Shown piece by piece: positions 1-51,510 of a stretch of 51,510 nucleotides of DNA. The stretch comes from Clostridia bacterium (GTDB lineage: Bacteria; Bacillota; Clostridia; UMGS1840): contig JAGAKI010000019.1 in NCBI GenBank assembly GCA_017625695.1, positions 1-51,510 of the forward strand, in the 5' to 3' direction. The position numbers were made by a program, and so were the translations under genes. The notes under the pieces were generated by a model. That model searched no databases. It worked only from the letters and a program-made list of their open reading frames with translations, and had not been told where the DNA came from. The stretch's first letter is position 1. Every line of letters starts with the position of its first letter.

Positions 1-200
1 ACTGTACAAAGAGACTGTGGTTAGAGCCTTTTAAAAACCATCAAGTGGTAGGAGGATTGAACTAATCCACAGTATCTAAACACAGTATAGCATATATCCG
101 TTAAAATGGATATTTAAACTATAATTATATAATACAAGGATGATTAAGAGAATTTTATCAGAAAGGAAGGGGTTTATCCGGGATAAGTTCTACAATACTA
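1..200. other. Non-coding window edge with several small dyads
   Basis: No convincing coding region is visible. Several inverted repeats are present: positions 14-24 can pair with 62-73 (ACTGTGGTTAG with CTAATCCACAGT, one bulge) and enclose a small ACCA/TGGT hairpin at 37-49. A separate ATATCC/GGATAT hairpin lies at 94-113. This could be the edge of a structured RNA or an untranslated region of a gene outside the window. I do not recognise it as a known RNA family. Confidence 0.25.
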
Positions 201-231
201 AAAAAAGAACCTGGCGTTAATTAACGCCAGG
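201..231 (-). terminator. Rho-independent terminator for the secreted protein/peptide operon
   Basis: A perfect 22-bp palindrome (arms CCTGGCGTTAA and TTAACGCCAGG, 210-231) is followed, on the minus strand, by a T-rich tract (A-run at 201-206 on the plus strand). Orientation and position fit the end of the minus-strand operon that starts near 1.9 kb. Confidence 0.75.
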
Positions 232-263
232 CCCAAAAAGATTTTAAATTGTTAAAAAACAGC

Positions 264-321
264 CAAGTTATTTGAACTTGAACTCAAATATCTGTTGCAC
301 TTGATTTGACAAATCAAGTGC
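264..321 (-). other. Two further stem-loops in the 3' region of the small peptide gene
   Basis: GCACTTGATTTG at 297-308 pairs with CAAATCAAGTGC at 310-321, an almost uninterrupted dyad. CAAGTT/AACTTG forms a smaller hairpin at 264-280. Both lie between the peptide stop codon (341) and the terminator (201-231), so the minus-strand transcript would end in three consecutive stem-loops. Neither of these two has a T-run. They may protect the 3' end; that role is inferred. Confidence 0.45.
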
Positions 322-340
322 TTGTTAATTCCGCAAGCAA

Positions 341-502
341 TTAGATCTGAGAACCTTCATCTAACAGAGCCATATTGTAAGTGGTGGTGATTTTGCCACC
401 GGAAGTGGTTACAACAGCGGTTTCTAACGGATTCTCGTAAGCAATTGCTTCGTTGGACTGTAAAGAAGCAATTTCTAAAGAAGGGCTCATATAAGTTTTC
501 AT
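341..502 (-). CDS. Small peptide of 53 (or 55) residues, unknown function
   Basis: The peptide begins MKTYMSPSLEIASLQSNE and ends in LLDEGSQI, with a Thr/Ser/Gly-rich middle (around TTSGGKITTTY). It has no signal peptide, transmembrane segment or cysteine. A strong AGGAGG site precedes two in-frame ATGs: 508 (spacing 4) and 502 (spacing 10); I chose 502. It lies 17-23 nt downstream of the secreted protein gene and shares its promoter and terminator. The opening pattern, Met-Lys-x-Tyr-x-x-Pro followed by a hydrophobic/acidic stretch, resembles many unannotated short peptides of Clostridia, some of which I would suspect to be modified-peptide precursors. No maturation enzyme is visible here. 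Coding status is well supported by the ribosome binding site and context; function is unknown. Confidence 0.6.
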   Translation of the reverse strand: MKTYMSPSLEIASLQSNEAIAYENPLETAVVTTSGGKITTTYNMALLDEGSQI

Positions 503-525
503 ATTCATTTTTCCTCCTTATCAAA

Positions 526-1788
526 TTATTCTACAGTTACGGTCGCTGCATCGGTATAAGTATCACCCACGAAGAATCTGTAGGTTTTTTCGCCCGCAGT
601 ACCTTTTTCGGTGATGTTTGTTAAAACGATTTCAAAGGTACCATCCCAGTCACCAAAGGTGAAGGTAGTGGTGCCTTCCGCACCGTCGGAAACGGTATCA
701 CCATCTTTTGCACCGTAGAATTTTTTGCCTGCAACTTCAACGCCATAATCTTCATCCAAATGGTCAGCGCTTACTTTACCGTAAAAAGTTAATTCGTTAA
801 CACCGCCATTGGCGTCTGTATCAGTAATAGCAGAAATCAATTTGCAGTCTTCAATAGTGATGGTTTCCTGTTCAGTTGCATCCAATGCTTTCAGTTCAAT
901 AGACTGGAGAACATGGTGGGTGTGCTGAGCATGTACTTTAAGTTTATTGAAACCTTCGTTTAAGTAGAGATACTGATAATTGCCATCAGCATCAGTTGCT
1001 CTCCAAGCACCGGCATCATTTACGTAACCGGTCTGCAAGTATGCACGATAGGTGTCGTTTGCATCAATCCAAATTAACGGATAGGGATCTTTCGTTGTGC
1101 CGCCGATTTTCGCCTGCACTCTGTAAATGCCGGCAGCGGGAACTTCAACGCCGTAGCAAGCAATGGATTCCCCGTGAGGAAGGGTTGCGTTGGTGGATAA
1201 GTAGCGTTCAACTGTTCCAACGGTTTCTTCCGGGATCAAAGCAACCCACGGAAGAATTCCGATATCTTCCTGAATCGGAGTATCCAAAACTTTTACTAAG
1301 GGCAGATATACACTGTCATCAAAGCCATCCTTATTCAGTGCACAAACGTCAGAGTTACCAAATTCGAATGTAGTGGTACCGGCATTGGTAATTACAACCT
1401 TGTGAGTTCCTGCTTCAAAGTACATAGGCTGGTCACATTCAGTACTACCGGACTTACCTTCTGTCCAATCGGTATGGCTCAAAATGAATTCTGCATAATA
1501 CTTACCGGATGCAATATGAACAGTTGCAGTTCCATTTGTACTGCTCAAACGAATCTGAAGTGCGTATACACCGCTATGAGGTGCACTAAAGTATCCGCTT
1601 GCAGATTCACCGGGTTCTAAAACAGTATTTTGAACACCAAAATCTTTCAGAAAAACTCCGGTGCTACCTGCTTGATTGCCGGCATGACCTAACCATTCGG
1701 GGGTATCTTCCGCATATGCTACGAAAGAGGTTAATGTAAGGCTTAACAACATTACAATTGCTAAGCAAAGGTTGAGAACTTTTTTCAT
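526..1788 (-). CDS. Secreted protein with tandem carbohydrate-binding-like beta-sandwich domains
   Basis: A protein of 420 aa with a clear Sec signal peptide (KK, then a hydrophobic run of about 18 residues, cleavage near AYAED). The mature part looks like two related all-beta modules. Residues about 30-170 carry a SAPHSGVYALQIRLSS-type strand pattern. Residues about 190-300 carry an analogous PAAGIYRVQAKIGG pattern and end with LNEGFNKLKVHAQ. The phrase 'YFxAGTHKVVI' / 'LNEGFNKLKV' is typical of CBM6/CBM35-like or PA14-like lectin folds. The C-terminal 110 residues form a third, acidic beta-rich region. No catalytic motif, sortase motif or SLH domain was seen. The start is the ATG at 1788, 12 nt after AAAGGA; an upstream ATG at 1809 overlaps that site. 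It could be a polysaccharide- or surface-binding protein; this is inferred from fold-like patterns only. Confidence 0.55.
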   Translation of the reverse strand: MKKVLNLCLAIVMLLSLTLTSFVAYAEDTPEWLGHAGNQAGSTGVFLKDFGVQNTVLEPGESASGYFSAPHSGVYALQIRLSSTNGTATVHIASGKYYAEFILSHTDWTEGKSGSTECDQPMYFEAGTHKVVITNAGTTTFEFGNSDVCALNKDGFDDSVYLPLVKVLDTPIQEDIGILPWVALIPEETVGTVERYLSTNATLPHGESIACYGVEVPAAGIYRVQAKIGGTTKDPYPLIWIDANDTYRAYLQTGYVNDAGAWRATDADGNYQYLYLNEGFNKLKVHAQHTHHVLQSIELKALDATEQETITIEDCKLISAITDTDANGGVNELTFYGKVSADHLDEDYGVEVAGKKFYGAKDGDTVSDGAEGTTTFTFGDWDGTFEIVLTNITEKGTAGEKTYRFFVGDTYTDAATVTVE

Positions 1789-1910
1789 AGTTTTCAAATC
1801 CTTTCTCATTTTTATTTATTTTTTTTTTTTAACTTTGGAAGTGGGGGCAGACTTATTACTGCATATCAGAAAATATGAAATAATACACACTGTATGATTA
1901 AGATATTTGT

Positions 1911-1939
1911 ATCATACCATTTTATTTCTATTTTGTCAA
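1911..1939 (-). promoter_or_regulatory. Sigma-A promoter for the secreted protein/peptide operon
   Basis: On the minus strand, TTGACA (1934-1939) and TATGAT (1911-1916) are separated by exactly 17 bp. The insertion-sequence end lies 29 bp upstream, so the element stopped just short of this promoter. Confidence 0.7.
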
Positions 1940-1943
1940 TAGT

Positions 1944-1973
1944 AAATTGTAAAATTGTACTATTTTTTGTAGG
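1944..1973. repeat. Left copy of a ~30-bp imperfect direct repeat flanking the IS
   Basis: The sequence AAATTGTAAAATTGTACT followed by T-rich DNA and GTAGG recurs at 2726-2756 in the same orientation with only a few differences. It overlaps the left end of the IS element. Confidence 0.5.
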
Positions 1974-2725
1974 TTTGTCAATAATGTGTTACAAAAATAA
2001 TTAAAAAACTTCGCCATTTTCAAGGAAAGCTTTGATATAGTCAGCAGGAGCTTTCCAATTGAGAGGTCGCATGGGGAACTTGTTGTAGTTATAGTTATGC
2101 ACTTTTAATTGTTTTTCAAAATCATCAAATGAATAGAATTTATGTGTAGCATAGAAATATTCGTTTTGAACTCGTTGTCCGGGATAAAGCATTTTCTCAT
2201 AAGGCTTCGGAATATACTTTGGGTTGGGTGGTTTAACAGCCATTTGCCCTTGTCTCCGCAGAACACGATAAAGACCTGTTACAGAGCGAGAATATCCTCT
2301 CTGACGAAGTTTTACCCAAAAGACGACTAAACCTGCATGTGAGTTTCTTTTTCGCATATCAGCAATTAGTTTGAGTTCTTCGGCTGTATGTTGGTTTAGA
2401 CGATGATGTGGTTTGTGTGATTTATCAGCTAAGGATTGCAAAGTTTCATCGTATCTTTTTAACCATCTATAAACATATTGACGATTGACTTTGTAACGGA
2501 TTGCAGCTTTAGTTACTCCATTTTTTAAAGAATATTCAATGAATGCTTGCCTAAACTTTATAGTATTCATATACGGAAACCTTTCTTTGTGATAGTTTGT
2601 TTGTGGTGAATTAACTATAACACATTTTGGAAAGTTTCCGGATTCTTTTTTTACCGATATATTTTGTTATGAGTTTACTCGTAATAAAATATGTCGGAAT
2701 GTAACACATCTATTGTAAACCTACA
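1968..2725 (-). mobile_element. Deleted IS481/IS3-like insertion sequence with terminal inverted repeats
   Basis: The outer ends are 26-bp imperfect inverted repeats: 1968-1993 begins TGTAGGTTT and ends ATGTGTTACA; the reverse complement of 2700-2725 begins and ends identically, with 20 of 26 positions matching. TGT...ACA ends suit IS3/IS481-type elements. Inside lies a single transposase frame that lacks its catalytic core, so the element is about 760 bp rather than the >1 kb expected for an intact member. It cannot move on its own but could be mobilised by an intact copy elsewhere. Confidence 0.65.
2001..2570 (-). pseudogene. IS481/IS3-like transposase with in-frame deletion of the DDE core
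   Basis: The 189-residue frame has the N-terminal helix-turn-helix part of a DDE transposase (motif NRQYVYRWLKRYDE near residues 29-42) and runs normally to LYPGQRVQ at about residue 135. It then jumps straight to a C-terminal segment (NEYFYATHKFYSFDDF, MRPLNWKAP). In full-length relatives these parts are separated by more than 100 residues holding the catalytic Asp, Asp and Glu. The deletion keeps the reading frame, so a truncated DNA-binding product could still be made. An AAAGG site precedes the ATG. It may act only as a repressor or be non-functional; family assignment between IS481 and IS3 is from memory of motifs. Confidence 0.65.
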
Positions 2726-2756
2726 AAATTGTATAATTGTACTTTTTTTGTGTAGG
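2726..2756. repeat. Right copy of a ~30-bp imperfect direct repeat flanking the IS
   Basis: This matches 1944-1973 (AAATTGTATAATTGTACT, T-run, GTAGG). It starts where the right inverted repeat ends and runs into the IS3 fragment that follows. It is too long for a normal IS3/IS481 target duplication. Confidence 0.5.
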
Positions 2757-2952
2757 AAATCCCTATGATAATGCAATGGCAGAAAATTTCTTTTCAATTC
2801 TTAAAACTGAATGTATTTATAGAATGAAACTTAAAACATTTGATAAAGCTCGCCTCATCATAGATGAATATATACATTTTTACAACAATGAAAGAATACA
2901 ACTAAAAACAAAACTGACACCGTTAGAAAAACGATGCCAGTATGTTGCTTAA
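2755..2952 (+). pseudogene. C-terminal fragment of an IS3-family OrfB transposase
   Basis: About 65 codons encode the extreme C-terminus of an IS3/IS150-type transposase: GNPYDNAMAENFFSILKTE, then FYNNERIQLKTKLTPLEKR. The third catalytic acid (the Glu of AENF) is present, but everything upstream is missing. Homology begins abruptly at 2755, next to the direct-repeat copy and the other IS, so this is a remnant of a second, older element. An in-frame ATG at 2737 has no ribosome binding site and the frame is unlikely to be expressed. Confidence 0.7.
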
Positions 2953-3089
2953 ATCTAAATATTATACCATAAGAAGTCTTTTTTTGAAAGCTTAGATATG
3001 AGTTGAGCTGTTATAACATATCTATTTCCGTTTATAAAGAGTATTTTATGAAAAACATCATAGGAGTAACGGTTTTTTTATGTAGGACT

Positions 3090-3500
3090 TTATTTTTTCA
3101 GTAAATCTCTGATTTCTTCCAACAGAAGAATATCGTCCGGTTTCTTTGGCGGTTCTTCTTCTTTCACTTCTTCTTTTTTTCTTGAGAATTTTGACAGAAG
3201 TTTAATAAACAAGAAGATGGAAAATGCGATGATGACAAAATCAATAATATTCTGGATGAAGTTTCCGTATGCAATGGTTGCTTCGCCAACGACCCATGCC
3301 AGGCTCTTGAAATCCACACCGCCCAGTAATAATCCGATGGCAGGAGTTAAGATATCAGCAACCAGAGAGGTTACAATTTTTCCGAATGCACCGCCGATAA
3401 TTACGCCGACAGCCATATCCAGAACATTACCCTTTAATGCAAAGTTTTTAAATTCTCCCAAAAAGGAGCCTGCTTTGTTTACTGCTTTTTTCATACTCAT
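3090..3500 (-). CDS. mscL: Large-conductance mechanosensitive channel MscL
   Basis: A protein of 136 aa, the normal length for MscL, the homopentameric inner-membrane channel that opens under hypo-osmotic membrane tension. The N-terminal amphipathic helix leads into TM1, with the family signature [20 protein letters not shown] (about residues 20-39) and the pore-lining glycines/alanines. TM2 follows at about residues 80-105 ([20 protein letters not shown]). A charged cytoplasmic helix ([27 protein letters not shown]) closes the protein, as in homologues. GGAAAAG precedes the ATG at 3500; a second Met two codons later is possible. It lies 46 nt downstream of citrate synthase on the same strand and may be co-transcribed. 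Confidence 0.93.
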
Positions 3501-3546
3501 TCTTTTCCTTTTTATAGATATTGATTTTTATTACAATAACATTTGT

Positions 3547-4899
3547 TTATTCTCGTTCTTCCAACGGAATATAGGGAGCATCTTTGGATACGCATTTGTA
3601 TGCAGGTCGCATAATTTTTTTGTTCATAGAGATTTCTTCTAAAATGTGAGCACCCCAACCGGCAATTCTGGAAATTGCAAACAGGGGAGTGAATAATTCT
3701 TTCGGAATATCCAACATTTGATATACAAATCCGGAATACAAATCTACATTGGCACAGATGATTTTGTTGGTTTTGCGGTTGATGACAATGGGAGCCAGAC
3801 GTTCCACCGCTTCATATACCTTAAACTGTGCCATTGCACCTTTTTCTTCGGCAAGCTCTCTTGCTTTTTCCCGAAGTAATTCAGCACGGGGGTCAGAAAT
3901 GGTGTAGACTGCGTGGCCCATACCGTATATTAAACCGCTTTTATCGTAGGCTTTCTTGTCTAAGATTTTTGCAAGGTAATCCATGATTTCTTCGTCGCTG
4001 TCCCAGTTTTTCACATTCTGGAACAAGGATTCCATCATTTCTACTACCTTGATGTTGGCACCGCCGTGACGGGGTCCTTTTAGGGAACCGATTGCAGCTG
4101 CAATGGCAGAGTATACGTCGGTTCCGGAAGAGGTTACAACGTGAGTGGTAAAGGTGGAGTTGTTACCGCCGCCGTGTTCTGCATGAAGAATCAGCATCAG
4201 ATCCAAAATTTCAGCTTCTAAGGGAGTGAAGTGATTATCATTTCGGATTAAGTGTAAAAAGTTTTCGGCAATGGAATATTCCGGCACAGACTGATGAAGA
4301 ACCAGACTGTCCCCGTCATAATAATGCTTTTTCGCCTGATATCCGTAAGCCGCAATGGTGCTAAGACGGGCGATCAGCTGAATAATCTGACGGATCACAT
4401 TAGTGATGGCAGTATCGTCGGGAGTGGCATCGTAAGAGTACAATGCCAAAACACCTCTTGCGAGTTTGTTCATAATGTCTTTACTGGGAGCTTTTAAAAT
4501 CATATCTTCAGTAAAGCCGAAGGGCAGTTCCCGATAGCTTGCGATATTATCACAGAAGGTTTTGAATTCTTCCTGATTGGGAAGTTTGGAAAACAAAAGT
4601 AAAAAGATAACTTCTTCAAATCCTTTGCTTTTTCCTTTTAATCCTGCAATGATTTCACGAATTTCAATTCCACGGTAAGAAAGTCTGCCTGGAATTGCAA
4701 TTTTTTCGTCGTTTTCAATAATATAGCTGGTAACATTTCCCACAGTAGTCAAACCAACCAGAACCCCGGTACCGTTGGCATTACGAAGTCCTCGTTTTAC
4801 GTCGTATTTTTGGTATAACGAAGCATCAATCTGTGAAAAATCTTGAACCTTTTCAGACAAATGGTCGATATATTCTTTGGTGAGATGAGTTTTCTTCAT
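3547..4899 (-). CDS. gltA: Citrate synthase
   Basis: A protein of 450 aa that condenses acetyl-CoA with oxaloacetate. The family signatures are clear: an N-terminal region with IPGRLSYRGIEIREI, the first catalytic histidine region LILHAEHGGGNNSTFTTH, the GPRHGGAN loop, and a downstream GMGHAVYTISDPRAELLRE block with the second active-site histidine. The length and extended N-terminus fit the Firmicutes type II-like enzymes. The start is ATG at 4899, 11 nt after AAGGAG; a TTG-initiated extension to 4923 would overlap that site. In an anaerobe it probably feeds 2-oxoglutarate and glutamate synthesis; that role is inferred. Its leader has competing hairpins (see 4911-4974). Confidence 0.93.
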   Translation of the reverse strand: MKKTHLTKEYIDHLSEKVQDFSQIDASLYQKYDVKRGLRNANGTGVLVGLTTVGNVTSYIIENDEKIAIPGRLSYRGIEIREIIAGLKGKSKGFEEVIFLLLFSKLPNQEEFKTFCDNIASYRELPFGFTEDMILKAPSKDIMNKLARGVLALYSYDATPDDTAITNVIRQIIQLIARLSTIAAYGYQAKKHYYDGDSLVLHQSVPEYSIAENFLHLIRNDNHFTPLEAEILDLMLILHAEHGGGNNSTFTTHVVTSSGTDVYSAIAAAIGSLKGPRHGGANIKVVEMMESLFQNVKNWDSDEEIMDYLAKILDKKAYDKSGLIYGMGHAVYTISDPRAELLREKARELAEEKGAMAQFKVYEAVERLAPIVINRKTNKIICANVDLYSGFVYQMLDIPKELFTPLFAISRIAGWGAHILEEISMNKKIMRPAYKCVSKDAPYIPLEERE

Positions 4900-4910
4900 T
4901 CTGTTTTTCG

Positions 4911-4974
4911 TCTCCTTCGACAAAGATTCGGCATCGAAGGAGAAATGTAGTTTCTCCTTTAGAAAAATGCCTTA
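4911..4974 (-). promoter_or_regulatory. gltA leader with two mutually exclusive hairpins over the ribosome binding site
   Basis: On the minus strand the short leader holds segment A (AAAGGAGAAA, 4951-4960), B (TTTCTCCTTCGA, 4934-4945) and C (TCGAAGGAGA, 4911-4920, containing the gltA ribosome binding site). B can pair with A (9 bp, 5-nt loop) or with C (10 bp, 13-nt loop), but not both. Pairing B:C would hide the binding site. A 12-codon ATG...TGA frame starting in the B:C loop overlaps the gltA start as ATGA. Confidence 0.55.
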
Positions 4975-4980
4975 CAGTGT

Positions 4981-5009
4981 ATTTTACAATAAAAAGTTAA
5001 ATTAGTCAA
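4981..5009 (-). promoter_or_regulatory. Sigma-A promoter of gltA
   Basis: On the minus strand TTGACT (5004-5009) and TAAAAT (4981-4986) are separated by 17 bp. The predicted start, near 4974, makes the leader almost exactly the A-B-C hairpin region. Confidence 0.7.
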
Positions 5010-5060
5010 TAAGAAATGCAAAGAAAATCATAAAAATAGGTGAAATATCTGTGAAATTGG

Positions 5061-5089
5061 TTGACATCCTATGGGAATTTTGATAAAAT
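5061..5089 (+). promoter_or_regulatory. Sigma-A promoter of the lepB operon
   Basis: TTGACA (5061-5066), a 17-bp spacer and TAAAAT (5084-5089). It is divergent from the gltA promoter in the same intergenic region. Confidence 0.75.
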
Positions 5090-5157
5090 AGTAACTAGAT
5101 AAAATACAGCTGTTGCAAGATTACATATGTCTTGCTGTGAAAGAAAGGAAATTTATT

Positions 5158-5874
5158 ATGAATTACGAAGAACAGAACCATCAGGAACCCGAGACTCTGG
5201 AAGAAAATACAAATGCTGTCTCTGAAGAAGCAAAAAACGATCCCGCAGAGGAAGAAACACCTGTTTCTAATGTGGATGATACCTTAAAGGAAACAGAACA
5301 GGCCATTGAGCAAGAAGAGGAAAAACCTCAGAAAAAGGGGTGGAAACGGGAATTGTTGGAATGGATTGAATCCCTTGGGGTTGCTATTGTGGTTGTGTTG
5401 CTTTTAACCAACTTTGTATTCCGTTTTGTAGTGGTAGATGGTAACTCAATGGAACCTACCTTACATCACAAAAATCAGTTGTTTGTATTCCGCTTGGGGT
5501 ATGAACCGGATAACGGAGATATTATCGTGTTCAAACCCCGTGGAGATCAGGACAAATACTACATCAAACGTGTCATCGCTACCGAAGGTCAGACTGTGGA
5601 CATCAAAGCAGGAGATGTTTATGTGGATGGCGTAAAACTGGAAGAAGAATACATTTCTGCAAGAATCGCTTCGGAATATCCGGGTCAGTACCCCAAAACC
5701 GTTCCTCAGGACTGTGTGTTTGTATTGGGTGACAACCGTAATGCCAGCCGTGACAGCCGTGATGAAATCGGTGTAGGCATGGTAGAAGAAGATTCCATCG
5801 TAGGAAAAGCTTTGTTTCGCATTATGCCGCTCAGTCAGTTCGGCGGTGTTTATGAAAACTACAACTTAAAATAA
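5158..5874 (+). CDS. lepB: Signal peptidase I
   Basis: A protein of 238 aa, the membrane-anchored Ser/Lys protease that removes Sec signal peptides outside the membrane. An acidic cytoplasmic tail of about 60 residues (rich in E/Q/N) precedes one TM helix (about 72-93). The catalytic Ser97 is in GNSMEPTL and the general base Lys137 in YYIKRVIA, followed by the C-terminal signature VFVLGDNRNASRDSR. The long acidic N-terminal extension is unusual next to the short SipS-type tails and may be a localisation or interaction segment. The start is ATG 5158, preceded by AAAGGA; an upstream start at 5113 would add 15 residues without a good binding site. It heads the lepB-rbgA-rnhB-yraN operon. Confidence 0.93.
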   Translation: MNYEEQNHQEPETLEENTNAVSEEAKNDPAEEETPVSNVDDTLKETEQAIEQEEEKPQKKGWKRELLEWIESLGVAIVVVLLLTNFVFRFVVVDGNSMEPTLHHKNQLFVFRLGYEPDNGDIIVFKPRGDQDKYYIKRVIATEGQTVDIKAGDVYVDGVKLEEEYISARIASEYPGQYPKTVPQDCVFVLGDNRNASRDSRDEIGVGMVEEDSIVGKALFRIMPLSQFGGVYENYNLK

Positions 5875-5889
5875 AACGGAGAAATTTCT

Positions 5890-6741
5890 ATGAATATTAA
5901 CTGGTATCCGGGGCATATGGCAAAAACCAAGCGTTTGATTTCGGAAGATTTAAAGCTTGTGGATGCTGTAGTTGAGGTTTTGGATGCAAGAATTCCCGTT
6001 TCCTCTAAAAACCCGGACATTGATACCCTTTGTCAGAATAAACCTAAAATTGTGTTGCTCAATAAATCGGATATGGCAGATGATGCTGTGACTGACCGTT
6101 GGGTTTCCTATTATGCCCGTCAGGGGATTCTTGCCCTGAAAGTGAATTGTGAAAACGGCGCAGGACTGAAGCGGATTTCTTCTGACTTAAAAGAACTTTT
6201 AAAAGAAAAACTGGAACGGAACCGGCAAAAAGGTGTATTCAAACCCATCCGCATTATGGTAGTTGGAATTCCCAATTCCGGGAAATCATCTTTTATTAAC
6301 CGGATGGCAAATAAACAGCGCTTAAAAACAGAAGACCGTCCGGGTGTTACCGTTCATAAACAATGGGTGAAAATTTCCAACGAAATCGAATTGATGGATA
6401 CTCCCGGTATTTTGTGGCCCAAGCTCGGTGATGAGATGGTTGCGTTGCATCTGGCGTTTACCGGAGCGATTAAAAGTCAGATTTTAGACGTGGAAGAGCT
6501 TGGGGTTTATCTGATTGACTATCTGCTGCAAAATCACAGAGAAAAACTTGTACAACGGTATCAGATTTCTTTGGATGAGTTGGATGATAAGCTGACTGTC
6601 TACGATAAAATTGCTTTAAAAAGAGGCTATATCTTTAAGAAAAATGATCCCGACTATGAACGTTGTGCCAATGCGGTTTTAGACGATTTTAAAAATGCAA
6701 GATTCGGGAAAATCACCTTGGAAACACCGGAGGAAGTATGA
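5890..6741 (+). CDS. rbgA: Ribosome biogenesis GTPase RbgA (YlqF)
   Basis: A 283-aa circularly permuted GTPase that acts late in 50S subunit assembly. The motif order is permuted, as expected: NKSD (58-61, G4) precedes GIPNSGKSS (126-134, G1/P-loop), and DTPG (170-173, G3) follows. The N-terminus MNINWYPGHMAK is the characteristic RbgA start, and the C-terminal helical ANTAR-like domain occupies the last ~100 residues. It starts 15 nt after lepB, and its stop overlaps the rnhB start by 4 nt (ATGA), so translation is probably coupled. The lepB-rbgA-rnhB order is conserved in many Firmicutes. Confidence 0.93.
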   Translation: MNINWYPGHMAKTKRLISEDLKLVDAVVEVLDARIPVSSKNPDIDTLCQNKPKIVLLNKSDMADDAVTDRWVSYYARQGILALKVNCENGAGLKRISSDLKELLKEKLERNRQKGVFKPIRIMVVGIPNSGKSSFINRMANKQRLKTEDRPGVTVHKQWVKISNEIELMDTPGILWPKLGDEMVALHLAFTGAIKSQILDVEELGVYLIDYLLQNHREKLVQRYQISLDELDDKLTVYDKIALKRGYIFKKNDPDYERCANAVLDDFKNARFGKITLETPEEV

Positions 6742-7346
6742 ACGGATTTATCAAAGATACCGACCTGATTGGCGATGGAAAAGAATATACTTACATTTGC
6801 GGTGTGGATGAAGCGGGCAGAGGTCCGCTTTGCGGACCGGTTGCCGCAGCGGCTGTTATTATGCCAAAAGATTCTTTTATTGAAGGCGTCAACGACTCCA
6901 AAAAGCTAACTGAAAAGAAGCGAGAAGCGTTATACGAACAAATTACGAAAGAAGCCATTGCGTATTCGGTTTGTCTGATTGACAATCGGGAAATTGATGA
7001 AATTAATATACTAAATGCAACCTTGAAAGCGATGGAAAATGCCATTAACGGGTTGTCGGTAAAGGCTGACTTTGCCTTGATTGACGGCAACCGGAACAAA
7101 GGAATTACCACCCCGAATCAGATGGTAGTAAAAGGAGATTCCAAATCCTATTCTATTGCCTGTGCTTCCATTCTGGCAAAGGTGACAAGAGACCGTTTAA
7201 TGGCAGAATATGACAAAGAGTATCCCGAGTACGGCTTTTTAAAACATAAAGGCTACGGTACCAAAGCACATTATGAAGCGATTGAAGCATATGGAATCAC
7301 GCCCATTCACAGAACATCATTTTTGAAGAAGATTCTGGAGAAATGA
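6738..7346 (+). CDS. rnhB: Ribonuclease HII
   Basis: A protein of 202 aa that cuts the RNA strand of RNA-DNA hybrids and single ribonucleotides in DNA. The catalytic DEAGRGPLCGPV motif is at about residues 23-34, and the second acidic region KADFALIDGN at about 110-119. ASILAKVTRDRLM holds the conserved Ser/Lys/Arg stretch, and a GYGTKAHYEAI segment follows near the C-terminus. All four expected acidic positions appear to be present. It overlaps rbgA by 4 nt and ends 1 nt before yraN. Confidence 0.94.
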   Translation: MNGFIKDTDLIGDGKEYTYICGVDEAGRGPLCGPVAAAAVIMPKDSFIEGVNDSKKLTEKKREALYEQITKEAIAYSVCLIDNREIDEINILNATLKAMENAINGLSVKADFALIDGNRNKGITTPNQMVVKGDSKSYSIACASILAKVTRDRLMAEYDKEYPEYGFLKHKGYGTKAHYEAIEAYGITPIHRTSFLKKILEK

Positions 7347-7347
7347 T

Positions 7348-7716
7348 ATGGAAAAGTATCGTCAGAGTATTGGAAAACTGGGAGAACAAAAGGCAAAGAA
7401 TTACTTAAAGCGGCGTGGCTATCAGATTCTTGACTCCAATTACCGCACCAAAGCGGGGGAGATTGATCTGATTGTTAAAGATCAAGACTGTCTTGTGTTT
7501 GTAGAAGTGAAAACCCGTACATCTGAAGAATACGGAACTCCTGCGGAAGCTGTGTCTTTTTATAAACAACAGCATATGTTAAAAAGTGCTCAATATTATC
7601 TGTTGCGACACGGCGGGGAATGTGAATGTCGGTTTGACGTAATTGAGGTACGTTTACCTGCCCGTGGATGGTTGAGAATTGCAACCATCAATCACATCAA
7701 AAATGTATTACAATGA
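7348..7716 (+). CDS. yraN: YraN/UPF0102 family endonuclease-like protein
   Basis: A protein of 122 aa with the restriction-endonuclease-like UPF0102 fold. The signature starts with GKLGEQKAKNYLKRRGY (about 9-25), then YRTKAGEIDLI (33-43), and the nuclease-like FVEVKTR (51-57), in which the Asp and Glu-x-Lys form the PD-(D/E)XK-like core. The family is widespread and usually found next to rnhB, as here; a role in recombination or DNA processing is assumed rather than proven. It is tightly coupled to rnhB. Confidence 0.9.
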   Translation: MEKYRQSIGKLGEQKAKNYLKRRGYQILDSNYRTKAGEIDLIVKDQDCLVFVEVKTRTSEEYGTPAEAVSFYKQQHMLKSAQYYLLRHGGECECRFDVIEVRLPARGWLRIATINHIKNVLQ

Positions 7717-7723
7717 GGAAGTT

Positions 7724-8389
7724 ATGGAACAGTTTACCAAAGAGTTGAAAGAATATTTAATCCAAAACGGGGCGTCGGATGTAGGGTTCGCCAAAGTATC
7801 CTATGAGTCTTTAAACTACGCTGTTTCCATTGTGGTGAAGCTTTCTGATTTTGTCATTTCTCAGATTGATACAGCTCCTACCTATACCTACTTCAATCAT
7901 TATAAAACTGCCAATGCCTTAATTGACCGGTTGGGATTATTGTGCGGACAAAAAATTGAAACGCAGGGAGGTCTTTATTTTCCGATTCCTGCATCTCAGA
8001 CTGTCAACGGTCATAATACTTATGCCGGGGAATATTCCCATAAGAAAGCGGCTGTCTATGCCGGTTTGGGAACCATCGGAAAAAATGCATTGTTTTTGCA
8101 TCATACGTTCGGACCTGCGGTTCGGCTGGGAACGGTGTTTACCAATCTGCCTTTGTCGGTCGGGGAACCGCTCAGCCGTGATTTATGCGACGGATGCAAT
8201 CTGTGCGTCAAACATTGTCCGGCACAGGCGTTGTACGGTAAAAGTTTCAGTTGGGATGACCCCAACGCTTCACTGCTGGACCGGAAAGCTTGTTCCGACT
8301 ATATGAAAAAACAGTTTATGCATATCGGCAGAGGCTCCGTTTGCGGTATTTGTATGAAACAGTGTGTGGAGCATTTTCGGATAAAATGA
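7724..8389 (+). CDS. QueG-related double 4Fe-4S cluster protein (short form)
   Basis: A protein of 221 aa related to epoxyqueuosine reductase (COG1600). The middle part has HKKAAVYAGLGTIGKNALF and FGPAVRLGTVFTN, both typical of QueG. A ferredoxin-like region follows: CDGCNLCVKHCPAQAL and a second set, CGICMKQC plus an upstream Cys, giving two 4Fe-4S clusters. It is far shorter than genuine QueG (about 350-380 aa) and lacks the C-terminal HEAT-like domain, so it may be a paralogue with another redox job rather than the tRNA-modifying enzyme. The start is ATG 7724 (GAGG, 6 nt upstream). It overlaps nothing and is the last gene before a terminator. Confidence 0.7.
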   Translation: MEQFTKELKEYLIQNGASDVGFAKVSYESLNYAVSIVVKLSDFVISQIDTAPTYTYFNHYKTANALIDRLGLLCGQKIETQGGLYFPIPASQTVNGHNTYAGEYSHKKAAVYAGLGTIGKNALFLHHTFGPAVRLGTVFTNLPLSVGEPLSRDLCDGCNLCVKHCPAQALYGKSFSWDDPNASLLDRKACSDYMKKQFMHIGRGSVCGICMKQCVEHFRIK

Positions 8390-8393
8390 TGGA

Positions 8394-8435
8394 AAAACAG
8401 CAATCGGAGAGGTAACAATCCGGTTACTGTTTTTT
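8394..8435 (+). terminator. Terminator of the lepB operon
   Basis: A 14-bp stem (AAAACAGCAATCGG at 8394-8407 with CCGGTTACTGTTTT at 8420-8433; one mismatch, one wobble) is followed by T residues. A second hairpin, ATCGCTAT/ATAGCGAT with a T6 tail (8446-8485), follows immediately and may reinforce it. Confidence 0.75.
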
Positions 8436-8555
8436 AGTTTATGGCATCGCTATTAACTAAAAATATACAATATAGCGATTTTTTTCACAAATTATACACA
8501 ACAAACCCCTACAATACAAGAGACAGATATGAAAATGGAAAGGTGGTATCTTCTT

Positions 8556-10283
8556 TTGCAGAATACTGTGAACAAATCAAAAGAAAAAACTTCAAAAAAA
8601 CATTCCGTAAAATGGATTCTTCTTGTGATTTTATTATTGGTTGCTGTGCTGGTAGCTGTTATTTTTCACCGGTTTGGCGGCAACAAAGACGCTGTTTCTG
8701 ACATTACAACCGCAATCGCTGACCGTGGTTCCGTTGAGGTAGTGATCAGCGGAACGGGGACTGTAGAACCGAATGATTCTTATGAGGTAACCAGTCTGGT
8801 GAAAGGGGAAATTATCCATGCCCCATTTGAAGAAGGTACTGTAGTTACCAAAGGGGATTTGTTATATCAGATTGATACTTTTGATATGGAAAATTCCATT
8901 GAGCGTTCTAAACTTTCTTTGGAAAAAACTCAGAATACATATGATAACAATATGAAAGATATGGAGAATTTGACGGTTCAAACCGAAAGCAGCGGCACCA
9001 TTACCGAACTGTATGTTCAGGAAGGGGATATGATTTCCCAAAACGCCAAAATTGCGGATATCGTGGATTCCAAAGTGATGAAACTTTCGGTTCCTTTTAT
9101 TTCTGAGCATGCAAAGCAACTTGCTGTGGGAGATGTGGCTGAGGTTACCTTGCAGGCAGACGGCAGTGTGCTTGACGGTGTAGTCAGCTATGTAGCTTCC
9201 GGGGAAATGGTTTCCAATAGCGGCATTATGGTAAAAACCGTAGAAATTGAAGTGGAAAATCCCGGCGTATTAAAAGAGGGTGATTCTGCAACTGCAATGA
9301 TAGGAGATATTTCCTGTCACGATTTAGGTATGTTTCATTATGCTTCCGCCAAAACAGTAACCACACAGATATCCGGTAAGGTGGAAGTACTGCAATATAA
9401 AAAAGGAGATTACTTGCAGGCGGGTGATGTGTTGGCGGTATTATCCAATGCATCTTTGGAACAAAATCATAAGAATAATACTCTCTCGCTAAGAGAAGCA
9501 GAGCTTTCTTTGGAAAATCAGTATGACCAGCTTGAAGATTACAATATTACTTCTCCCATTAACGGGACTGTCATTCAGAAAGTCTCCAAACAGGGAGATA
9601 TTTTGGACAATACCAACAATACCAAGGTGATGGCAACCATTGCAGATATGTCTAAAATATTGTTCCGGATGTCAGTAGACGAACTGGATATTGCTAAAAT
9701 CCAGGTAGGACAGACTGCGGTAATTACTGCTGATGCATTGGAAGATAAGGTGTTTTCCGGCTATGTGGAAACCGTCAGCGTAATCGGTACCAGTTCCAAT
9801 GGAGTCACGACCTATCCGGTCACCATTGTAATTAACGAACCGGAAGGACTGATTCCCGGTATGAATGTCAGTGCAGATATCATTGTGGAAAAGCGGGAGA
9901 ATGTCATCCGGATTCCTGCTTCTGCATTAATGCGTGGCAATCAGGTTGCCGTTAGGTTGAAAGATGGAGAAAAGGCACCGGAAATGTCGGAACCGGACGG
10001 AAAAGAAATGCCTAAAAACAGTAAAATGATGATGAATGTTGCGCCGGAAGGCTTTAAGCTTGTGAAAGTAAAGGTGGGTCTTTCCAATGAGGATTATGTG
10101 GAAATTATAGAAGGAATTTCTGAAGGGGATGTTGTCTATGTCACCTCCTCTCAGACCGTTGTCGATAATGATATCTTCCCGCTGATGCCGGGTGATATGG
10201 GCGGAATGTCCGCCGGAGGAATGCCGAGTGGCGGCATGCCTGCCGGCGGGATGTCCGGCGGTGGTGTACCTGTAGGTAGATAG
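8556..10283 (+). CDS. Efflux membrane-fusion (periplasmic-adaptor-type) protein, MacA/HlyD family
   Basis: A protein of about 575 aa and the first gene of a MacAB-like tripartite exporter. One N-terminal TM helix (KWILLVILLLVAVLVAVIF) is followed by a split lipoyl/barrel-sandwich domain. Biotinyl-like half-motifs lie near GTVEPNDSYEVTSLVKG and IDTFDMENSIERSK, and the pattern repeats near TQISGKVEVLQYKKGDYL and SPINGTVIQKVSKQGD. Beta-barrel and membrane-proximal domains complete it. The two lipoyl pairs make it longer than standard MacA (about 370 aa). The tail is rich in Gly/Met/Pro (GGMPSGGMPAGGMSGGG). The start is uncertain: ATG 8529 has no good binding site, whereas GGAAAGGTGG at 8537-8546 points to TTG 8556. 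It is coupled to the ATPase and permease genes downstream. Confidence 0.85.
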   Translation: MQNTVNKSKEKTSKKHSVKWILLVILLLVAVLVAVIFHRFGGNKDAVSDITTAIADRGSVEVVISGTGTVEPNDSYEVTSLVKGEIIHAPFEEGTVVTKGDLLYQIDTFDMENSIERSKLSLEKTQNTYDNNMKDMENLTVQTESSGTITELYVQEGDMISQNAKIADIVDSKVMKLSVPFISEHAKQLAVGDVAEVTLQADGSVLDGVVSYVASGEMVSNSGIMVKTVEIEVENPGVLKEGDSATAMIGDISCHDLGMFHYASAKTVTTQISGKVEVLQYKKGDYLQAGDVLAVLSNASLEQNHKNNTLSLREAELSLENQYDQLEDYNITSPINGTVIQKVSKQGDILDNTNNTKVMATIADMSKILFRMSVDELDIAKIQVGQTAVITADALEDKVFSGYVETVSVIGTSSNGVTTYPVTIVINEPEGLIPGMNVSADIIVEKRENVIRIPASALMRGNQVAVRLKDGEKAPEMSEPDGKEMPKNSKMMMNVAPEGFKLVKVKVGLSNEDYVEIIEGISEGDVVYVTSSQTVVDNDIFPLMPGDMGGMSAGGMPSGGMPAGGMSGGGVPVGR

Positions 10284-10294
10284 GCGGTGGACAG

Positions 10295-10978
10295 ATGATT
10301 GAGTTAAAGGATATTTATAAAATCTATTCTGACGGGGATAGTGAAATCCGTGCATTAGACGGAATTAATCTGCGTGTTTCGGAAAAAGAATTTGTTTCCA
10401 TTATTGGGCAGTCAGGCTCCGGAAAATCCACCGCAATGAATATCATCGGCTGTCTGGATGTTCCTACCTCCGGTTCCTACTTTCTGAATGGAGAAGATGT
10501 GAGCCGGATGGGAGAATATGAACTGTCTGATATCAGAAGCAGAACCCTGGGGTTTATTTTCCAACAATATAATCTGATTCCAAAACTTTCGGTATTTGAA
10601 AATGTGGAGCTTCCTCTGATTTATAAACGGATGGAACCCCGGGAACGAAAAGAACGGGTGGAACGGGCACTGGAAAAGGTCGGTCTTTTAGACCGTTATA
10701 AGAAATATCCCAAACAGCTGTCCGGCGGTCAGCAACAGAGAGTGTCTATTGCCCGTGCTTTGGCGGGAGATCCTAAACTAATTCTGGCAGACGAACCTAC
10801 CGGTGCTTTGGACAGTAAAACAGGTATTGAAGTGTTGGAATTTATCAAACAGCTAAACCGGGAAGACGGAACCACCATCGTTCTCATAACCCACGATCAC
10901 GGTATTGCATATCAGGCAGATCGTGTGGTAAAACTGCAGGACGGAAAAATCATTTCAGATGAGGTGGTGGCAAAATGA
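10295..10978 (+). CDS. ABC transporter ATP-binding protein, MacB/LolD type
   Basis: A 227-aa nucleotide-binding subunit. Walker A GQSGSGKST lies at about 38-46, the Q-loop in FIFQQYNLIPKLSV, the ABC signature [15 protein letters not shown] at about 140, Walker B LILADEPTGALDS at about 160, and the H-loop in LITHDH. The sequence falls in the MacB/LolD/SalX group that energises peptide, antibiotic or lipoprotein export. It begins 11 nt after the adaptor gene, and its stop overlaps the permease start (ATGA). Confidence 0.92.
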   Translation: MIELKDIYKIYSDGDSEIRALDGINLRVSEKEFVSIIGQSGSGKSTAMNIIGCLDVPTSGSYFLNGEDVSRMGEYELSDIRSRTLGFIFQQYNLIPKLSVFENVELPLIYKRMEPRERKERVERALEKVGLLDRYKKYPKQLSGGQQQRVSIARALAGDPKLILADEPTGALDSKTGIEVLEFIKQLNREDGTTIVLITHDHGIAYQADRVVKLQDGKIISDEVVAK

Positions 10979-12156
10979 GTATCAAGCAGGCATTTATCTT
11001 AGCGGTAAAGAGCCTTTCTGCCAGCAAAATGCGGTCCTTTCTCACCATGCTCGGGATTATTATCGGGGTGGCATCGGTAATCGTGTTGGTTGCGTTGGTT
11101 GACGGCTTTAAACAACAGCTTGTGGACCAGTTTGAATCTATGGGGACCAATCTGATTTCGGTTTCCATTCCCGGAAGAGGCGGAAACCGTGGCGTTACGC
11201 CGGATGATGTCATGGAGTTTTCTATTGAAAATGCAGAGGTAATCGGTTATGTTTCCCCGGTGGTGAATGTGAGTAACCTTACGGTGAAAAATGGGGCAGA
11301 AAGTGTTACGACCACAGCAATGGGCACCAATGAATTTTATCCGGAAATCAAAGGACTGGAAGTGGAATACGGCAGATTTTTGGAATATGTGGATGTGGAA
11401 CGCCGTCAGAAAAGCTGTGTGATCGGTACTTATATTGCAAATGAACTCTATCAAAATGCACAGAGTGCTTTAGGGAGTGAACTGAAAATCAACGGGATTT
11501 CTTACACTATTGTTGGAGTGTTGGAAGAAGTGCAGGATAGCGAAGAAGGCAGCGGAGATGATATAGTGTATCTTCCCTATACCCTGGCTACCGGTCTTTC
11601 CTGGAATGGAAGAATCTCCAGCTATGCTTTCAGCGCAGCGGAGAAAGAACTGGTGGAAGAAGCAGAAAATCGTATTAGAGCTTTTTTATATTCGGTTTTC
11701 AATGATTCTAACGCTTACCGGATTTTGAATCAGTCCGCAATATTGGAAGTTGTGAATGATTTGACAGGGACCATTACGATGATTTTAGTTGGGATTGCAG
11801 CCATTTCTTTGTTGGTTGGCGGGATTGGCATTATGAATATTATGCTGGTTTCCGTTACAGAACGAACCCGTGAAATTGGAATCAGAAAATCTTTGGGGGC
11901 AACTCCATGGGATATTATGAGTCAGTTTGTGGTAGAAGCGGCAACTACCAGTTCCTTTGGCGGCTTTTTAGGAATTGCATTGGGAATTGGTGCTGCAATA
12001 TTTGCCGGAAATCTGATGGGAGTTCCTGCGAAGCCTTCCTTTGGTGCGGTAGCGATTGCCTTTTCGGTTTCCGTGGGAATTGGTATGATATTCGGATATT
12101 TTCCGGCGAAAAAAGCTTCCCGGATGAATCCGATTGAAGCGTTGCGTTATGATTGA
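10975..12156 (+). CDS. ABC transporter permease, MacB/FtsX type
   Basis: A protein of 393 aa with the MacB_PCD plus FtsX layout. TM1 is near the N-terminus (MRSFLTMLGIIIGVASVIVLVALV), followed by a large extracytoplasmic domain of about 230 residues and three more TM helices at the C-terminus. The last part carries the family motif VTERTREIGIRKSLGATPWDI. The C-terminus RMNPIEALRYD is also typical. With the preceding adaptor and ATPase it forms a MacAB-like exporter; the substrate cannot be read from the sequence, and antimicrobial peptides or other amphiphiles are usual for the family. Confidence 0.92.
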   Translation: MSIKQAFILAVKSLSASKMRSFLTMLGIIIGVASVIVLVALVDGFKQQLVDQFESMGTNLISVSIPGRGGNRGVTPDDVMEFSIENAEVIGYVSPVVNVSNLTVKNGAESVTTTAMGTNEFYPEIKGLEVEYGRFLEYVDVERRQKSCVIGTYIANELYQNAQSALGSELKINGISYTIVGVLEEVQDSEEGSGDDIVYLPYTLATGLSWNGRISSYAFSAAEKELVEEAENRIRAFLYSVFNDSNAYRILNQSAILEVVNDLTGTITMILVGIAAISLLVGGIGIMNIMLVSVTERTREIGIRKSLGATPWDIMSQFVVEAATTSSFGGFLGIALGIGAAIFAGNLMGVPAKPSFGAVAIAFSVSVGIGMIFGYFPAKKASRMNPIEALRYD

Positions 12157-12179
12157 TAAAAATGGGAGGTCCAAACCAA

Positions 12180-14405
12180 ATGAAAAAAATATTGTCAATT
12201 ATTCTTTGTTTTCTGTTTCTGTACGTTCCGGTGTCGGCAGAAAACTTAGACACAAATATCCTTCCGCTGTTAAAGGAAATGAAGATTATGGAAGGGGACC
12301 CGGACGGGAATTTGCGGTTGGATGACTACGTATCCCGTGGCGAATTTTGTAAGGTAGCTATCGCTGCTTCCCAATATAAAAACAGTGTTGCACTGAATTT
12401 GAAGGTGTCTCCTTTTAAGGATGTCACCCACCGTCACTGGGCATCCCCTTATATTAAACTTGCAGTTGATCATCAGCTGATTACCGGATATCCGGACGGC
12501 TCTTTCCGACCGGATAGCGTGGTTTTATATGAAGAAGCATTGACCGTTTTTCTGAAACTGTTGGGATATGATTCCAACGATTTTGGCAACTCCTGGCCCT
12601 ACGGTCAGGTGGGACTGGCTACTAACATCGGATTGTGCGACCACTCCGATCTTGGAATCGGAGCCAGACTGACACGGCGTGATGTGGCGGTTCTTGTCTA
12701 TGAACTTTTAAATCAGCATCCCAAAAACAGCAGTGGATACTATATCGAATCTCAGCAGTATAAAATTGTAGAAGAAAGTATCATTTTAGGGACACCTATG
12801 ACCGATTCTTCTGTGGGGAGCGGTAGAGTCAATACCACGGCAGGAAACTATAAAACAAGCCTTTCTTTTGAAGAATCTGTTGGAAAAAAAGGGGAGCTGA
12901 TTATTAAAAATTCAGATGAAATTGTTGGATTTATTCCCTCCGAGCAACAGATTGTAAGCTATCCTGTCTATCAGATTTTAGATGACGAAATTGTAGTGTA
13001 TGACAACGGCGTGATGCAATCATTGTCTGTGGATACGAATTTGACAATTTACCATAAATCTCAGACAAAAACATTGAAAAATACCTTGTCAGAATTGTCT
13101 GTAGGGGATACACTGACACTGTATCATAATGAAAACCAGGTATTGGATTACGGCGTACTTCTGACAGAACAGTTACAAGGTCCCATTACTGCAATATCTC
13201 AAAATGCTGTTCCTACTGATTCCGAAACTACCTTTATCCGTGACGGGGTATTGGGAACCGGATATGAACTGTATGATGTGTTGTATTATTCCAAACCACT
13301 CAATACCGTTTGGGCATACTCCAAAAAAATATCGGGGATTTATGAAAGCGCAGCACCCAATCGGGATAATCCGACTTCTGTGGTGATTTCCGGCGTTTCT
13401 TATGCTTTGGAAGGCAGCGAAGCCTTTTTCAAACTTTCTTCTCAGGGGTCTTGTAAACTCGGGGATTCCATTACAGTTCTTTTAGGCAAAGACGGTAAAA
13501 TTGCAGATGTGATGTCAGCAGCTTCGGAAGCAATCACCGGTTATCTGACCGATGCAGGAAAGAAAACGTTCCAAAGTGATAAAACAGGGGAATATTCTTC
13601 TTATTATGTTACTGTTGTTACCGCAGATGGTGAAACCATGGAATACGCCACTGACAGCAACTATGATTCTCTTGTCAATAAAATTGTCAGGGTCGGTTTT
13701 CAAAATGGCAGAGCAAAGGTTACTACAGTAGGTGGTACTTCCGATCTGGAAGGAATATTTCGCTATCAGAAAGGTCTGATTGGAAGCAAAAAGATCTCAT
13801 CTGATCTCTGTATTTTAGATGTCAGCAGTATAGATCCTACTCAGAAGGGAAATTTTATTCAGGTATATCCCCAGCGGTTGGATGGTGTTACATTAACCAA
13901 AAACAACGTACTTTATTATGAAGAAAACGCTCACGGTGAAATTATCAAACTGTTTTTGTATGATGTAACCGGCGATATTCACCAGTATGGTGTTGTGACG
14001 CAGGCTTCTGATTACGGGGAACGTTCTACCAGCAGAAGTTATACCTATGATATCAATGGACAAACGGCGACAGTCAATGCTGGGATTTTTCCGTCTGTTA
14101 CTTCCAAGATGCCGTGTAAGTTTGTGTTTTCCGGCAATTCTTTAGATATTATTCAGCCACTGGTGAAGTTGAATGGAAATGTATCTGATGTTACAGACTT
14201 TTCGCTGATGTGTCAGAACAGAAACTATCAGATGAGTGACCGTGTGGTGGTGTATGAAGTAGGTTCTGACTACAAGTTTATGAAAATTGCCAAAGACGAT
14301 TTTATCAAACGACAGGGGGAATATCAGGTAACTCCCTATTATGACAAATCAGAGACAGCCGGTGGAAGAATCCGTGTTTTGATAGTCACCAAAAAAGACA
14401 AATAG
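12180..14405 (+). CDS. Secreted S-layer-homology (SLH) protein
   Basis: A protein of 741 aa. The signal peptide (MKKILSIILCFLFLYVPVSA) is followed by three SLH-like repeats over about residues 20-200, with motifs such as HRHWASPYIKLAVDHQLITG, YPDGSFRPDSVV and LTRRDVAVLVYELLNQ. These normally bind secondary cell-wall polysaccharide. The remaining ~500 residues are beta-rich and resemble nothing I can name. The start is ATG 12180, 9 nt after GGGAGGT; upstream codons overlap that site. It follows the MacB-like permease by 23 nt and precedes a strong terminator, so it is the last gene of the exporter operon. It could be a surface partner of the exporter or a passenger gene. Confidence 0.8.
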   Translation: MKKILSIILCFLFLYVPVSAENLDTNILPLLKEMKIMEGDPDGNLRLDDYVSRGEFCKVAIAASQYKNSVALNLKVSPFKDVTHRHWASPYIKLAVDHQLITGYPDGSFRPDSVVLYEEALTVFLKLLGYDSNDFGNSWPYGQVGLATNIGLCDHSDLGIGARLTRRDVAVLVYELLNQHPKNSSGYYIESQQYKIVEESIILGTPMTDSSVGSGRVNTTAGNYKTSLSFEESVGKKGELIIKNSDEIVGFIPSEQQIVSYPVYQILDDEIVVYDNGVMQSLSVDTNLTIYHKSQTKTLKNTLSELSVGDTLTLYHNENQVLDYGVLLTEQLQGPITAISQNAVPTDSETTFIRDGVLGTGYELYDVLYYSKPLNTVWAYSKKISGIYESAAPNRDNPTSVVISGVSYALEGSEAFFKLSSQGSCKLGDSITVLLGKDGKIADVMSAASEAITGYLTDAGKKTFQSDKTGEYSSYYVTVVTADGETMEYATDSNYDSLVNKIVRVGFQNGRAKVTTVGGTSDLEGIFRYQKGLIGSKKISSDLCILDVSSIDPTQKGNFIQVYPQRLDGVTLTKNNVLYYEENAHGEIIKLFLYDVTGDIHQYGVVTQASDYGERSTSRSYTYDINGQTATVNAGIFPSVTSKMPCKFVFSGNSLDIIQPLVKLNGNVSDVTDFSLMCQNRNYQMSDRVVVYEVGSDYKFMKIAKDDFIKRQGEYQVTPYYDKSETAGGRIRVLIVTKKDK

Positions 14406-14411
14406 CTCAAT

Positions 14412-14441
14412 AAAAAAGTGCGAATCTTCGCACTTTTTTTT
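14412..14441 (+). terminator. Terminator after the exporter/SLH operon
   Basis: A perfect stem, AAAAAAGTGCGAA/TTCGCACTTTTTT with a TC loop, is followed by a T-run and lies 7 nt after the SLH gene stop. Confidence 0.9.
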
Positions 14442-14465
14442 GTGGTGAAATTTTTATAAAAAGTC

Positions 14466-14494
14466 TTGCTATTTCTACGTACATCTGTTATACT
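14466..14494 (+). promoter_or_regulatory. Sigma-A promoter of the Gfo/Idh/MocA gene
   Basis: TTGCTA (14466-14471), a 17-bp spacer and TATACT (14489-14494). Confidence 0.6.
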
Positions 14495-14553
14495 ATTAAC
14501 GAACCATCCTGAAAGTTTATAAAACTTTTGGTTTTGTTTTGAAAGGAGTTATT

Positions 14554-15834
14554 ATGAAACAGTTATCACTTATTTTAATCGGAGGGGGAGACCGCGGAAG
14601 CAGCTATTTGAAATATTTGCAACAAAATCCCGAAAAATTCAGATTAGTTGGGCTTGCAGAACCCATCCGTGAAAAACGGGAGTACTTAAGAGATTTGTAT
14701 CATGTGCCTCACGATAAGTGTTTCGAAAGCTATGAAGAAATTTTGGCACTTCCGAAATTTGCAGATGTTGCCATGATTTGCACACAGGATAAAATGCACT
14801 ATGCGCCTGCACTGCTGGCAATGGAAAAGCAATATGACCTCTTAATGGAAAAACCCATTGCGGTATCTGCTGAGGAATGTTACAAAATGTATCGTGCCGC
14901 AGAAGAATACGGTGTTAAAAGTGTGGTTTGTCATGTGCTCCGTTATACTCCTTTTTATAAGGCAATCAAAAAATTCATTGCAGATGGCAACCTGGGTGAA
15001 ATCATGAATATGATTCATACTGAAGGTGTCGGAAACGTACATATCAGCCATAGTTATGTAAGAGGGAATTGGCGGAAAGAATCAGAATCTTCTCCTATGC
15101 TGTTGGCAAAATGCTGCCACGATACTGATTTACTGCAATGGTTGGTAGGGGAACTTTGCACCAAAGTGCAGTCGGTGGGAACACTTTCTTATTTTTGTGA
15201 AAAGAATAAGCCGGAGGGAGCACCCAAGCGTTGTTTGGATGGTTGCCCGCATAAGGATACCTGTTATTACTACGCTCCTGATTTATACCGTCTGCCTACT
15301 GCAGAAGTGCAGCACTTTCGTGCGATTGTTGCCAATAAATTCGAGCCTACCGATGAAGAATTGGACGAAATTTTAAAAACCTCTCCCTATGGCAGATGTG
15401 TCTATCAATGTGATAATGACGTGGTTGATCATCAGATTGTCAATATGCAATTTTGTGAAGATAAATATGCATCGCTTACCATGTCCGGTTTTAACAAAGG
15501 CGGTAGAGTGACCACAATTATGGGTACCGAGGGGGAACTTCGTGCCGATATGGAAGAACAGTCTGTTACTTTCTATAGTTTCAAAACTCACGAAACCACT
15601 TTGATTTATCAGCCGGAAGCAGGCTTTGACCAGACCATTGCAGGCGGCCACGGTGGTGGAGATATGGGGATTATGGCAGATTTATATGACTATCTGGCAC
15701 TCAATCAGCCGTCCGATTCTATTTCGGATCTGAAAGTATCTTGCATGAGTCATCTGATTTGTTTTGCCGCAGAAGATGCCCGTAAAAAAGGAATCACGGT
15801 TGATATGAAAGAATATCTGAAACAGTTTAACTAA
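14554..15834 (+). CDS. Gfo/Idh/MocA family NAD(P)-dependent oxidoreductase
   Basis: A protein of 426 aa with an N-terminal Rossmann fold (LILIGGGDRGSSYLKYLQ) and the family EKP motif (LMEKPIAVSAEEC) that supplies the catalytic Lys. A C-terminal beta-sheet domain follows. The family oxidises or epimerises sugars, inositols and related compounds; substrate is unknown. A cysteine-rich insertion (about residues 215-245, CLDGCPHKDTCYYYAP plus an upstream Cys) could bind a metal or form disulfides and recurs in some clostridial members as I recall them. The start is ATG 14554 after AAAGGAG. It has its own promoter and appears monocistronic. Confidence 0.85.
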   Translation: MKQLSLILIGGGDRGSSYLKYLQQNPEKFRLVGLAEPIREKREYLRDLYHVPHDKCFESYEEILALPKFADVAMICTQDKMHYAPALLAMEKQYDLLMEKPIAVSAEECYKMYRAAEEYGVKSVVCHVLRYTPFYKAIKKFIADGNLGEIMNMIHTEGVGNVHISHSYVRGNWRKESESSPMLLAKCCHDTDLLQWLVGELCTKVQSVGTLSYFCEKNKPEGAPKRCLDGCPHKDTCYYYAPDLYRLPTAEVQHFRAIVANKFEPTDEELDEILKTSPYGRCVYQCDNDVVDHQIVNMQFCEDKYASLTMSGFNKGGRVTTIMGTEGELRADMEEQSVTFYSFKTHETTLIYQPEAGFDQTIAGGHGGGDMGIMADLYDYLALNQPSDSISDLKVSCMSHLICFAAEDARKKGITVDMKEYLKQFN

Positions 15835-15883
15835 TCAATGATCCCCTGTTCTTACAGGGGGGGTGAAATAAGGAGGGAAATCA

Positions 15884-16300
15884 ATGTATCTCTGGTATAT
15901 CGGGGCATTTGTGATTCTGTTGGGAATCGAGCTTTTGACCTATAATCTGATTACTGTCTGGCTTGCTGTATCTGCATTGCTGACAGGGGTATATGCCTAT
16001 TTTTTTCCGGAACAAATTGTGGTGCATCTTTTCATTTTCCTGGTGCTTTCTATCATATTCATTGCGCTGACCAAGCCTTTGGTAAAGAAATTGAAGATTG
16101 CCACCGAAAAAACCAATGCAGACCGTCTGATTGGGTGTCATGCATTGGTGTTGGAAGAAATCAATTCCATGGAGGGAACCGGTCAGGTGAAAGTGATGGG
16201 GCAGATATGGTCTGCGAAATCTCAGACCGGGGAAACGATTGAAAAAGAAAAAACAGTCACCGTTCAAGCGATTGAAGGTGTTAAACTGGTTGTATTATAA
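15884..16300 (+). CDS. NfeD-like membrane protein
   Basis: A protein of 138 aa. Hydrophobic segments fill the first ~75 residues (LWYIGAFVILLGIELLTYNL, ITVWLAVSALLTGVYAYFF, and a third). A C-terminal OB-fold-like beta domain follows (GCHALVLEEINSMEGTGQVKVMG...IEKEKTVTVQAIEGVKLVV). This is the short NfeD type that pairs with stomatin/SPFH proteins and has no ClpP-like protease domain. It starts after AAGGAGGG and lies 12 nt upstream of the SPFH gene, which supports a functional pair in membrane organisation. Confidence 0.85.
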   Translation: MYLWYIGAFVILLGIELLTYNLITVWLAVSALLTGVYAYFFPEQIVVHLFIFLVLSIIFIALTKPLVKKLKIATEKTNADRLIGCHALVLEEINSMEGTGQVKVMGQIWSAKSQTGETIEKEKTVTVQAIEGVKLVVL

Positions 16301-16312
16301 GGAGGAACTATT

Positions 16313-17224
16313 ATGATTATTGCGATTTTACTGGTCATTGCTATTGTGATTCTGATTTCCTGCATTAAAATTGTTCCGCAGGCAAGTGTTTTTGTAGTGG
16401 AACGTCTGGGTGCATTTCATGCAGCCTGGGATGTAGGATTGCATTTTAAAATTCCGATTATCGAACGTGTGGCAAAGGTTGTCAGCTTAAAAGAAAAAGT
16501 GGCTGATTTTGCTCCTCAGCCGGTAATTACCAAGGATAACGTTACTATGCAGATTGATACCGTTGTGTACTATCAGATTACCGATGCGAAACTTTATTGC
16601 TACGGGATCGACCGTCCGATTTCTGCAATTGAAAATTTGACTGCGACCACCCTGCGTAATATCGTGGGTGATCTGGAACTTGATGAAACCTTAACTTCCA
16701 GAGATACTGTCAATACCAAAATGCGTTCTATTTTGGATGAAGCAACCGACGCCTGGGGTATCAAGATTAACCGTGTGGAATTAAGAAATATTTTACCGCC
16801 CCGTGAAATTCAGGATGCAATGGAAAAACAGATGAAAGCAGAACGTGAACGCCGTGAAGCAATCTTAAAAGCAGAAGGGGAAAAACGTTCTCAGATTCTG
16901 GTGGCAGAAGGGGAAAAACAGGCAACTATTTTAAAAGCAGAAGCAGAAAAAGAATCTGCAATTTTAAAAGCAGAAGCAAAACGAGAAGCACAGATTCGGG
17001 AAGCAGAAGGGGAAGCTCAGGCAATTTTAGAAGTACAGAAAGCAACTGCGGAAGGTCTTCGTATGATAAAAGAAGTTGGTATGGATGATTCTGTATTGAA
17101 ACTTCGCAGCTTGGAAGCTTTTGAAAAAGCTGCCGATGGTCAGGCAACAAAAATCATCATTCCCTCTGATATTCAGGGGGTTGCAGGTCTTGCAACTTCT
17201 GTCAAAGAATTTTTAAAAGACTAA
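16313..17224 (+). CDS. SPFH/stomatin-like membrane scaffold protein (QmcA/paraslipin type)
   Basis: A protein of 303 aa. An N-terminal membrane anchor (IAILLVIAIVILISCIKIV) leads into an SPFH/PHB domain with FVVERLGAFHAAWDVGLHFKIP and MQIDTVVYYQITDAK. A long charged coiled coil follows at about residues 165-250, built on repeated LKAEGEK/LKAEAEK units. The C-terminal LRSLEAFEKAADGQATKIIIP segment is typical of the QmcA/paraslipin group. These proteins form oligomeric rings or cages at the membrane and usually partner with NfeD proteins, as here. The coiled-coil repeats are also repetitive at the DNA level. Confidence 0.9.
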   Translation: MIIAILLVIAIVILISCIKIVPQASVFVVERLGAFHAAWDVGLHFKIPIIERVAKVVSLKEKVADFAPQPVITKDNVTMQIDTVVYYQITDAKLYCYGIDRPISAIENLTATTLRNIVGDLELDETLTSRDTVNTKMRSILDEATDAWGIKINRVELRNILPPREIQDAMEKQMKAERERREAILKAEGEKRSQILVAEGEKQATILKAEAEKESAILKAEAKREAQIREAEGEAQAILEVQKATAEGLRMIKEVGMDDSVLKLRSLEAFEKAADGQATKIIIPSDIQGVAGLATSVKEFLKD

Positions 17225-17233
17225 GATGTAAAT

Positions 17234-17266
17234 AAACAGACACTCTCTGATTGAGAGTGTCTGTTT
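17234..17266 (+). terminator. Hairpin terminator after the SPFH gene
   Basis: A perfect 14-bp stem (AAACAGACACTCTC / GAGAGTGTCTGTTT) with loop TGATT. The T-tract after the stem is short, so termination may be partial. Confidence 0.65.
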
Positions 17267-17291
17267 CATAAGAAAGGTAATTTGATAGAAC

Positions 17292-17771
17292 ATGGAAAAA
17301 ATCGAAAAAACCAATGCAATGCGAATTTTAGATAAACAAAAAATTACATATGCAGTAGAAACCTACGATGCATCTGATGGTGCCATTGACGGCGTAACCG
17401 TTGCCGGGAAAATTGGTCAGGATGCAAAATTTGTATATAAAACTTTGGTGACTCAAGGAAAAAGTAAAAATTATTTTGTGTTTGTGATTCCTGTGGAAAA
17501 AGAATTGGATTTAAAAGCTGCAGCCAAATCAGTTGGAGAAAAATCTGTAGAAATGATTGCAGTAAAAGATATCAATAAAATTACCGGATATATCCGTGGC
17601 GGCTGCTCTCCCGTTGGCATGAAAAAACAGTTCCGGACCGTGATTGACGCATCTGCAAAAGATTTAGAATTCTTTTTTGTCAGCGGTGGAAAAATCGGAC
17701 TGCAACTGAAACTGAATCCCGTATCTTTGGCGGAATTGATTTGTGCTGATTTTTGTGAAATTACTTTTTAG
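17292..17771 (+). CDS. ybaK: YbaK/EbsC family aminoacyl-tRNA deacylase
   Basis: A protein of 159 aa of the YbaK/ProX-like family, which hydrolyses mischarged Cys-tRNA(Pro). Recognisable blocks are KFVYKTLVTQGKSKNYFVFVIPVEKELDLKAAAK (the substrate pocket Lys is expected here), then TGYIRGGCSPVGMKKQFRTVID and a C-terminal GGKIGLQLKLNP. Length and motif order are normal. It stands alone between a terminator and a repeat-rich region. Confidence 0.9.
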   Translation: MEKIEKTNAMRILDKQKITYAVETYDASDGAIDGVTVAGKIGQDAKFVYKTLVTQGKSKNYFVFVIPVEKELDLKAAAKSVGEKSVEMIAVKDINKITGYIRGGCSPVGMKKQFRTVIDASAKDLEFFFVSGGKIGLQLKLNPVSLAELICADFCEITF

Positions 17772-17775
17772 TCCC

Positions 17776-17788
17776 GATTTGACACGAG
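17776..17788 (+). repeat. GA(C/T)TTGACACGAG repeat, left of unit A
   Basis: GATTTGACACGAG lies just after ybaK. Its inverse, CTCGTGTCAAGTC, occurs at 19825-19837 after the next gene. A second such pair is at 19992-20004 and 20622-20634. Confidence 0.6.
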
Positions 17789-17989
17789 CGTTGCAAGGCA
17801 ACGCAGCGATATAAATTCCTGACGGAATTTGCGATATATCCTTGCGGATGCGATATACCTAAAGGTGCGATATCTCCCTTCGGGACGAGAAAAGGGAATT
17901 TATATTATATCGCAACGGAGCAAAGCGGAGTTATATCGCATTTGAACAGAGTGAAAATATATCGCACGAACAGAGTGAGTATATCGCCA
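17786..17989. repeat. Intergenic palindromic repeat built on GCGATAT
   Basis: About 200 bp hold four direct copies of GCGATAT (17806, 17831, 17850, 17867), then four inverted copies ATATCGC (17907, 17933, 17959, 17981). Small hairpins fill the gaps: GCGTTGC/GCAACGC, AAATTCC/GGAATTT, ACC/GGT and CTCCC/GGGACGAG. GAACAGAGTGA occurs twice near the right end. The stretch opens an apparent frame from 17942, but this is repeat DNA, not coding sequence. Confidence 0.7.
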
Positions 17990-18067
17990 AAACAAGTTGC
18001 ATCTAAACCTTATGCCTCGCAATTAAAGAGTATCGAATATTGTCGAAAAGGAAAGAAGGTATCATTT

Positions 18068-19807
18068 ATGAAAAAAATGTTTGCAGTGCTTATCATTTTG
18101 GTATGTTTTAGTTCTTCGTTTGTAGTTTATGCAGATACAAATGGTGAGTATAATTGTAGCGATTGGGCAAAAGAAAGCATTGACAGAGCTTTTAACACCT
18201 ATCTTTTAGATGGTGAAAAAGAGTATGAATTCAAAACTAATATTTCTCGCTTGGATTTTTGCGAATTGATATTTAATCTGGTTATACAGACACCTTATTT
18301 TCAAACATGGTGTGAAGAAAATCCTGAGGGGAATGGGGAAGAGTTTCCATCTTTTATAGAGAAATCTTTTGTTGATACAGAAGCTGAAGAAGTGCTTTTC
18401 TTACATCACATTGGAATTATTAATGGAAAAACAGAAACTGAATTTGCACCTAACGACAATCTTACCCGTGAAGAAGCGGCAACTATTATTGTACGTATGA
18501 TAGATATTGCAACTCCAATGGAAGCAACAGAAGTTTGGTATGAGTATAATGATTTAGGCGACATATCCGATTGGGCGATGAGTCCCGTTCAGAGAATAAG
18601 CAATTTGGGATTTATGAAAGGTGTTGGAGAAAATAAATTTGCTCCCAAGGATACATATACGACGGAACAGGCAGTTGTTACAGTTGTTAGAGTTTTTGAT
18701 GCCAATTACATAAATTGGATTGCTGAAATTATAAAAAAAGAAGCAGGCGAGCTTGGTTATGTATACGAAAATGACACATGGAATTATGTAACATATGATA
18801 TGGCGGTTGGAAGAAGAGTTAAGCCTATTGACGTTAACAAAGATGAATTTAAAGTGCATAAAAACGAAAAATTTGCCTTTGATAATAAAAATGTATATCT
18901 TATGGGGAATAAGATAGAAGATGCTGACCCGATGACATTTCAAATTATTACTGATGATGGGAAGATGCGTTATGCTAAAGACAAAAAATCAGTATACATC
19001 TACCTTGAAGATGGTGCAATTATGAAAGTTATCGGTGCAGATCCGGGAACATTTGAAGTGTTGGATTATCCTTATGCAAAAGATAAGAATGATGCATATA
19101 ATGGATGCTTACCGCTGTATGTAGATGATGTTACAAAATTTGAGGTTGTCGAAAGCGGTGACGGATGGACAAGAATCAGTTTTCCGGATTCGTTTTTAAC
19201 AACAGCATTAAATTCCAAGGAAGTTGCAGAATACAATAATAAGAAATACGGATTTATTGATACAGCAGTTATATATTCTGAGCAAGGAAAGGCTAAAACG
19301 GAAAAATTAATTTATGAGGGATACAGAATTATGGAAGAAAAAACGGATATATGGACGATTGAAGAAAAGGAAAACTTTATAGTTGAAATGAGCCAATATA
19401 TAGCAGAAAAATGCGAGTATGGAGATAATATGGGAAATTTGAATGAAGAACAGAGAGTTTTCTATATTACGCAGGCTCTAGAAATGGAAGTAAATAATGG
19501 TGGTTTTTCGCAATTCTTCTTTAACTCAGATGGGTGTTTTGGCAATGAAATTGTTTCTTCTTTTGAAAAAATAGGTGCTATGAAAACGGCAGAGATTTGC
19601 AAAAAGGCGATTAGCATATATGGAGATAAAGTTCCAACTGACAGAGATGAAAGAGAAGATGTTTTAACTCCTGATGATGAAAAAGAGGAAGAAAGAATAG
19701 AAGAAATACTTAACGAATGTGATGATGCTTTCTTTGAATATGAAGATGATTTACTTGAATTAAATTATCAGTTTATTATTAACAATAAAGAATCGTTTTT
19801 GAAATAA
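18068..19807 (+). CDS. Secreted SLH - DKNYY-like - DUF4375-like chimeric protein
   Basis: A protein of 579 aa. The signal peptide (MKKMFAVLIILVCFSSSFVVYA) is followed by SLH-like repeats over about residues 30-210 (LHHIGIINGKTETEFAPND, LTREEAATIIVRMID, NLGFMKGVGENKFAPKD). A middle part has DKNYY-style repeats (FAFDNKNVYLMGNKIED, YAKDKKSVYIYLED, YAKDKNDAYN). The C-terminal ~110 residues match the DUF4375/DMP19 pattern: YITQALEMEVNNGGFSQFFF, then a DDAFFEYEDDLLELNYQ end. DUF4375 proteins are normally thought of as cytoplasmic, so a signal peptide plus SLH fusion is odd. The start is ATG 18068 after AAAGAAGG. Base use is more AT-rich than the neighbours, and repeats on both sides suggest acquired DNA. 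Confidence 0.7.
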   Translation: MKKMFAVLIILVCFSSSFVVYADTNGEYNCSDWAKESIDRAFNTYLLDGEKEYEFKTNISRLDFCELIFNLVIQTPYFQTWCEENPEGNGEEFPSFIEKSFVDTEAEEVLFLHHIGIINGKTETEFAPNDNLTREEAATIIVRMIDIATPMEATEVWYEYNDLGDISDWAMSPVQRISNLGFMKGVGENKFAPKDTYTTEQAVVTVVRVFDANYINWIAEIIKKEAGELGYVYENDTWNYVTYDMAVGRRVKPIDVNKDEFKVHKNEKFAFDNKNVYLMGNKIEDADPMTFQIITDDGKMRYAKDKKSVYIYLEDGAIMKVIGADPGTFEVLDYPYAKDKNDAYNGCLPLYVDDVTKFEVVESGDGWTRISFPDSFLTTALNSKEVAEYNNKKYGFIDTAVIYSEQGKAKTEKLIYEGYRIMEEKTDIWTIEEKENFIVEMSQYIAEKCEYGDNMGNLNEEQRVFYITQALEMEVNNGGFSQFFFNSDGCFGNEIVSSFEKIGAMKTAEICKKAISIYGDKVPTDRDEREDVLTPDDEKEEERIEEILNECDDAFFEYEDDLLELNYQFIINNKESFLK

Positions 19808-19824
19808 AACGAGAACACGATGTA

Positions 19825-19866
19825 CTCGTGTCAAGTCTATAAAATTTAAAAGATTAGTTTGCCGAT
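19825..19866 (+). repeat. 42-bp direct repeat, copy 1 (after unit A)
   Basis: It begins CTCGTGTCAAGTC and ends ATTAGTTTGCCGAT. The copy at 20622-20663 matches at 37 of 42 positions. Both copies start 18-30 nt after a gene stop. Confidence 0.75.
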
Positions 19867-20052
19867 AATAAATATTTACATATCGGGCAGGAAAATCTAA
19901 TATTCCTGCGGGTTCTAATGGAATTTGTTCAAGTTAAAACAGTGAAAAGTTTAAGAAAAATATAGTAGATCCTATTATTCACTGTTCTCCTGACTTGACA
20001 CGAGTAAGAATTGTGTCGAAAGATTGGTATTTATGTTGAAAGGTGTAAAAAT
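19867..20052. other. Spacer between the two accessory units with dyads
   Basis: No gene was seen. GCAGGAA/TTCCTGC and AACAGTGAA/TTCACTGTT form hairpins in this stretch. GACTTGACACGAG at 19992-20004 is the left repeat of unit B. Confidence 0.4.
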
Positions 20053-20592
20053 ATGAAGAAAACATTTTTAATACTTTCTATTGTTTTGGCTTTTGTTTTA
20101 GCAATATGTGCATTTAATTATAAATGGATATATTATCGTTTTTATCCTTTTGACAGAATTACGGGAGAGTATGAAATTACTGTAAATGGTAAAGAAGTAA
20201 ATACCATTGAAGAATATTATGAGTATGAAAATGGCGGTAAAATCAGGCTTGAAAATGATACTGAAAACTTTAAAATTAAAGCAGGTAAATATGGCCCATA
20301 TAAAATTGGTTTTGTTATAAGTGATGAAAAACTACACGAATTAACAAAAGACGATAGGTTTATTGATTATGGAAATGTGGACTTGTCCATAATTTGTTTT
20401 GAAACAAATTGGTGGCATATTTCGGAACTAGATATTGAAATTGATATTCGCAAAGAAAATGATGAATGGTTTGTCTGCTACGATGTTGAATATTCTAATG
20501 CGTTGGAAAACGATGAAGAATTAGGACAAAGAGTGACAAAGAAAGTTTTGTTAAGTGAAGTTTCCAAATCAGATATATATGTTGGAATATAA
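20053..20592 (+). CDS. Membrane-anchored or secreted protein of unknown function
   Basis: A protein of 179 aa. One N-terminal hydrophobic helix (LILSIVLAFVLAICAF) ends without a clear cleavage or lipobox motif. The remaining ~150 residues are acidic and beta-rich, with aromatic clusters (YKWIYYRFYPF, ETNWWHI, EEYYEYE). I recognise no family. GAAAGGTG lies 8 nt before ATG 20053. The gene is AT-rich and sits between inverted GACTTGACACGAG copies (19992 and 20622), like its neighbour upstream. An extracytoplasmic role is inferred from the topology only. Confidence 0.6.
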   Translation: MKKTFLILSIVLAFVLAICAFNYKWIYYRFYPFDRITGEYEITVNGKEVNTIEEYYEYENGGKIRLENDTENFKIKAGKYGPYKIGFVISDEKLHELTKDDRFIDYGNVDLSIICFETNWWHISELDIEIDIRKENDEWFVCYDVEYSNALENDEELGQRVTKKVLLSEVSKSDIYVGI

Positions 20593-20621
20593 AGCCTGAA
20601 TGTCATTATGGTTTATTTTTA

Positions 20622-20663
20622 TTCGTGTCAAGTCCATACAGTTTAAAACATTAGTTTGCCGAT
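20622..20663 (+). repeat. 42-bp direct repeat, copy 2 (after unit B)
   Basis: TTCGTGTCAAGTC...ATTAGTTTGCCGAT, 37 of 42 bp identical to 19825-19866. Confidence 0.75.
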
Positions 20664-20720
20664 TTGTGGAACATTTTTCCTTATTGTGTTGTCTTAATTG
20701 GTAGAAAGGTGGGATGGATC

Positions 20721-20954
20721 ATGAAAAAAATATGCTGCATGATGGTGTTGCTTTTTTGCAGAACATTATCAACTAATTCCGCTCAGGAAAAAGGATTGCA
20801 ACCTCTGTCTGCTTTGCAAGTTCAGGATTCTATACAGCAAGACATGATTCAAAACGATTTAGTATATCATGGGGAAGAACATGAGTTTCACGATTTGGTA
20901 TACCGTGGGGAAAAAATCACGATTATACAATTATCGGAAGCTGCTCCCCAATAA
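20721..20954 (+). CDS. Small secreted peptide of unknown function
   Basis: A protein of 77 aa with a short, cysteine-containing signal-like start (MKKICCMMVLLFCRTLS) and a hydrophilic remainder. The heptad-like motif DLVYHGE is repeated as DLVYRGE 13 residues later. AAAGGTGGG precedes the ATG at 20721 by 10 nt. It lies after the second 42-bp repeat and is closed by a strong terminator. No homology is recognised; expression is plausible but unproven. Confidence 0.45.
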   Translation: MKKICCMMVLLFCRTLSTNSAQEKGLQPLSALQVQDSIQQDMIQNDLVYHGEEHEFHDLVYRGEKITIIQLSEAAPQ

Positions 20955-20978
20955 TATCGGACGGTTTATGATAAAACA

Positions 20979-21009
20979 AAAACCCGAATGCAAAATGCAT
21001 TCGGGTTTT
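20979..21009. terminator. Bidirectional terminator between converging genes
   Basis: A 14-bp stem, AAAACCCGAATGCA / TGCATTCGGGTTTT, with an AAA loop. A/T-rich flanks on both sides allow it to serve the plus-strand peptide gene and the minus-strand zinc-ribbon gene. Confidence 0.85.
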
Positions 21010-21022
21010 ATGTTTTTTGAAA

Positions 21023-21292
21023 TTATTCAGCAGCTTTGATTTCTTCAAAACATGCACTGCAATAAACCGGTTTGTCATCTCTGGGGATGAAAGGAACTTT
21101 TGCTTCTCCGCCACATTTAGCGCAAACAGCAGTGTGCAGTTCTCTTTTCGCACCTTTTCTTGCGGTTCTGCAATCTTTACATCTGGAAGGTTTGTTCTGG
21201 AAACCTTTTTCAGCGTAGAATTCCTGTTCACCAGCAGTGAATACAAATTCAGCTCCACAGTCTTTGCAGATTAAAGTTTCGTCTTGATACAT
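21023..21292 (-). CDS. Zinc-ribbon domain protein
   Basis: A protein of 89 aa with four CxxC pairs: CKDCG, CKDCR, CAKCG and CSAC. The first two frame a typical 'probable zinc-ribbon' domain (ICKDCGAEFVFTAGEQEFY...PSRCKDCR), and the last two form a second knuckle ending PVYCSACFEEIK. Small proteins of this type are common in Clostridia, highly expressed and of unknown function; nucleic-acid or protein binding is assumed. AGGAGAG lies upstream of the ATG at 21292. It shares a bidirectional terminator with the converging gene. Confidence 0.8.
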   Translation of the reverse strand: MYQDETLICKDCGAEFVFTAGEQEFYAEKGFQNKPSRCKDCRTARKGAKRELHTAVCAKCGGEAKVPFIPRDDKPVYCSACFEEIKAAE

Positions 21293-21394
21293 GAGTTTTA
21301 CTCTCCTTAGGTAATAATTTATAATGAAAATGTTTTTTTAACGCTTGCGATAACGGAACCATGCCTCACTTTTGATGCAGTGTTCTTTTAGGCA

Positions 21395-21958
21395 TTACAA
21401 ATTGAAAAGTGGGGCAGCCTTTTTCTTGATTCTTTGCAAGGCATTATCGATGGACTTTGGTGTTTTACCAAGGACAGTTGCTACTTCTTTGTACGACATA
21501 CCGGAGTTAACAAGATAAAGTACCGAAAGTTCAAATTTACTGAGTGTTGTTTTCAGCTTTTCATTTGCAATTTTGAAATCTTCATGGTCGAAGAAGGTTT
21601 CTTCAGGACCGGTGGTGGACAAGCTTTTGACAATGGTTTCATCTGCTTCAATTGACACCGATTCATTTAAAGGGGAGTGCTTGAGTCTGAGAGAATTTTT
21701 GATTGCAGTCTTTAATCGCAATACGATACACCGCTTCGCAAATAGTTCAAAGGGGACGCCTTTGGTTTCGTCAAAATTTTTAATTGCTGTAAACAAACCA
21801 ATCATACCTTCCTGGATGAGGTCATCATGATCGGCACCCGCCAAAAAATATTTGAAAGCGACGGAACGGATAAAAGGTTTAAAAAATACAAAGATTTCAT
21901 CCAATACAGTTTCGTCCAGTGACTTTGCTTTTTTTATCAGATGATCATTGAATTCCAT
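21395..21958 (-). CDS. SigH-like sigma-70 family factor
   Basis: A protein of 187 aa. Region 2 contains GADHDDLIQEGMIGLFTAIKN, the core-binding and -10 recognition part. Region 4 contains LSVLYLVNSGMSYKEVATVLGKTPKSIDN, the helix-turn-helix for the -35 element. Region 3 is reduced. Length and the DLIQEGMIGLFTAI signature match SigH/Spo0H, the factor for entry into sporulation and competence, though the gene could encode a paralogue. GAAGGA lies 12 nt before the ATG. A sigma-A-type promoter is upstream (21993-22021). Confidence 0.8.
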   Translation of the reverse strand: MEFNDHLIKKAKSLDETVLDEIFVFFKPFIRSVAFKYFLAGADHDDLIQEGMIGLFTAIKNFDETKGVPFELFAKRCIVLRLKTAIKNSLRLKHSPLNESVSIEADETIVKSLSTTGPEETFFDHEDFKIANEKLKTTLSKFELSVLYLVNSGMSYKEVATVLGKTPKSIDNALQRIKKKAAPLFNL

Positions 21959-21992
21959 ATTACCGATTCGTCCTTCTCAAAACTCTTTATAC

Positions 21993-22021
21993 ATTATTGC
22001 ATAATTTTGAGTGCTTGTCAA
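21993..22021 (-). promoter_or_regulatory. Sigma-A promoter of the SigH-like gene
   Basis: On the minus strand TTGACA (22016-22021), 17 bp, AATAAT (21993-21998). Confidence 0.65.
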
Positions 22022-22124
22022 GCATTTTTTGCAAATTTTACAAATAAATATTTGTCGGATTGACAGCTATTGTGCTAAATTGACAAAATGCAGCATCGGT
22101 TTTAACACAAATTACCAAAATAGC

Positions 22125-22670
22125 TTATCGAAAGGACTCTAATATTTCTAAAAGCTCATATTCCGAGTCGATAAAAATTCCGGCTTCTAAAATTTCTTTA
22201 TCTTCTTTGGTTAAAAGATTCAGGTTAATGGATTGTTCGGTAATTAACTGTGTTTTATCTTTGCTTTTGGTCACTACAATTTTTCCATCTTTCAAAAACA
22301 GGAGAAAATGATCGTCACATTCGGTTCCTTCCTTTTGTTCTGCCACTACCAGGGATTCGTTGAAATTCAGAACGCTCCATTCGGGATGCAATTGCACTGT
22401 TTCTTCCATGGATTTTCCGACTAAGTCTTCCGGTAGAGATAAAAGTCTGGTTTTGGAGTGACCACATTCGTAAAGCGTTGTAAGCTCTAAAGAAGCATTT
22501 TCCGACAAGACGCTGTGATTGGCGGGTTTCAGTACTCCTGTGGTTTTCGGGGAGAGGGTGGAAACCAAAAAAAATCCTGCAACACACAGTGTAAAAAAGA
22601 CAATAGCTCCTTTTATCATTCGCTTTTGTTTTCGTTTTCGTTGCTGTTCGTGATAAAATCCGGGTAACAT
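22125..22670 (-). CDS. BofC C-terminal-domain-like sporulation protein
   Basis: A protein of 181 aa with a basic N-terminus (RKRKQKR), a single TM helix (GAIVFFTLCVAGFFLVSTL, about 20-40) and an extracytoplasmic part. The TLYECGHSKTRLLSLPEDLVG segment, then SMEETVQLHPEWSVLNF, and a late Cys-His pair before LLFLKDGKIVV match, as I remember it, the BofC C-terminal domain of Clostridia. BofC modulates the SpoIVB/sigma-K checkpoint in Bacillus; the clostridial role is less certain. AGGAAGG precedes the ATG. It sits near a SigH-like gene, which fits sporulation. Confidence 0.6.
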   Translation of the reverse strand: MLPGFYHEQQRKRKQKRMIKGAIVFFTLCVAGFFLVSTLSPKTTGVLKPANHSVLSENASLELTTLYECGHSKTRLLSLPEDLVGKSMEETVQLHPEWSVLNFNESLVVAEQKEGTECDDHFLLFLKDGKIVVTKSKDKTQLITEQSINLNLLTKEDKEILEAGIFIDSEYELLEILESFR

Positions 22671-23027
22671 ATGCTCACCTTCCTTTTGGTGTCATTATTT
22701 CCCTAAACAGAAAAAATATGCAGACAGGATTCAAAACAAACCGTTCATTTTGTTATGAAACTAAAAGAAATTGGTAATACTACCAAAAGAAAACGGAAGG
22801 AAAAACCGGTGAATTTTCGTTTTGATTCATATTCCAACACTCATTTTAAACGGGCATAAAAGGAACATAGCGGGCAATTTGTTCGTCTATTCTTACGATT
22901 GTGGAATTTGTTTGGCTGTTTTTTCAGAAAATGGTCGGTTATAATCCCATATAAACATAGCGTTTTCAATGGTTTTTTATTGTGTCTGAAAAACTTGTGA
23001 AATTCCAAAAAAAATGATAGAAAACTA
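22671..23027. other. Upstream region of the microcompartment operon, no gene seen
   Basis: This AT-rich region contains no supported coding sequence and no recognisable cobalamin riboswitch elements. A reverse frame at 22841-23128 is low-complexity, overlaps the operon promoter and is rejected. Any activator or catabolite site would be here, but I cannot point to one with confidence. Confidence 0.4.
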
Positions 23028-23056
23028 TTGACAAAAACAAAAAAAAAGAGTATAAT
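23028..23056 (+). promoter_or_regulatory. Consensus sigma-A promoter of the BMC operon
   Basis: TTGACA (23028-23033), exactly 17 bp, TATAAT (23051-23056): a perfect consensus promoter. One this strong for a catabolic locus implies tight repression. Confidence 0.88.
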
Positions 23057-23073
23057 ACAGACAAAAACAAAAA
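23030..23073 (+). promoter_or_regulatory. Putative operator: direct repeat GACAAAAACAAAAA
   Basis: Identical 14-bp copies start at 23030 and 23060, 30 bp (about three helical turns) apart. The first overlaps the -35 box and the second covers the expected transcription start. DeoR-family sugar regulators often bind A-rich direct repeats, and a DeoR-type gene ends this locus. The assignment is inferred. Confidence 0.45.
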
Positions 23074-23099
23074 TAAACACAGAAAAAGGGGTTTTGATT

Positions 23100-23894
23100 A
23101 TGGCTATGATGAACGAGTACGAAATCAAAAAAGAAATGTGTGAAGTCGGTAAAAGAATTTATATGAACGGCTTCGTTGCCGCTAACGACGGTAATATTAC
23201 AGTAAAAATTTCCGACAATGTATTTTTTGCAACTCCCACCGGCGTATCTAAAGGTTATATGACTCCGGATATGATCATCAAAGTTGATGGAGAAGGCAAA
23301 GTTCTGGAAGGAAAATTAAAACCCTCCAGCGAATTAAAAATGCATTTAAGAGTATATAAAGAAAGACCTGACGTAAGAGCAGTTGTGCATGCACATCCGC
23401 CCACAGCTACCGGTTTTGCTATCGCTGGTGTTCCGTTGGATAAATACACCATGCCTGAAGCAATCATTTTCTTAGGTACTGTTCCGATTGCGAAATACGG
23501 TACACCCTCTACCGATGAAATTCCGGATGCTGTTTCCGAACATTTACAGAGCTACGATGCATTCCTGCTGGAAAACCATGGTGCATTAACCGTTGGTAAC
23601 TCCCTGATGAACGCATACTTTAAAATGGAAACTTTAGAATTTTATGCTAAGATTTCCTTGAATGCAAGATTATTAGGTGGCGAACAGGAATTAACCTGTG
23701 ACCAGATTGATAAATTACTGCAGGTGAGAGCAGCGTTCAAAGTTCCCGGTAAACATCCCGGTTGCAAAAAATGTGAAAAGAACGGTACTCCTGAATGTAA
23801 AGAAGCTCAGAGACTGGCAAAGAAAGAAGATAATCCGGATGCCGCTCTGGTTGCTGAAATCACCCAGAAAGTTCTGACTGCAATGGGTAAATAA
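23100..23894 (+). CDS. fucA: Class II sugar-phosphate aldolase (fuculose-/rhamnulose-1-phosphate aldolase) with C-terminal encapsulation peptide
   Basis: A protein of 264 aa. Zinc-dependent class II aldolases of this type split L-fuculose-1-P or L-rhamnulose-1-P into DHAP and L-lactaldehyde. The key residues are in place: Glu78 in PSSELKMHLRVY, His97 and His99 in VVHAHPPTATG, and His160 in LLENHGALTVG. The enzyme core ends near residue 215. A linker with Cys222, Cys225 and Cys233 follows, then the amphipathic tail DAALVAEITQKVLTAMGK, which looks like a microcompartment encapsulation peptide. The start is ATG 23100 after AAAGGGG; an upstream ATG at 23028 falls within the promoter. First gene of the BMC operon. 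With rhamnulokinase at the other end, rhamnulose-1-P is the most likely substrate; use of fuculose-1-P is equally possible chemically. Confidence 0.85.
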   Translation: MAMMNEYEIKKEMCEVGKRIYMNGFVAANDGNITVKISDNVFFATPTGVSKGYMTPDMIIKVDGEGKVLEGKLKPSSELKMHLRVYKERPDVRAVVHAHPPTATGFAIAGVPLDKYTMPEAIIFLGTVPIAKYGTPSTDEIPDAVSEHLQSYDAFLLENHGALTVGNSLMNAYFKMETLEFYAKISLNARLLGGEQELTCDQIDKLLQVRAAFKVPGKHPGCKKCEKNGTPECKEAQRLAKKEDNPDAALVAEITQKVLTAMGK

Positions 23895-23981
23895 TCCGAA
23901 CGATACTATTATATATTAGAAAGGGAAGGTCTGACCGGAATACAGCTTGTATTTTCGCAAGACAGAATAAGGTGAACACTT

Positions 23982-25646
23982 ATGAAATCCAATCGATTTA
24001 AAGTGCTGGGGCAAAGACCTGTCCATCAAGATGGGTTTATGAAAGAATGGGAGGAAGTTGGCTTTGTTGCCATGGATTCCAAATATGATCCCAAGCCCTC
24101 TTTGAAAATCGAAAACGGTATGATTGTAGAAATGGACGGCAAGCGTCGGGAAGAGTTTGACTTTATCGACAGCTTTATCGCAGACCACGCCATCGACTTA
24201 TCTGTTGCAGAAAAAGCAATGGCGATTGACAGTTTGCAGTATGCCAGGGATTTGTGCGATATTAATACCGATAATAAAGAATTAAAAAAATTGTTCTCCG
24301 GTTTGACCGCTGCAAAGCTGAAAGAAATCATGAACCATATGAACGTGGTGGAAATGATGATGGCGATGCAGAAAATGAGAGAAAGAAAAACTCCTTCCAA
24401 CCAATGTCACGTCACCAACTTAGACGATAACCCGGTGCAGATTGCCTGCGATGCCGCAGAAGCAACCTTCCGAGGTTTTGACGAAACCGAAACCACCGTA
24501 GGGATTGCCCGGTATGCACCCCTTTGCGCAGTTGGTCTTTTCATCGGATCTCAGGTTGGACGTCCCGGTGTTTTGTCCCAGTGTGGGGTAGAAGAAGCTG
24601 TGGAATTAAAACTTGGTATGAAAGGGTTTACCACCTATGCGGAAACCATTTCCGTATACGGAACCGAGAAAGTATTTATCGACGGGGATGACACCCCATA
24701 TTCCAAAGCATTTTTAGCTTCTGCTTATGCTTCCCGCGGAATGAAGATGCGCTGTACCTCCGGTACAGGGTCCGAAGTTCTGATGGGGAATGCGGAAAAG
24801 AAATCCATGCTTTATCTGGAAATCCGTTGTTTGTTGGTAATCAAAGGAGCAGGCGTTCAGGGAACACAAAACGGTGCAATCAGTTGTATCGGTATCACAG
24901 GTTCCGTTCCCTCCGGTATTCGTTGTGTGCTGGCGGAAAACTTAGTGGCTGCCCAGCTTGGTCTGGAGGTTGCTTCCGGGAATGACCAGACCTTCTCTCA
25001 CAGTGATATCAGAAGAACTGCAAGAATGTTAATGCAGATGCTTCCGGGAACAGACTTTATCTTCTCCGGTTACAGCTCCATTCCCAACTATGACAATATG
25101 TTCGCAGGTGCAAACTTTGATGCGGAAGATTTTGATGACTACAACGTTTTGCAGCGTGACTTGAAAGTTGACGGCGGTCTTCGTCCCGTATCAGAAGAAG
25201 ATGTCATCAATGTACGTCGCAAAGCTGCGAAAGCAGTCCAGGCAGTATTTGCTTGCTTGGGATTCCCCAAAGTAACCGACGAACAGGTAGAGCAAGCCGT
25301 TTATGCTCACGGCAGTAAAGATATTACCGCGAAACGTAATGTAAACGAAGATTTGGCTGCTGCTCAGAAATTGGTAGACGGCGATATCACGGGCGTAGAC
25401 ATTGTGCAGGCACTGAACAATTCAGGTTTCCACGATGTGGCAGTATCGGTATTTAATATGCTAAAACAGCGTTTGTCTGCCGACTATCTGCAAACCGCAT
25501 CCATTTTAGATAAGGATTTCGGTGTGTTAAGCTCCGTGAACCATCCCAATGATTACAACGGTCCCGGCACCGGTTACCGCGTTTCGGGAGAACGTTGGGA
25601 AGAAATTAAAAACATTAAGGATACCTTAGATCCTACCGTTATTTAG
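23982..25646 (+). CDS. pduC: B12-dependent propanediol dehydratase large subunit
   Basis: A protein of 554 aa, the usual size for PduC/DhaB. The large (alpha) subunit holds the TIM-barrel active site in which adenosylcobalamin converts 1,2-propanediol to propionaldehyde. Signature stretches are VLGQRPVHQDGFMKEW at the N-terminus, NPVQIACDAAEA, and the barrel segment SCIGITGSVPSGIR. ASGNDQTFSHSDIRRTARM, YSSIPNYDNMFAGANFDAED and a C-terminal NDYNGPGTGYR complete them. It is followed by the medium and small subunits and a reactivase, as in Pdu operons. The preceding 87-nt gap holds only a small CTTG/CAAG hairpin and the AAGGTG binding site. Confidence 0.95.
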   Translation: MKSNRFKVLGQRPVHQDGFMKEWEEVGFVAMDSKYDPKPSLKIENGMIVEMDGKRREEFDFIDSFIADHAIDLSVAEKAMAIDSLQYARDLCDINTDNKELKKLFSGLTAAKLKEIMNHMNVVEMMMAMQKMRERKTPSNQCHVTNLDDNPVQIACDAAEATFRGFDETETTVGIARYAPLCAVGLFIGSQVGRPGVLSQCGVEEAVELKLGMKGFTTYAETISVYGTEKVFIDGDDTPYSKAFLASAYASRGMKMRCTSGTGSEVLMGNAEKKSMLYLEIRCLLVIKGAGVQGTQNGAISCIGITGSVPSGIRCVLAENLVAAQLGLEVASGNDQTFSHSDIRRTARMLMQMLPGTDFIFSGYSSIPNYDNMFAGANFDAEDFDDYNVLQRDLKVDGGLRPVSEEDVINVRRKAAKAVQAVFACLGFPKVTDEQVEQAVYAHGSKDITAKRNVNEDLAAAQKLVDGDITGVDIVQALNNSGFHDVAVSVFNMLKQRLSADYLQTASILDKDFGVLSSVNHPNDYNGPGTGYRVSGERWEEIKNIKDTLDPTVI

Positions 25647-25719
25647 AAAATAAAAAGAAAGGATTAGTGCATTTTTAGATTTTCTGAAAAAATTAAATAA
25701 AAATGTATGTGGTATCAGT

Positions 25720-26376
25720 ATGGAATATAATGAACAGTTAATCAAAGAAGTCACCAGACAGGTTATGGCGGCAATTCAGAATGCAGAAACTGCTTCTGAG
25801 CAGCCGAAACCCGTTTCTAAATCCAACGGAAAACGATTGACCATCACCGAAAACGGAGATGCTCCCAAAGGAGTAAGTCCTTCCGAGGTGGTAATCGGTC
25901 TGGGTGCTTCCTTTTCCAAAGATATGTTTGAAACCATGTCCGGCGTGAGCCATTATGATTTGGTCCGTGAAATTGCGGCAGGGGTGGAAGAAGAAGGGAT
26001 GACTCCCAGATTTATCCGGGTATATCACACTTCTGACGTTGCCTTTATCGCATTGACTGCGGCAAAATATTCCGGCTCAGGCATTGGCGTTGGGATTCAG
26101 TCCAAAGGGACGACCACCATTCATCAGAAGGATTTATTCCCGCTGACCAATCTGGAGTTGTTCCCCCAGGCACCTCTTATCACATTGGATATTTACCGTA
26201 AAATCGGTAAAAATGCAGCAAGATATGCCAAAGGGCAGTCTCCGGAACCCATCAGTGTAATGAATGACTGTATGGTTCGTCCCAAATTCCAGGCGAAAGC
26301 GGCACTTTTACACATTAAGGAAACCGAAAATGTGGTAGATAAGAAGCCGCCGGTAGCTCTTAACATTGAATTTTAA
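25720..26376 (+). CDS. pduD: Propanediol dehydratase medium subunit with N-terminal encapsulation peptide
   Basis: A protein of 218 aa. The beta subunit completes the cobalamin-binding site. The first ~22 residues (MEYNEQLIKEVTRQVMAAI) form an amphipathic helix of the encapsulation-peptide type, followed by a flexible, polar linker. The core starts near GVSPSEVVIGLGASFSKDM and includes FIRVYHTSDVAFIALTAAK and SGSGIGVGIQSKGTTTIHQ. In Salmonella PduD the N-terminus likewise directs the dehydratase into the shell. The ribosome binding site is weak, which may tune subunit ratio. Confidence 0.93.
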   Translation: MEYNEQLIKEVTRQVMAAIQNAETASEQPKPVSKSNGKRLTITENGDAPKGVSPSEVVIGLGASFSKDMFETMSGVSHYDLVREIAAGVEEEGMTPRFIRVYHTSDVAFIALTAAKYSGSGIGVGIQSKGTTTIHQKDLFPLTNLELFPQAPLITLDIYRKIGKNAARYAKGQSPEPISVMNDCMVRPKFQAKAALLHIKETENVVDKKPPVALNIEF

Positions 26377-26388
26377 GGGGTGACAGTG

Positions 26389-27003
26389 ATGGATGTAAAT
26401 ATTTCTGAAATTGTAAAAGCTGTTGCCGAACGGATTCAGGTTGAAACGGGAAACGGTGGGATTTCAAATGCTGAGGTCAATGATATTCTCAAAAAGATTG
26501 AAACTCCTGAACCGAAAACAGCACAGAAGAATCCGGATGAAATTGCAGAGGAACTGACCAAAAAAGTTCTTCGTGATATGAAGGGCGGAGGTGCTTCTGC
26601 CGGCGGTAGTTATACCTATCCCTTAGCCAAAAATCATCCTGATTTGTTAAAATCCAAAACCGGAAAAGCTTTTTCTGAAATTACCTTTGATAATGTCATT
26701 CAGGGAAAAGTGATTCATGAGGATTTTAAAACCAATGCGGATACTTTGTTGATGCAAGCAGAAATTGCCGAAAAAGCAGGCAAAAAACAGTTTGCAGTAA
26801 ATATGAGAAGAGCAGCGGAGCTGACTCGGGTTCCCGATGAAGAAGTGTTGCGAATTTACGATAAACTTCGTCCTAACCGTGCCACTAAGCAGGAGCTTTT
26901 AGAGATTGCAAATGAGCTTCGCTCCAAATATCAGGCAAATATTACAGCTGATTTGGTGGAAGAAACCGCAAAAGTTTACGAAAAACGCAATATTTTGTTG
27001 TAA
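26389..27003 (+). CDS. pduE: Propanediol dehydratase small subunit
   Basis: A protein of 204 aa. The gamma subunit wraps the large subunit in the (alpha-beta-gamma)2 complex. Recognisable stretches are YPLAKNHPDLLKSKTGKAFSE, GKVIHEDFKTNADTLLMQAE and a C-terminal LRPNRATKQELLEIANELR. It is longer than the ~170-aa Salmonella PduE because of an extra ~35-residue N-terminal segment with VNISEIVKAVAERIQ, itself similar to the encapsulation helices of the other cargo enzymes here. ATG 26389 lies 8 nt after AAGGGG; a GTG at 26380 overlaps that site. Confidence 0.92.
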   Translation: MDVNISEIVKAVAERIQVETGNGGISNAEVNDILKKIETPEPKTAQKNPDEIAEELTKKVLRDMKGGGASAGGSYTYPLAKNHPDLLKSKTGKAFSEITFDNVIQGKVIHEDFKTNADTLLMQAEIAEKAGKKQFAVNMRRAAELTRVPDEEVLRIYDKLRPNRATKQELLEIANELRSKYQANITADLVEETAKVYEKRNILL

Positions 27004-27036
27004 TGTATTATAAAATGTATAGAAAGGAGAAAAATC

Positions 27037-28890
27037 ATGGCTTATCGTGACGTTGTTGCCGGTGTTGACATCGGAAACTCCACCACCGAAGCGGTGCTGA
27101 TGAAAATACGTGACGGCCACTGTGATTTTCTCTCCTATGCTATGATTCCTACCACAGGTGTGAAAGGTACCCGTGAAAATAAAACGGGCGTGATTGCTGC
27201 TTTAACACAGGGGGCAAAAGATGTCGGACTGAATCTTTCGGATATCAGCGAGGTGCTTATTAACGAAGCTACTCCTGTGATTTCCGAATTATCTACTGAT
27301 GTTATTTCCCAGACCACTATTATCGGTTCTGTGATGATTGGGCATAATCCCGATACTCCCGGTGGTAATGGTATCGGAATTGGATATACGCACGATGTAA
27401 AAGCATTGCATCTTTGCAACCATACCGATGATTATATTGCGGTAGTGGATGCTACTGTGGACTTTGAAGAAGCGGCAAATCTTATCAACCGTGCGATGGA
27501 CGATGGAGTTTCGGTGACAGGAATCATCTGTAAAAAGGATGACGGGGTGCTGATTGCTAACCGTTTGAATATGACCTTACCCATTGTGGATGAGGTGATG
27601 CAGATTGAAAAAGTTCCATTTGGAAAGTTGGCAGCGGTTGAGGTGGCATCGGAATCAGGCACCATTAAAGTATTATCCAATCCTTACGGGATTGCAGGAA
27701 TCTTCAAATTGACGCCGGAGGAAACCAAAAGCGTCATCCCTATTTCCAAGAGTTTAATCGGACTTCGGTCCGGCGTTATTATCAATAATGATGAAGGCGG
27801 TGTCAAAACTCAGGAAATTCCGGTTGGTAACATCTATATTTACGGAACCGGCGGTGATTTCAGTGTTCCTGTTTCCCAAGGTGCTGATAAGATAACCGAA
27901 GCAGTTATCAAAAGTGGCGATATTTTTGATATTGCCGGTGAAAAAAACACCAACACAGGAAACTCCTTTGAACGAATCAAACGCCGTATGGCAGATTTGA
28001 CCGGTCAGATGGCAGATTCCATTAAAATATCTGACCTTTCCGCAACAGATACCTTAGCACCGATGAAGGTGTCCGGCGGTTTGGCAAATGAATATGCCAT
28101 GGAAAGTGTAGTGATGCTTTCCTCAATGGTGAAAACCTCACATCTTCCCATGAAGCAGATTGCTGATGTGGTCACCGATGAAATCGGCGTCCCTGTATCT
28201 ATTATGGGAAAAGAGGCAGACAATGCAATCATCGGTGCATTAACAACGGCCGGTGCAGATACTCCTTTGGCGATTTTGGATTTAGGCGGTGGTTCTACCG
28301 ATGCCGCTTTGATGGATCAGCAAGGAAACATAAAAAGCGTGCATACCGCAGGAGCAGGGGAGATGGTTACTACCATCATTGATCTGGAGCTTGCTCTTTC
28401 TGACCGTGATACGGCGGAACTGATTAAGCGGTATCCCTTAGCAAGAGTGGAAACGTTCAATATGCTCCGCTTTGAAGACCAAACAGTAAAATTCACCAAG
28501 GAACAGTTACCCCCTGAACTTTATAAACGGGTTGTAATTCTCACCGAAGATAAAATGATTCCTATTCGGAAAAAGAATCTGACTATGGAGCAGATTACTG
28601 TGATCCGAAAGGAAGCAAAACGAAAAGTATTTGTGCAAAATGCGCTGAAAGCTTTAACCAAAATCGCACCTGAGGGAAACTTAAGAAATATTCAGTTTGT
28701 GGTTATGGTGGGCGGAAGTGCTTTGGATTTTGAAGTGCCCGACCTCATCAATGAGGCACTTTCCAAATATAATATTGTGGCAGGACGCGGAAACGTTTTG
28801 GGCAAATTTGGTCCCCGTGCCGCAGTTGCTGCAGGCCTTGTATTAGGGCAGTATTCCAAACAGATGAGATTGGGAGGTGAGAGCGTTTGA
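27037..28890 (+). CDS. pduG: Diol dehydratase reactivase large subunit
   Basis: A protein of 617 aa. PduG/DdrA uses ATP to exchange damaged cobalamin out of inactivated dehydratase. The N-terminal ATPase starts VAGVDIGNSTTEAVLM, with TTIIGSVMIGHNPDTPGG and the second phosphate motif LAILDLGGGSTDAALM, an actin/Hsp70-like fold. The C-terminus FVVMVGGSALDFEVPDLI...GRGNVLGKFGPRAAVAAGL is characteristic. No separate small reactivase subunit (PduH/DdrB, about 120 aa) is found next to it, unlike the Salmonella operon. Its stop overlaps the pduO start. Confidence 0.94.
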   Translation: MAYRDVVAGVDIGNSTTEAVLMKIRDGHCDFLSYAMIPTTGVKGTRENKTGVIAALTQGAKDVGLNLSDISEVLINEATPVISELSTDVISQTTIIGSVMIGHNPDTPGGNGIGIGYTHDVKALHLCNHTDDYIAVVDATVDFEEAANLINRAMDDGVSVTGIICKKDDGVLIANRLNMTLPIVDEVMQIEKVPFGKLAAVEVASESGTIKVLSNPYGIAGIFKLTPEETKSVIPISKSLIGLRSGVIINNDEGGVKTQEIPVGNIYIYGTGGDFSVPVSQGADKITEAVIKSGDIFDIAGEKNTNTGNSFERIKRRMADLTGQMADSIKISDLSATDTLAPMKVSGGLANEYAMESVVMLSSMVKTSHLPMKQIADVVTDEIGVPVSIMGKEADNAIIGALTTAGADTPLAILDLGGGSTDAALMDQQGNIKSVHTAGAGEMVTTIIDLELALSDRDTAELIKRYPLARVETFNMLRFEDQTVKFTKEQLPPELYKRVVILTEDKMIPIRKKNLTMEQITVIRKEAKRKVFVQNALKALTKIAPEGNLRNIQFVVMVGGSALDFEVPDLINEALSKYNIVAGRGNVLGKFGPRAAVAAGLVLGQYSKQMRLGGESV

Positions 28891-29828
28891 TTTATACCAA
28901 AAAAGGAGACGAAGGGTATTCCGGAAATTTAAAAAATATTCGTTATCCCAAAGATTACGTCTTGTTTGATTTACTTGGTACTATCGACGAGCTTTCATCT
29001 CACTTAGGACTTGCCAAAACCGAATCCATTGAAGTGGTTGGTGATACCATAACAGCTTTGCAAAAGGAATTTATCTTGTTAATGGGTTTTATTGCAGGAG
29101 GGCAGACGTTTGACACGACACAAGCTACAATGCGGTTGGAAAAACTGATTGATGCTTTCTCTGCGAAAATTACCCGTGACGGGAAGTTCACCATTAGCGG
29201 ACAGACCAAAGGCGGTGCCCATTTAGATGTGGCACGAACTGTTGCCCGCCGTGCAGAACGGGAAGCAGTAAGAGCTTCCAAGCTGTTTTTGGTAAAGAAA
29301 GAGGATTTATCCTATTTCAATCGATTGTCTGATTTGCTTTATGTATTGGCAAGATATCAGGATCAGTTGTATGTTCCAAAAGATGAAAAAGTAATTGTAT
29401 ATGATAAGCCAAGCGATGGTACCTTCCATATGAAAAAAGCCGAAGAACTTTGTCATCTGGTGATTGAGCGGGCAAGGGAAATGGGCGTAAAAGTAGTATG
29501 TGCTGTTTGTGACGGTGGCGGAAACCTGATGGCAATGCTCCGTGACGATGATGCCTATATCGCAAGTATTAATGTAGCGCAGAACAAAGCCTACACGGCA
29601 GTCAGTCTGAAAATGCCTACCGAAACTCTGGCAGGACTCACCAAACCCGGTGATTCTTTGTACGGGATTCAGCATCAGGATAGCCGTCTGGTAGTGTTCG
29701 GAGGAGGAATTCCTCTTATCGTAAATGATGTAATCGTAGGTGGCTTTGGTGTCAGTGGCGGAAGCTTAGAGCAGGATACCGCACTGGCGGCATACGCCAA
29801 AGAAATGTTTTCAAAACTTTGTAAATAA
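28887..29828 (+). CDS. pduO: PduO: cobalamin adenosyltransferase fused to an HbpS/DUF336 domain
   Basis: A protein of 313 aa with two domains. Residues about 1-175 are the PduO-type ATP:cob(I)alamin adenosyltransferase (IYTKKGDEGYSG ATP-binding motif, FDLLGTIDELSSHLGLAK, VARRAEREAVRAS), which makes the adenosylcobalamin used by PduCDE. Residues about 185-313 are an HbpS/GlcG-like domain (AEELCHLVIERAREMGVKVV, VCDGGGNLMAMLRDDDAYIASI, GGGIPLIVNDVIVGGFGVSGG), which binds heme in characterised homologues. The start is TTG 28887, overlapping the pduG stop as TTGA, 7 nt after GGAGGTG. This full-length two-domain form matches Salmonella PduO. Confidence 0.93.
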   Translation: MIYTKKGDEGYSGNLKNIRYPKDYVLFDLLGTIDELSSHLGLAKTESIEVVGDTITALQKEFILLMGFIAGGQTFDTTQATMRLEKLIDAFSAKITRDGKFTISGQTKGGAHLDVARTVARRAEREAVRASKLFLVKKEDLSYFNRLSDLLYVLARYQDQLYVPKDEKVIVYDKPSDGTFHMKKAEELCHLVIERAREMGVKVVCAVCDGGGNLMAMLRDDDAYIASINVAQNKAYTAVSLKMPTETLAGLTKPGDSLYGIQHQDSRLVVFGGGIPLIVNDVIVGGFGVSGGSLEQDTALAAYAKEMFSKLCK

Positions 29829-29847
29829 AGGAAAGGATGTGTTCAAA

Positions 29848-31293
29848 ATGAACGAACAACAAATTGCAAACATTGTTGAACAGGTAATTAAAGGAATGGC
29901 TGCGAAAGGCGCCGCTCCGAAAGCATCCGGTAAATATAAAGGTGTTTTCTCCACGATGGAAGAAGCAATTGAAGCGGCAAAAACAGCATATAAACTGTTC
30001 CGTGGATATTCTCTGGAACAGAGAGAAAACATGATTACCAAAATCAGAGAAAAAATTATGGCAGAAGCCGAAACTATGGCAAAGATGGGCGTAGAAGAAA
30101 CCGGCATGGGCAGAGTGACCGATAAAATTATCAAGCACACTCTGGTAGCAGAAAAAACCCCTGGTACCGAAGATTTGCAGGCGAGAGCTTACAGTGGTGA
30201 TACCGGTCTTACCTTGGTGGAAATGGCTCCGTTCGGTTTAATCGGAAGCATCACTCCCACCACCAACCCCTCCGAAACTGTTCTTTGTAACTCTATCGGT
30301 ATGTTGGCAGGCGGTAACTGTGTCATTTTTAATCCCCATCCCAGAGCAATCAACACTTCCAATTACGCGGTAGACTTAATCAATCGTGCAGTATTGGAAG
30401 CAGGCGGTCCTGAAAATGTAGTAGTGTCTGTTACCAAGCCTACATTGAAAACTGCTGATACAATGATTAAATGTCCCGACGTAAAACTGTTGGTGGCAAC
30501 CGGTGGTCCCGGTGTTGTAAGAACACTTCTGTCCTCCGGTAAAAAAGCAATCGGTGCTGGTGCAGGTAACCCGCCCGTAATTGTAGATGAAACTGCCGAC
30601 ATCAGAAAAGCGGCAAAAGATATCGTCGCAGGTGCAAGCTTTGACAATAATCTGCCTTGTATTGCAGAAAAAGAATGTTTCGCTGTAGAAAGCATCAAAG
30701 ACGAACTGATTCACTATATGACCCAGAGTGGTGCATATTTACTCAAAAATCAGTCTGATATTGATAAATTAGTAAAAGTAGCACTGACCGAAGAAGAATG
30801 TAAGCAGGGCGAGGGTTGCTCCGACAGAGCAAAACGGAAACTGATGCTGAATAAAGACTGGGTTGGTAAAGATGCCAATCTGTTCTTAGAAGCAATCGGC
30901 ATCACCGACGCTCCCAAGGATACCCGATTAATCATCTGCGAAACTACCGAAGATCATCCCTTCGTATCTGAAGAACTGATGATGCCGATTTTACCCATTG
31001 TATCTGTAAAAGATGTAGACGAAGCAATTCGTCTTGGTGTAAAATATGAACACGGTAACCGTCACAGTGCACATATGCACTCTAAAAACGTTGATAACTT
31101 AACCAAATTTGCCAGAGAAGTGGAAACCACTATCTTTGTAAAAAATGCACCTTCCTATGCTGGAATCGGTGCAGGAGGGGAAGGGCACACTACCTTTACC
31201 ATCGCAGGTCCTACCGGCGAAGGTATCACCTCCGCAAGAAGCTTTACCCGTCAGAGACGATGTGTTCTGGTGGATGGTTTCAGAATTATTTAG
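29848..31293 (+). CDS. pduP: CoA-acylating propionaldehyde dehydrogenase with N-terminal encapsulation peptide
   Basis: A protein of 481 aa that oxidises propionaldehyde to propionyl-CoA with NAD+. The first 20 residues (MNEQQIANIVEQVIKGMAAK) are a classic PduP-type encapsulation peptide, joined by a short linker. The ALDH core follows, with FGLIGSITPTTNPSETVLCNSIG and the catalytic Cys in FDNNLPCIAEKECF. Late motifs are EELMMPILPIVSV and GIGAGGEGHTTFTIAGPTGEG. ATG 29848 is preferred over GTG 29839 because GGAAAGGAT would be too close to the latter. It sits 19 nt after pduO. Confidence 0.94.
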   Translation: MNEQQIANIVEQVIKGMAAKGAAPKASGKYKGVFSTMEEAIEAAKTAYKLFRGYSLEQRENMITKIREKIMAEAETMAKMGVEETGMGRVTDKIIKHTLVAEKTPGTEDLQARAYSGDTGLTLVEMAPFGLIGSITPTTNPSETVLCNSIGMLAGGNCVIFNPHPRAINTSNYAVDLINRAVLEAGGPENVVVSVTKPTLKTADTMIKCPDVKLLVATGGPGVVRTLLSSGKKAIGAGAGNPPVIVDETADIRKAAKDIVAGASFDNNLPCIAEKECFAVESIKDELIHYMTQSGAYLLKNQSDIDKLVKVALTEEECKQGEGCSDRAKRKLMLNKDWVGKDANLFLEAIGITDAPKDTRLIICETTEDHPFVSEELMMPILPIVSVKDVDEAIRLGVKYEHGNRHSAHMHSKNVDNLTKFAREVETTIFVKNAPSYAGIGAGGEGHTTFTIAGPTGEGITSARSFTRQRRCVLVDGFRII

Positions 31294-31332
31294 TTTAAAA
31301 ATTCATCATATACAGAAATGAGGGATCGTTAA

Positions 31333-32556
31333 ATGGAAATGAACGAAAAAGCGATTGAATCAATCGTAAAACAAGTTTTAAACAATTTAGGCGGCGGTTC
31401 TGATTGCAGCTGTGGCGGAAACTGTACTTGCGGTAAGTCTGCAGGTCCCATCCCGAAAACTGCAAAAGCCGCAATGCTCACCTCTTTGGAACATTATGAT
31501 ATCAAAGAGTTTCCCATTCCGGAGCTTGGTGATGACGATATCTTAGTCAAAGTTGAAGGCTGCGGTATCTGCGGAACTGACGCTCACGAATTCAAACGTG
31601 ACCCCTTTGGTCTGATTCCGGTTGTATTAGGCCACGAAGGTACCGGTGAAATCGTAAAAATGGGTAAGAATGTGAAAAAAGACAGTGCAGGCAAACCTTT
31701 GAATATCGGTGACAAAGTTGTTACCTGTATGATTTTTAAAGATGACCCCAACATTACCATGTTTGACTTAAACAAACAGAATGTTGGTGACGGTGCAGAC
31801 GTTTACGGTTTAATTCCCGATGATGATATCCACTTGAATGGTTGGTTCGCTGACTATATGGTAATCAGAGGCGGTTCTACTGTATTTAACGTATCTGACC
31901 TTGATCTGGAAAGCAGAATTTTAATCGAACCCGCAGCGGTTTTAATCCACGCAGTAGAACGTGCAAAAACCGTTGGTATCTTAAGATTCAACAGCCGTGT
32001 GGTTGTTCAGGGCTGTGGACCGATCGGTCTGTTGTGCATTGCAATTTTGCGTACTATGGGTGTTGAAAACATTGTTGCAGTAGACGGGGAAGAAAAGAGA
32101 TTACAGTTTGCAAAAGAAATGGGCGCAACCAAATCCGTTAACTTTAAAAACCACAAAGGTATTGACGAGTTAACAAACGCTGTGAAAGATGCATTTGGCG
32201 GTTACTTTGCTGATTTTGCATTCCAGTGTACCGGTTCTCCCATTGCTCACTCCAACGTATATAAGTTTGTAAGAAAAGGCGGCGGACTTTGTGAACTTGG
32301 TTTCTTCATCAACGGTGGAGATGCTACCATTAACCCCCATTTCGACATTTGTGCAAAAGAACTGACTGTCGTTGGTTCCTGGGTATATACCTTACGCGAT
32401 TATGCAACCACCTTCGACTTCTTAAAGAGAGCACAGGGCATCGGTTTACCGATTAAAAAGCTGATTACTCATAAGTATCCGCTTTCCCAGATAAACGAAG
32501 CTCATCAGACCAATCTGAAGATGGAAGGTTTGAAAATCGCCATCATCAATGAATAA
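31333..32556 (+). CDS. Zinc-type (MDR) alcohol dehydrogenase with N-terminal encapsulation peptide and Cys-rich linker
   Basis: A protein of 407 aa. Residues 1-20 (MNEKAIESIVKQVLNNL) resemble the encapsulation peptide of PduP. A linker with Cys25, Cys27, Cys31 and Cys33 (CSCGGNCTCG) follows. The medium-chain dehydrogenase core has the catalytic zinc motif GICGTD (Cys80) with GHEGTGE (His101/Glu102), a Rossmann motif VVQGCGPIGLLCIAIL, and NADH-side residues. The usual four-Cys structural zinc loop is absent. In this locus it replaces the iron-type PduQ. It probably regenerates NAD+ by reducing propionaldehyde to propanol and may also reduce lactaldehyde to 1,2-propanediol, which no other gene here obviously does. 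Threonine dehydrogenase-like annotation is an alternative by family, but the peptide and context favour the BMC role. Confidence 0.88.
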   Translation: MEMNEKAIESIVKQVLNNLGGGSDCSCGGNCTCGKSAGPIPKTAKAAMLTSLEHYDIKEFPIPELGDDDILVKVEGCGICGTDAHEFKRDPFGLIPVVLGHEGTGEIVKMGKNVKKDSAGKPLNIGDKVVTCMIFKDDPNITMFDLNKQNVGDGADVYGLIPDDDIHLNGWFADYMVIRGGSTVFNVSDLDLESRILIEPAAVLIHAVERAKTVGILRFNSRVVVQGCGPIGLLCIAILRTMGVENIVAVDGEEKRLQFAKEMGATKSVNFKNHKGIDELTNAVKDAFGGYFADFAFQCTGSPIAHSNVYKFVRKGGGLCELGFFINGGDATINPHFDICAKELTVVGSWVYTLRDYATTFDFLKRAQGIGLPIKKLITHKYPLSQINEAHQTNLKMEGLKIAIINE

Positions 32557-32589
32557 TCAGAGTGAATCTGAACATAAGGAGGATTTACA

Positions 32590-33072
32590 ATGAATGCATT
32601 GGGAATGGTTGAGGTTTTTGGTTTCACTACCGCAATCGTTTGTGCTGATGCTGCAGCAAAAGCAGCAGCGGTTAACATTATTGCATTAGATACCACAAAA
32701 CCTGCCAACGGCGACAGTGCGGAAGTTCCCTTGGTGATGATTGTGAAAATGGAAGGTTCCGTTTCTGCAGTTACTGCAGGTGTTGCTGCTGCAAAAGCGC
32801 AGGCAGAACAAAGAGGACTCTACATTGTATCTCATATCATTTCCCGTCCCGGACAGGATATCGATAAATTAGCGTATCTGTGTAAGGTTGGGAATGAACC
32901 AATCGGAAAAAAATCCGTCAAAAAAGAAGGAAAGACTGCTGAAGTTACCCAACCGGTGACAGAAGAAGTAAAAGAAGTGGCTGAAACTACGGCAAATGCT
33001 CCTAAAAAACGAGGCAGAAAGCCGAAAGCAACTTCTACCGCTGATCCCGAACAGCAAAAAATAGGGGAATAA
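32590..33072 (+). CDS. BMC-domain shell protein with an AT-hook-like C-terminal extension
   Basis: A protein of 160 aa. Residues 1-100 form a single BMC (Pfam00936) domain: MNALGMVEVFGFTTAIVCADAA, then VPLVMIVKMEGSVSAVTAGVAA and HIISRPGQDIDKL. The canonical Lys/Gly pore loop is replaced by ALDTTKPANGDSAEV, so the hexamer pore would differ. Residues 101-160 are a charged, probably disordered tail: KKSVKKEGK, an acidic EEVKEVAE stretch, then PKKRGRKPKATS (139-150), which matches the AT-hook core RGRKP. It may be compared with PduK-type shell proteins, which also have C-terminal extensions but with a metal-binding motif. The tail could bind nucleic acid, polyphosphate or a positioning factor; this is inferred. 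Confidence 0.88.
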   Translation: MNALGMVEVFGFTTAIVCADAAAKAAAVNIIALDTTKPANGDSAEVPLVMIVKMEGSVSAVTAGVAAAKAQAEQRGLYIVSHIISRPGQDIDKLAYLCKVGNEPIGKKSVKKEGKTAEVTQPVTEEVKEVAETTANAPKKRGRKPKATSTADPEQQKIGE

Positions 33073-33124
33073 CATTTGTTAATAAAAATTATTATAAAGG
33101 CTAACATGCCAGGAGGATTTAAAA

Positions 33125-33403
33125 ATGAATTTTGAAGCATTAGGAATGGTAGAAACCAGAGGTTTAGTAGCTGCAATCGAAGCAGCTGATGCAATGGTAA
33201 AAGCAGCTAACGTTACTTTAGTTGGTACCGAAAAAATCGGTTCCGGTCTGGTAAGCGTTATGGTTAGAGGCGACGTTGGTGCAGTAAAAGCTGCTACCGA
33301 AGCTGGTTCTCAGGCTGCTGCAAGATTAGGCGAAATCGTTGCTGTACACGTAATCCCCAGACCCCACGGCGATGTAGAAAAAATCTTACCCGAACTGAAG
33401 TAA
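33125..33403 (+). CDS. pduA: Hexameric BMC shell protein (PduA/PduJ type), copy 1
   Basis: A 92-aa canonical BMC-H protein that tiles the facets as hexamers. [26 protein letters not shown] is the first half of the fold, the pore loop is KIGSGLVSV, and the C-terminus is [20 protein letters not shown]-type pores in PduA conduct polar small molecules such as propanediol. It is nearly identical to the gene at 33808 (6 differences over 92 residues), so both come from a recent tandem duplication or are kept alike by conversion. AGGAGG precedes the ATG. Confidence 0.93.
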
Positions 33404-33427
33404 GATAAATCCTTGACTCTATCGAAC

Positions 33428-33464
33428 GGATGTCTCTTGCTCCGTTTGGAGTGAGAGATAATCC
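33428..33464 (+). other. Intercistronic hairpin between shell genes
   Basis: A 10-bp stem (CTCTTGCTCC / GGAGTGAGAG, two wobble pairs), loop GTTT, is extended by GGAT/ATCC. There is no T-run, so it is more likely an mRNA-processing or stability element than a terminator. Confidence 0.55.
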
Positions 33465-33487
33465 CGTAGTGAAAGGAGAACGAAAAT

Positions 33488-33760
33488 ATGGAAGCAGTAG
33501 GCTTATTGGAAGTGCAAGCTTTAGCCGCCGCAATTGAGGGCTTGGATGCTATGCTCAAGGCTGCAAATGTCAGATTGGTTCATATTGAACGTCGTCTGGG
33601 CGGTCGATTGGTGACTATGGTTGTTGCAGGCAATGTTTCCGCTGTAACTTCCGCAGTGGAAGCCGGTCGGACGGCTGCCGCCCGTATCGGCAATGTGAAA
33701 TGTTGTGAAGTAATTGCAAGACCTCACAGCGAGGTTACCAAGTTTTTCACAGATTTCTAA
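33488..33760 (+). CDS. Hexameric BMC shell protein, divergent
   Basis: A 90-aa single-BMC-domain protein: MEAVGLLEVQALAAAIEGLDAML, pore loop ERRLGGRLVTMVVAG, C-terminus VIARPHSEVTKFF. The Arg-rich, bulkier loop (HIERRLGGR) differs from the Lys-Ile-Gly-Ser-Gly loop of its neighbours, so this hexamer should have a different pore charge and selectivity, perhaps for phosphorylated or CoA-bearing molecules (inferred). It has an AAAGGAG binding site and lies between the two near-identical copies. Confidence 0.9.
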   Translation: MEAVGLLEVQALAAAIEGLDAMLKAANVRLVHIERRLGGRLVTMVVAGNVSAVTSAVEAGRTAAARIGNVKCCEVIARPHSEVTKFFTDF

Positions 33761-33807
33761 ATCCAATTTCGTAAAAAACAAAAATATAAATTATGGAGGT
33801 ATTCGTA

Positions 33808-34086
33808 ATGAACTTTGAAGCTTTAGGAATGGTTGAAACCAGAGGTTTAGTAGCTGCAATCGAAGCAGCTGATGCAATGGTAAAAGCAGCTAACGTTACC
33901 TTAATCGGTACTGAAAAAATCGGTTCCGGTTTAGTAAGCGTTATGGTTAGAGGCGACGTTGGTGCAGTAAAATCTGCTACCGAAGCTGGCGCTGAAGCTG
34001 CTGCAAGACTGGGCGAAATCGTTGCTGTTCACGTTATTCCGAGACCGCACGGTGATGTAGAAAAAATTCTGCCCCAGATTAAATAA
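33808..34086 (+). CDS. pduJ: Hexameric BMC shell protein (PduA/PduJ type), copy 2
   Basis: A 92-aa protein differing from the copy at 33125 mainly by conservative changes (V/I near 33, A/S near 56, SQ/AE near 62-63, EL/QI at the end). Same fold and KIGSG pore. The start is ATG 33808, 10 nt after GGAGG; the ATG at 33793 overlaps that site. Two near-identical BMC-H genes are reminiscent of PduA and PduJ, which have distinct roles in Salmonella despite similarity; symbols here are by position and similarity only. Confidence 0.9.
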
Positions 34087-34110
34087 TTGCATTTTTGAAC
34101 ACAAGTGCAG

Positions 34111-34220
34111 GCGGTACACAGTCGTTTGACTGTGTACCGCAATGCAGAAAAAAAGAAGTAAAAATAAAAATTCAGTTTGTTCTTTTAGGTTGTCCCCTTG
34201 AACCCAAAAGAATGAACTGA
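34111..34220 (+). other. Two intercistronic hairpins between shell genes and pduL
   Basis: Hairpin 1 (34111-34140) is a perfect 13-bp stem, GCGGTACACAGTC / GACTGTGTACCGC, loop GTTT. Hairpin 2 (34172-34220) is a 20-bp imperfect stem starting TCAGTTTGTTC and closing GAATGAACTGA, loop of 9 nt. Neither has a proper T-tract. They separate the shell block from pduL within a 165-nt gap. Confidence 0.65.
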
Positions 34221-34251
34221 AGGCTTCGGTATAGTTCCTTTAAGAAAGGTT

Positions 34252-34923
34252 GTGAACATTTTGGAACGTGAAAAAATCGTAAGTGAAGTTGTAAAACAAG
34301 TGTTGGCAATGTATAAACAAAATGACAGTGTGCCTGCAAAAAAAACAGACGATTCCGAAATCAAAGTCGGAGTATCTCAGCGACACATCCATTTATCTCA
34401 GGATGATTTGGAAAAACTGTTCGGTAAAGGCTATGAATTGACCATGTTAAAGCCTTTGATGGGAAAAGAATTTGCTGCAAAAGAAGTTGTTACCTTAGTC
34501 GGTAAATCCTTAAAATCCATTGAAAACGTTCGTGTTTTGGGTCCGGTGAGAAAAAATACTCAGGTTGAAATTTCCAGAACCGATACTTTCGTTTTGAAAG
34601 TCAGCCCACCGGTTCGTCCTTCCGGCGAAATCAAAGGATCTGAACGTCTGGTTGTAGTAGGGCCGAAGGGAGCCATCTACCTGGATGAAGGTGTTATCAT
34701 TGCAAATCGTCATATTCATATGACTCCTGAAACTGCAAGCCAATTCGGTGTTACCGACAATTCTCTGGTAGACGTTGAAATCGATGGTGTAAAGCCAACC
34801 CGGTTCTTCGATGTTCAGGTTCGTGTTCGTGATGATTTCAATACCGAAATGCACATTGATACTGACGATGCAAACTCCGCAGGCTTAAAGAATGGAGACA
34901 ATGTAAGAATTATTTCAAAATAG
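34252..34923 (+). CDS. pduL: Phosphate propanoyltransferase with N-terminal encapsulation peptide
   Basis: A protein of about 220-223 aa. PduL converts propionyl-CoA to propionyl-phosphate inside the compartment, recycling CoA. The first ~20 residues (EREKIVSEVVKQVLAMYK) are an amphipathic encapsulation helix. Two zinc-binding halves follow, with VGVSQRHIHLSQDDLEKLFG (two His) and ANRHIHMTPETASQFGV (two His). VRPSGEIKGS and a C-terminal MHIDTDDANSAGLKNGD complete the signature. The start is uncertain: GTG 34252 is only 2 nt from AAAGG, TTG 34261 is 11 nt away. A propionate kinase to make ATP from the product is not in this window. Confidence 0.93.
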   Translation: MNILEREKIVSEVVKQVLAMYKQNDSVPAKKTDDSEIKVGVSQRHIHLSQDDLEKLFGKGYELTMLKPLMGKEFAAKEVVTLVGKSLKSIENVRVLGPVRKNTQVEISRTDTFVLKVSPPVRPSGEIKGSERLVVVGPKGAIYLDEGVIIANRHIHMTPETASQFGVTDNSLVDVEIDGVKPTRFFDVQVRVRDDFNTEMHIDTDDANSAGLKNGDNVRIISK

Positions 34924-34964
34924 CATACACCAAAAAATAGAAAAAGAAAAGGGAATGTATTGTT

Positions 34965-35222
34965 ATGGTAGTAGGAAAAGTTACAGGTTCTATTTTTTCC
35001 ACCCGCAAGTTAGACAGCCTCACCGGTTCTAAACTGATGGTGGTGAATATCGGTAAAGGGAAGGACGATTTTGTTGTTGCCATTGATACCTTAGGCGCAG
35101 GCATTGGCGAAGTAGTTCTGGTAACCTTAGGAGACAGTGCAAGATTTGCCTGTCAGAATGAAAAAACTCCCATCGATGCTGTTATCGTGGGGATTGTAGA
35201 CCAATCTAATTATAATCTGTAA
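34965..35222 (+). CDS. pduN: Pentameric BMC vertex protein (EutN/CcmL/PduN)
   Basis: An 85-aa BMC-P protein that caps the shell vertices as pentamers. Typical features are the VVGKVTGSIFSTRKLDSLTGSKLMVV start, the middle stretch VAIDTLGAGIGEVVLVTLGDSAR and the end PIDAVIVGIVD. It is essential for closed shells in studied systems. It follows pduL by 41 nt. Confidence 0.94.
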   Translation: MVVGKVTGSIFSTRKLDSLTGSKLMVVNIGKGKDDFVVAIDTLGAGIGEVVLVTLGDSARFACQNEKTPIDAVIVGIVDQSNYNL

Positions 35223-35272
35223 TTCGTTTTTAAAAAAGCGTGTGTTACGCTTCATAAAAGGAATTGAATTTG

Positions 35273-36589
35273 ATGATGCAAACCTTAAAAAATTTGATAC
35301 AAAAAGCCGGCGTGGTTGGTGCCGGTGGAGCGGGATTTCCCACTCATGTAAAACTGGCTGACAATATCGAAACGATTTTAATCAACGGAACCGAATGTGA
35401 GCCTCTTTTAAAAACCGACTTCTATTTGCTTTGTGAAGAAAGAGACCGGTTAGAATCTGCGTTACAAACTCTGGTAGAACAAACCGGTGCCAAAAACGGC
35501 GTTATCGGAATCAAAAAACACACAGCAGAATTGTTAGGAATGACCGAAGAAGTTACTCACGGTAGCATTTCTTACCGTTTCACAGGGGATATCTATCCCT
35601 CGGGTGACGAAGTTGTTTTAATTCAGGAAACTTTAAACAAAACCGTTCCGGCAGGCAGACTTCCCATTTCGGTGGGGGTTGTGGTTATGAATGTGGAAAC
35701 ACTGTATAACGTTGCAAATGCATTGGAAGATACTCCGGTTACTCATAAGTTTTTAACCGTCGGAGGAAAAACCGATAAAACTTATGTGATGAAAGTTCCT
35801 GTAGGAACACCGGTTTCTCATATTTTTAAAAGTTTAAATATTACAGTTCCCCAAAACTGTACCGTGTTGGATGGCGGTCCTATGATGGGGAATATCATTA
35901 ATCCCAATACGGCGGTCGTTACCAAAACTACAAAAAGCTTACTGTTAATTGAGGACAACACGCTTTGTATCCGCTTAAAAACCAGAAGCTTAGCAGATGC
36001 TTTGCACCGTGCTTCCGGCAATTGTTGTGGATGCAGAATGTGTACCGATATGTGTCCCCGTTACTTGATGGGATACCCCATTGAACCTCATAAAATTGTG
36101 CAAAGATTATCTGCTAAGGCAACGGATACAAAAACCTTTATGGGAGCTTTTTATTGTTCCAACTGCGGTGTATGTCAGACCATTGCCTGTCCGCAGAACA
36201 TCAGTCCCAACCGTTTGTTTGCCCGTGTGAAAGCGGAACTTATAAAAAACGGTGTCAAAGCAGAAATGGCAGAACAATCCACTGTCATTGCGGAACGGGT
36301 CTATCGCAGAGTTCCTGTAAAACGTCTGGTGAACCGATTGGGTGTCCGCAAGTATTATCGGGATGAATATGAATTTATAGAAATTCCAAATCCCAGTCAG
36401 GTGACCATTCCTTTCAAGCAGCACATCGGTGCTCCCGGGGAAGCGGTTGTTAAAGTCGGAGATAGTGTAACTGTAGGACAGTTAATCATCAGACCCAAGG
36501 AAAATGCCCTCGGTGCCAATATTCACAGCTCCGTAAACGGTAGGGTAACCCAGGTAACAGAAGCAAGCATAATGATTACCGTTTCCTGA
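35273..36589 (+). CDS. pduS: PduS-like cobalamin reductase / RnfC-like flavoprotein
   Basis: A protein of 438 aa. PduS is an FMN and 4Fe-4S protein that reduces cob(III)alamin and may pass electrons with PduT. The N-terminal glycine-rich motif (GVVGAGGAGFPTHVKL, near 15) is followed by INGTECEPLLKTD, a FMN/Complex1_51K-like fold. Two ferredoxin-type clusters follow: CCGCRMCTDMCPRYLMGYP and CSNCGVCQTIACPQN. The C-terminal SLBB/barrel-sandwich-like part includes HIGAPGEAVVKVGDSVTVGQL. The start is ATG 35273 after AAAAGG. It precedes pduT, its usual electron-transfer partner. Confidence 0.92.
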   Translation: MMQTLKNLIQKAGVVGAGGAGFPTHVKLADNIETILINGTECEPLLKTDFYLLCEERDRLESALQTLVEQTGAKNGVIGIKKHTAELLGMTEEVTHGSISYRFTGDIYPSGDEVVLIQETLNKTVPAGRLPISVGVVVMNVETLYNVANALEDTPVTHKFLTVGGKTDKTYVMKVPVGTPVSHIFKSLNITVPQNCTVLDGGPMMGNIINPNTAVVTKTTKSLLLIEDNTLCIRLKTRSLADALHRASGNCCGCRMCTDMCPRYLMGYPIEPHKIVQRLSAKATDTKTFMGAFYCSNCGVCQTIACPQNISPNRLFARVKAELIKNGVKAEMAEQSTVIAERVYRRVPVKRLVNRLGVRKYYRDEYEFIEIPNPSQVTIPFKQHIGAPGEAVVKVGDSVTVGQLIIRPKENALGANIHSSVNGRVTQVTEASIMITVS

Positions 36590-36619
36590 CGGTTTTTAAA
36601 AATAAGGCGGTAAAAAATC

Positions 36620-37168
36620 ATGATGGTATCCATTGGAATTATTGAAGTGAGTAACATTGCAAAAGGTTATCTCATTTGTGACAATATCTTGAAAAAAACA
36701 CAAGTTCGCATGGTGATGGCACAGCCTATCTGTCCGGGAAAATTTGTGATGATTTTTGGCGGAACGGTGTCGTCTGTTCATATCGCCTGCGAATACGCAC
36801 AGGAGAACTTTGCCGATAAGATTCTGGATGTTTCGGAATTTGGCAATATTGATGTCCGTGTGTTCGATGCCTTAAACGGTGCTGCAAGCGGTGAAACCAG
36901 CGGAGCATTGGGCATCATTGAAACCTTTTCAGTTGCATCCTGTATTTTGTCTGCTGATGCAGCCTTAAAAGCAGCTGCAGTAGAAATCTGTGAACTGCGT
37001 GTGGCACGTGGCATGGGCGGAAAATCCTATGTGGCATTGTCCGGTACTGTTGCAGCAGTGACTGCTGGGGTAGAAGCAGGTGCGCAGTTTGCTATTGAAA
37101 ACGGCATTTTGAACGATACCGCAATTATCGCATCACCCCATGAGGATTTGTGGCAATATTTGCAATAA
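36620..37168 (+). CDS. pduT: PduT-like trimeric BMC shell protein with pore cysteine
   Basis: A protein of 182 aa with two BMC domains in tandem (1: MVSIGIIEVSNIAKGYLICDN; 2: GALGIIETFSVASCILSADAAL). Cys38 in QPICPGKF is the conserved residue that, in PduT trimers, binds one 4Fe-4S cluster at the central pore. The rest (MIFGGTVSSV, GMGGKSYVALSGTVAAV, SPHEDLWQYL) matches PduT well. It is the only tandem-BMC protein of the locus. With PduS next to it, an electron path across the shell is likely. Confidence 0.93.
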   Translation: MMVSIGIIEVSNIAKGYLICDNILKKTQVRMVMAQPICPGKFVMIFGGTVSSVHIACEYAQENFADKILDVSEFGNIDVRVFDALNGAASGETSGALGIIETFSVASCILSADAALKAAAVEICELRVARGMGGKSYVALSGTVAAVTAGVEAGAQFAIENGILNDTAIIASPHEDLWQYLQ

Positions 37169-37179
37169 ATATGTGATAT

Positions 37180-37218
37180 AATAGGCTTTAAAATGTATGG
37201 TTCACTTTAAAGCCTATT
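37180..37218 (+). terminator. Hairpin at the end of the structural BMC operon
   Basis: A perfect 13-bp stem (AATAGGCTTTAAA / TTTAAAGCCTATT), 13-nt loop, with a short T-rich tail. It separates pduT from the regulator and kinase, and could cause partial termination. Confidence 0.6.
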
Positions 37219-37257
37219 TCCTTATCCAACAATTATGAAAGATACGGAGGTGTTTGT

Positions 37258-38016
37258 TTGTTTGCATTAGAACGAAGAAAACGCATCTTAGAACTTTTGA
37301 ATCAGAACGGAAGTGTTCTGGTGAATGATTTAGCCCGTGACTTAGAGGTTACCGTAGAAACCATCCGACGGGACTTAGAAAAGTTGGAACAAATGGAACA
37401 ACTGACCCGTACCCACGGTGGTGCAGTTCCTTATGAAGAAGCTACTTTGGATTTATCTTTGGAAAAACGTCGCGGTTTGAATATCGAAGGGAAAATTGCC
37501 ATTGCAAAAAAGGCGGTGAATCATATCCGTCCCGGTGATACCATTTTTTTAGATGGATCAACCACGTCTTATTACTTATCAAAACAGTTAAAAGATATAA
37601 AAAATATCACGGTAATTACGAACAATCTTCAAATTTTAGAAGAATTATCCACTTGTGATAAATTAAAGGTGATTTCTACCGGTGGTGTTTTGGATGTGAA
37701 TAATCAATCCTTTGTCGGTGAAGTGGCTGTAGATAATATCAACAAAAACTTTTGTGCCAACAAAATGTTTTTCAGTAGTAAAGGAATGACGATGGAGCAG
37801 GGTGTTTTAGAATCCAACGACGTGGAATTTCAGATTAAACGTGCAATGCTCAACAATGCAATGTCCAAGTTTTTACTATTGGATAAATCAAAATTTGAAA
37901 AAGTCGGTTTCATCAAATTAAGCAATTTTTCAGAAATTGATATGTTGTTTACCGATGAAGAGTTGTCCGACGATTGGAAAAAAGTATTTAAAAAGCATAA
38001 AGTGACTGTAGAATAA
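37258..38016 (+). CDS. DeoR-family transcriptional regulator
   Basis: A protein of 252 aa. N-terminal winged helix (RRKRILELLNQNGSVLVNDL, VTVETIRRDLEKLEQ, THGGAV) and a C-terminal DeoR sensor domain with FLDGSTTSYYLSKQL, VITNNLQIL and STGGVLDVNNQSFVGEVA, a phosphosugar-isomerase-like fold that usually senses sugar phosphates. The start is TTG 37258, 7 nt after GGAGG. It probably controls this locus in response to rhamnulose-1-P, fuculose-1-P or DHAP; the 14-bp direct repeats around the aldolase promoter are candidate sites. Repressor or activator mode cannot be told from sequence. Confidence 0.9.
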   Translation: MFALERRKRILELLNQNGSVLVNDLARDLEVTVETIRRDLEKLEQMEQLTRTHGGAVPYEEATLDLSLEKRRGLNIEGKIAIAKKAVNHIRPGDTIFLDGSTTSYYLSKQLKDIKNITVITNNLQILEELSTCDKLKVISTGGVLDVNNQSFVGEVAVDNINKNFCANKMFFSSKGMTMEQGVLESNDVEFQIKRAMLNNAMSKFLLLDKSKFEKVGFIKLSNFSEIDMLFTDEELSDDWKKVFKKHKVTVE

Positions 38017-38048
38017 ATTCTAAAAAAAGAAAAATGGAGGAATCAGCT

Positions 38049-39518
38049 ATGAGCAAAAATGTATTGGCATTCGATTTTGGTGCTTCCAGCGGAAGAGCGA
38101 TTATCGGTAGCTACGATGACAATAAAATTTCATTAAAAGAAGTACACCGTTTTCCCAATGACCCTGTTTTTGTAAATGGTACCTTATATTGGGATGTACT
38201 GCGTTTACTGTTTGAAATCAAACAGGGGATTTTGGCAGCACATCATAATGGCGGATTTGACAGTATCGGGATTGATACCTGGGGCGTTGATTTCGGTTTA
38301 TTGGATAAAGATGGAAGACTTTTGGAAAACCCTGTTCATTATCGTGATTCCAGAACAGATACCATTATGGAAGAAGTATTCCAAATTGTTCCGAAAGAAG
38401 AAATTTATCAGAAAACCGGAACTCAGTTTATGAATTTTAATACTATCTTCCAGCTGTATTACCTGGCAAAATACAGAAAAGACTTACTGGACCGTGCTGA
38501 TTGTTTCTTATTATTCCCTGACTTACTGGCATACTTCTTAACCGGAGAAAAAACAGTGGAATACACTCATGCTTCCACTACCCAGTTAGTGAATGCCCAA
38601 ACCAGAGAATGGGATTTTGATTTGATTGATAAATTGGGAATTCCCAGACGTTTATTCCCGAACATTGTAAAACCCGGCACCCAGAAAGGAATGCTCTCTA
38701 AAGAAATCTGTGATGAATTGGGCGTTCCCTCTGTTCCCGTTTGTGCTGTAGGTTCTCACGATACCGCTTCTGCAGTTATGGCGGTTCCTTCGGAAAAAGA
38801 AGACTTCATCTATATTAGCTGTGGTACCTGGTCCTTATTTGGTACCGAAGCAAAACAGCCATATATTAACGAAAAATCTCAAAAGTACAATTTGACCAAT
38901 GAAGGCGGTTATAATAATACCATTCGTTTCTTAAAGAACATTATGGGTCTGTGGCTGATTCAGGAATCCAGACGTCAGTGGATTCGGGAAGGCTTTGCCG
39001 TAACTTATGCGGATTTGGAAAAAGAAGCGTTGGCGGAAGATGCATTCAAATGCTTTATTGATTCTGATTATCCTATTTTCGGAAAGCCCGGCAATTTACC
39101 TTTGCATATTAAAGATTATTGCAAAAATACCAATCAGTTTGTACCTGAACGCCGTGGAGAAGTAATGCGTTGTATTTACGAAAGCTTAGCGTTAAAATAC
39201 CGCTTTGCATTTGAAAATATTCAGGATGTTACCGGCAAACAATATGAAGTTATCCATATTGTTGGTGGCGGTACCAAAGATAATCTGCTTTGTCAGATGA
39301 CTGCGAACTCCTGTGGCGTAGATGTTGTGGCAGGTCCCATTGAAGCAACTGCATTGGGCAACGTTGCAGCACAGCTGATTGCCTGTGGCGACATCAAAGA
39401 TTTGAAAGATGCCCGTCAGATTATCAAAAATTCTGAAATCACCACCACTTATTCTCCCAAAGATACAGAGGCGTGGGATAAAGCATATCAGGAATTTTTA
39501 AAACTGGATATTCATTAA
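38049..39518 (+). CDS. rhaB: Rhamnulokinase
   Basis: A protein of 489 aa of the FGGY kinase family. N-terminal VLAFDFGASSGRAIIGSYD, then IGIDTWGVDFGLLDKDG, HYRDSRTD, FLLFPDLLAYFLTG and YISCGTWSLFGTE are rhamnulokinase signatures; HIVGGGTKDNLLCQMTA follows near the C-terminus. It phosphorylates L-rhamnulose to rhamnulose-1-P, the aldolase substrate. No rhamnose isomerase (rhaA) or sugar permease is in the window, so they must be elsewhere. The start is ATG 38049 after GGAGG; ATG 38034 overlaps that site. No encapsulation peptide was seen, so the step is probably cytosolic. Confidence 0.92.
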   Translation: MSKNVLAFDFGASSGRAIIGSYDDNKISLKEVHRFPNDPVFVNGTLYWDVLRLLFEIKQGILAAHHNGGFDSIGIDTWGVDFGLLDKDGRLLENPVHYRDSRTDTIMEEVFQIVPKEEIYQKTGTQFMNFNTIFQLYYLAKYRKDLLDRADCFLLFPDLLAYFLTGEKTVEYTHASTTQLVNAQTREWDFDLIDKLGIPRRLFPNIVKPGTQKGMLSKEICDELGVPSVPVCAVGSHDTASAVMAVPSEKEDFIYISCGTWSLFGTEAKQPYINEKSQKYNLTNEGGYNNTIRFLKNIMGLWLIQESRRQWIREGFAVTYADLEKEALAEDAFKCFIDSDYPIFGKPGNLPLHIKDYCKNTNQFVPERRGEVMRCIYESLALKYRFAFENIQDVTGKQYEVIHIVGGGTKDNLLCQMTANSCGVDVVAGPIEATALGNVAAQLIACGDIKDLKDARQIIKNSEITTTYSPKDTEAWDKAYQEFLKLDIH

Positions 39519-39532
39519 TTTTCAGAAGTAAA

Positions 39533-39564
39533 AAAAACAGCTCGTTTGATTACGAGCTGTTTTT
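39533..39564. terminator. Terminator after rhaB, shared with the converging HAD gene
   Basis: A 13-bp stem, AAAAACAGCTCGT / ACGAGCTGTTTTT, with a 6-nt loop. A/T flanks on both sides allow bidirectional use; the end of the HAD gene lies inside it. Confidence 0.85.
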
Positions 39565-40236
39565 CTGTGAATTCAGAAGTTCCTGGAAAGAATTGATATA
39601 ACCGTCTGCTAATTCGGAAATTGCCGTTTGGTCTTTTTTGGTTTCTTCATCATAAACAGCAACCACGGGGAAGCCACCGCTTTTTGCAGATAATACAGAA
39701 AAATAAGCATCTTCAAAGACTACCGTATTTTTCGTATTTCCACCCATTTTATGCATTGCTTCTATGTAAATATCGGGAGTTTCTTTGGCTTTTCCGATTT
39801 CGGCACAAGTTAATACAAATTGAAAATAGGGGAGGGCACCGGTACGCTTTAATGCGGCTTCGGTTAAGCTTCGGTCGGAGGCCGTTGCCACACACATCGG
39901 AATATTTTTCGATTTCAAATCTTGCAAAAATTCCATAACTCCGGGTTTTAGGGGTGCATCTTTTTCGTAGCCGATACGCACGTTTTCCATAAATATCTGA
40001 AAAAGCTCATCTGCTGTAATGTCAAGGGGGAAGTGGCGGGTAAGATATTCGGATGATTGCTGCAGGGTCATGGTTTTAAACCGTTTATTTAAATCATCAT
40101 CCGGGATAATCCCCAAAGATTTTAATACGGTTTCGCCTAAATTTACCCAGATAGGCATAGAATCCAGGATGGTTCCATCTAAATCAAAAATGGCATATTC
40201 CATTTTGTTTATCAGTTGTTTGAGTTTTTGATTCAT
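39550..40236 (-). CDS. HAD-superfamily phosphatase/phosphomutase (beta-phosphoglucomutase-like)
   Basis: A protein of 228 aa. Motif I IFDLDGTILDSM gives the nucleophile Asp and acid/base Asp, motif II is VATASDR, motif III Lys lies near the TCAEIGKAKETPDIY segment, and motif IV is VVFEDAYFSVLSAKSGG. The helical cap between residues 25 and 90 is of the beta-phosphoglucomutase/DOG phosphatase type. The start is ATG 40236 after AAGGATT; the ATG just before the DLDGT motif has no binding site. The substrate, a sugar phosphate or similar, is unknown. It is separated from the transporter genes by a terminator. Confidence 0.85.
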   Translation of the reverse strand: MNQKLKQLINKMEYAIFDLDGTILDSMPIWVNLGETVLKSLGIIPDDDLNKRFKTMTLQQSSEYLTRHFPLDITADELFQIFMENVRIGYEKDAPLKPGVMEFLQDLKSKNIPMCVATASDRSLTEAALKRTGALPYFQFVLTCAEIGKAKETPDIYIEAMHKMGGNTKNTVVFEDAYFSVLSAKSGGFPVVAVYDEETKKDQTAISELADGYINSFQELLNSQKNSS

Positions 40237-40261
40237 GGTGAAATAATCCTTTCCGTAAGAT

Positions 40262-40306
40262 AAACAAAAGGACCGTGACAGAATAAATCTTATTTTGTCA
40301 CAGTCC
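40262..40306 (-). terminator. Terminator of the amino-acid ABC transporter operon
   Basis: On the minus strand a 17-bp stem starts GGACTGTGACA and closes CTGTCACGGTCC, with a 3-nt loop and a T-rich tail (TTTTGTTT). It lies between the ATPase stop and the HAD gene. Confidence 0.8.
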
Positions 40307-40312
40307 ATGGTT

Positions 40313-41059
40313 TTAAGACTGATAATTTTGCAAAAATGCGTGCAACCGTTCGCTTTTCGGATGTTCAAACACTTCCTGAGGTGTGCCTTGTTCTGCAATA
40401 ACTCCGTTATCCATAAAGATGATATAATCGGAAACTTCTTTGGCAAAGGACATTTCGTGGGTAACGATGACCAAAGTCATATCCTGGTCTGCCAATTGTT
40501 TGATTACCTTGAGAACTTCACCGGTCAGTTCCGGGTCCAAAGCAGAGGTGGGTTCGTCAAAGCACAAAATTTCCGGATTTAACGCCAAAGCCCGTGCAAT
40601 GGCAACACGTTGTTGCTGACCGCCGGACAGTTCACAGGGGTAGTTGTTGATTTTGCTGGAAAGACCAACTTTTTCAATCAGTTCCAGTGCTTTCTTTTCG
40701 ATGTTTTCCGGCGTATCTGTTTTTAACAGAGTTGGTGCTAAGGTAATGTTTTTTAACACGGTGTACTGAGGAAATAAATTGAATGACTGGAATACCAAGC
40801 CAAAATGCAGACGCATTTCACGAATGTACTGGTCACTCATTTTGTCCTTTTCTTTTCCGTCGTATATTACGTTTCCGTTAACTGCAATGGTTCCGCTTTC
40901 TGCAAACTCCAGAAAGTTTAAGCATCGCAGCAAGGTGGTTTTTCCGCCACCGGAAGAGCCGATGATGGAAAGTACATCGCCTTTTTTTATGGAAAAACTG
41001 ATGCCTTTTAATACTTCTGTTTTTCCAAAACTTTTTACAAGATTCTTTACTTCTAACAT
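40313..41059 (-). CDS. Polar amino-acid ABC transporter ATP-binding protein (GlnQ type)
   Basis: A protein of 248 aa. Walker [14 protein letters not shown] at about 34-46, Q-loop [14 protein letters not shown], signature [15 protein letters not shown], Walker [16 protein letters not shown]-loop [20 protein letters not shown]-type loops and a C-terminus ending [13 protein letters not shown] are characteristic of the PAAT (glutamine/cystine/arginine) group. It is last in the substrate-binding protein - permease - ATPase operon. Confidence 0.92.
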
Positions 41060-41076
41060 AGAATTTGCTTCCTTTA

Positions 41077-41724
41077 TTATACCTTATAGTAGCTTAGTTT
41101 CTTTTCGATGTATCCAAAAATCAAAGTCAGAATTCCGCAAAATGCCAGATAAAATGCACCGGAATAGAATAAGGGCCAGAGAATGTGTTCACTATTCATC
41201 ATTCGTTTTGCATTCCAGGTGATTTCGTAAATCATAATGGTATTGGCAAGAGAAGTATCTTTTACTAAAGTCAGAAATTCATTGCTCATCGGTGCAATGA
41301 TTCTTTTTACCACCTGCATCAGAATAATTTTGAAAAATACCTGCCGTTTCGTTAATCCTAACACAGCACCGGCTTCATATTGACCTTTGGGAATTGACTC
41401 AATGCTGCCTCTGAATATTTCTGCAAAATAACAGGAATAATTGAGTACAAATGCAACAATGACAGCATAAAACAGATTGACTCCTTTAAATCCAAGCAAT
41501 CCCGGTCCCAGACCGAAGGTAATCAGTTGAAGCATCAGCGGAGTTCCACGGATAATCCAGATTAAGGTTTTGATGGGGTATTTTACGATTTTCAGTTTGC
41601 TCATCGAGCCAAAGGAAATTAAAAGACCAAGGGGCAGTGCCATCAAAAGGGTGAGTCCAAAAATTTGTAAGGTGGTGCTAAGCCCTTCCAAAAGGCTTAA
41701 TGTCACTTTTAAGAACAGTTGCAT
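41077..41724 (-). CDS. Polar amino-acid ABC transporter permease (HisM/GlnP type)
   Basis: A protein of 215 aa with about five TM helices. It starts [20 protein letters not shown] and contains [12 protein letters not shown] and the EAA loop [19 protein letters not shown], then [16 protein letters not shown]. These are conserved in the HisMQ/GlnP family. It lies 17 nt upstream of the ATPase gene and probably acts as a homodimer. The N-terminus is short, without a fused binding domain. Confidence 0.9.
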
Positions 41725-41744
41725 AAAAACCTCTTATATCCATC

Positions 41745-41787
41745 AAAAAGGGTTGTTTCAAAAAGACTTTGCCACAACCCTTTTTTT
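41745..41787 (-). terminator. Hairpin between binding-protein and permease genes (attenuator-like)
   Basis: A 12-bp stem, AAAAAGGGTTGT / ACAACCCTTTTT, on either strand, with a 17-nt loop. It is a likely partial terminator that keeps the binding protein in excess over the permease, a common design for such operons. Confidence 0.6.
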
Positions 41788-41812
41788 GACTTGTATTCTT
41801 TTTTAGAACAAA

Positions 41813-42568
41813 TTAGAATGCCAGATTCAGTTCGTATTTTTCAGCCAGTGCGGGGAGTGTTCCGTCAGCATTTAATTCGTCAATTGCTTTGTCAACAGCT
41901 TCTTTTAATTCAGTATCTTCCAGTCTGAAGCCGATACCGTATTCTTCGCTGGTCAGTTCTAAACCATATGTAAGATCTGCATAGCTGGTACCTTCAGCGG
42001 TAGAAGCTTTTGCCATGGTAATGTCGATCACGCAAGCGTCTGCCTGGCCGCCTGCAACTGCCAGTAATGCATCAGTCTGTGCTGCAACAGGAGTGTAGTT
42101 TTCATCTAAACCATTGTCTTTGATTGCAGTTTCGCCGGCAGAACCTGCTTCAGCAGCAAATTTCAAGCCGATTAAGCTTTCGATGGTTGTGTAGTTTTCA
42201 ATGGCATCTTTTGCCATTACAACAACCTGAGCATTTTTAACATATGCTTTGGATACTAAACAGTTGGTTTTTACTTCATCGGAAATGGTCATACCGTTCC
42301 AGATACAGTCAATCTGGTCAGCGTCCAGGGTGGGGAATTTGGTATCCCAGTTGATTTCAACAAATTCGGGTTCTTTGCCCAGTTTTTCACAAACTGCTTC
42401 TGCAAATTCGGTATCAAAACCGGTCAGCTTACCAGCGTCATCCAGGTAGTTCATGGGTTCGTAAATGGTGTAACCGATCACCAGTTTGTTGTCTTCTGCG
42501 GTCTGACATCCTGCTAATGCAAGAATAGCGAGCAATGCAACCATTGCCAGTGCAAGTAATTTTTTCAT
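41813..42568 (-). CDS. Amino-acid ABC transporter substrate-binding lipoprotein
   Basis: A protein of 251 aa. Signal peptide and lipobox (LLALAMVALLAILALAGC, lipidated Cys near 21) followed by a SBP_bac_3 domain: VIGYTIYEPMNYLDDAGKLTGFDTEFAEAVCEKLG, then WDTKFPTLDADQIDCIWNGM and the late stretch YGIGFRLEDTELKEAVDKAI. It binds a polar amino acid outside the membrane. The start is ATG 42568 after AAAGGAG; the upstream MRKRRNKT extension overlaps the binding site. It has its own promoter (42617-42645). Confidence 0.92.
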   Translation of the reverse strand: MKKLLALAMVALLAILALAGCQTAEDNKLVIGYTIYEPMNYLDDAGKLTGFDTEFAEAVCEKLGKEPEFVEINWDTKFPTLDADQIDCIWNGMTISDEVKTNCLVSKAYVKNAQVVVMAKDAIENYTTIESLIGLKFAAEAGSAGETAIKDNGLDENYTPVAAQTDALLAVAGGQADACVIDITMAKASTAEGTSYADLTYGLELTSEEYGIGFRLEDTELKEAVDKAIDELNADGTLPALAEKYELNLAF

Positions 42569-42616
42569 TGTTTTGTTTCTCCTTTTCCTCAAGTGGTATT
42601 TTTGTTACCTTTCTAT

Positions 42617-42645
42617 ATCATATCATAAGTTTTTTAAAAAATCAA
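42617..42645 (-). promoter_or_regulatory. Promoter of the amino-acid transporter operon
   Basis: On the minus strand TTGATT (42640-42645), 17 bp, TATGAT (42617-42622). Confidence 0.65.
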
Positions 42646-42703
42646 CTATAAAATAGTTTTTTTCCATATTTTTTCCTGTGAGTAGCTTCTTCTTATTGAA
42701 AAT

Positions 42704-42732
42704 TTGACAAAAACAGAAATTTGTGATAAAAT
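42704..42732 (+). promoter_or_regulatory. Promoter of trmK
   Basis: TTGACA (42704-42709), 17 bp, TAAAAT (42727-42732). Confidence 0.75.
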
Positions 42733-42770
42733 AAAAATATGCAAAAATTAAGAAATAACGGAGAAAAAGA

Positions 42771-43451
42771 ATGCGGATTCCAATTACAGAACGTTTGAAA
42801 ACAGCAGCAGAAATGATCGGACAAGCAACCGTTTTATGTGATATTGGTTGTGACCATGGATACCTGCCTATTTATCTCGCTGAAAAGGGACAGATACAAC
42901 GAGCGTATGCTTGCGATTTGCGGGACGGTCCTTTAAAAACTGCTGCTAACAATATTACTGCATATCATCTGAAAGACCGGATTCAAACAGTCAAAAGTGA
43001 TGGTTTGCACGAGCTTTCAGAGTTTTCTTTTGATGTGATTTCCATTTGCGGTATGGGCGGACGGCTGATTGCGGAAATTATCGAACGGGATCTTGACATT
43101 GCCGGGCGTGCAAAAAAGCTGGTGCTTCAGCCGATGAGTGAAATTCCGGTTTTACGGAAATTTCTTTCAGAGAACGGATTCTTGATTACAGAAGAACGTT
43201 TGGCGTTGGAGGACCGCCGGTTTTATGTTCTTATGACGGTGGAAAAAGGGGAAGAAATCTATCGGGATGAACTGGACTATGTGATCGGACGCCGGTTGTT
43301 TATGCATCCGGATGCTCTTACCCGGGACTATCTTTCCAAAGAAATCCGACGTTTTTCAGAGATTTTAACTGCCCGCGGGGGCAGGGATAAGGCTCCTGAA
43401 ATTGACAGAATTCTTGAGGAATTGAAAAAAATAGAAGAAAACAGAATTTAA
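42771..43451 (+). CDS. trmK: tRNA (adenine(22)-N1)-methyltransferase TrmK
   Basis: A protein of 226 aa. The SAM-binding class I methyltransferase fold shows VLCDIGCDHGYLPIYLAEKG and AYACDLRDGPLKTAANNI, then VISICGMGGRLIAEII and VLQPMSEIPVLRKFL, matching B. subtilis YqfN/TrmK, which methylates A22 of tRNAs. The length fits. It is often next to rpoD/dnaG in Firmicutes; here it stands before an unrelated regulator with its own promoter. Confidence 0.9.
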   Translation: MRIPITERLKTAAEMIGQATVLCDIGCDHGYLPIYLAEKGQIQRAYACDLRDGPLKTAANNITAYHLKDRIQTVKSDGLHELSEFSFDVISICGMGGRLIAEIIERDLDIAGRAKKLVLQPMSEIPVLRKFLSENGFLITEERLALEDRRFYVLMTVEKGEEIYRDELDYVIGRRLFMHPDALTRDYLSKEIRRFSEILTARGGRDKAPEIDRILEELKKIEENRI

Positions 43452-43463
43452 TGTAAAAAGAAC

Positions 43464-43492
43464 TTGAAATCTTCACATTTTTATGTTATAAT
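43464..43492 (+). promoter_or_regulatory. Promoter of the PucR-like/ftsEX operon
   Basis: TTGAAA (43464-43469), 17 bp, TATAAT (43487-43492). Confidence 0.7.
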
Positions 43493-43567
43493 ATAAGAAG
43501 TTTGTAATTTAACTTTCTATGCAGAGTTTTGATACAAAAACTGAACGAAACAGTGAGGCGGTAAATT

Positions 43568-44653
43568 ATGATTAACAAACATTTTCAAAATGCAGTATAC
43601 CAGTTCGTTGGTATTGTTGAATATCAGTTTGGCATACTGGACGATAACAGTATGGTGATTGCCAGCTCAGAGAATGCCAGTATTGGAAAACAAATGGCGA
43701 TTGATCTGGATCTTTTGAATGACGGGTCTGTTATCGTGGAGAACGGTGTTACCTATAAACCGATTTTTGTCAGATCTAAGTTGGAGTTCTGCGTTTATGT
43801 GGAATCTGATTCTGAAATTGCCAAAAAGTATGCACAGATGCTGAGTGCTACATTTGCTAATATTAAACAGTTTTATGAAGAAAAATATGATGCAGGCAAT
43901 TTCTTGAAAAATATTTTATTAGATAGTATTCTGCCCGGTGATATCTATGCCCGTTCCAAAGAACTGAAACTGGCATACGAAGTTCCCAGAATGGTGTATG
44001 TTGTAAATCTTCCTGTTCAGGATGACGGCAATGTATATGAAATTCTTTGCGGGATGTTTCCGGAACGCGGCAAACAGTTTGTGATTCCGTTAGACGAAAA
44101 GAATATTGCTATTATTACCGAAACAAACGACGCAGATCTTACTACCCGCAAAAAAGAATCGGTGGTTTCTTCCATTATTGATACCGTACGTTCCGAAGTA
44201 ATGATTAACATATGTGTAGGGATTGGCTCTGTGGCAAATACGCTTCGTGATGTGGCAACTTCCTATCGGGAAGGACAGGTTGCTTTGGAAATCGGAAAAG
44301 TATTTGACGCTGACAAAGAAATTTTAAATTATGAATCTTTGGGCATCGGCAGACTGATTTACCAGTTGCCCGTAAAGCTGTGTCAGATGTTTTTGGATGA
44401 AGTATTCAAAAAAGATTCCATCGACAAACTGGATTCTGAAACGCTGATGACCATTCAGAAGTTTTTTGATAACAGTCTGAATATTTCCGAAACTTCCAGA
44501 AAACTTTTCATTCACAGAAACACCTTGGTGTACCGTCTGGATAAAATTCAGAAACTCACCGGACTGGATTTGCGTGAATTTGACGATGCTATCATTTTCA
44601 AAGTAGCAATGATGGTGAAAAAATATCTTTCTGCAAATGTAATGAAAATCTGA
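43568..44653 (+). CDS. PucR/CdaR-like helix-turn-helix regulator
   Basis: A protein of 361 aa. The C-terminal PucR-type HTH is clear: FFDNSLNISETSRKLFIHRN, then TLVYRLDKIQKLTGLDLREFDDA (about 290-345). The middle region (about 130-250) resembles the degenerate GGDEF-like domain of CdaR proteins (VNICVGIGSVANTLRDVATSYREGQVALE), and the N-terminus has a sensor-like part. Such proteins usually control sugar-diacid or purine catabolism, yet this one lies 11 nt upstream of ftsE, so it seems co-transcribed with ftsEX. AGGCGG precedes the ATG. The signal sensed is unknown. Confidence 0.82.
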   Translation: MINKHFQNAVYQFVGIVEYQFGILDDNSMVIASSENASIGKQMAIDLDLLNDGSVIVENGVTYKPIFVRSKLEFCVYVESDSEIAKKYAQMLSATFANIKQFYEEKYDAGNFLKNILLDSILPGDIYARSKELKLAYEVPRMVYVVNLPVQDDGNVYEILCGMFPERGKQFVIPLDEKNIAIITETNDADLTTRKKESVVSSIIDTVRSEVMINICVGIGSVANTLRDVATSYREGQVALEIGKVFDADKEILNYESLGIGRLIYQLPVKLCQMFLDEVFKKDSIDKLDSETLMTIQKFFDNSLNISETSRKLFIHRNTLVYRLDKIQKLTGLDLREFDDAIIFKVAMMVKKYLSANVMKI

Positions 44654-44664
44654 GGTGGTGTGCT

Positions 44665-45360
44665 GTGTTACAATTCAGAAATGTTACCAAAGTATATGAT
44701 AACACCAATGTAACTGCGTTGGAAAATATCAACTTAGAGATTGAAAAAGGTGAATTTGTATTCCTGGTAGGACACAGCGGTGCAGGGAAATCTACACTGA
44801 TTAAACTGATTACCGCAGAAGAAAAAGCTACCTCCGGGGAAATTATCATAAATGACATCAACGTAACCAAGCTGAAATCGAAGGAAATTCCGTTCTATCG
44901 CAGAACCCTGGGGATGGTATTTCAGGATTTCAGGCTGTTGGAAAATAAAACAGTCATTGAAAATGTGGCATTTGCAATGAAGGTGGTAGGTGCAACCAAC
45001 CGTCAGATCAGAAGACGTGCTCCGGATGTGTTGGGCAGAGTTGGCTTATCGCAGAAGGCACATTTTCTGCCGGATCAGTTATCCGGCGGGGAACAGCAAC
45101 GTGTGGCAATTGCAAGAGCGTTGGCAAATAACCCAAATCTGATTATTGCCGATGAGCCTACCGGAAATCTTGACCCGGATATTTCGGGCGAAATTATGCA
45201 ATATCTGGAGGAAATTAACCGTAGTGGAACAACCGTTATCGTTGCCACTCACGATAAAGATATTGTTAACAGAATGCACAAGCGTGTTATCGCTGTAGAC
45301 GGAGGAAGCATTGTCCGGGATGATGAAAGAGGAGGCTACAGTGACGATGAAGAATTTTAG
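44665..45360 (+). CDS. ftsE: Cell-division ATP-binding protein FtsE
   Basis: A protein of 231 aa. Walker [15 protein letters not shown], signature [15 protein letters not shown], Walker [16 protein letters not shown]-loop VATHDKDIV. The start [21 protein letters not shown] and [14 protein letters not shown] are FtsE-specific. GTG start 44665 after GAGGTGG. FtsE with FtsX controls peptidoglycan hydrolases at division or during sporulation. It overlaps ftsX. Confidence 0.93.
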
Positions 45361-46228
45361 TTATTTTTTCAAAGAAGGGGTTATGAATCTGTTTACCAAC
45401 AAAATGGTAACCTTGATGACTCTTCTTACTGTGATTGTCTCCTTGTTGGTAACAGGTGTATTCCAGGTGGTTTCTTCCAATCTGATGCATATTTCCAGAG
45501 AAGTGGGAAATAATTTTGAATTTAACATTTACATCAAAGACAGTGTACCGGCAGAGCAGCTGAATGCGGTTGGTGAGAAAATCATGGGAGTTGCTATGGT
45601 AAACGATGTCGTTTTAAAACCAAAGGCCGATACATTTACCGAATTTAAAGATAAAGTCGCAAATGATTCTCTGTTGAAAGGATTGTCGGAAGAGGAAAAT
45701 CCCTTCCGTGATTGCTTTATTGTGACTCTGACCAATCTGGATCAGGCAGATTATGTATTGGGTGAAATCAAATTATTGGAGGAAGTGGATTCCGTTTCCA
45801 ATAATCTGGAAACCTCAAAAAAACTTTCTGCGATTGAAAAGAAAGTGAAGCTTTACAGCATTATTATCTATGTGCTGTTGGCGATTCTCTGTCTTAGCAT
45901 TATTTCCAATATTATTAATCTTTCCATTTTTTCTCGCAGAAAGCAGATTAATATTATGAAATATGTAGGAGCAACCAACGGATTTGTAAAAGCACCGTTT
46001 ATTATTGAGGGAGTTTTGGTTGGTATGGTAGGAGCCTTGCTTTCCAGTGCCATTTTAAGCTATCTATACAGTCTTTTGTATAGTAACTTTTCTCAGGTGC
46101 TTGAGGGCGTGTATCTACTGCCTCCCATCCCGGTATTTCTGGAACTGCTTGTGATGAATGCGGCATACGGGATTCTGATTGGAGGTCTGGGTGCTGCTGT
46201 TGCAGTGAATAAACATGTTAAAGTGTAA
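45347..46228 (+). CDS. ftsX: Cell-division permease-like protein FtsX
   Basis: A protein of about 293 aa. N-terminal TM1 (MVTLMTLLTVIVSLLVTGVF) is followed by an extracellular loop of about 130 residues (FNIYIKDSVPAEQLNAVGEK), then three TM helices with FSRRKQINIMKYVGATNGFVK between the second and third. This matches FtsX. ATG 45347 (11 nt after AGGAGG) overlaps the ftsE stop; GTG 45341 is an alternative. The extracellular loop would activate the murein hydrolase encoded two genes downstream. Confidence 0.92.
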   Translation: MKNFSYFFKEGVMNLFTNKMVTLMTLLTVIVSLLVTGVFQVVSSNLMHISREVGNNFEFNIYIKDSVPAEQLNAVGEKIMGVAMVNDVVLKPKADTFTEFKDKVANDSLLKGLSEEENPFRDCFIVTLTNLDQADYVLGEIKLLEEVDSVSNNLETSKKLSAIEKKVKLYSIIIYVLLAILCLSIISNIINLSIFSRRKQINIMKYVGATNGFVKAPFIIEGVLVGMVGALLSSAILSYLYSLLYSNFSQVLEGVYLLPPIPVFLELLVMNAAYGILIGGLGAAVAVNKHVKV

Positions 46229-46260
46229 ATAGGTAAAAGATTAAAAAGGATAAAAAAGTT

Positions 46261-46605
46261 ATGGAAAAGCAAGTCAATGCAAATCTTAGTTCGACTTCGA
46301 CAATGAGTAGTACGGAACAACAAAATAAACATCATTCACACAAACACTACCATCATTCTTCCGGACGTAGACATTCGTCCAGATATAACCGGAGGAAACA
46401 GAATGGCTTCATTTTCTACAAAATCAAACATTTCTTTCGTAAAAATCGCAGACTGCGGCGTGCACGCCACAGAAATCCCAATCATCAGGAAAACAGGGTG
46501 ATGGTTTTCTGGATAATAGCGGCGGTTCTTCTGATGATAGTGTTAATTCCGTTGGTAACTTGGATTGCGGAGTTTATTGAAACAAGTCAGACTGCATTGC
46601 AATAG
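46261..46605 (+). CDS. His/Arg-rich single-pass membrane protein, unknown
   Basis: A protein of 114 aa. Residues 1-35 are Ser/Thr/Gln-rich and then very His-rich (NKHHSHKHYHHSSGRRH). Residues 36-78 are strongly basic (RRKQNGFIFYKIKHFFRKNRRLRRARHR). One TM helix follows (VMVFWIIAAVLLMIVLIPLV, about 80-100) with a short outer tail. The positive-inside rule puts the His/Arg part in the cytoplasm. An AAAAAGGAT site precedes the ATG. Its position between ftsX and the hydrolase gene suggests a link to that system. I recognise no family. Confidence 0.65.
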   Translation: MEKQVNANLSSTSTMSSTEQQNKHHSHKHYHHSSGRRHSSRYNRRKQNGFIFYKIKHFFRKNRRLRRARHRNPNHQENRVMVFWIIAAVLLMIVLIPLVTWIAEFIETSQTALQ

Positions 46606-46656
46606 TATTTGTTTTGATGTATTGGTTATGAGGTTTCAGAAAGGAACGGGCAGTTT

Positions 46657-47820
46657 ATGGGAAAGAGAATACTTTCGGTTGTTTTTGTTTTTGTGCTGAT
46701 GGTTTGCTTTTCTTCTGCTGTTTTGGCAGATCAGAAAACTGAACTGCAAAACAAGAGTCAGCAGGCACAACAAAAAGCAAGTGAAGCACAGCAAAAAATG
46801 AATGCTGCTAAACAGTCTCACGCAAACTATGAGGCAAAAAAGCAAGAGCTAGATACAAAGATGTCTCAGACTTCCGATCGAGTGAAAGCGCTTTCCAATC
46901 AGATTGCCAGCTTACAATCGGAAATTGATACTCAGGAAGAGGAAATTCAGCGTTTGACCGATAAAGAAGGGGAGACCAGAGGACTTTTCAAGCAGAGAAT
47001 GCGTGCTTTGTATGAAGAAAATCCTACTTCTTATCTTGATATTTTACTTTCCAGTGGCAGTATTGCAGATTTTTTCTATCGTTTGGATCTGATTCGTCAG
47101 ATTGCAGATTATGATCAGACTGTGATTTCAGATATTGTAAATCAAAAAACTAAAGTCGAGGAAGCAAAAGAGATTTTGACACAGAAAAAATCAGAAATTG
47201 CCACCATCAAAAAAGAGGAAGAAGCCGAACAAAAAAAACTGGCAGAATTGCTTTCCGAAAACAATCAGGTTTTGACGCAGTTAGAACAGGATATTTCCAA
47301 ATATAAATCGGAATACCAGAAGTTTGAACAGGAAAGTGCACGGATTCAGGAACAGATAAAAAATCTTTCCAAGCCTTCCGGTCAGGAAAAATCCTCCGGT
47401 ACGACAGCACAACAAAGCAAGTATACCGGAGGTGTTATGAATTGGCCTGCACCGGGGTACTATACCATAACTTCTCCGTTTGGAAACAGATTGCATCCTA
47501 TTTTAAAGGTGTATAAACTCCATACCGGGGTAGATATTGCAGCTCCCAGTGGTGCATCTGTTGTTGCAGCAGAGGATGGAAAAGTTATTTTATCTACCTA
47601 TTCCAGCGCATATGGTAACTATATTGTTATTGATCACGGCGGCGGAATTACCACTTTATATGCGCACCATTCTTCCAATTTGGTTTCTGTGGGTGCAGTC
47701 GTGAAAAGAGGGCAGAAAATTGCTAAAGTAGGCAGCACCGGCTGGTCTACCGGAGCCCATCTTCATTTTGAAGTTTCGGTGAACGGCAGTGTAAAGAATC
47801 CTTTGAACTATATTCAATAG
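46657..47820 (+). CDS. Secreted murein hydrolase/activator, PcsB/EnvC-like with M23 domain
   Basis: A protein of 387 aa. Signal peptide (LSVVFVFVLMVCFSSAVLA), a long coiled-coil region (about 25-240, Gln/Lys/Glu-rich), a short linker, and a C-terminal LytM/M23 peptidase domain. The zinc motif is intact: HTGVDIAAPSG (HxxxD) and HLHFEVS (HxH), so it should be catalytically active, unlike degenerate EnvC. The coiled coil matches the FtsX-interacting part of PcsB/EnvC/RipC-type proteins. Clustering with ftsEX strongly supports that partnership. Confidence 0.9.
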   Translation: MGKRILSVVFVFVLMVCFSSAVLADQKTELQNKSQQAQQKASEAQQKMNAAKQSHANYEAKKQELDTKMSQTSDRVKALSNQIASLQSEIDTQEEEIQRLTDKEGETRGLFKQRMRALYEENPTSYLDILLSSGSIADFFYRLDLIRQIADYDQTVISDIVNQKTKVEEAKEILTQKKSEIATIKKEEEAEQKKLAELLSENNQVLTQLEQDISKYKSEYQKFEQESARIQEQIKNLSKPSGQEKSSGTTAQQSKYTGGVMNWPAPGYYTITSPFGNRLHPILKVYKLHTGVDIAAPSGASVVAAEDGKVILSTYSSAYGNYIVIDHGGGITTLYAHHSSNLVSVGAVVKRGQKIAKVGSTGWSTGAHLHFEVSVNGSVKNPLNYIQ

Positions 47821-47872
47821 TTGAGCTTTTTATTTTTTCTGCATTGAAAGATGCAAAGCATAATATACTAAA

Positions 47873-47901
47873 GGAAGGGTATCACAACGTGGTACCCTTC
47901 C
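47873..47901 (+). terminator. Hairpin after the M23 gene
   Basis: A 13-bp stem, GGAAGGGTATCAC / GTGGTACCCTTCC, with an AAC loop. There is no real T-tract, so it may be a processing or weak terminator hairpin before ctpA. Confidence 0.5.
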
Positions 47902-47926
47902 ATTTCAAAGAAACTGAGGAATTGCT

Positions 47927-49108
47927 ATGAGCAAAAATATGTTACGACGAATGTTATATCTCGTTCTGGTGGTCGCAATTGGCTTTGTTGGTTATTTTGC
48001 GGGCGTGTTAACTGAGCGGACCGGAACAAACGCAGGAAGTTATGTTACGGAAGCGTTGAAATTAAAAAAGCTTGGTGACGTGATTGAACACGAATATTAT
48101 TTTCAAGAGGATATTGATAAAGAGGAAGCCTTTGAACGTGCAATGGCAAGTTATGTCAATCAGCTTGGCGATCCCTTTTCTTCTTATATTTCCGGCGCAG
48201 ATTTAGATTCTTTTACTGAAGAAGTGGAAGGAAACTATGTGGGAATCGGTGTTGAAATCACAGTGGATGAAGATAATTTTATTACCGTCATCAATTCTTT
48301 CGATGGTTCTGCGGCACAAGTTGCAGGAATCAAAACAGGCGACCGGATTATTACGGTGTACGGTGAAACCTATACCGGTGACCAACTGGATGAAGTAGTA
48401 GATAAAATCCGAGGATTGCCGGGAGAAACCGTTGATCTGGAAATTTTAACTGCTGAAGGAGAAATCAAACCTATCACGCTGACCAGAAGCGAGGTTTCTG
48501 TTGAAACGGTACGTGTCAGAATGTTGAACGATTCCATTGGTTATGTGCGAATTTCCAGCTTTGATCTGGAAACAGACAAAGAATTTTTTGAAAAAATGAA
48601 ATTCTTTGATTTCACAAAAGTAAAAGGACTTGTTGTAGATTTGCGTTCTAATTCCGGAGGAACATTAGACAGCACGGTTGCGATTGCTGATTATCTGATG
48701 CCGGAGGGCAAAATTGTCAGTGTAAAATACAGAAATGGGGAAGAGTTAACCGAAACATCTGATGCCCAGCACGCTGTTAATGTTCCGATTTGTGTTTTGA
48801 TTAACGAAGGAACTGCCAGTGCGGCAGAATTGTTATCCGGTGGCTTGCGTGATAATAATCAGGCTGTTTTAATCGGTAAAAACTCCTACGGTAAAGGAGT
48901 TGTCGGTCAGACCTTCCAGATTGATTCTCAGAGTGCCGTTTTACTGACGGTTGGGGAATACTTCTTACCTTGTGGTGATAACATTCATAAAATCGGATTG
49001 AAGCCTGATATTGAAGTGGACATTGATAATCAGAATACCAGCATCTTTTTATTGCCGGAATCTGAAGATGCTCAACTGCAACGGGCAATTGAGGAATTAA
49101 AACGATGA
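47927..49108 (+). CDS. ctpA: C-terminal processing peptidase, S41 family
   Basis: A protein of 393 aa. An N-terminal membrane anchor (LYLVLVVAIGFVGYFAG) is followed by a PDZ domain (about 105-190, GIGVEITVDEDNFITVINSF, IKTGDRIITVYGE). The S41 catalytic core has the Ser in NEGTASAAELLSGGL and the Lys in IGKNSYGKGVVGQ. GLVVDLRSNSGGTLD is also typical. Ctp proteases trim cell-wall enzymes or sporulation proteins; in operons with ftsEX and an M23 hydrolase the hydrolase itself is a possible client (inferred). It overlaps ispE (ATGA). Confidence 0.92.
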   Translation: MSKNMLRRMLYLVLVVAIGFVGYFAGVLTERTGTNAGSYVTEALKLKKLGDVIEHEYYFQEDIDKEEAFERAMASYVNQLGDPFSSYISGADLDSFTEEVEGNYVGIGVEITVDEDNFITVINSFDGSAAQVAGIKTGDRIITVYGETYTGDQLDEVVDKIRGLPGETVDLEILTAEGEIKPITLTRSEVSVETVRVRMLNDSIGYVRISSFDLETDKEFFEKMKFFDFTKVKGLVVDLRSNSGGTLDSTVAIADYLMPEGKIVSVKYRNGEELTETSDAQHAVNVPICVLINEGTASAAELLSGGLRDNNQAVLIGKNSYGKGVVGQTFQIDSQSAVLLTVGEYFLPCGDNIHKIGLKPDIEVDIDNQNTSIFLLPESEDAQLQRAIEELKR

Positions 49109-49962
49109 ATCAGACAAACTCCATAACCATACTTGCAAATGCAAAAATCAATCTTACATTAGATGTGTTGGGAAAACGGGAAGACGGATATCACGACCTG
49201 AAAATGGTTATGGCAGAGATTCCGCTTTCCGACACACTTATTTTGGAAAAACAACCCGATATCAGTGTATCTACCAATCTGCATTTTTTACCAAATAACG
49301 AAAAGAATATTGCCTATCGTGCTGCACAACTGTTTTTTCAGGAGACCGGAATTAAGGGCGGAGTTTCGATTAAAATTCACAAAAGAATTCCGGTTAGTGC
49401 AGGGCTTGCAGGTGGAAGTACGGATGCAGCAGCAGTTTTAAAAGGGTTAAATCAGCTGTATCATGCAAATCTTACGTTAGTCCAGATGCAGGAACTTGGA
49501 AATCAATTGGGCAAAGATGTACCTTTCTGCTTACTGGGCGGTATTGCTCTGGCAGAAGGGACAGGGGAGCGTTTGACGGTACTTCCCAATCTTCCTCATT
49601 GTTATCTGGTTTTGGTGAAACCTCAGTATCTGAATGTTTCTACCAAAGAGGTGTTCGGTGCTTTGAAAGCGTCTGAACTGGAACTGCATCCGGATACGAA
49701 GGGGACAGTGGATGCACTTCGTAATGGAGACTTAAGCGGTGTTTGCCGTAGAATGTATAACGTTTTAGAAGAAGTAACAGTAAAAAAACACCCCGTGATT
49801 GCAGAGTTTAAGAATATTATGTTAGAGTATGGTGCACTTGGAAGTGTCATGAGCGGAAGCGGCCCTTCCGTATTTGGGATTTTCTCGGAGGAGACTTCGG
49901 CAAAGCAAGCACAAGAAAAGCTTCTTACTATGGATAAACAGGTATTTCTTATGGAGCTGTAA
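49105..49962 (+). CDS. ispE: 4-diphosphocytidyl-2-C-methyl-D-erythritol kinase
   Basis: A protein of 285 aa of the GHMP kinase family. The N-terminal ANAKINLTLDVLGKREDGYHDL is the IspE signature. The ATP-binding PVSAGLAGGSTDAAAVLKGLN follows, and GKDVPFCLLGGIALAEGTGE and GSVMSGSGPSVFGIF complete the fold. It catalyses the ATP-dependent step of the MEP isoprenoid pathway. Its start overlaps the ctpA stop by 4 nt. Confidence 0.95.
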   Translation: MNQTNSITILANAKINLTLDVLGKREDGYHDLKMVMAEIPLSDTLILEKQPDISVSTNLHFLPNNEKNIAYRAAQLFFQETGIKGGVSIKIHKRIPVSAGLAGGSTDAAAVLKGLNQLYHANLTLVQMQELGNQLGKDVPFCLLGGIALAEGTGERLTVLPNLPHCYLVLVKPQYLNVSTKEVFGALKASELELHPDTKGTVDALRNGDLSGVCRRMYNVLEEVTVKKHPVIAEFKNIMLEYGALGSVMSGSGPSVFGIFSEETSAKQAQEKLLTMDKQVFLMEL

Positions 49963-49992
49963 TTGAGCTTTTAGCATTTTTTTGCATTTTTT

Positions 49993-50021
49993 GTATAGAA
50001 TATAAAATAATGGGAAGAATC
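49993..50021 (+). promoter_or_regulatory. Possible sigma-F/sigma-G promoter of spoIIR
   Basis: GTATA (49993-49997), 14 bp, GGGAAGAATC (50012-50021) fits the remembered forespore consensus (GYATA, 14-16 bp, GGnnAnAnTR) at all but the last position. The -10 element lies in the 5' arm of the ispE terminator. Confidence 0.45.
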
Positions 50022-50057
50022 GTGTTGGCTGGCAAAGCAAATACGATTCTTTTTTTG
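50016..50057 (+). terminator. Terminator after ispE
   Basis: An 8-bp outer stem, AGAATCGT / ACGATTCT, with a longer inner loop that can form extra pairs, is followed by a T7 tail. Confidence 0.7.
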
Positions 50058-50080
50058 TATAAAAAATATCGGAGGTAGTT

Positions 50081-50710
50081 ATGAGATTTACTTGCACTTC
50101 AAAAACATACAAACAGTATTTAAAAAGAGCGTTTTTAGGCATTTTTACTGCTTTTTTTATTGGAAATATTTTAGGGATTGTGACACAGGCAACCGAAATT
50201 CCAAAAGAGTTTGTACGCTTTCATATTATTGCAAATTCCGATTCCGAGGCAGATCAGGCAATCAAATGGGACGTTCGGGAGGCTATTTTCAATTCGCTTG
50301 ATTTATCAGCAATTACCTCAAAAGAAAGTGCATTGGAATACTTTCAATCTCATTGCGATGAAATAGAAGCTATCGCAAACAAAATTCTACGGGAAAACAA
50401 CGTGTCCTATACTGCACAGGTGAATGTAGAAAAAAAAGAGTTTCCTCTGCGGGAGTATTCCGACTTCGTATTACCCAGGGGAATTTATGATTCGGTTTGC
50501 ATCACCTTAGGAAGCGGGGAAGGGAAAAACTTTTTTTGTGTGATGTATCCTTCTCTTTGTATGATAGAGGGAGTGACGCAGTCCTCTCGGTCCAATGCAG
50601 AAATTATAGGTTCAGTTCTGACCGAAGAACAAGCTTCTGCTATTACAGGGAACAAAAAACAAGTCATTTGTAAATTTAAAATCGCAGAATTGTTTGATTT
50701 CTTGTGGTAA
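50081..50710 (+). CDS. spoIIR: Stage II sporulation protein R
   Basis: A protein of 209 aa. SpoIIR is made in the forespore, secreted, and triggers SpoIIGA processing of pro-sigma-E in the mother cell. An N-terminal signal/anchor (AFLGIFTAFFIGNILGIV) is followed by the family signature FVRFHIIANSDSEADQAIKW, then DVREAIF, and later FPLREYSDFVLPRGIYDSVCITLG and GEGKNFFCVMYPSLC. The length is normal. GGAGG precedes the ATG. It marks the organism as having an endospore programme. Confidence 0.94.
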   Translation: MRFTCTSKTYKQYLKRAFLGIFTAFFIGNILGIVTQATEIPKEFVRFHIIANSDSEADQAIKWDVREAIFNSLDLSAITSKESALEYFQSHCDEIEAIANKILRENNVSYTAQVNVEKKEFPLREYSDFVLPRGIYDSVCITLGSGEGKNFFCVMYPSLCMIEGVTQSSRSNAEIIGSVLTEEQASAITGNKKQVICKFKIAELFDFLW

Positions 50711-50726
50711 ACAAGAAAAAATAACT

Positions 50727-50767
50727 ATCAGATTGATTGGTGTTTTCCGTCAATCTGATTTTTTTTT
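50727..50767 (+). terminator. Terminator after spoIIR
   Basis: A 10-bp stem, ATCAGATTGA / TCAATCTGAT, with a 13-nt loop and a long T-run. Confidence 0.88.
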
Positions 50768-50828
50768 GCAGTTTTTTTGAAAATGTGAGAAAAAACGAAT
50801 AAAAATCGGAAAACTTATGAAAAAACCC

Positions 50829-50856
50829 TTTACAAATCAGAAATTTATGGTATAAT
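50829..50856 (+). promoter_or_regulatory. Promoter of ppdK
   Basis: TTTACA (50829-50834), 16 bp, TATAAT (50851-50856). The leader that follows can fold with GCTTGTT near 50870 pairing to AACAA and CAAGC downstream, and an inner GCTGG/CCAGC hairpin followed by five T. This may be a weak attenuator; I do not recognise a known riboswitch. Confidence 0.6.
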
Positions 50857-50967
50857 AATACAGAATAGCTTGTTGTGTTTGCTGGAAAGTATGCCAGCTT
50901 TTTAACAAATTTTGCAAGCGTTCAATCAGTAAAAAATAACATTATATACTTATGGAGGCTTTTACTA

Positions 50968-51510
50968 ATGGGTAAAAAATTTGTATACCTTTTTTCCGAA
51001 GGTGACGCATCAATGCGTGAACTGTTGGGCGGTAAAGGTGCGAACCTGGCTGAAATGACCAAAATCGGTCTGCCGGTTCCTCAGGGCTTTACTGTTTCTA
51101 CCGAAGCTTGTACTCAGTATTATGAAGATGGCAGAACCATCAATGCAGACATTCAGGCTGAAATTATGGAAAACATCACCAAAATGGAAGCAATCTGCGG
51201 CAAAAAATTTGGAGATAAAGAGAATCCGTTATTGGTTTCCGTTCGTTCCGGTGCAAGAGCATCTATGCCCGGCATGATGGATACCATCTTGAACTTAGGT
51301 TTAAATGAAGAAGTTGTTGAAACCATGTCCGCAAAAACCGGTAACGCAAGATGGGCTTGGGACTGCTACAGAAGATTCATCCAGATGTATTCTGACGTAG
51401 TTATGGAAGTTGGTAAGAAATACTTTGAAGAGCTTATCGACGAAATGAAAGAGAAAAAAGGCGTTACTCAGGATGTTGAGCTGACCGCTGAAGACTTAAA
51501 AGAACTGGCA
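50968..51510 (+). CDS. ppdK: Pyruvate, phosphate dikinase (N-terminal part, runs off the window)
   Basis: 181 codons of the N-terminal nucleotide-binding domain are present. The start [20 protein letters not shown] and [21 protein letters not shown] are diagnostic, and [20 protein letters not shown] (about 91-110) holds ATP-binding residues. The full enzyme is about 870-890 aa; the rest lies beyond 51510. It interconverts pyruvate, ATP and phosphate with PEP, AMP and PPi and is central to glycolysis or gluconeogenesis in many Clostridia. GGAGG precedes the ATG by 10 nt. A strong promoter is upstream. Confidence 0.95.

Follow-up and report, generated by a model that had tools for sequence, protein, structure and literature searches.

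A probable two-cassette array of an integron-like system in a Clostridia bacterium, with a TnpX-like recombinase as candidate founding enzyme

Integrons are reported to be extremely rare in Firmicutes (PMC9024848), and the route by which single accessory genes are acquired in gut Clostridia is unclear. The window analysed here, a stretch of 51,510 nucleotides from a Clostridia bacterium, contains two neighbouring genes bounded by the same short repeats, which a preliminary description had likened to gene cassettes or a non-autonomous mobile unit. This locus raises the question of whether such genes are exchanged as units, and by what means. Our best explanation is that positions 17776-20666 form an array of two cassettes belonging to an integron-like system, with cassette exchange at the core/linker and a TnpX-like recombinase as likely founding enzyme (probability of roughly 0.6). 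Taken on its own, the cassette-array reading is strongly favoured; a large serine recombinase as the engine is proposed tentatively.

Structure of the array in the window

The features of the array and its flanks were the following.

17292..17771, + strand: ybaK-like aminoacyl-tRNA editing gene, left flank (Pfam match, PF04073)
17776-20666: two-cassette array (unit A, 17776-19866; unit B, 19992-20663)
17776..17788, + strand: first left-end core of the array, GATTTGACACGAG, after a T-run and CCC (TTTTTAGTCCC), the array-start signature
17789..18067, + strand: leader of cassette A, with a GCGATATA/TATATCGC hairpin array (about 17804-17997), TTGCATCTAAACCTTATG (17997-18014) and TTGTCGAAAAGG 5' of the start codon
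18068..19807, + strand: gene of cassette A, 579 aa, secreted (SLH 8e-13, DKNYY 1e-18, DMP19 2e-25)
19823..19866, + strand: first copy of the 44-nt direct repeat, inverted core plus ATTTAAAAGATTAGTTTGCCGAT
19825..19837, - strand: inverted core, 3' end of cassette A (CTCGTGTCAAGTC on the + strand)
19839..19991, + strand: structured linker between units A and B, about 155 bp (linker alignment, fold and pair counts)
19862-19866 and 19882-19886: linker helix 1, CCGAT/ATCGG
19887-19893 and 19903-19909: linker helix 2, GCAGGAA/TTCCTGC
19938-19946 and 19978-19986: linker helix 3, AACAGTGAA/TTCACTGTT, read directly from the window sequence
19992..20004, + strand: left-end core of cassette B, GACTTGACACGAG
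20005..20052, + strand: leader of cassette B, starting TAAGAATTGTGTCGAA, with conservation extending to a second family of the order
20053..20592, + strand: gene of cassette B, 179 aa, membrane-anchored, without Pfam match
20620..20666, + strand: second copy of the 44-nt repeat; at the right end of the array the linker breaks off after ...GCCGATTT, leaving its 5' part
20622..20634, - strand: inverted core, 3' end of cassette B (TTCGTGTCAAGTC on the + strand, one change)
20664..20954, + strand: short ORF, right flank, only the C-terminal part of a membrane protein of about 180-200 aa, of which genomes G002 and G004 have a longer version at this site
21023..21292, - strand: conserved 89-aa zinc-ribbon gene, right flank, marker for finding the orthologous site

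The four 13-mers on which the preliminary description rested were all recovered, the last of them with one change. Its 42-bp direct repeat proved real and spans 44 nt (19823-19866 vs. 20620-20663, 89% identical), with the inverted 13-mer inside it. The two genes are indeed unrelated, and both units are more AT-rich than their surroundings (GC 0.28-0.36 vs. about 0.37-0.44). Two points could not be seen from the window alone: 19839-19991 is itself conserved and separates unrelated genes in other genomes as well, and the second 42-bp copy represents the beginning of a linker that has been truncated. The stop codon of the ybaK-like gene lies within TTTTTAG, immediately 5' of the first core. On the other side, the 20664-20954 ORF keeps only the C-terminal NDLVYxGE...DLVYRGE repeats of the membrane protein, whose front part may have been replaced by the array.

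Matches to the AYTTGACACGAR pattern numbered seven in the genome of the window (G000) and none with the reversed-pattern control, and the pattern was present in 5/5 genomes of the genus, which indicated that its recurrence is not due to chance; with two mismatches allowed, the signal was lost in noise (14 matches vs. 29 in the control). An ordinary promoter or terminator role had been considered for the repeats, but promoter- and terminator-like sites in the units stayed at shuffle level. A reading of the core as a -35 box (TTGACA) was likewise rejected, no -10 lying at the right distance.

Related arrays and their changing contents

The architecture is conserved well beyond the window. Cassettes begin with the core CCTGACTTGACACGAR, which is followed by a short leader and, in most cases, a single gene; an inverted core often comes last. 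Between a cassette and the core of the next one lies a conserved structured linker of 117-344 bp. A pattern scan of about 85,000 species genomes gave 43 array stretches in about 30 Clostridia/Oscillospiraceae MAGs, a distribution and a uniformity biased by the strict and exact discovery pattern. The genomes compared all appear to be MAGs, and the host names in the titles of those bearing arrays are mostly of ruminants (goat, sheep, water buffalo, deer, and yak gut). No linker was found in the phage, plasmid, and viral-contig collections. The repeats, recurring beside many other genes in dozens of genomes, are thus not confined to the window, in agreement with the cassette or mobile-unit reading of the preliminary description. 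By BLAST, the own genome held no linker beyond the array of the window, and further copies in the genus (G001:C1, C5, C10 and G004:C10) occurred only between other genes; linkers recur between unrelated genes in G000, G001, and G004. Another family of the same order provided a textbook core-gene-inverted core-linker array (G008:C12, locus L125). Array starts carry a T-run and a C/T-rich tail 5' of the core (TTTTTAGTCCTGACTTGACACGAR; TTTTTAGTCCCGATTTGACACGAG in the window).

The longest ORF was co-directional (sense strand) in 44/44 delimited cassettes. Their size had a median of 953 bp (range 424-4893), and their GC content was 0.32 vs. 0.38 for the array loci.

Cassettes are common to different contexts. 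Copies of unit B, 96-99% identical at the nucleotide level, were found in three other MAGs (L134, L172, L149), so that it is present in four contexts; neighbours and linker types differ among the copies, and the linker 5' of unit B is short in two of them and has an extra module in L134. Relatives of unit A occur in the arrays of L160 (81% nucleotide identity) and L147, and other cassettes are common to L104/L158, L146/L174, L166/L174, L152/L176, L022/L141, and L106/L109. Conversely, the same sites hold different contents (L149/L176 and L054/L102). The site between the ybaK-like and zinc-ribbon genes is empty in G002 and G004, where the ybaK-like gene occurs without an array, holds units A and B in G000, and has other cassettes in G001 (L127 + L104, read across a contig break), again with the ybaK-like gene 5' of the array. 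The comparison of strains that the preliminary description had suggested thus showed units present, absent or swapped. No site was found that is cleanly empty to the exact base; the ybaK and fbaA sites vary, though not tidily, and the fbaA site also has genes without cores. With regard to target-site duplication, inverted repeats are present at the units of the window, but there is no clean empty site for comparison. From these exchanges we infer that cassettes are swapped by recombination at the core/linker.

Linkers, array heads and a candidate engine

We extracted 49 distinct linkers, from the start of the right repeat to the next left core, and aligned 46 of them. Common features were a short CCGAT/ATCGG helix, a 7-bp helix, and optional hairpin modules. 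In 14-15 of the aligned sequences, both arms of the 7-bp helix are changed (GCGAGAA/TTCTCGC vs. GCAGGAA/TTCCTGC), and the stems of the optional modules also change together. Wobble pairs were G-T in 19 cases vs. A-C in one, which points to the sense strand, that is, the coding strand, as the one that probably folds. Linkers are mosaic, including mixtures of types I and II: marker pairs displayed all four combinations (inverted core by inner type, 22/10/13/3), indicating that linkers recombine, as had been thought possible for the repeats of the window. The inverted core was present 5' of 25/48 linkers and missing in 23/48, and terminal linkers were truncated at varied points, unlike precise site-specific ends. 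A nested palindrome (GTAGGGGCGATTCACGAATCGCCCG and variants) occupies one fixed linker position in L152:2195-2527, L167:6870-7211, L135:682-935, and L172:922-1257, and looks like a small palindromic insertion.

No recombinase was found near the array of the window, so that the absence of an integrase noted earlier holds there; in two relatives, a large serine recombinase stands at the array head. Among the Pfam families of one half of the array flanks, the first, large serine recombinase was the most frequent (four members, with two more in the other half); no tyrosine recombinase was found among 270 ORFs of array loci. L154 has three tandem genes, its contig beginning inside the first of them and its array ending about 50 bp before a nucleosidase gene, and L141 has a single gene plus the end of a second. 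Serine recombinases are encoded at 3103-4713 in L154 and at 2955-4541 in L141. In both loci the last recombinase gene is TnpX/TndX-like, with 71% identity between the two. A "head" linker begins within about 50 bp 3' of the recombinase in L154 and L141 and is followed by the first core and cassettes; in it, a promoter replaces the CCGAT/ATCGG region, with TTGCAA-17-TGnTATAAT exact in L141 and TAAAAT as the -10 in L154 (extended -10). The same head linker occurs in L164, at a contig end. Promoter-bearing head linkers were absent from the window, and none was linked to arrays in its genus. The link with the recombinase rests on these two clear loci, L154 and L141, together with a weaker one, L174, where the recombinases are tandem and about 40% similar, with a gene in between. 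The three genomes with an array flanked by a recombinase, RGIG1655, RGIG8497, and RGIG5265, also have the largest numbers of array loci in the pattern scan, an overlap that is only suggestive because more loci give more chances.

Another candidate engine, a widespread XerA-like tyrosine recombinase of about 280 aa, was rejected as it is missing from several array-bearing genomes, e.g. G008. It adjoins palindromes of its own, CCACATAAT/ATTATGTGG (CCACATAATnnnATTATGTGG), at loci L128-L131 (G000:C64, G001:C3, G004:C19, and G002:C13), and is apparently a phase-variation invertase.

On the reading that we propose, each cassette extends from its left-end core through leader and gene to a 3' end where the structured linker begins. 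As the end of that linker provides the core of the next cassette, the cassettes follow one another head to tail and in a single orientation, in the manner of cassettes separated by attC sites. The founding enzyme would most likely be the TnpX-like large serine recombinase with which a few "complete" arrays start, adjoining a linker whose extended -10 promoter would be the analogue of Pc/attI. In two relatives the serine recombinase directly precedes the promoter-bearing head linker and the cassettes, as the integrase precedes attI/Pc. The arrays would thus work like an integron, and a serine recombinase, possibly along with homologous recombination between linkers, is the best but unproven engine. 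The array of the window would be an orphan comparable to a CALIN that lacks an integrase, and its reshuffling would be due mainly to recombination between homologous linkers or to a recombinase supplied in trans. Such homologous recombination very probably plays a part, and may even be all that is still active in this orphan array. The system could also be a serine-recombinase "integron", to which we give a minor probability: Clostridia would then have a cassette-capture platform of independent origin, with recombinase, primary promoter linker, and swappable single-gene cassettes with structured linkers in the roles that IntI, attI/Pc, and attC have in proteobacteria.

The most serious alternative, to which we give a minor share of probability, dispenses with a dedicated recombinase: linkers would be dispersed repeats, and RecA-type recombination, after DNA uptake or conjugation, would swap genes between near-identical copies. 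Mosaic linkers with their type I/II mixtures, the lack of tyrosine recombinases, the many arrays without a recombinase nearby, and the variable truncation of array ends all fit with it, but it does not account for one structured linker being found in the same orientation at many places in the chromosome, each time with different single genes beside it and with dozens of unrelated genes in all. The conserved pair of recombinase and head linker in L141 and L154 is likewise left unexplained. It is unlikely that the linker is primarily an RNA element (e.g. an intercistronic processing or regulatory RNA) hitchhiking with operons, with cassette shuffling as a secondary effect. Such an element would agree with the wobble asymmetry, the strict co-orientation of linkers and genes, and the position of the core just 5' of the ribosome-binding site; against it, cassettes move independently of linker type, first cassettes have no linker 5', and Rfam 15 gave no linker match at the gathering score or up to E=5. 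Very improbable are MITE-like units, non-autonomous transposons with terminal inverted repeats mobilized in trans by a DDE or HUH transposase. Although inverted 13-mers bound both units of the window, the inverted core is lacking at nearly half of the linkers, units are always head to tail with a linker, transposase families are not among the commonest in flanks or cargo, and the similarity between unlike units lies in the linker, outside the inverted repeats.

The integron-like reading with a TnpX-like founder has to be set against known systems. The array-head recombinase of L154 and L141 resembles TnpX of Tn4451 and TndX of Tn5397. In the large serine recombinase elements Tn4451, Tn5397, and SCCmec (Ccr), one element is moved by its own enzyme, and none of the three is known to assemble single-gene cassettes into arrays. 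No description of such a cassette system was found in the literature searched, and the arrays are apparently undescribed. With integron arrays and the integrase-less CALINs, both known from IntegronFinder 2.0 (PMC9024848), they share mostly single-gene, co-directional cassettes placed head to tail, a structured repeat between them, diverse cargo, cassette size, the occurrence of orphan arrays and, possibly, a recombinase and promoter at the head. A canonical integron remnant (CALIN) with IntI-type attC sites is nevertheless largely refuted and barely credible: IntI integrase (TIGR02249) was above cut-off in 0/33 array-bearing genomes, attC boxes (RYYYAAC...GTTRRRY) occurred in 2/49 linkers as compared to a shuffled mean of 1.2 and maximum of 4 (chance level), the linker is long and has a conserved primary sequence, folding probably concerns the coding strand, and the candidate enzyme is a serine recombinase. 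As the two defining tests (IntI and attC) failed, the arrays are not to be filed as integrons, which are reported to be extremely rare in Firmicutes (PMC9024848). In the pdif/dif modules of Acinetobacter plasmids (PMC6449649, PMC13141974), accessory genes without relation to one another likewise lie between short inverted sites and are shuffled as modules; genes are bounded in this way in both units of the window and in about half of the cassettes elsewhere. Unlike those modules, the Clostridia arrays are chromosomal, have a structured linker, and lack a dif-like site above background, the best arm match to the 28-bp XerC/XerD site being 15/22 in the units, with a window maximum of 16 and a linker median of 13.

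If true, a convergent cassette platform next to the integron would account for some of the variable gene content of gut Clostridia, including many defence-like ATPases, and would supply a new pair of recombination site and enzyme. The linker could be used as a marker for mining accessory and defence genes in rumen and gut metagenomes.

Leaders and cargo of the cassettes

Leaders often contain TGTCGAA. In several of them, GCGATATA/TATATCGC hairpin arrays (elsewhere GCTAAATT) lie directly 3' of the core; such arrays occurred at 17804-17997 in the window, in L142:7651-7905, and in contigs C21, C81, and C8 of G000. A weak, sub-threshold match to Gut-1 RNA covered 17804-17878. A TTGCATCTAAACCTTATGYSTCGCAA-like motif was present in leaders 3' of cores in the window (17997-18014) and in L022, L023, L027, L140, L160, and L176, often 5' of the TGTCGAA(AG) ribosome-binding-site region.

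Cassette proteins (n = 66) matched 74 Pfam families, including AAA_21/AAA_15 ATPases, DUF4379, C5 methylase, RhuM, beta-lactamase and CAT folds, LRR_5, and SLH, along with DMP19/DKNYY proteins and surface proteins. The AAA proteins matched models of defence ATPases (AAA/OLD-like). No recombinase appeared among the 25 commonest cargo families listed. At L054:2619-4190, the cargo 3' of the core in G003 reads, from its sequence only, as a sigma-70 region 4-like regulator, and the same site in G001 holds instead a DUF4379 endonuclease-like cassette. In the array flanks of loci L156-L176, one protein matched restriction endonuclease EcoRI (PF02963, 6e-135).
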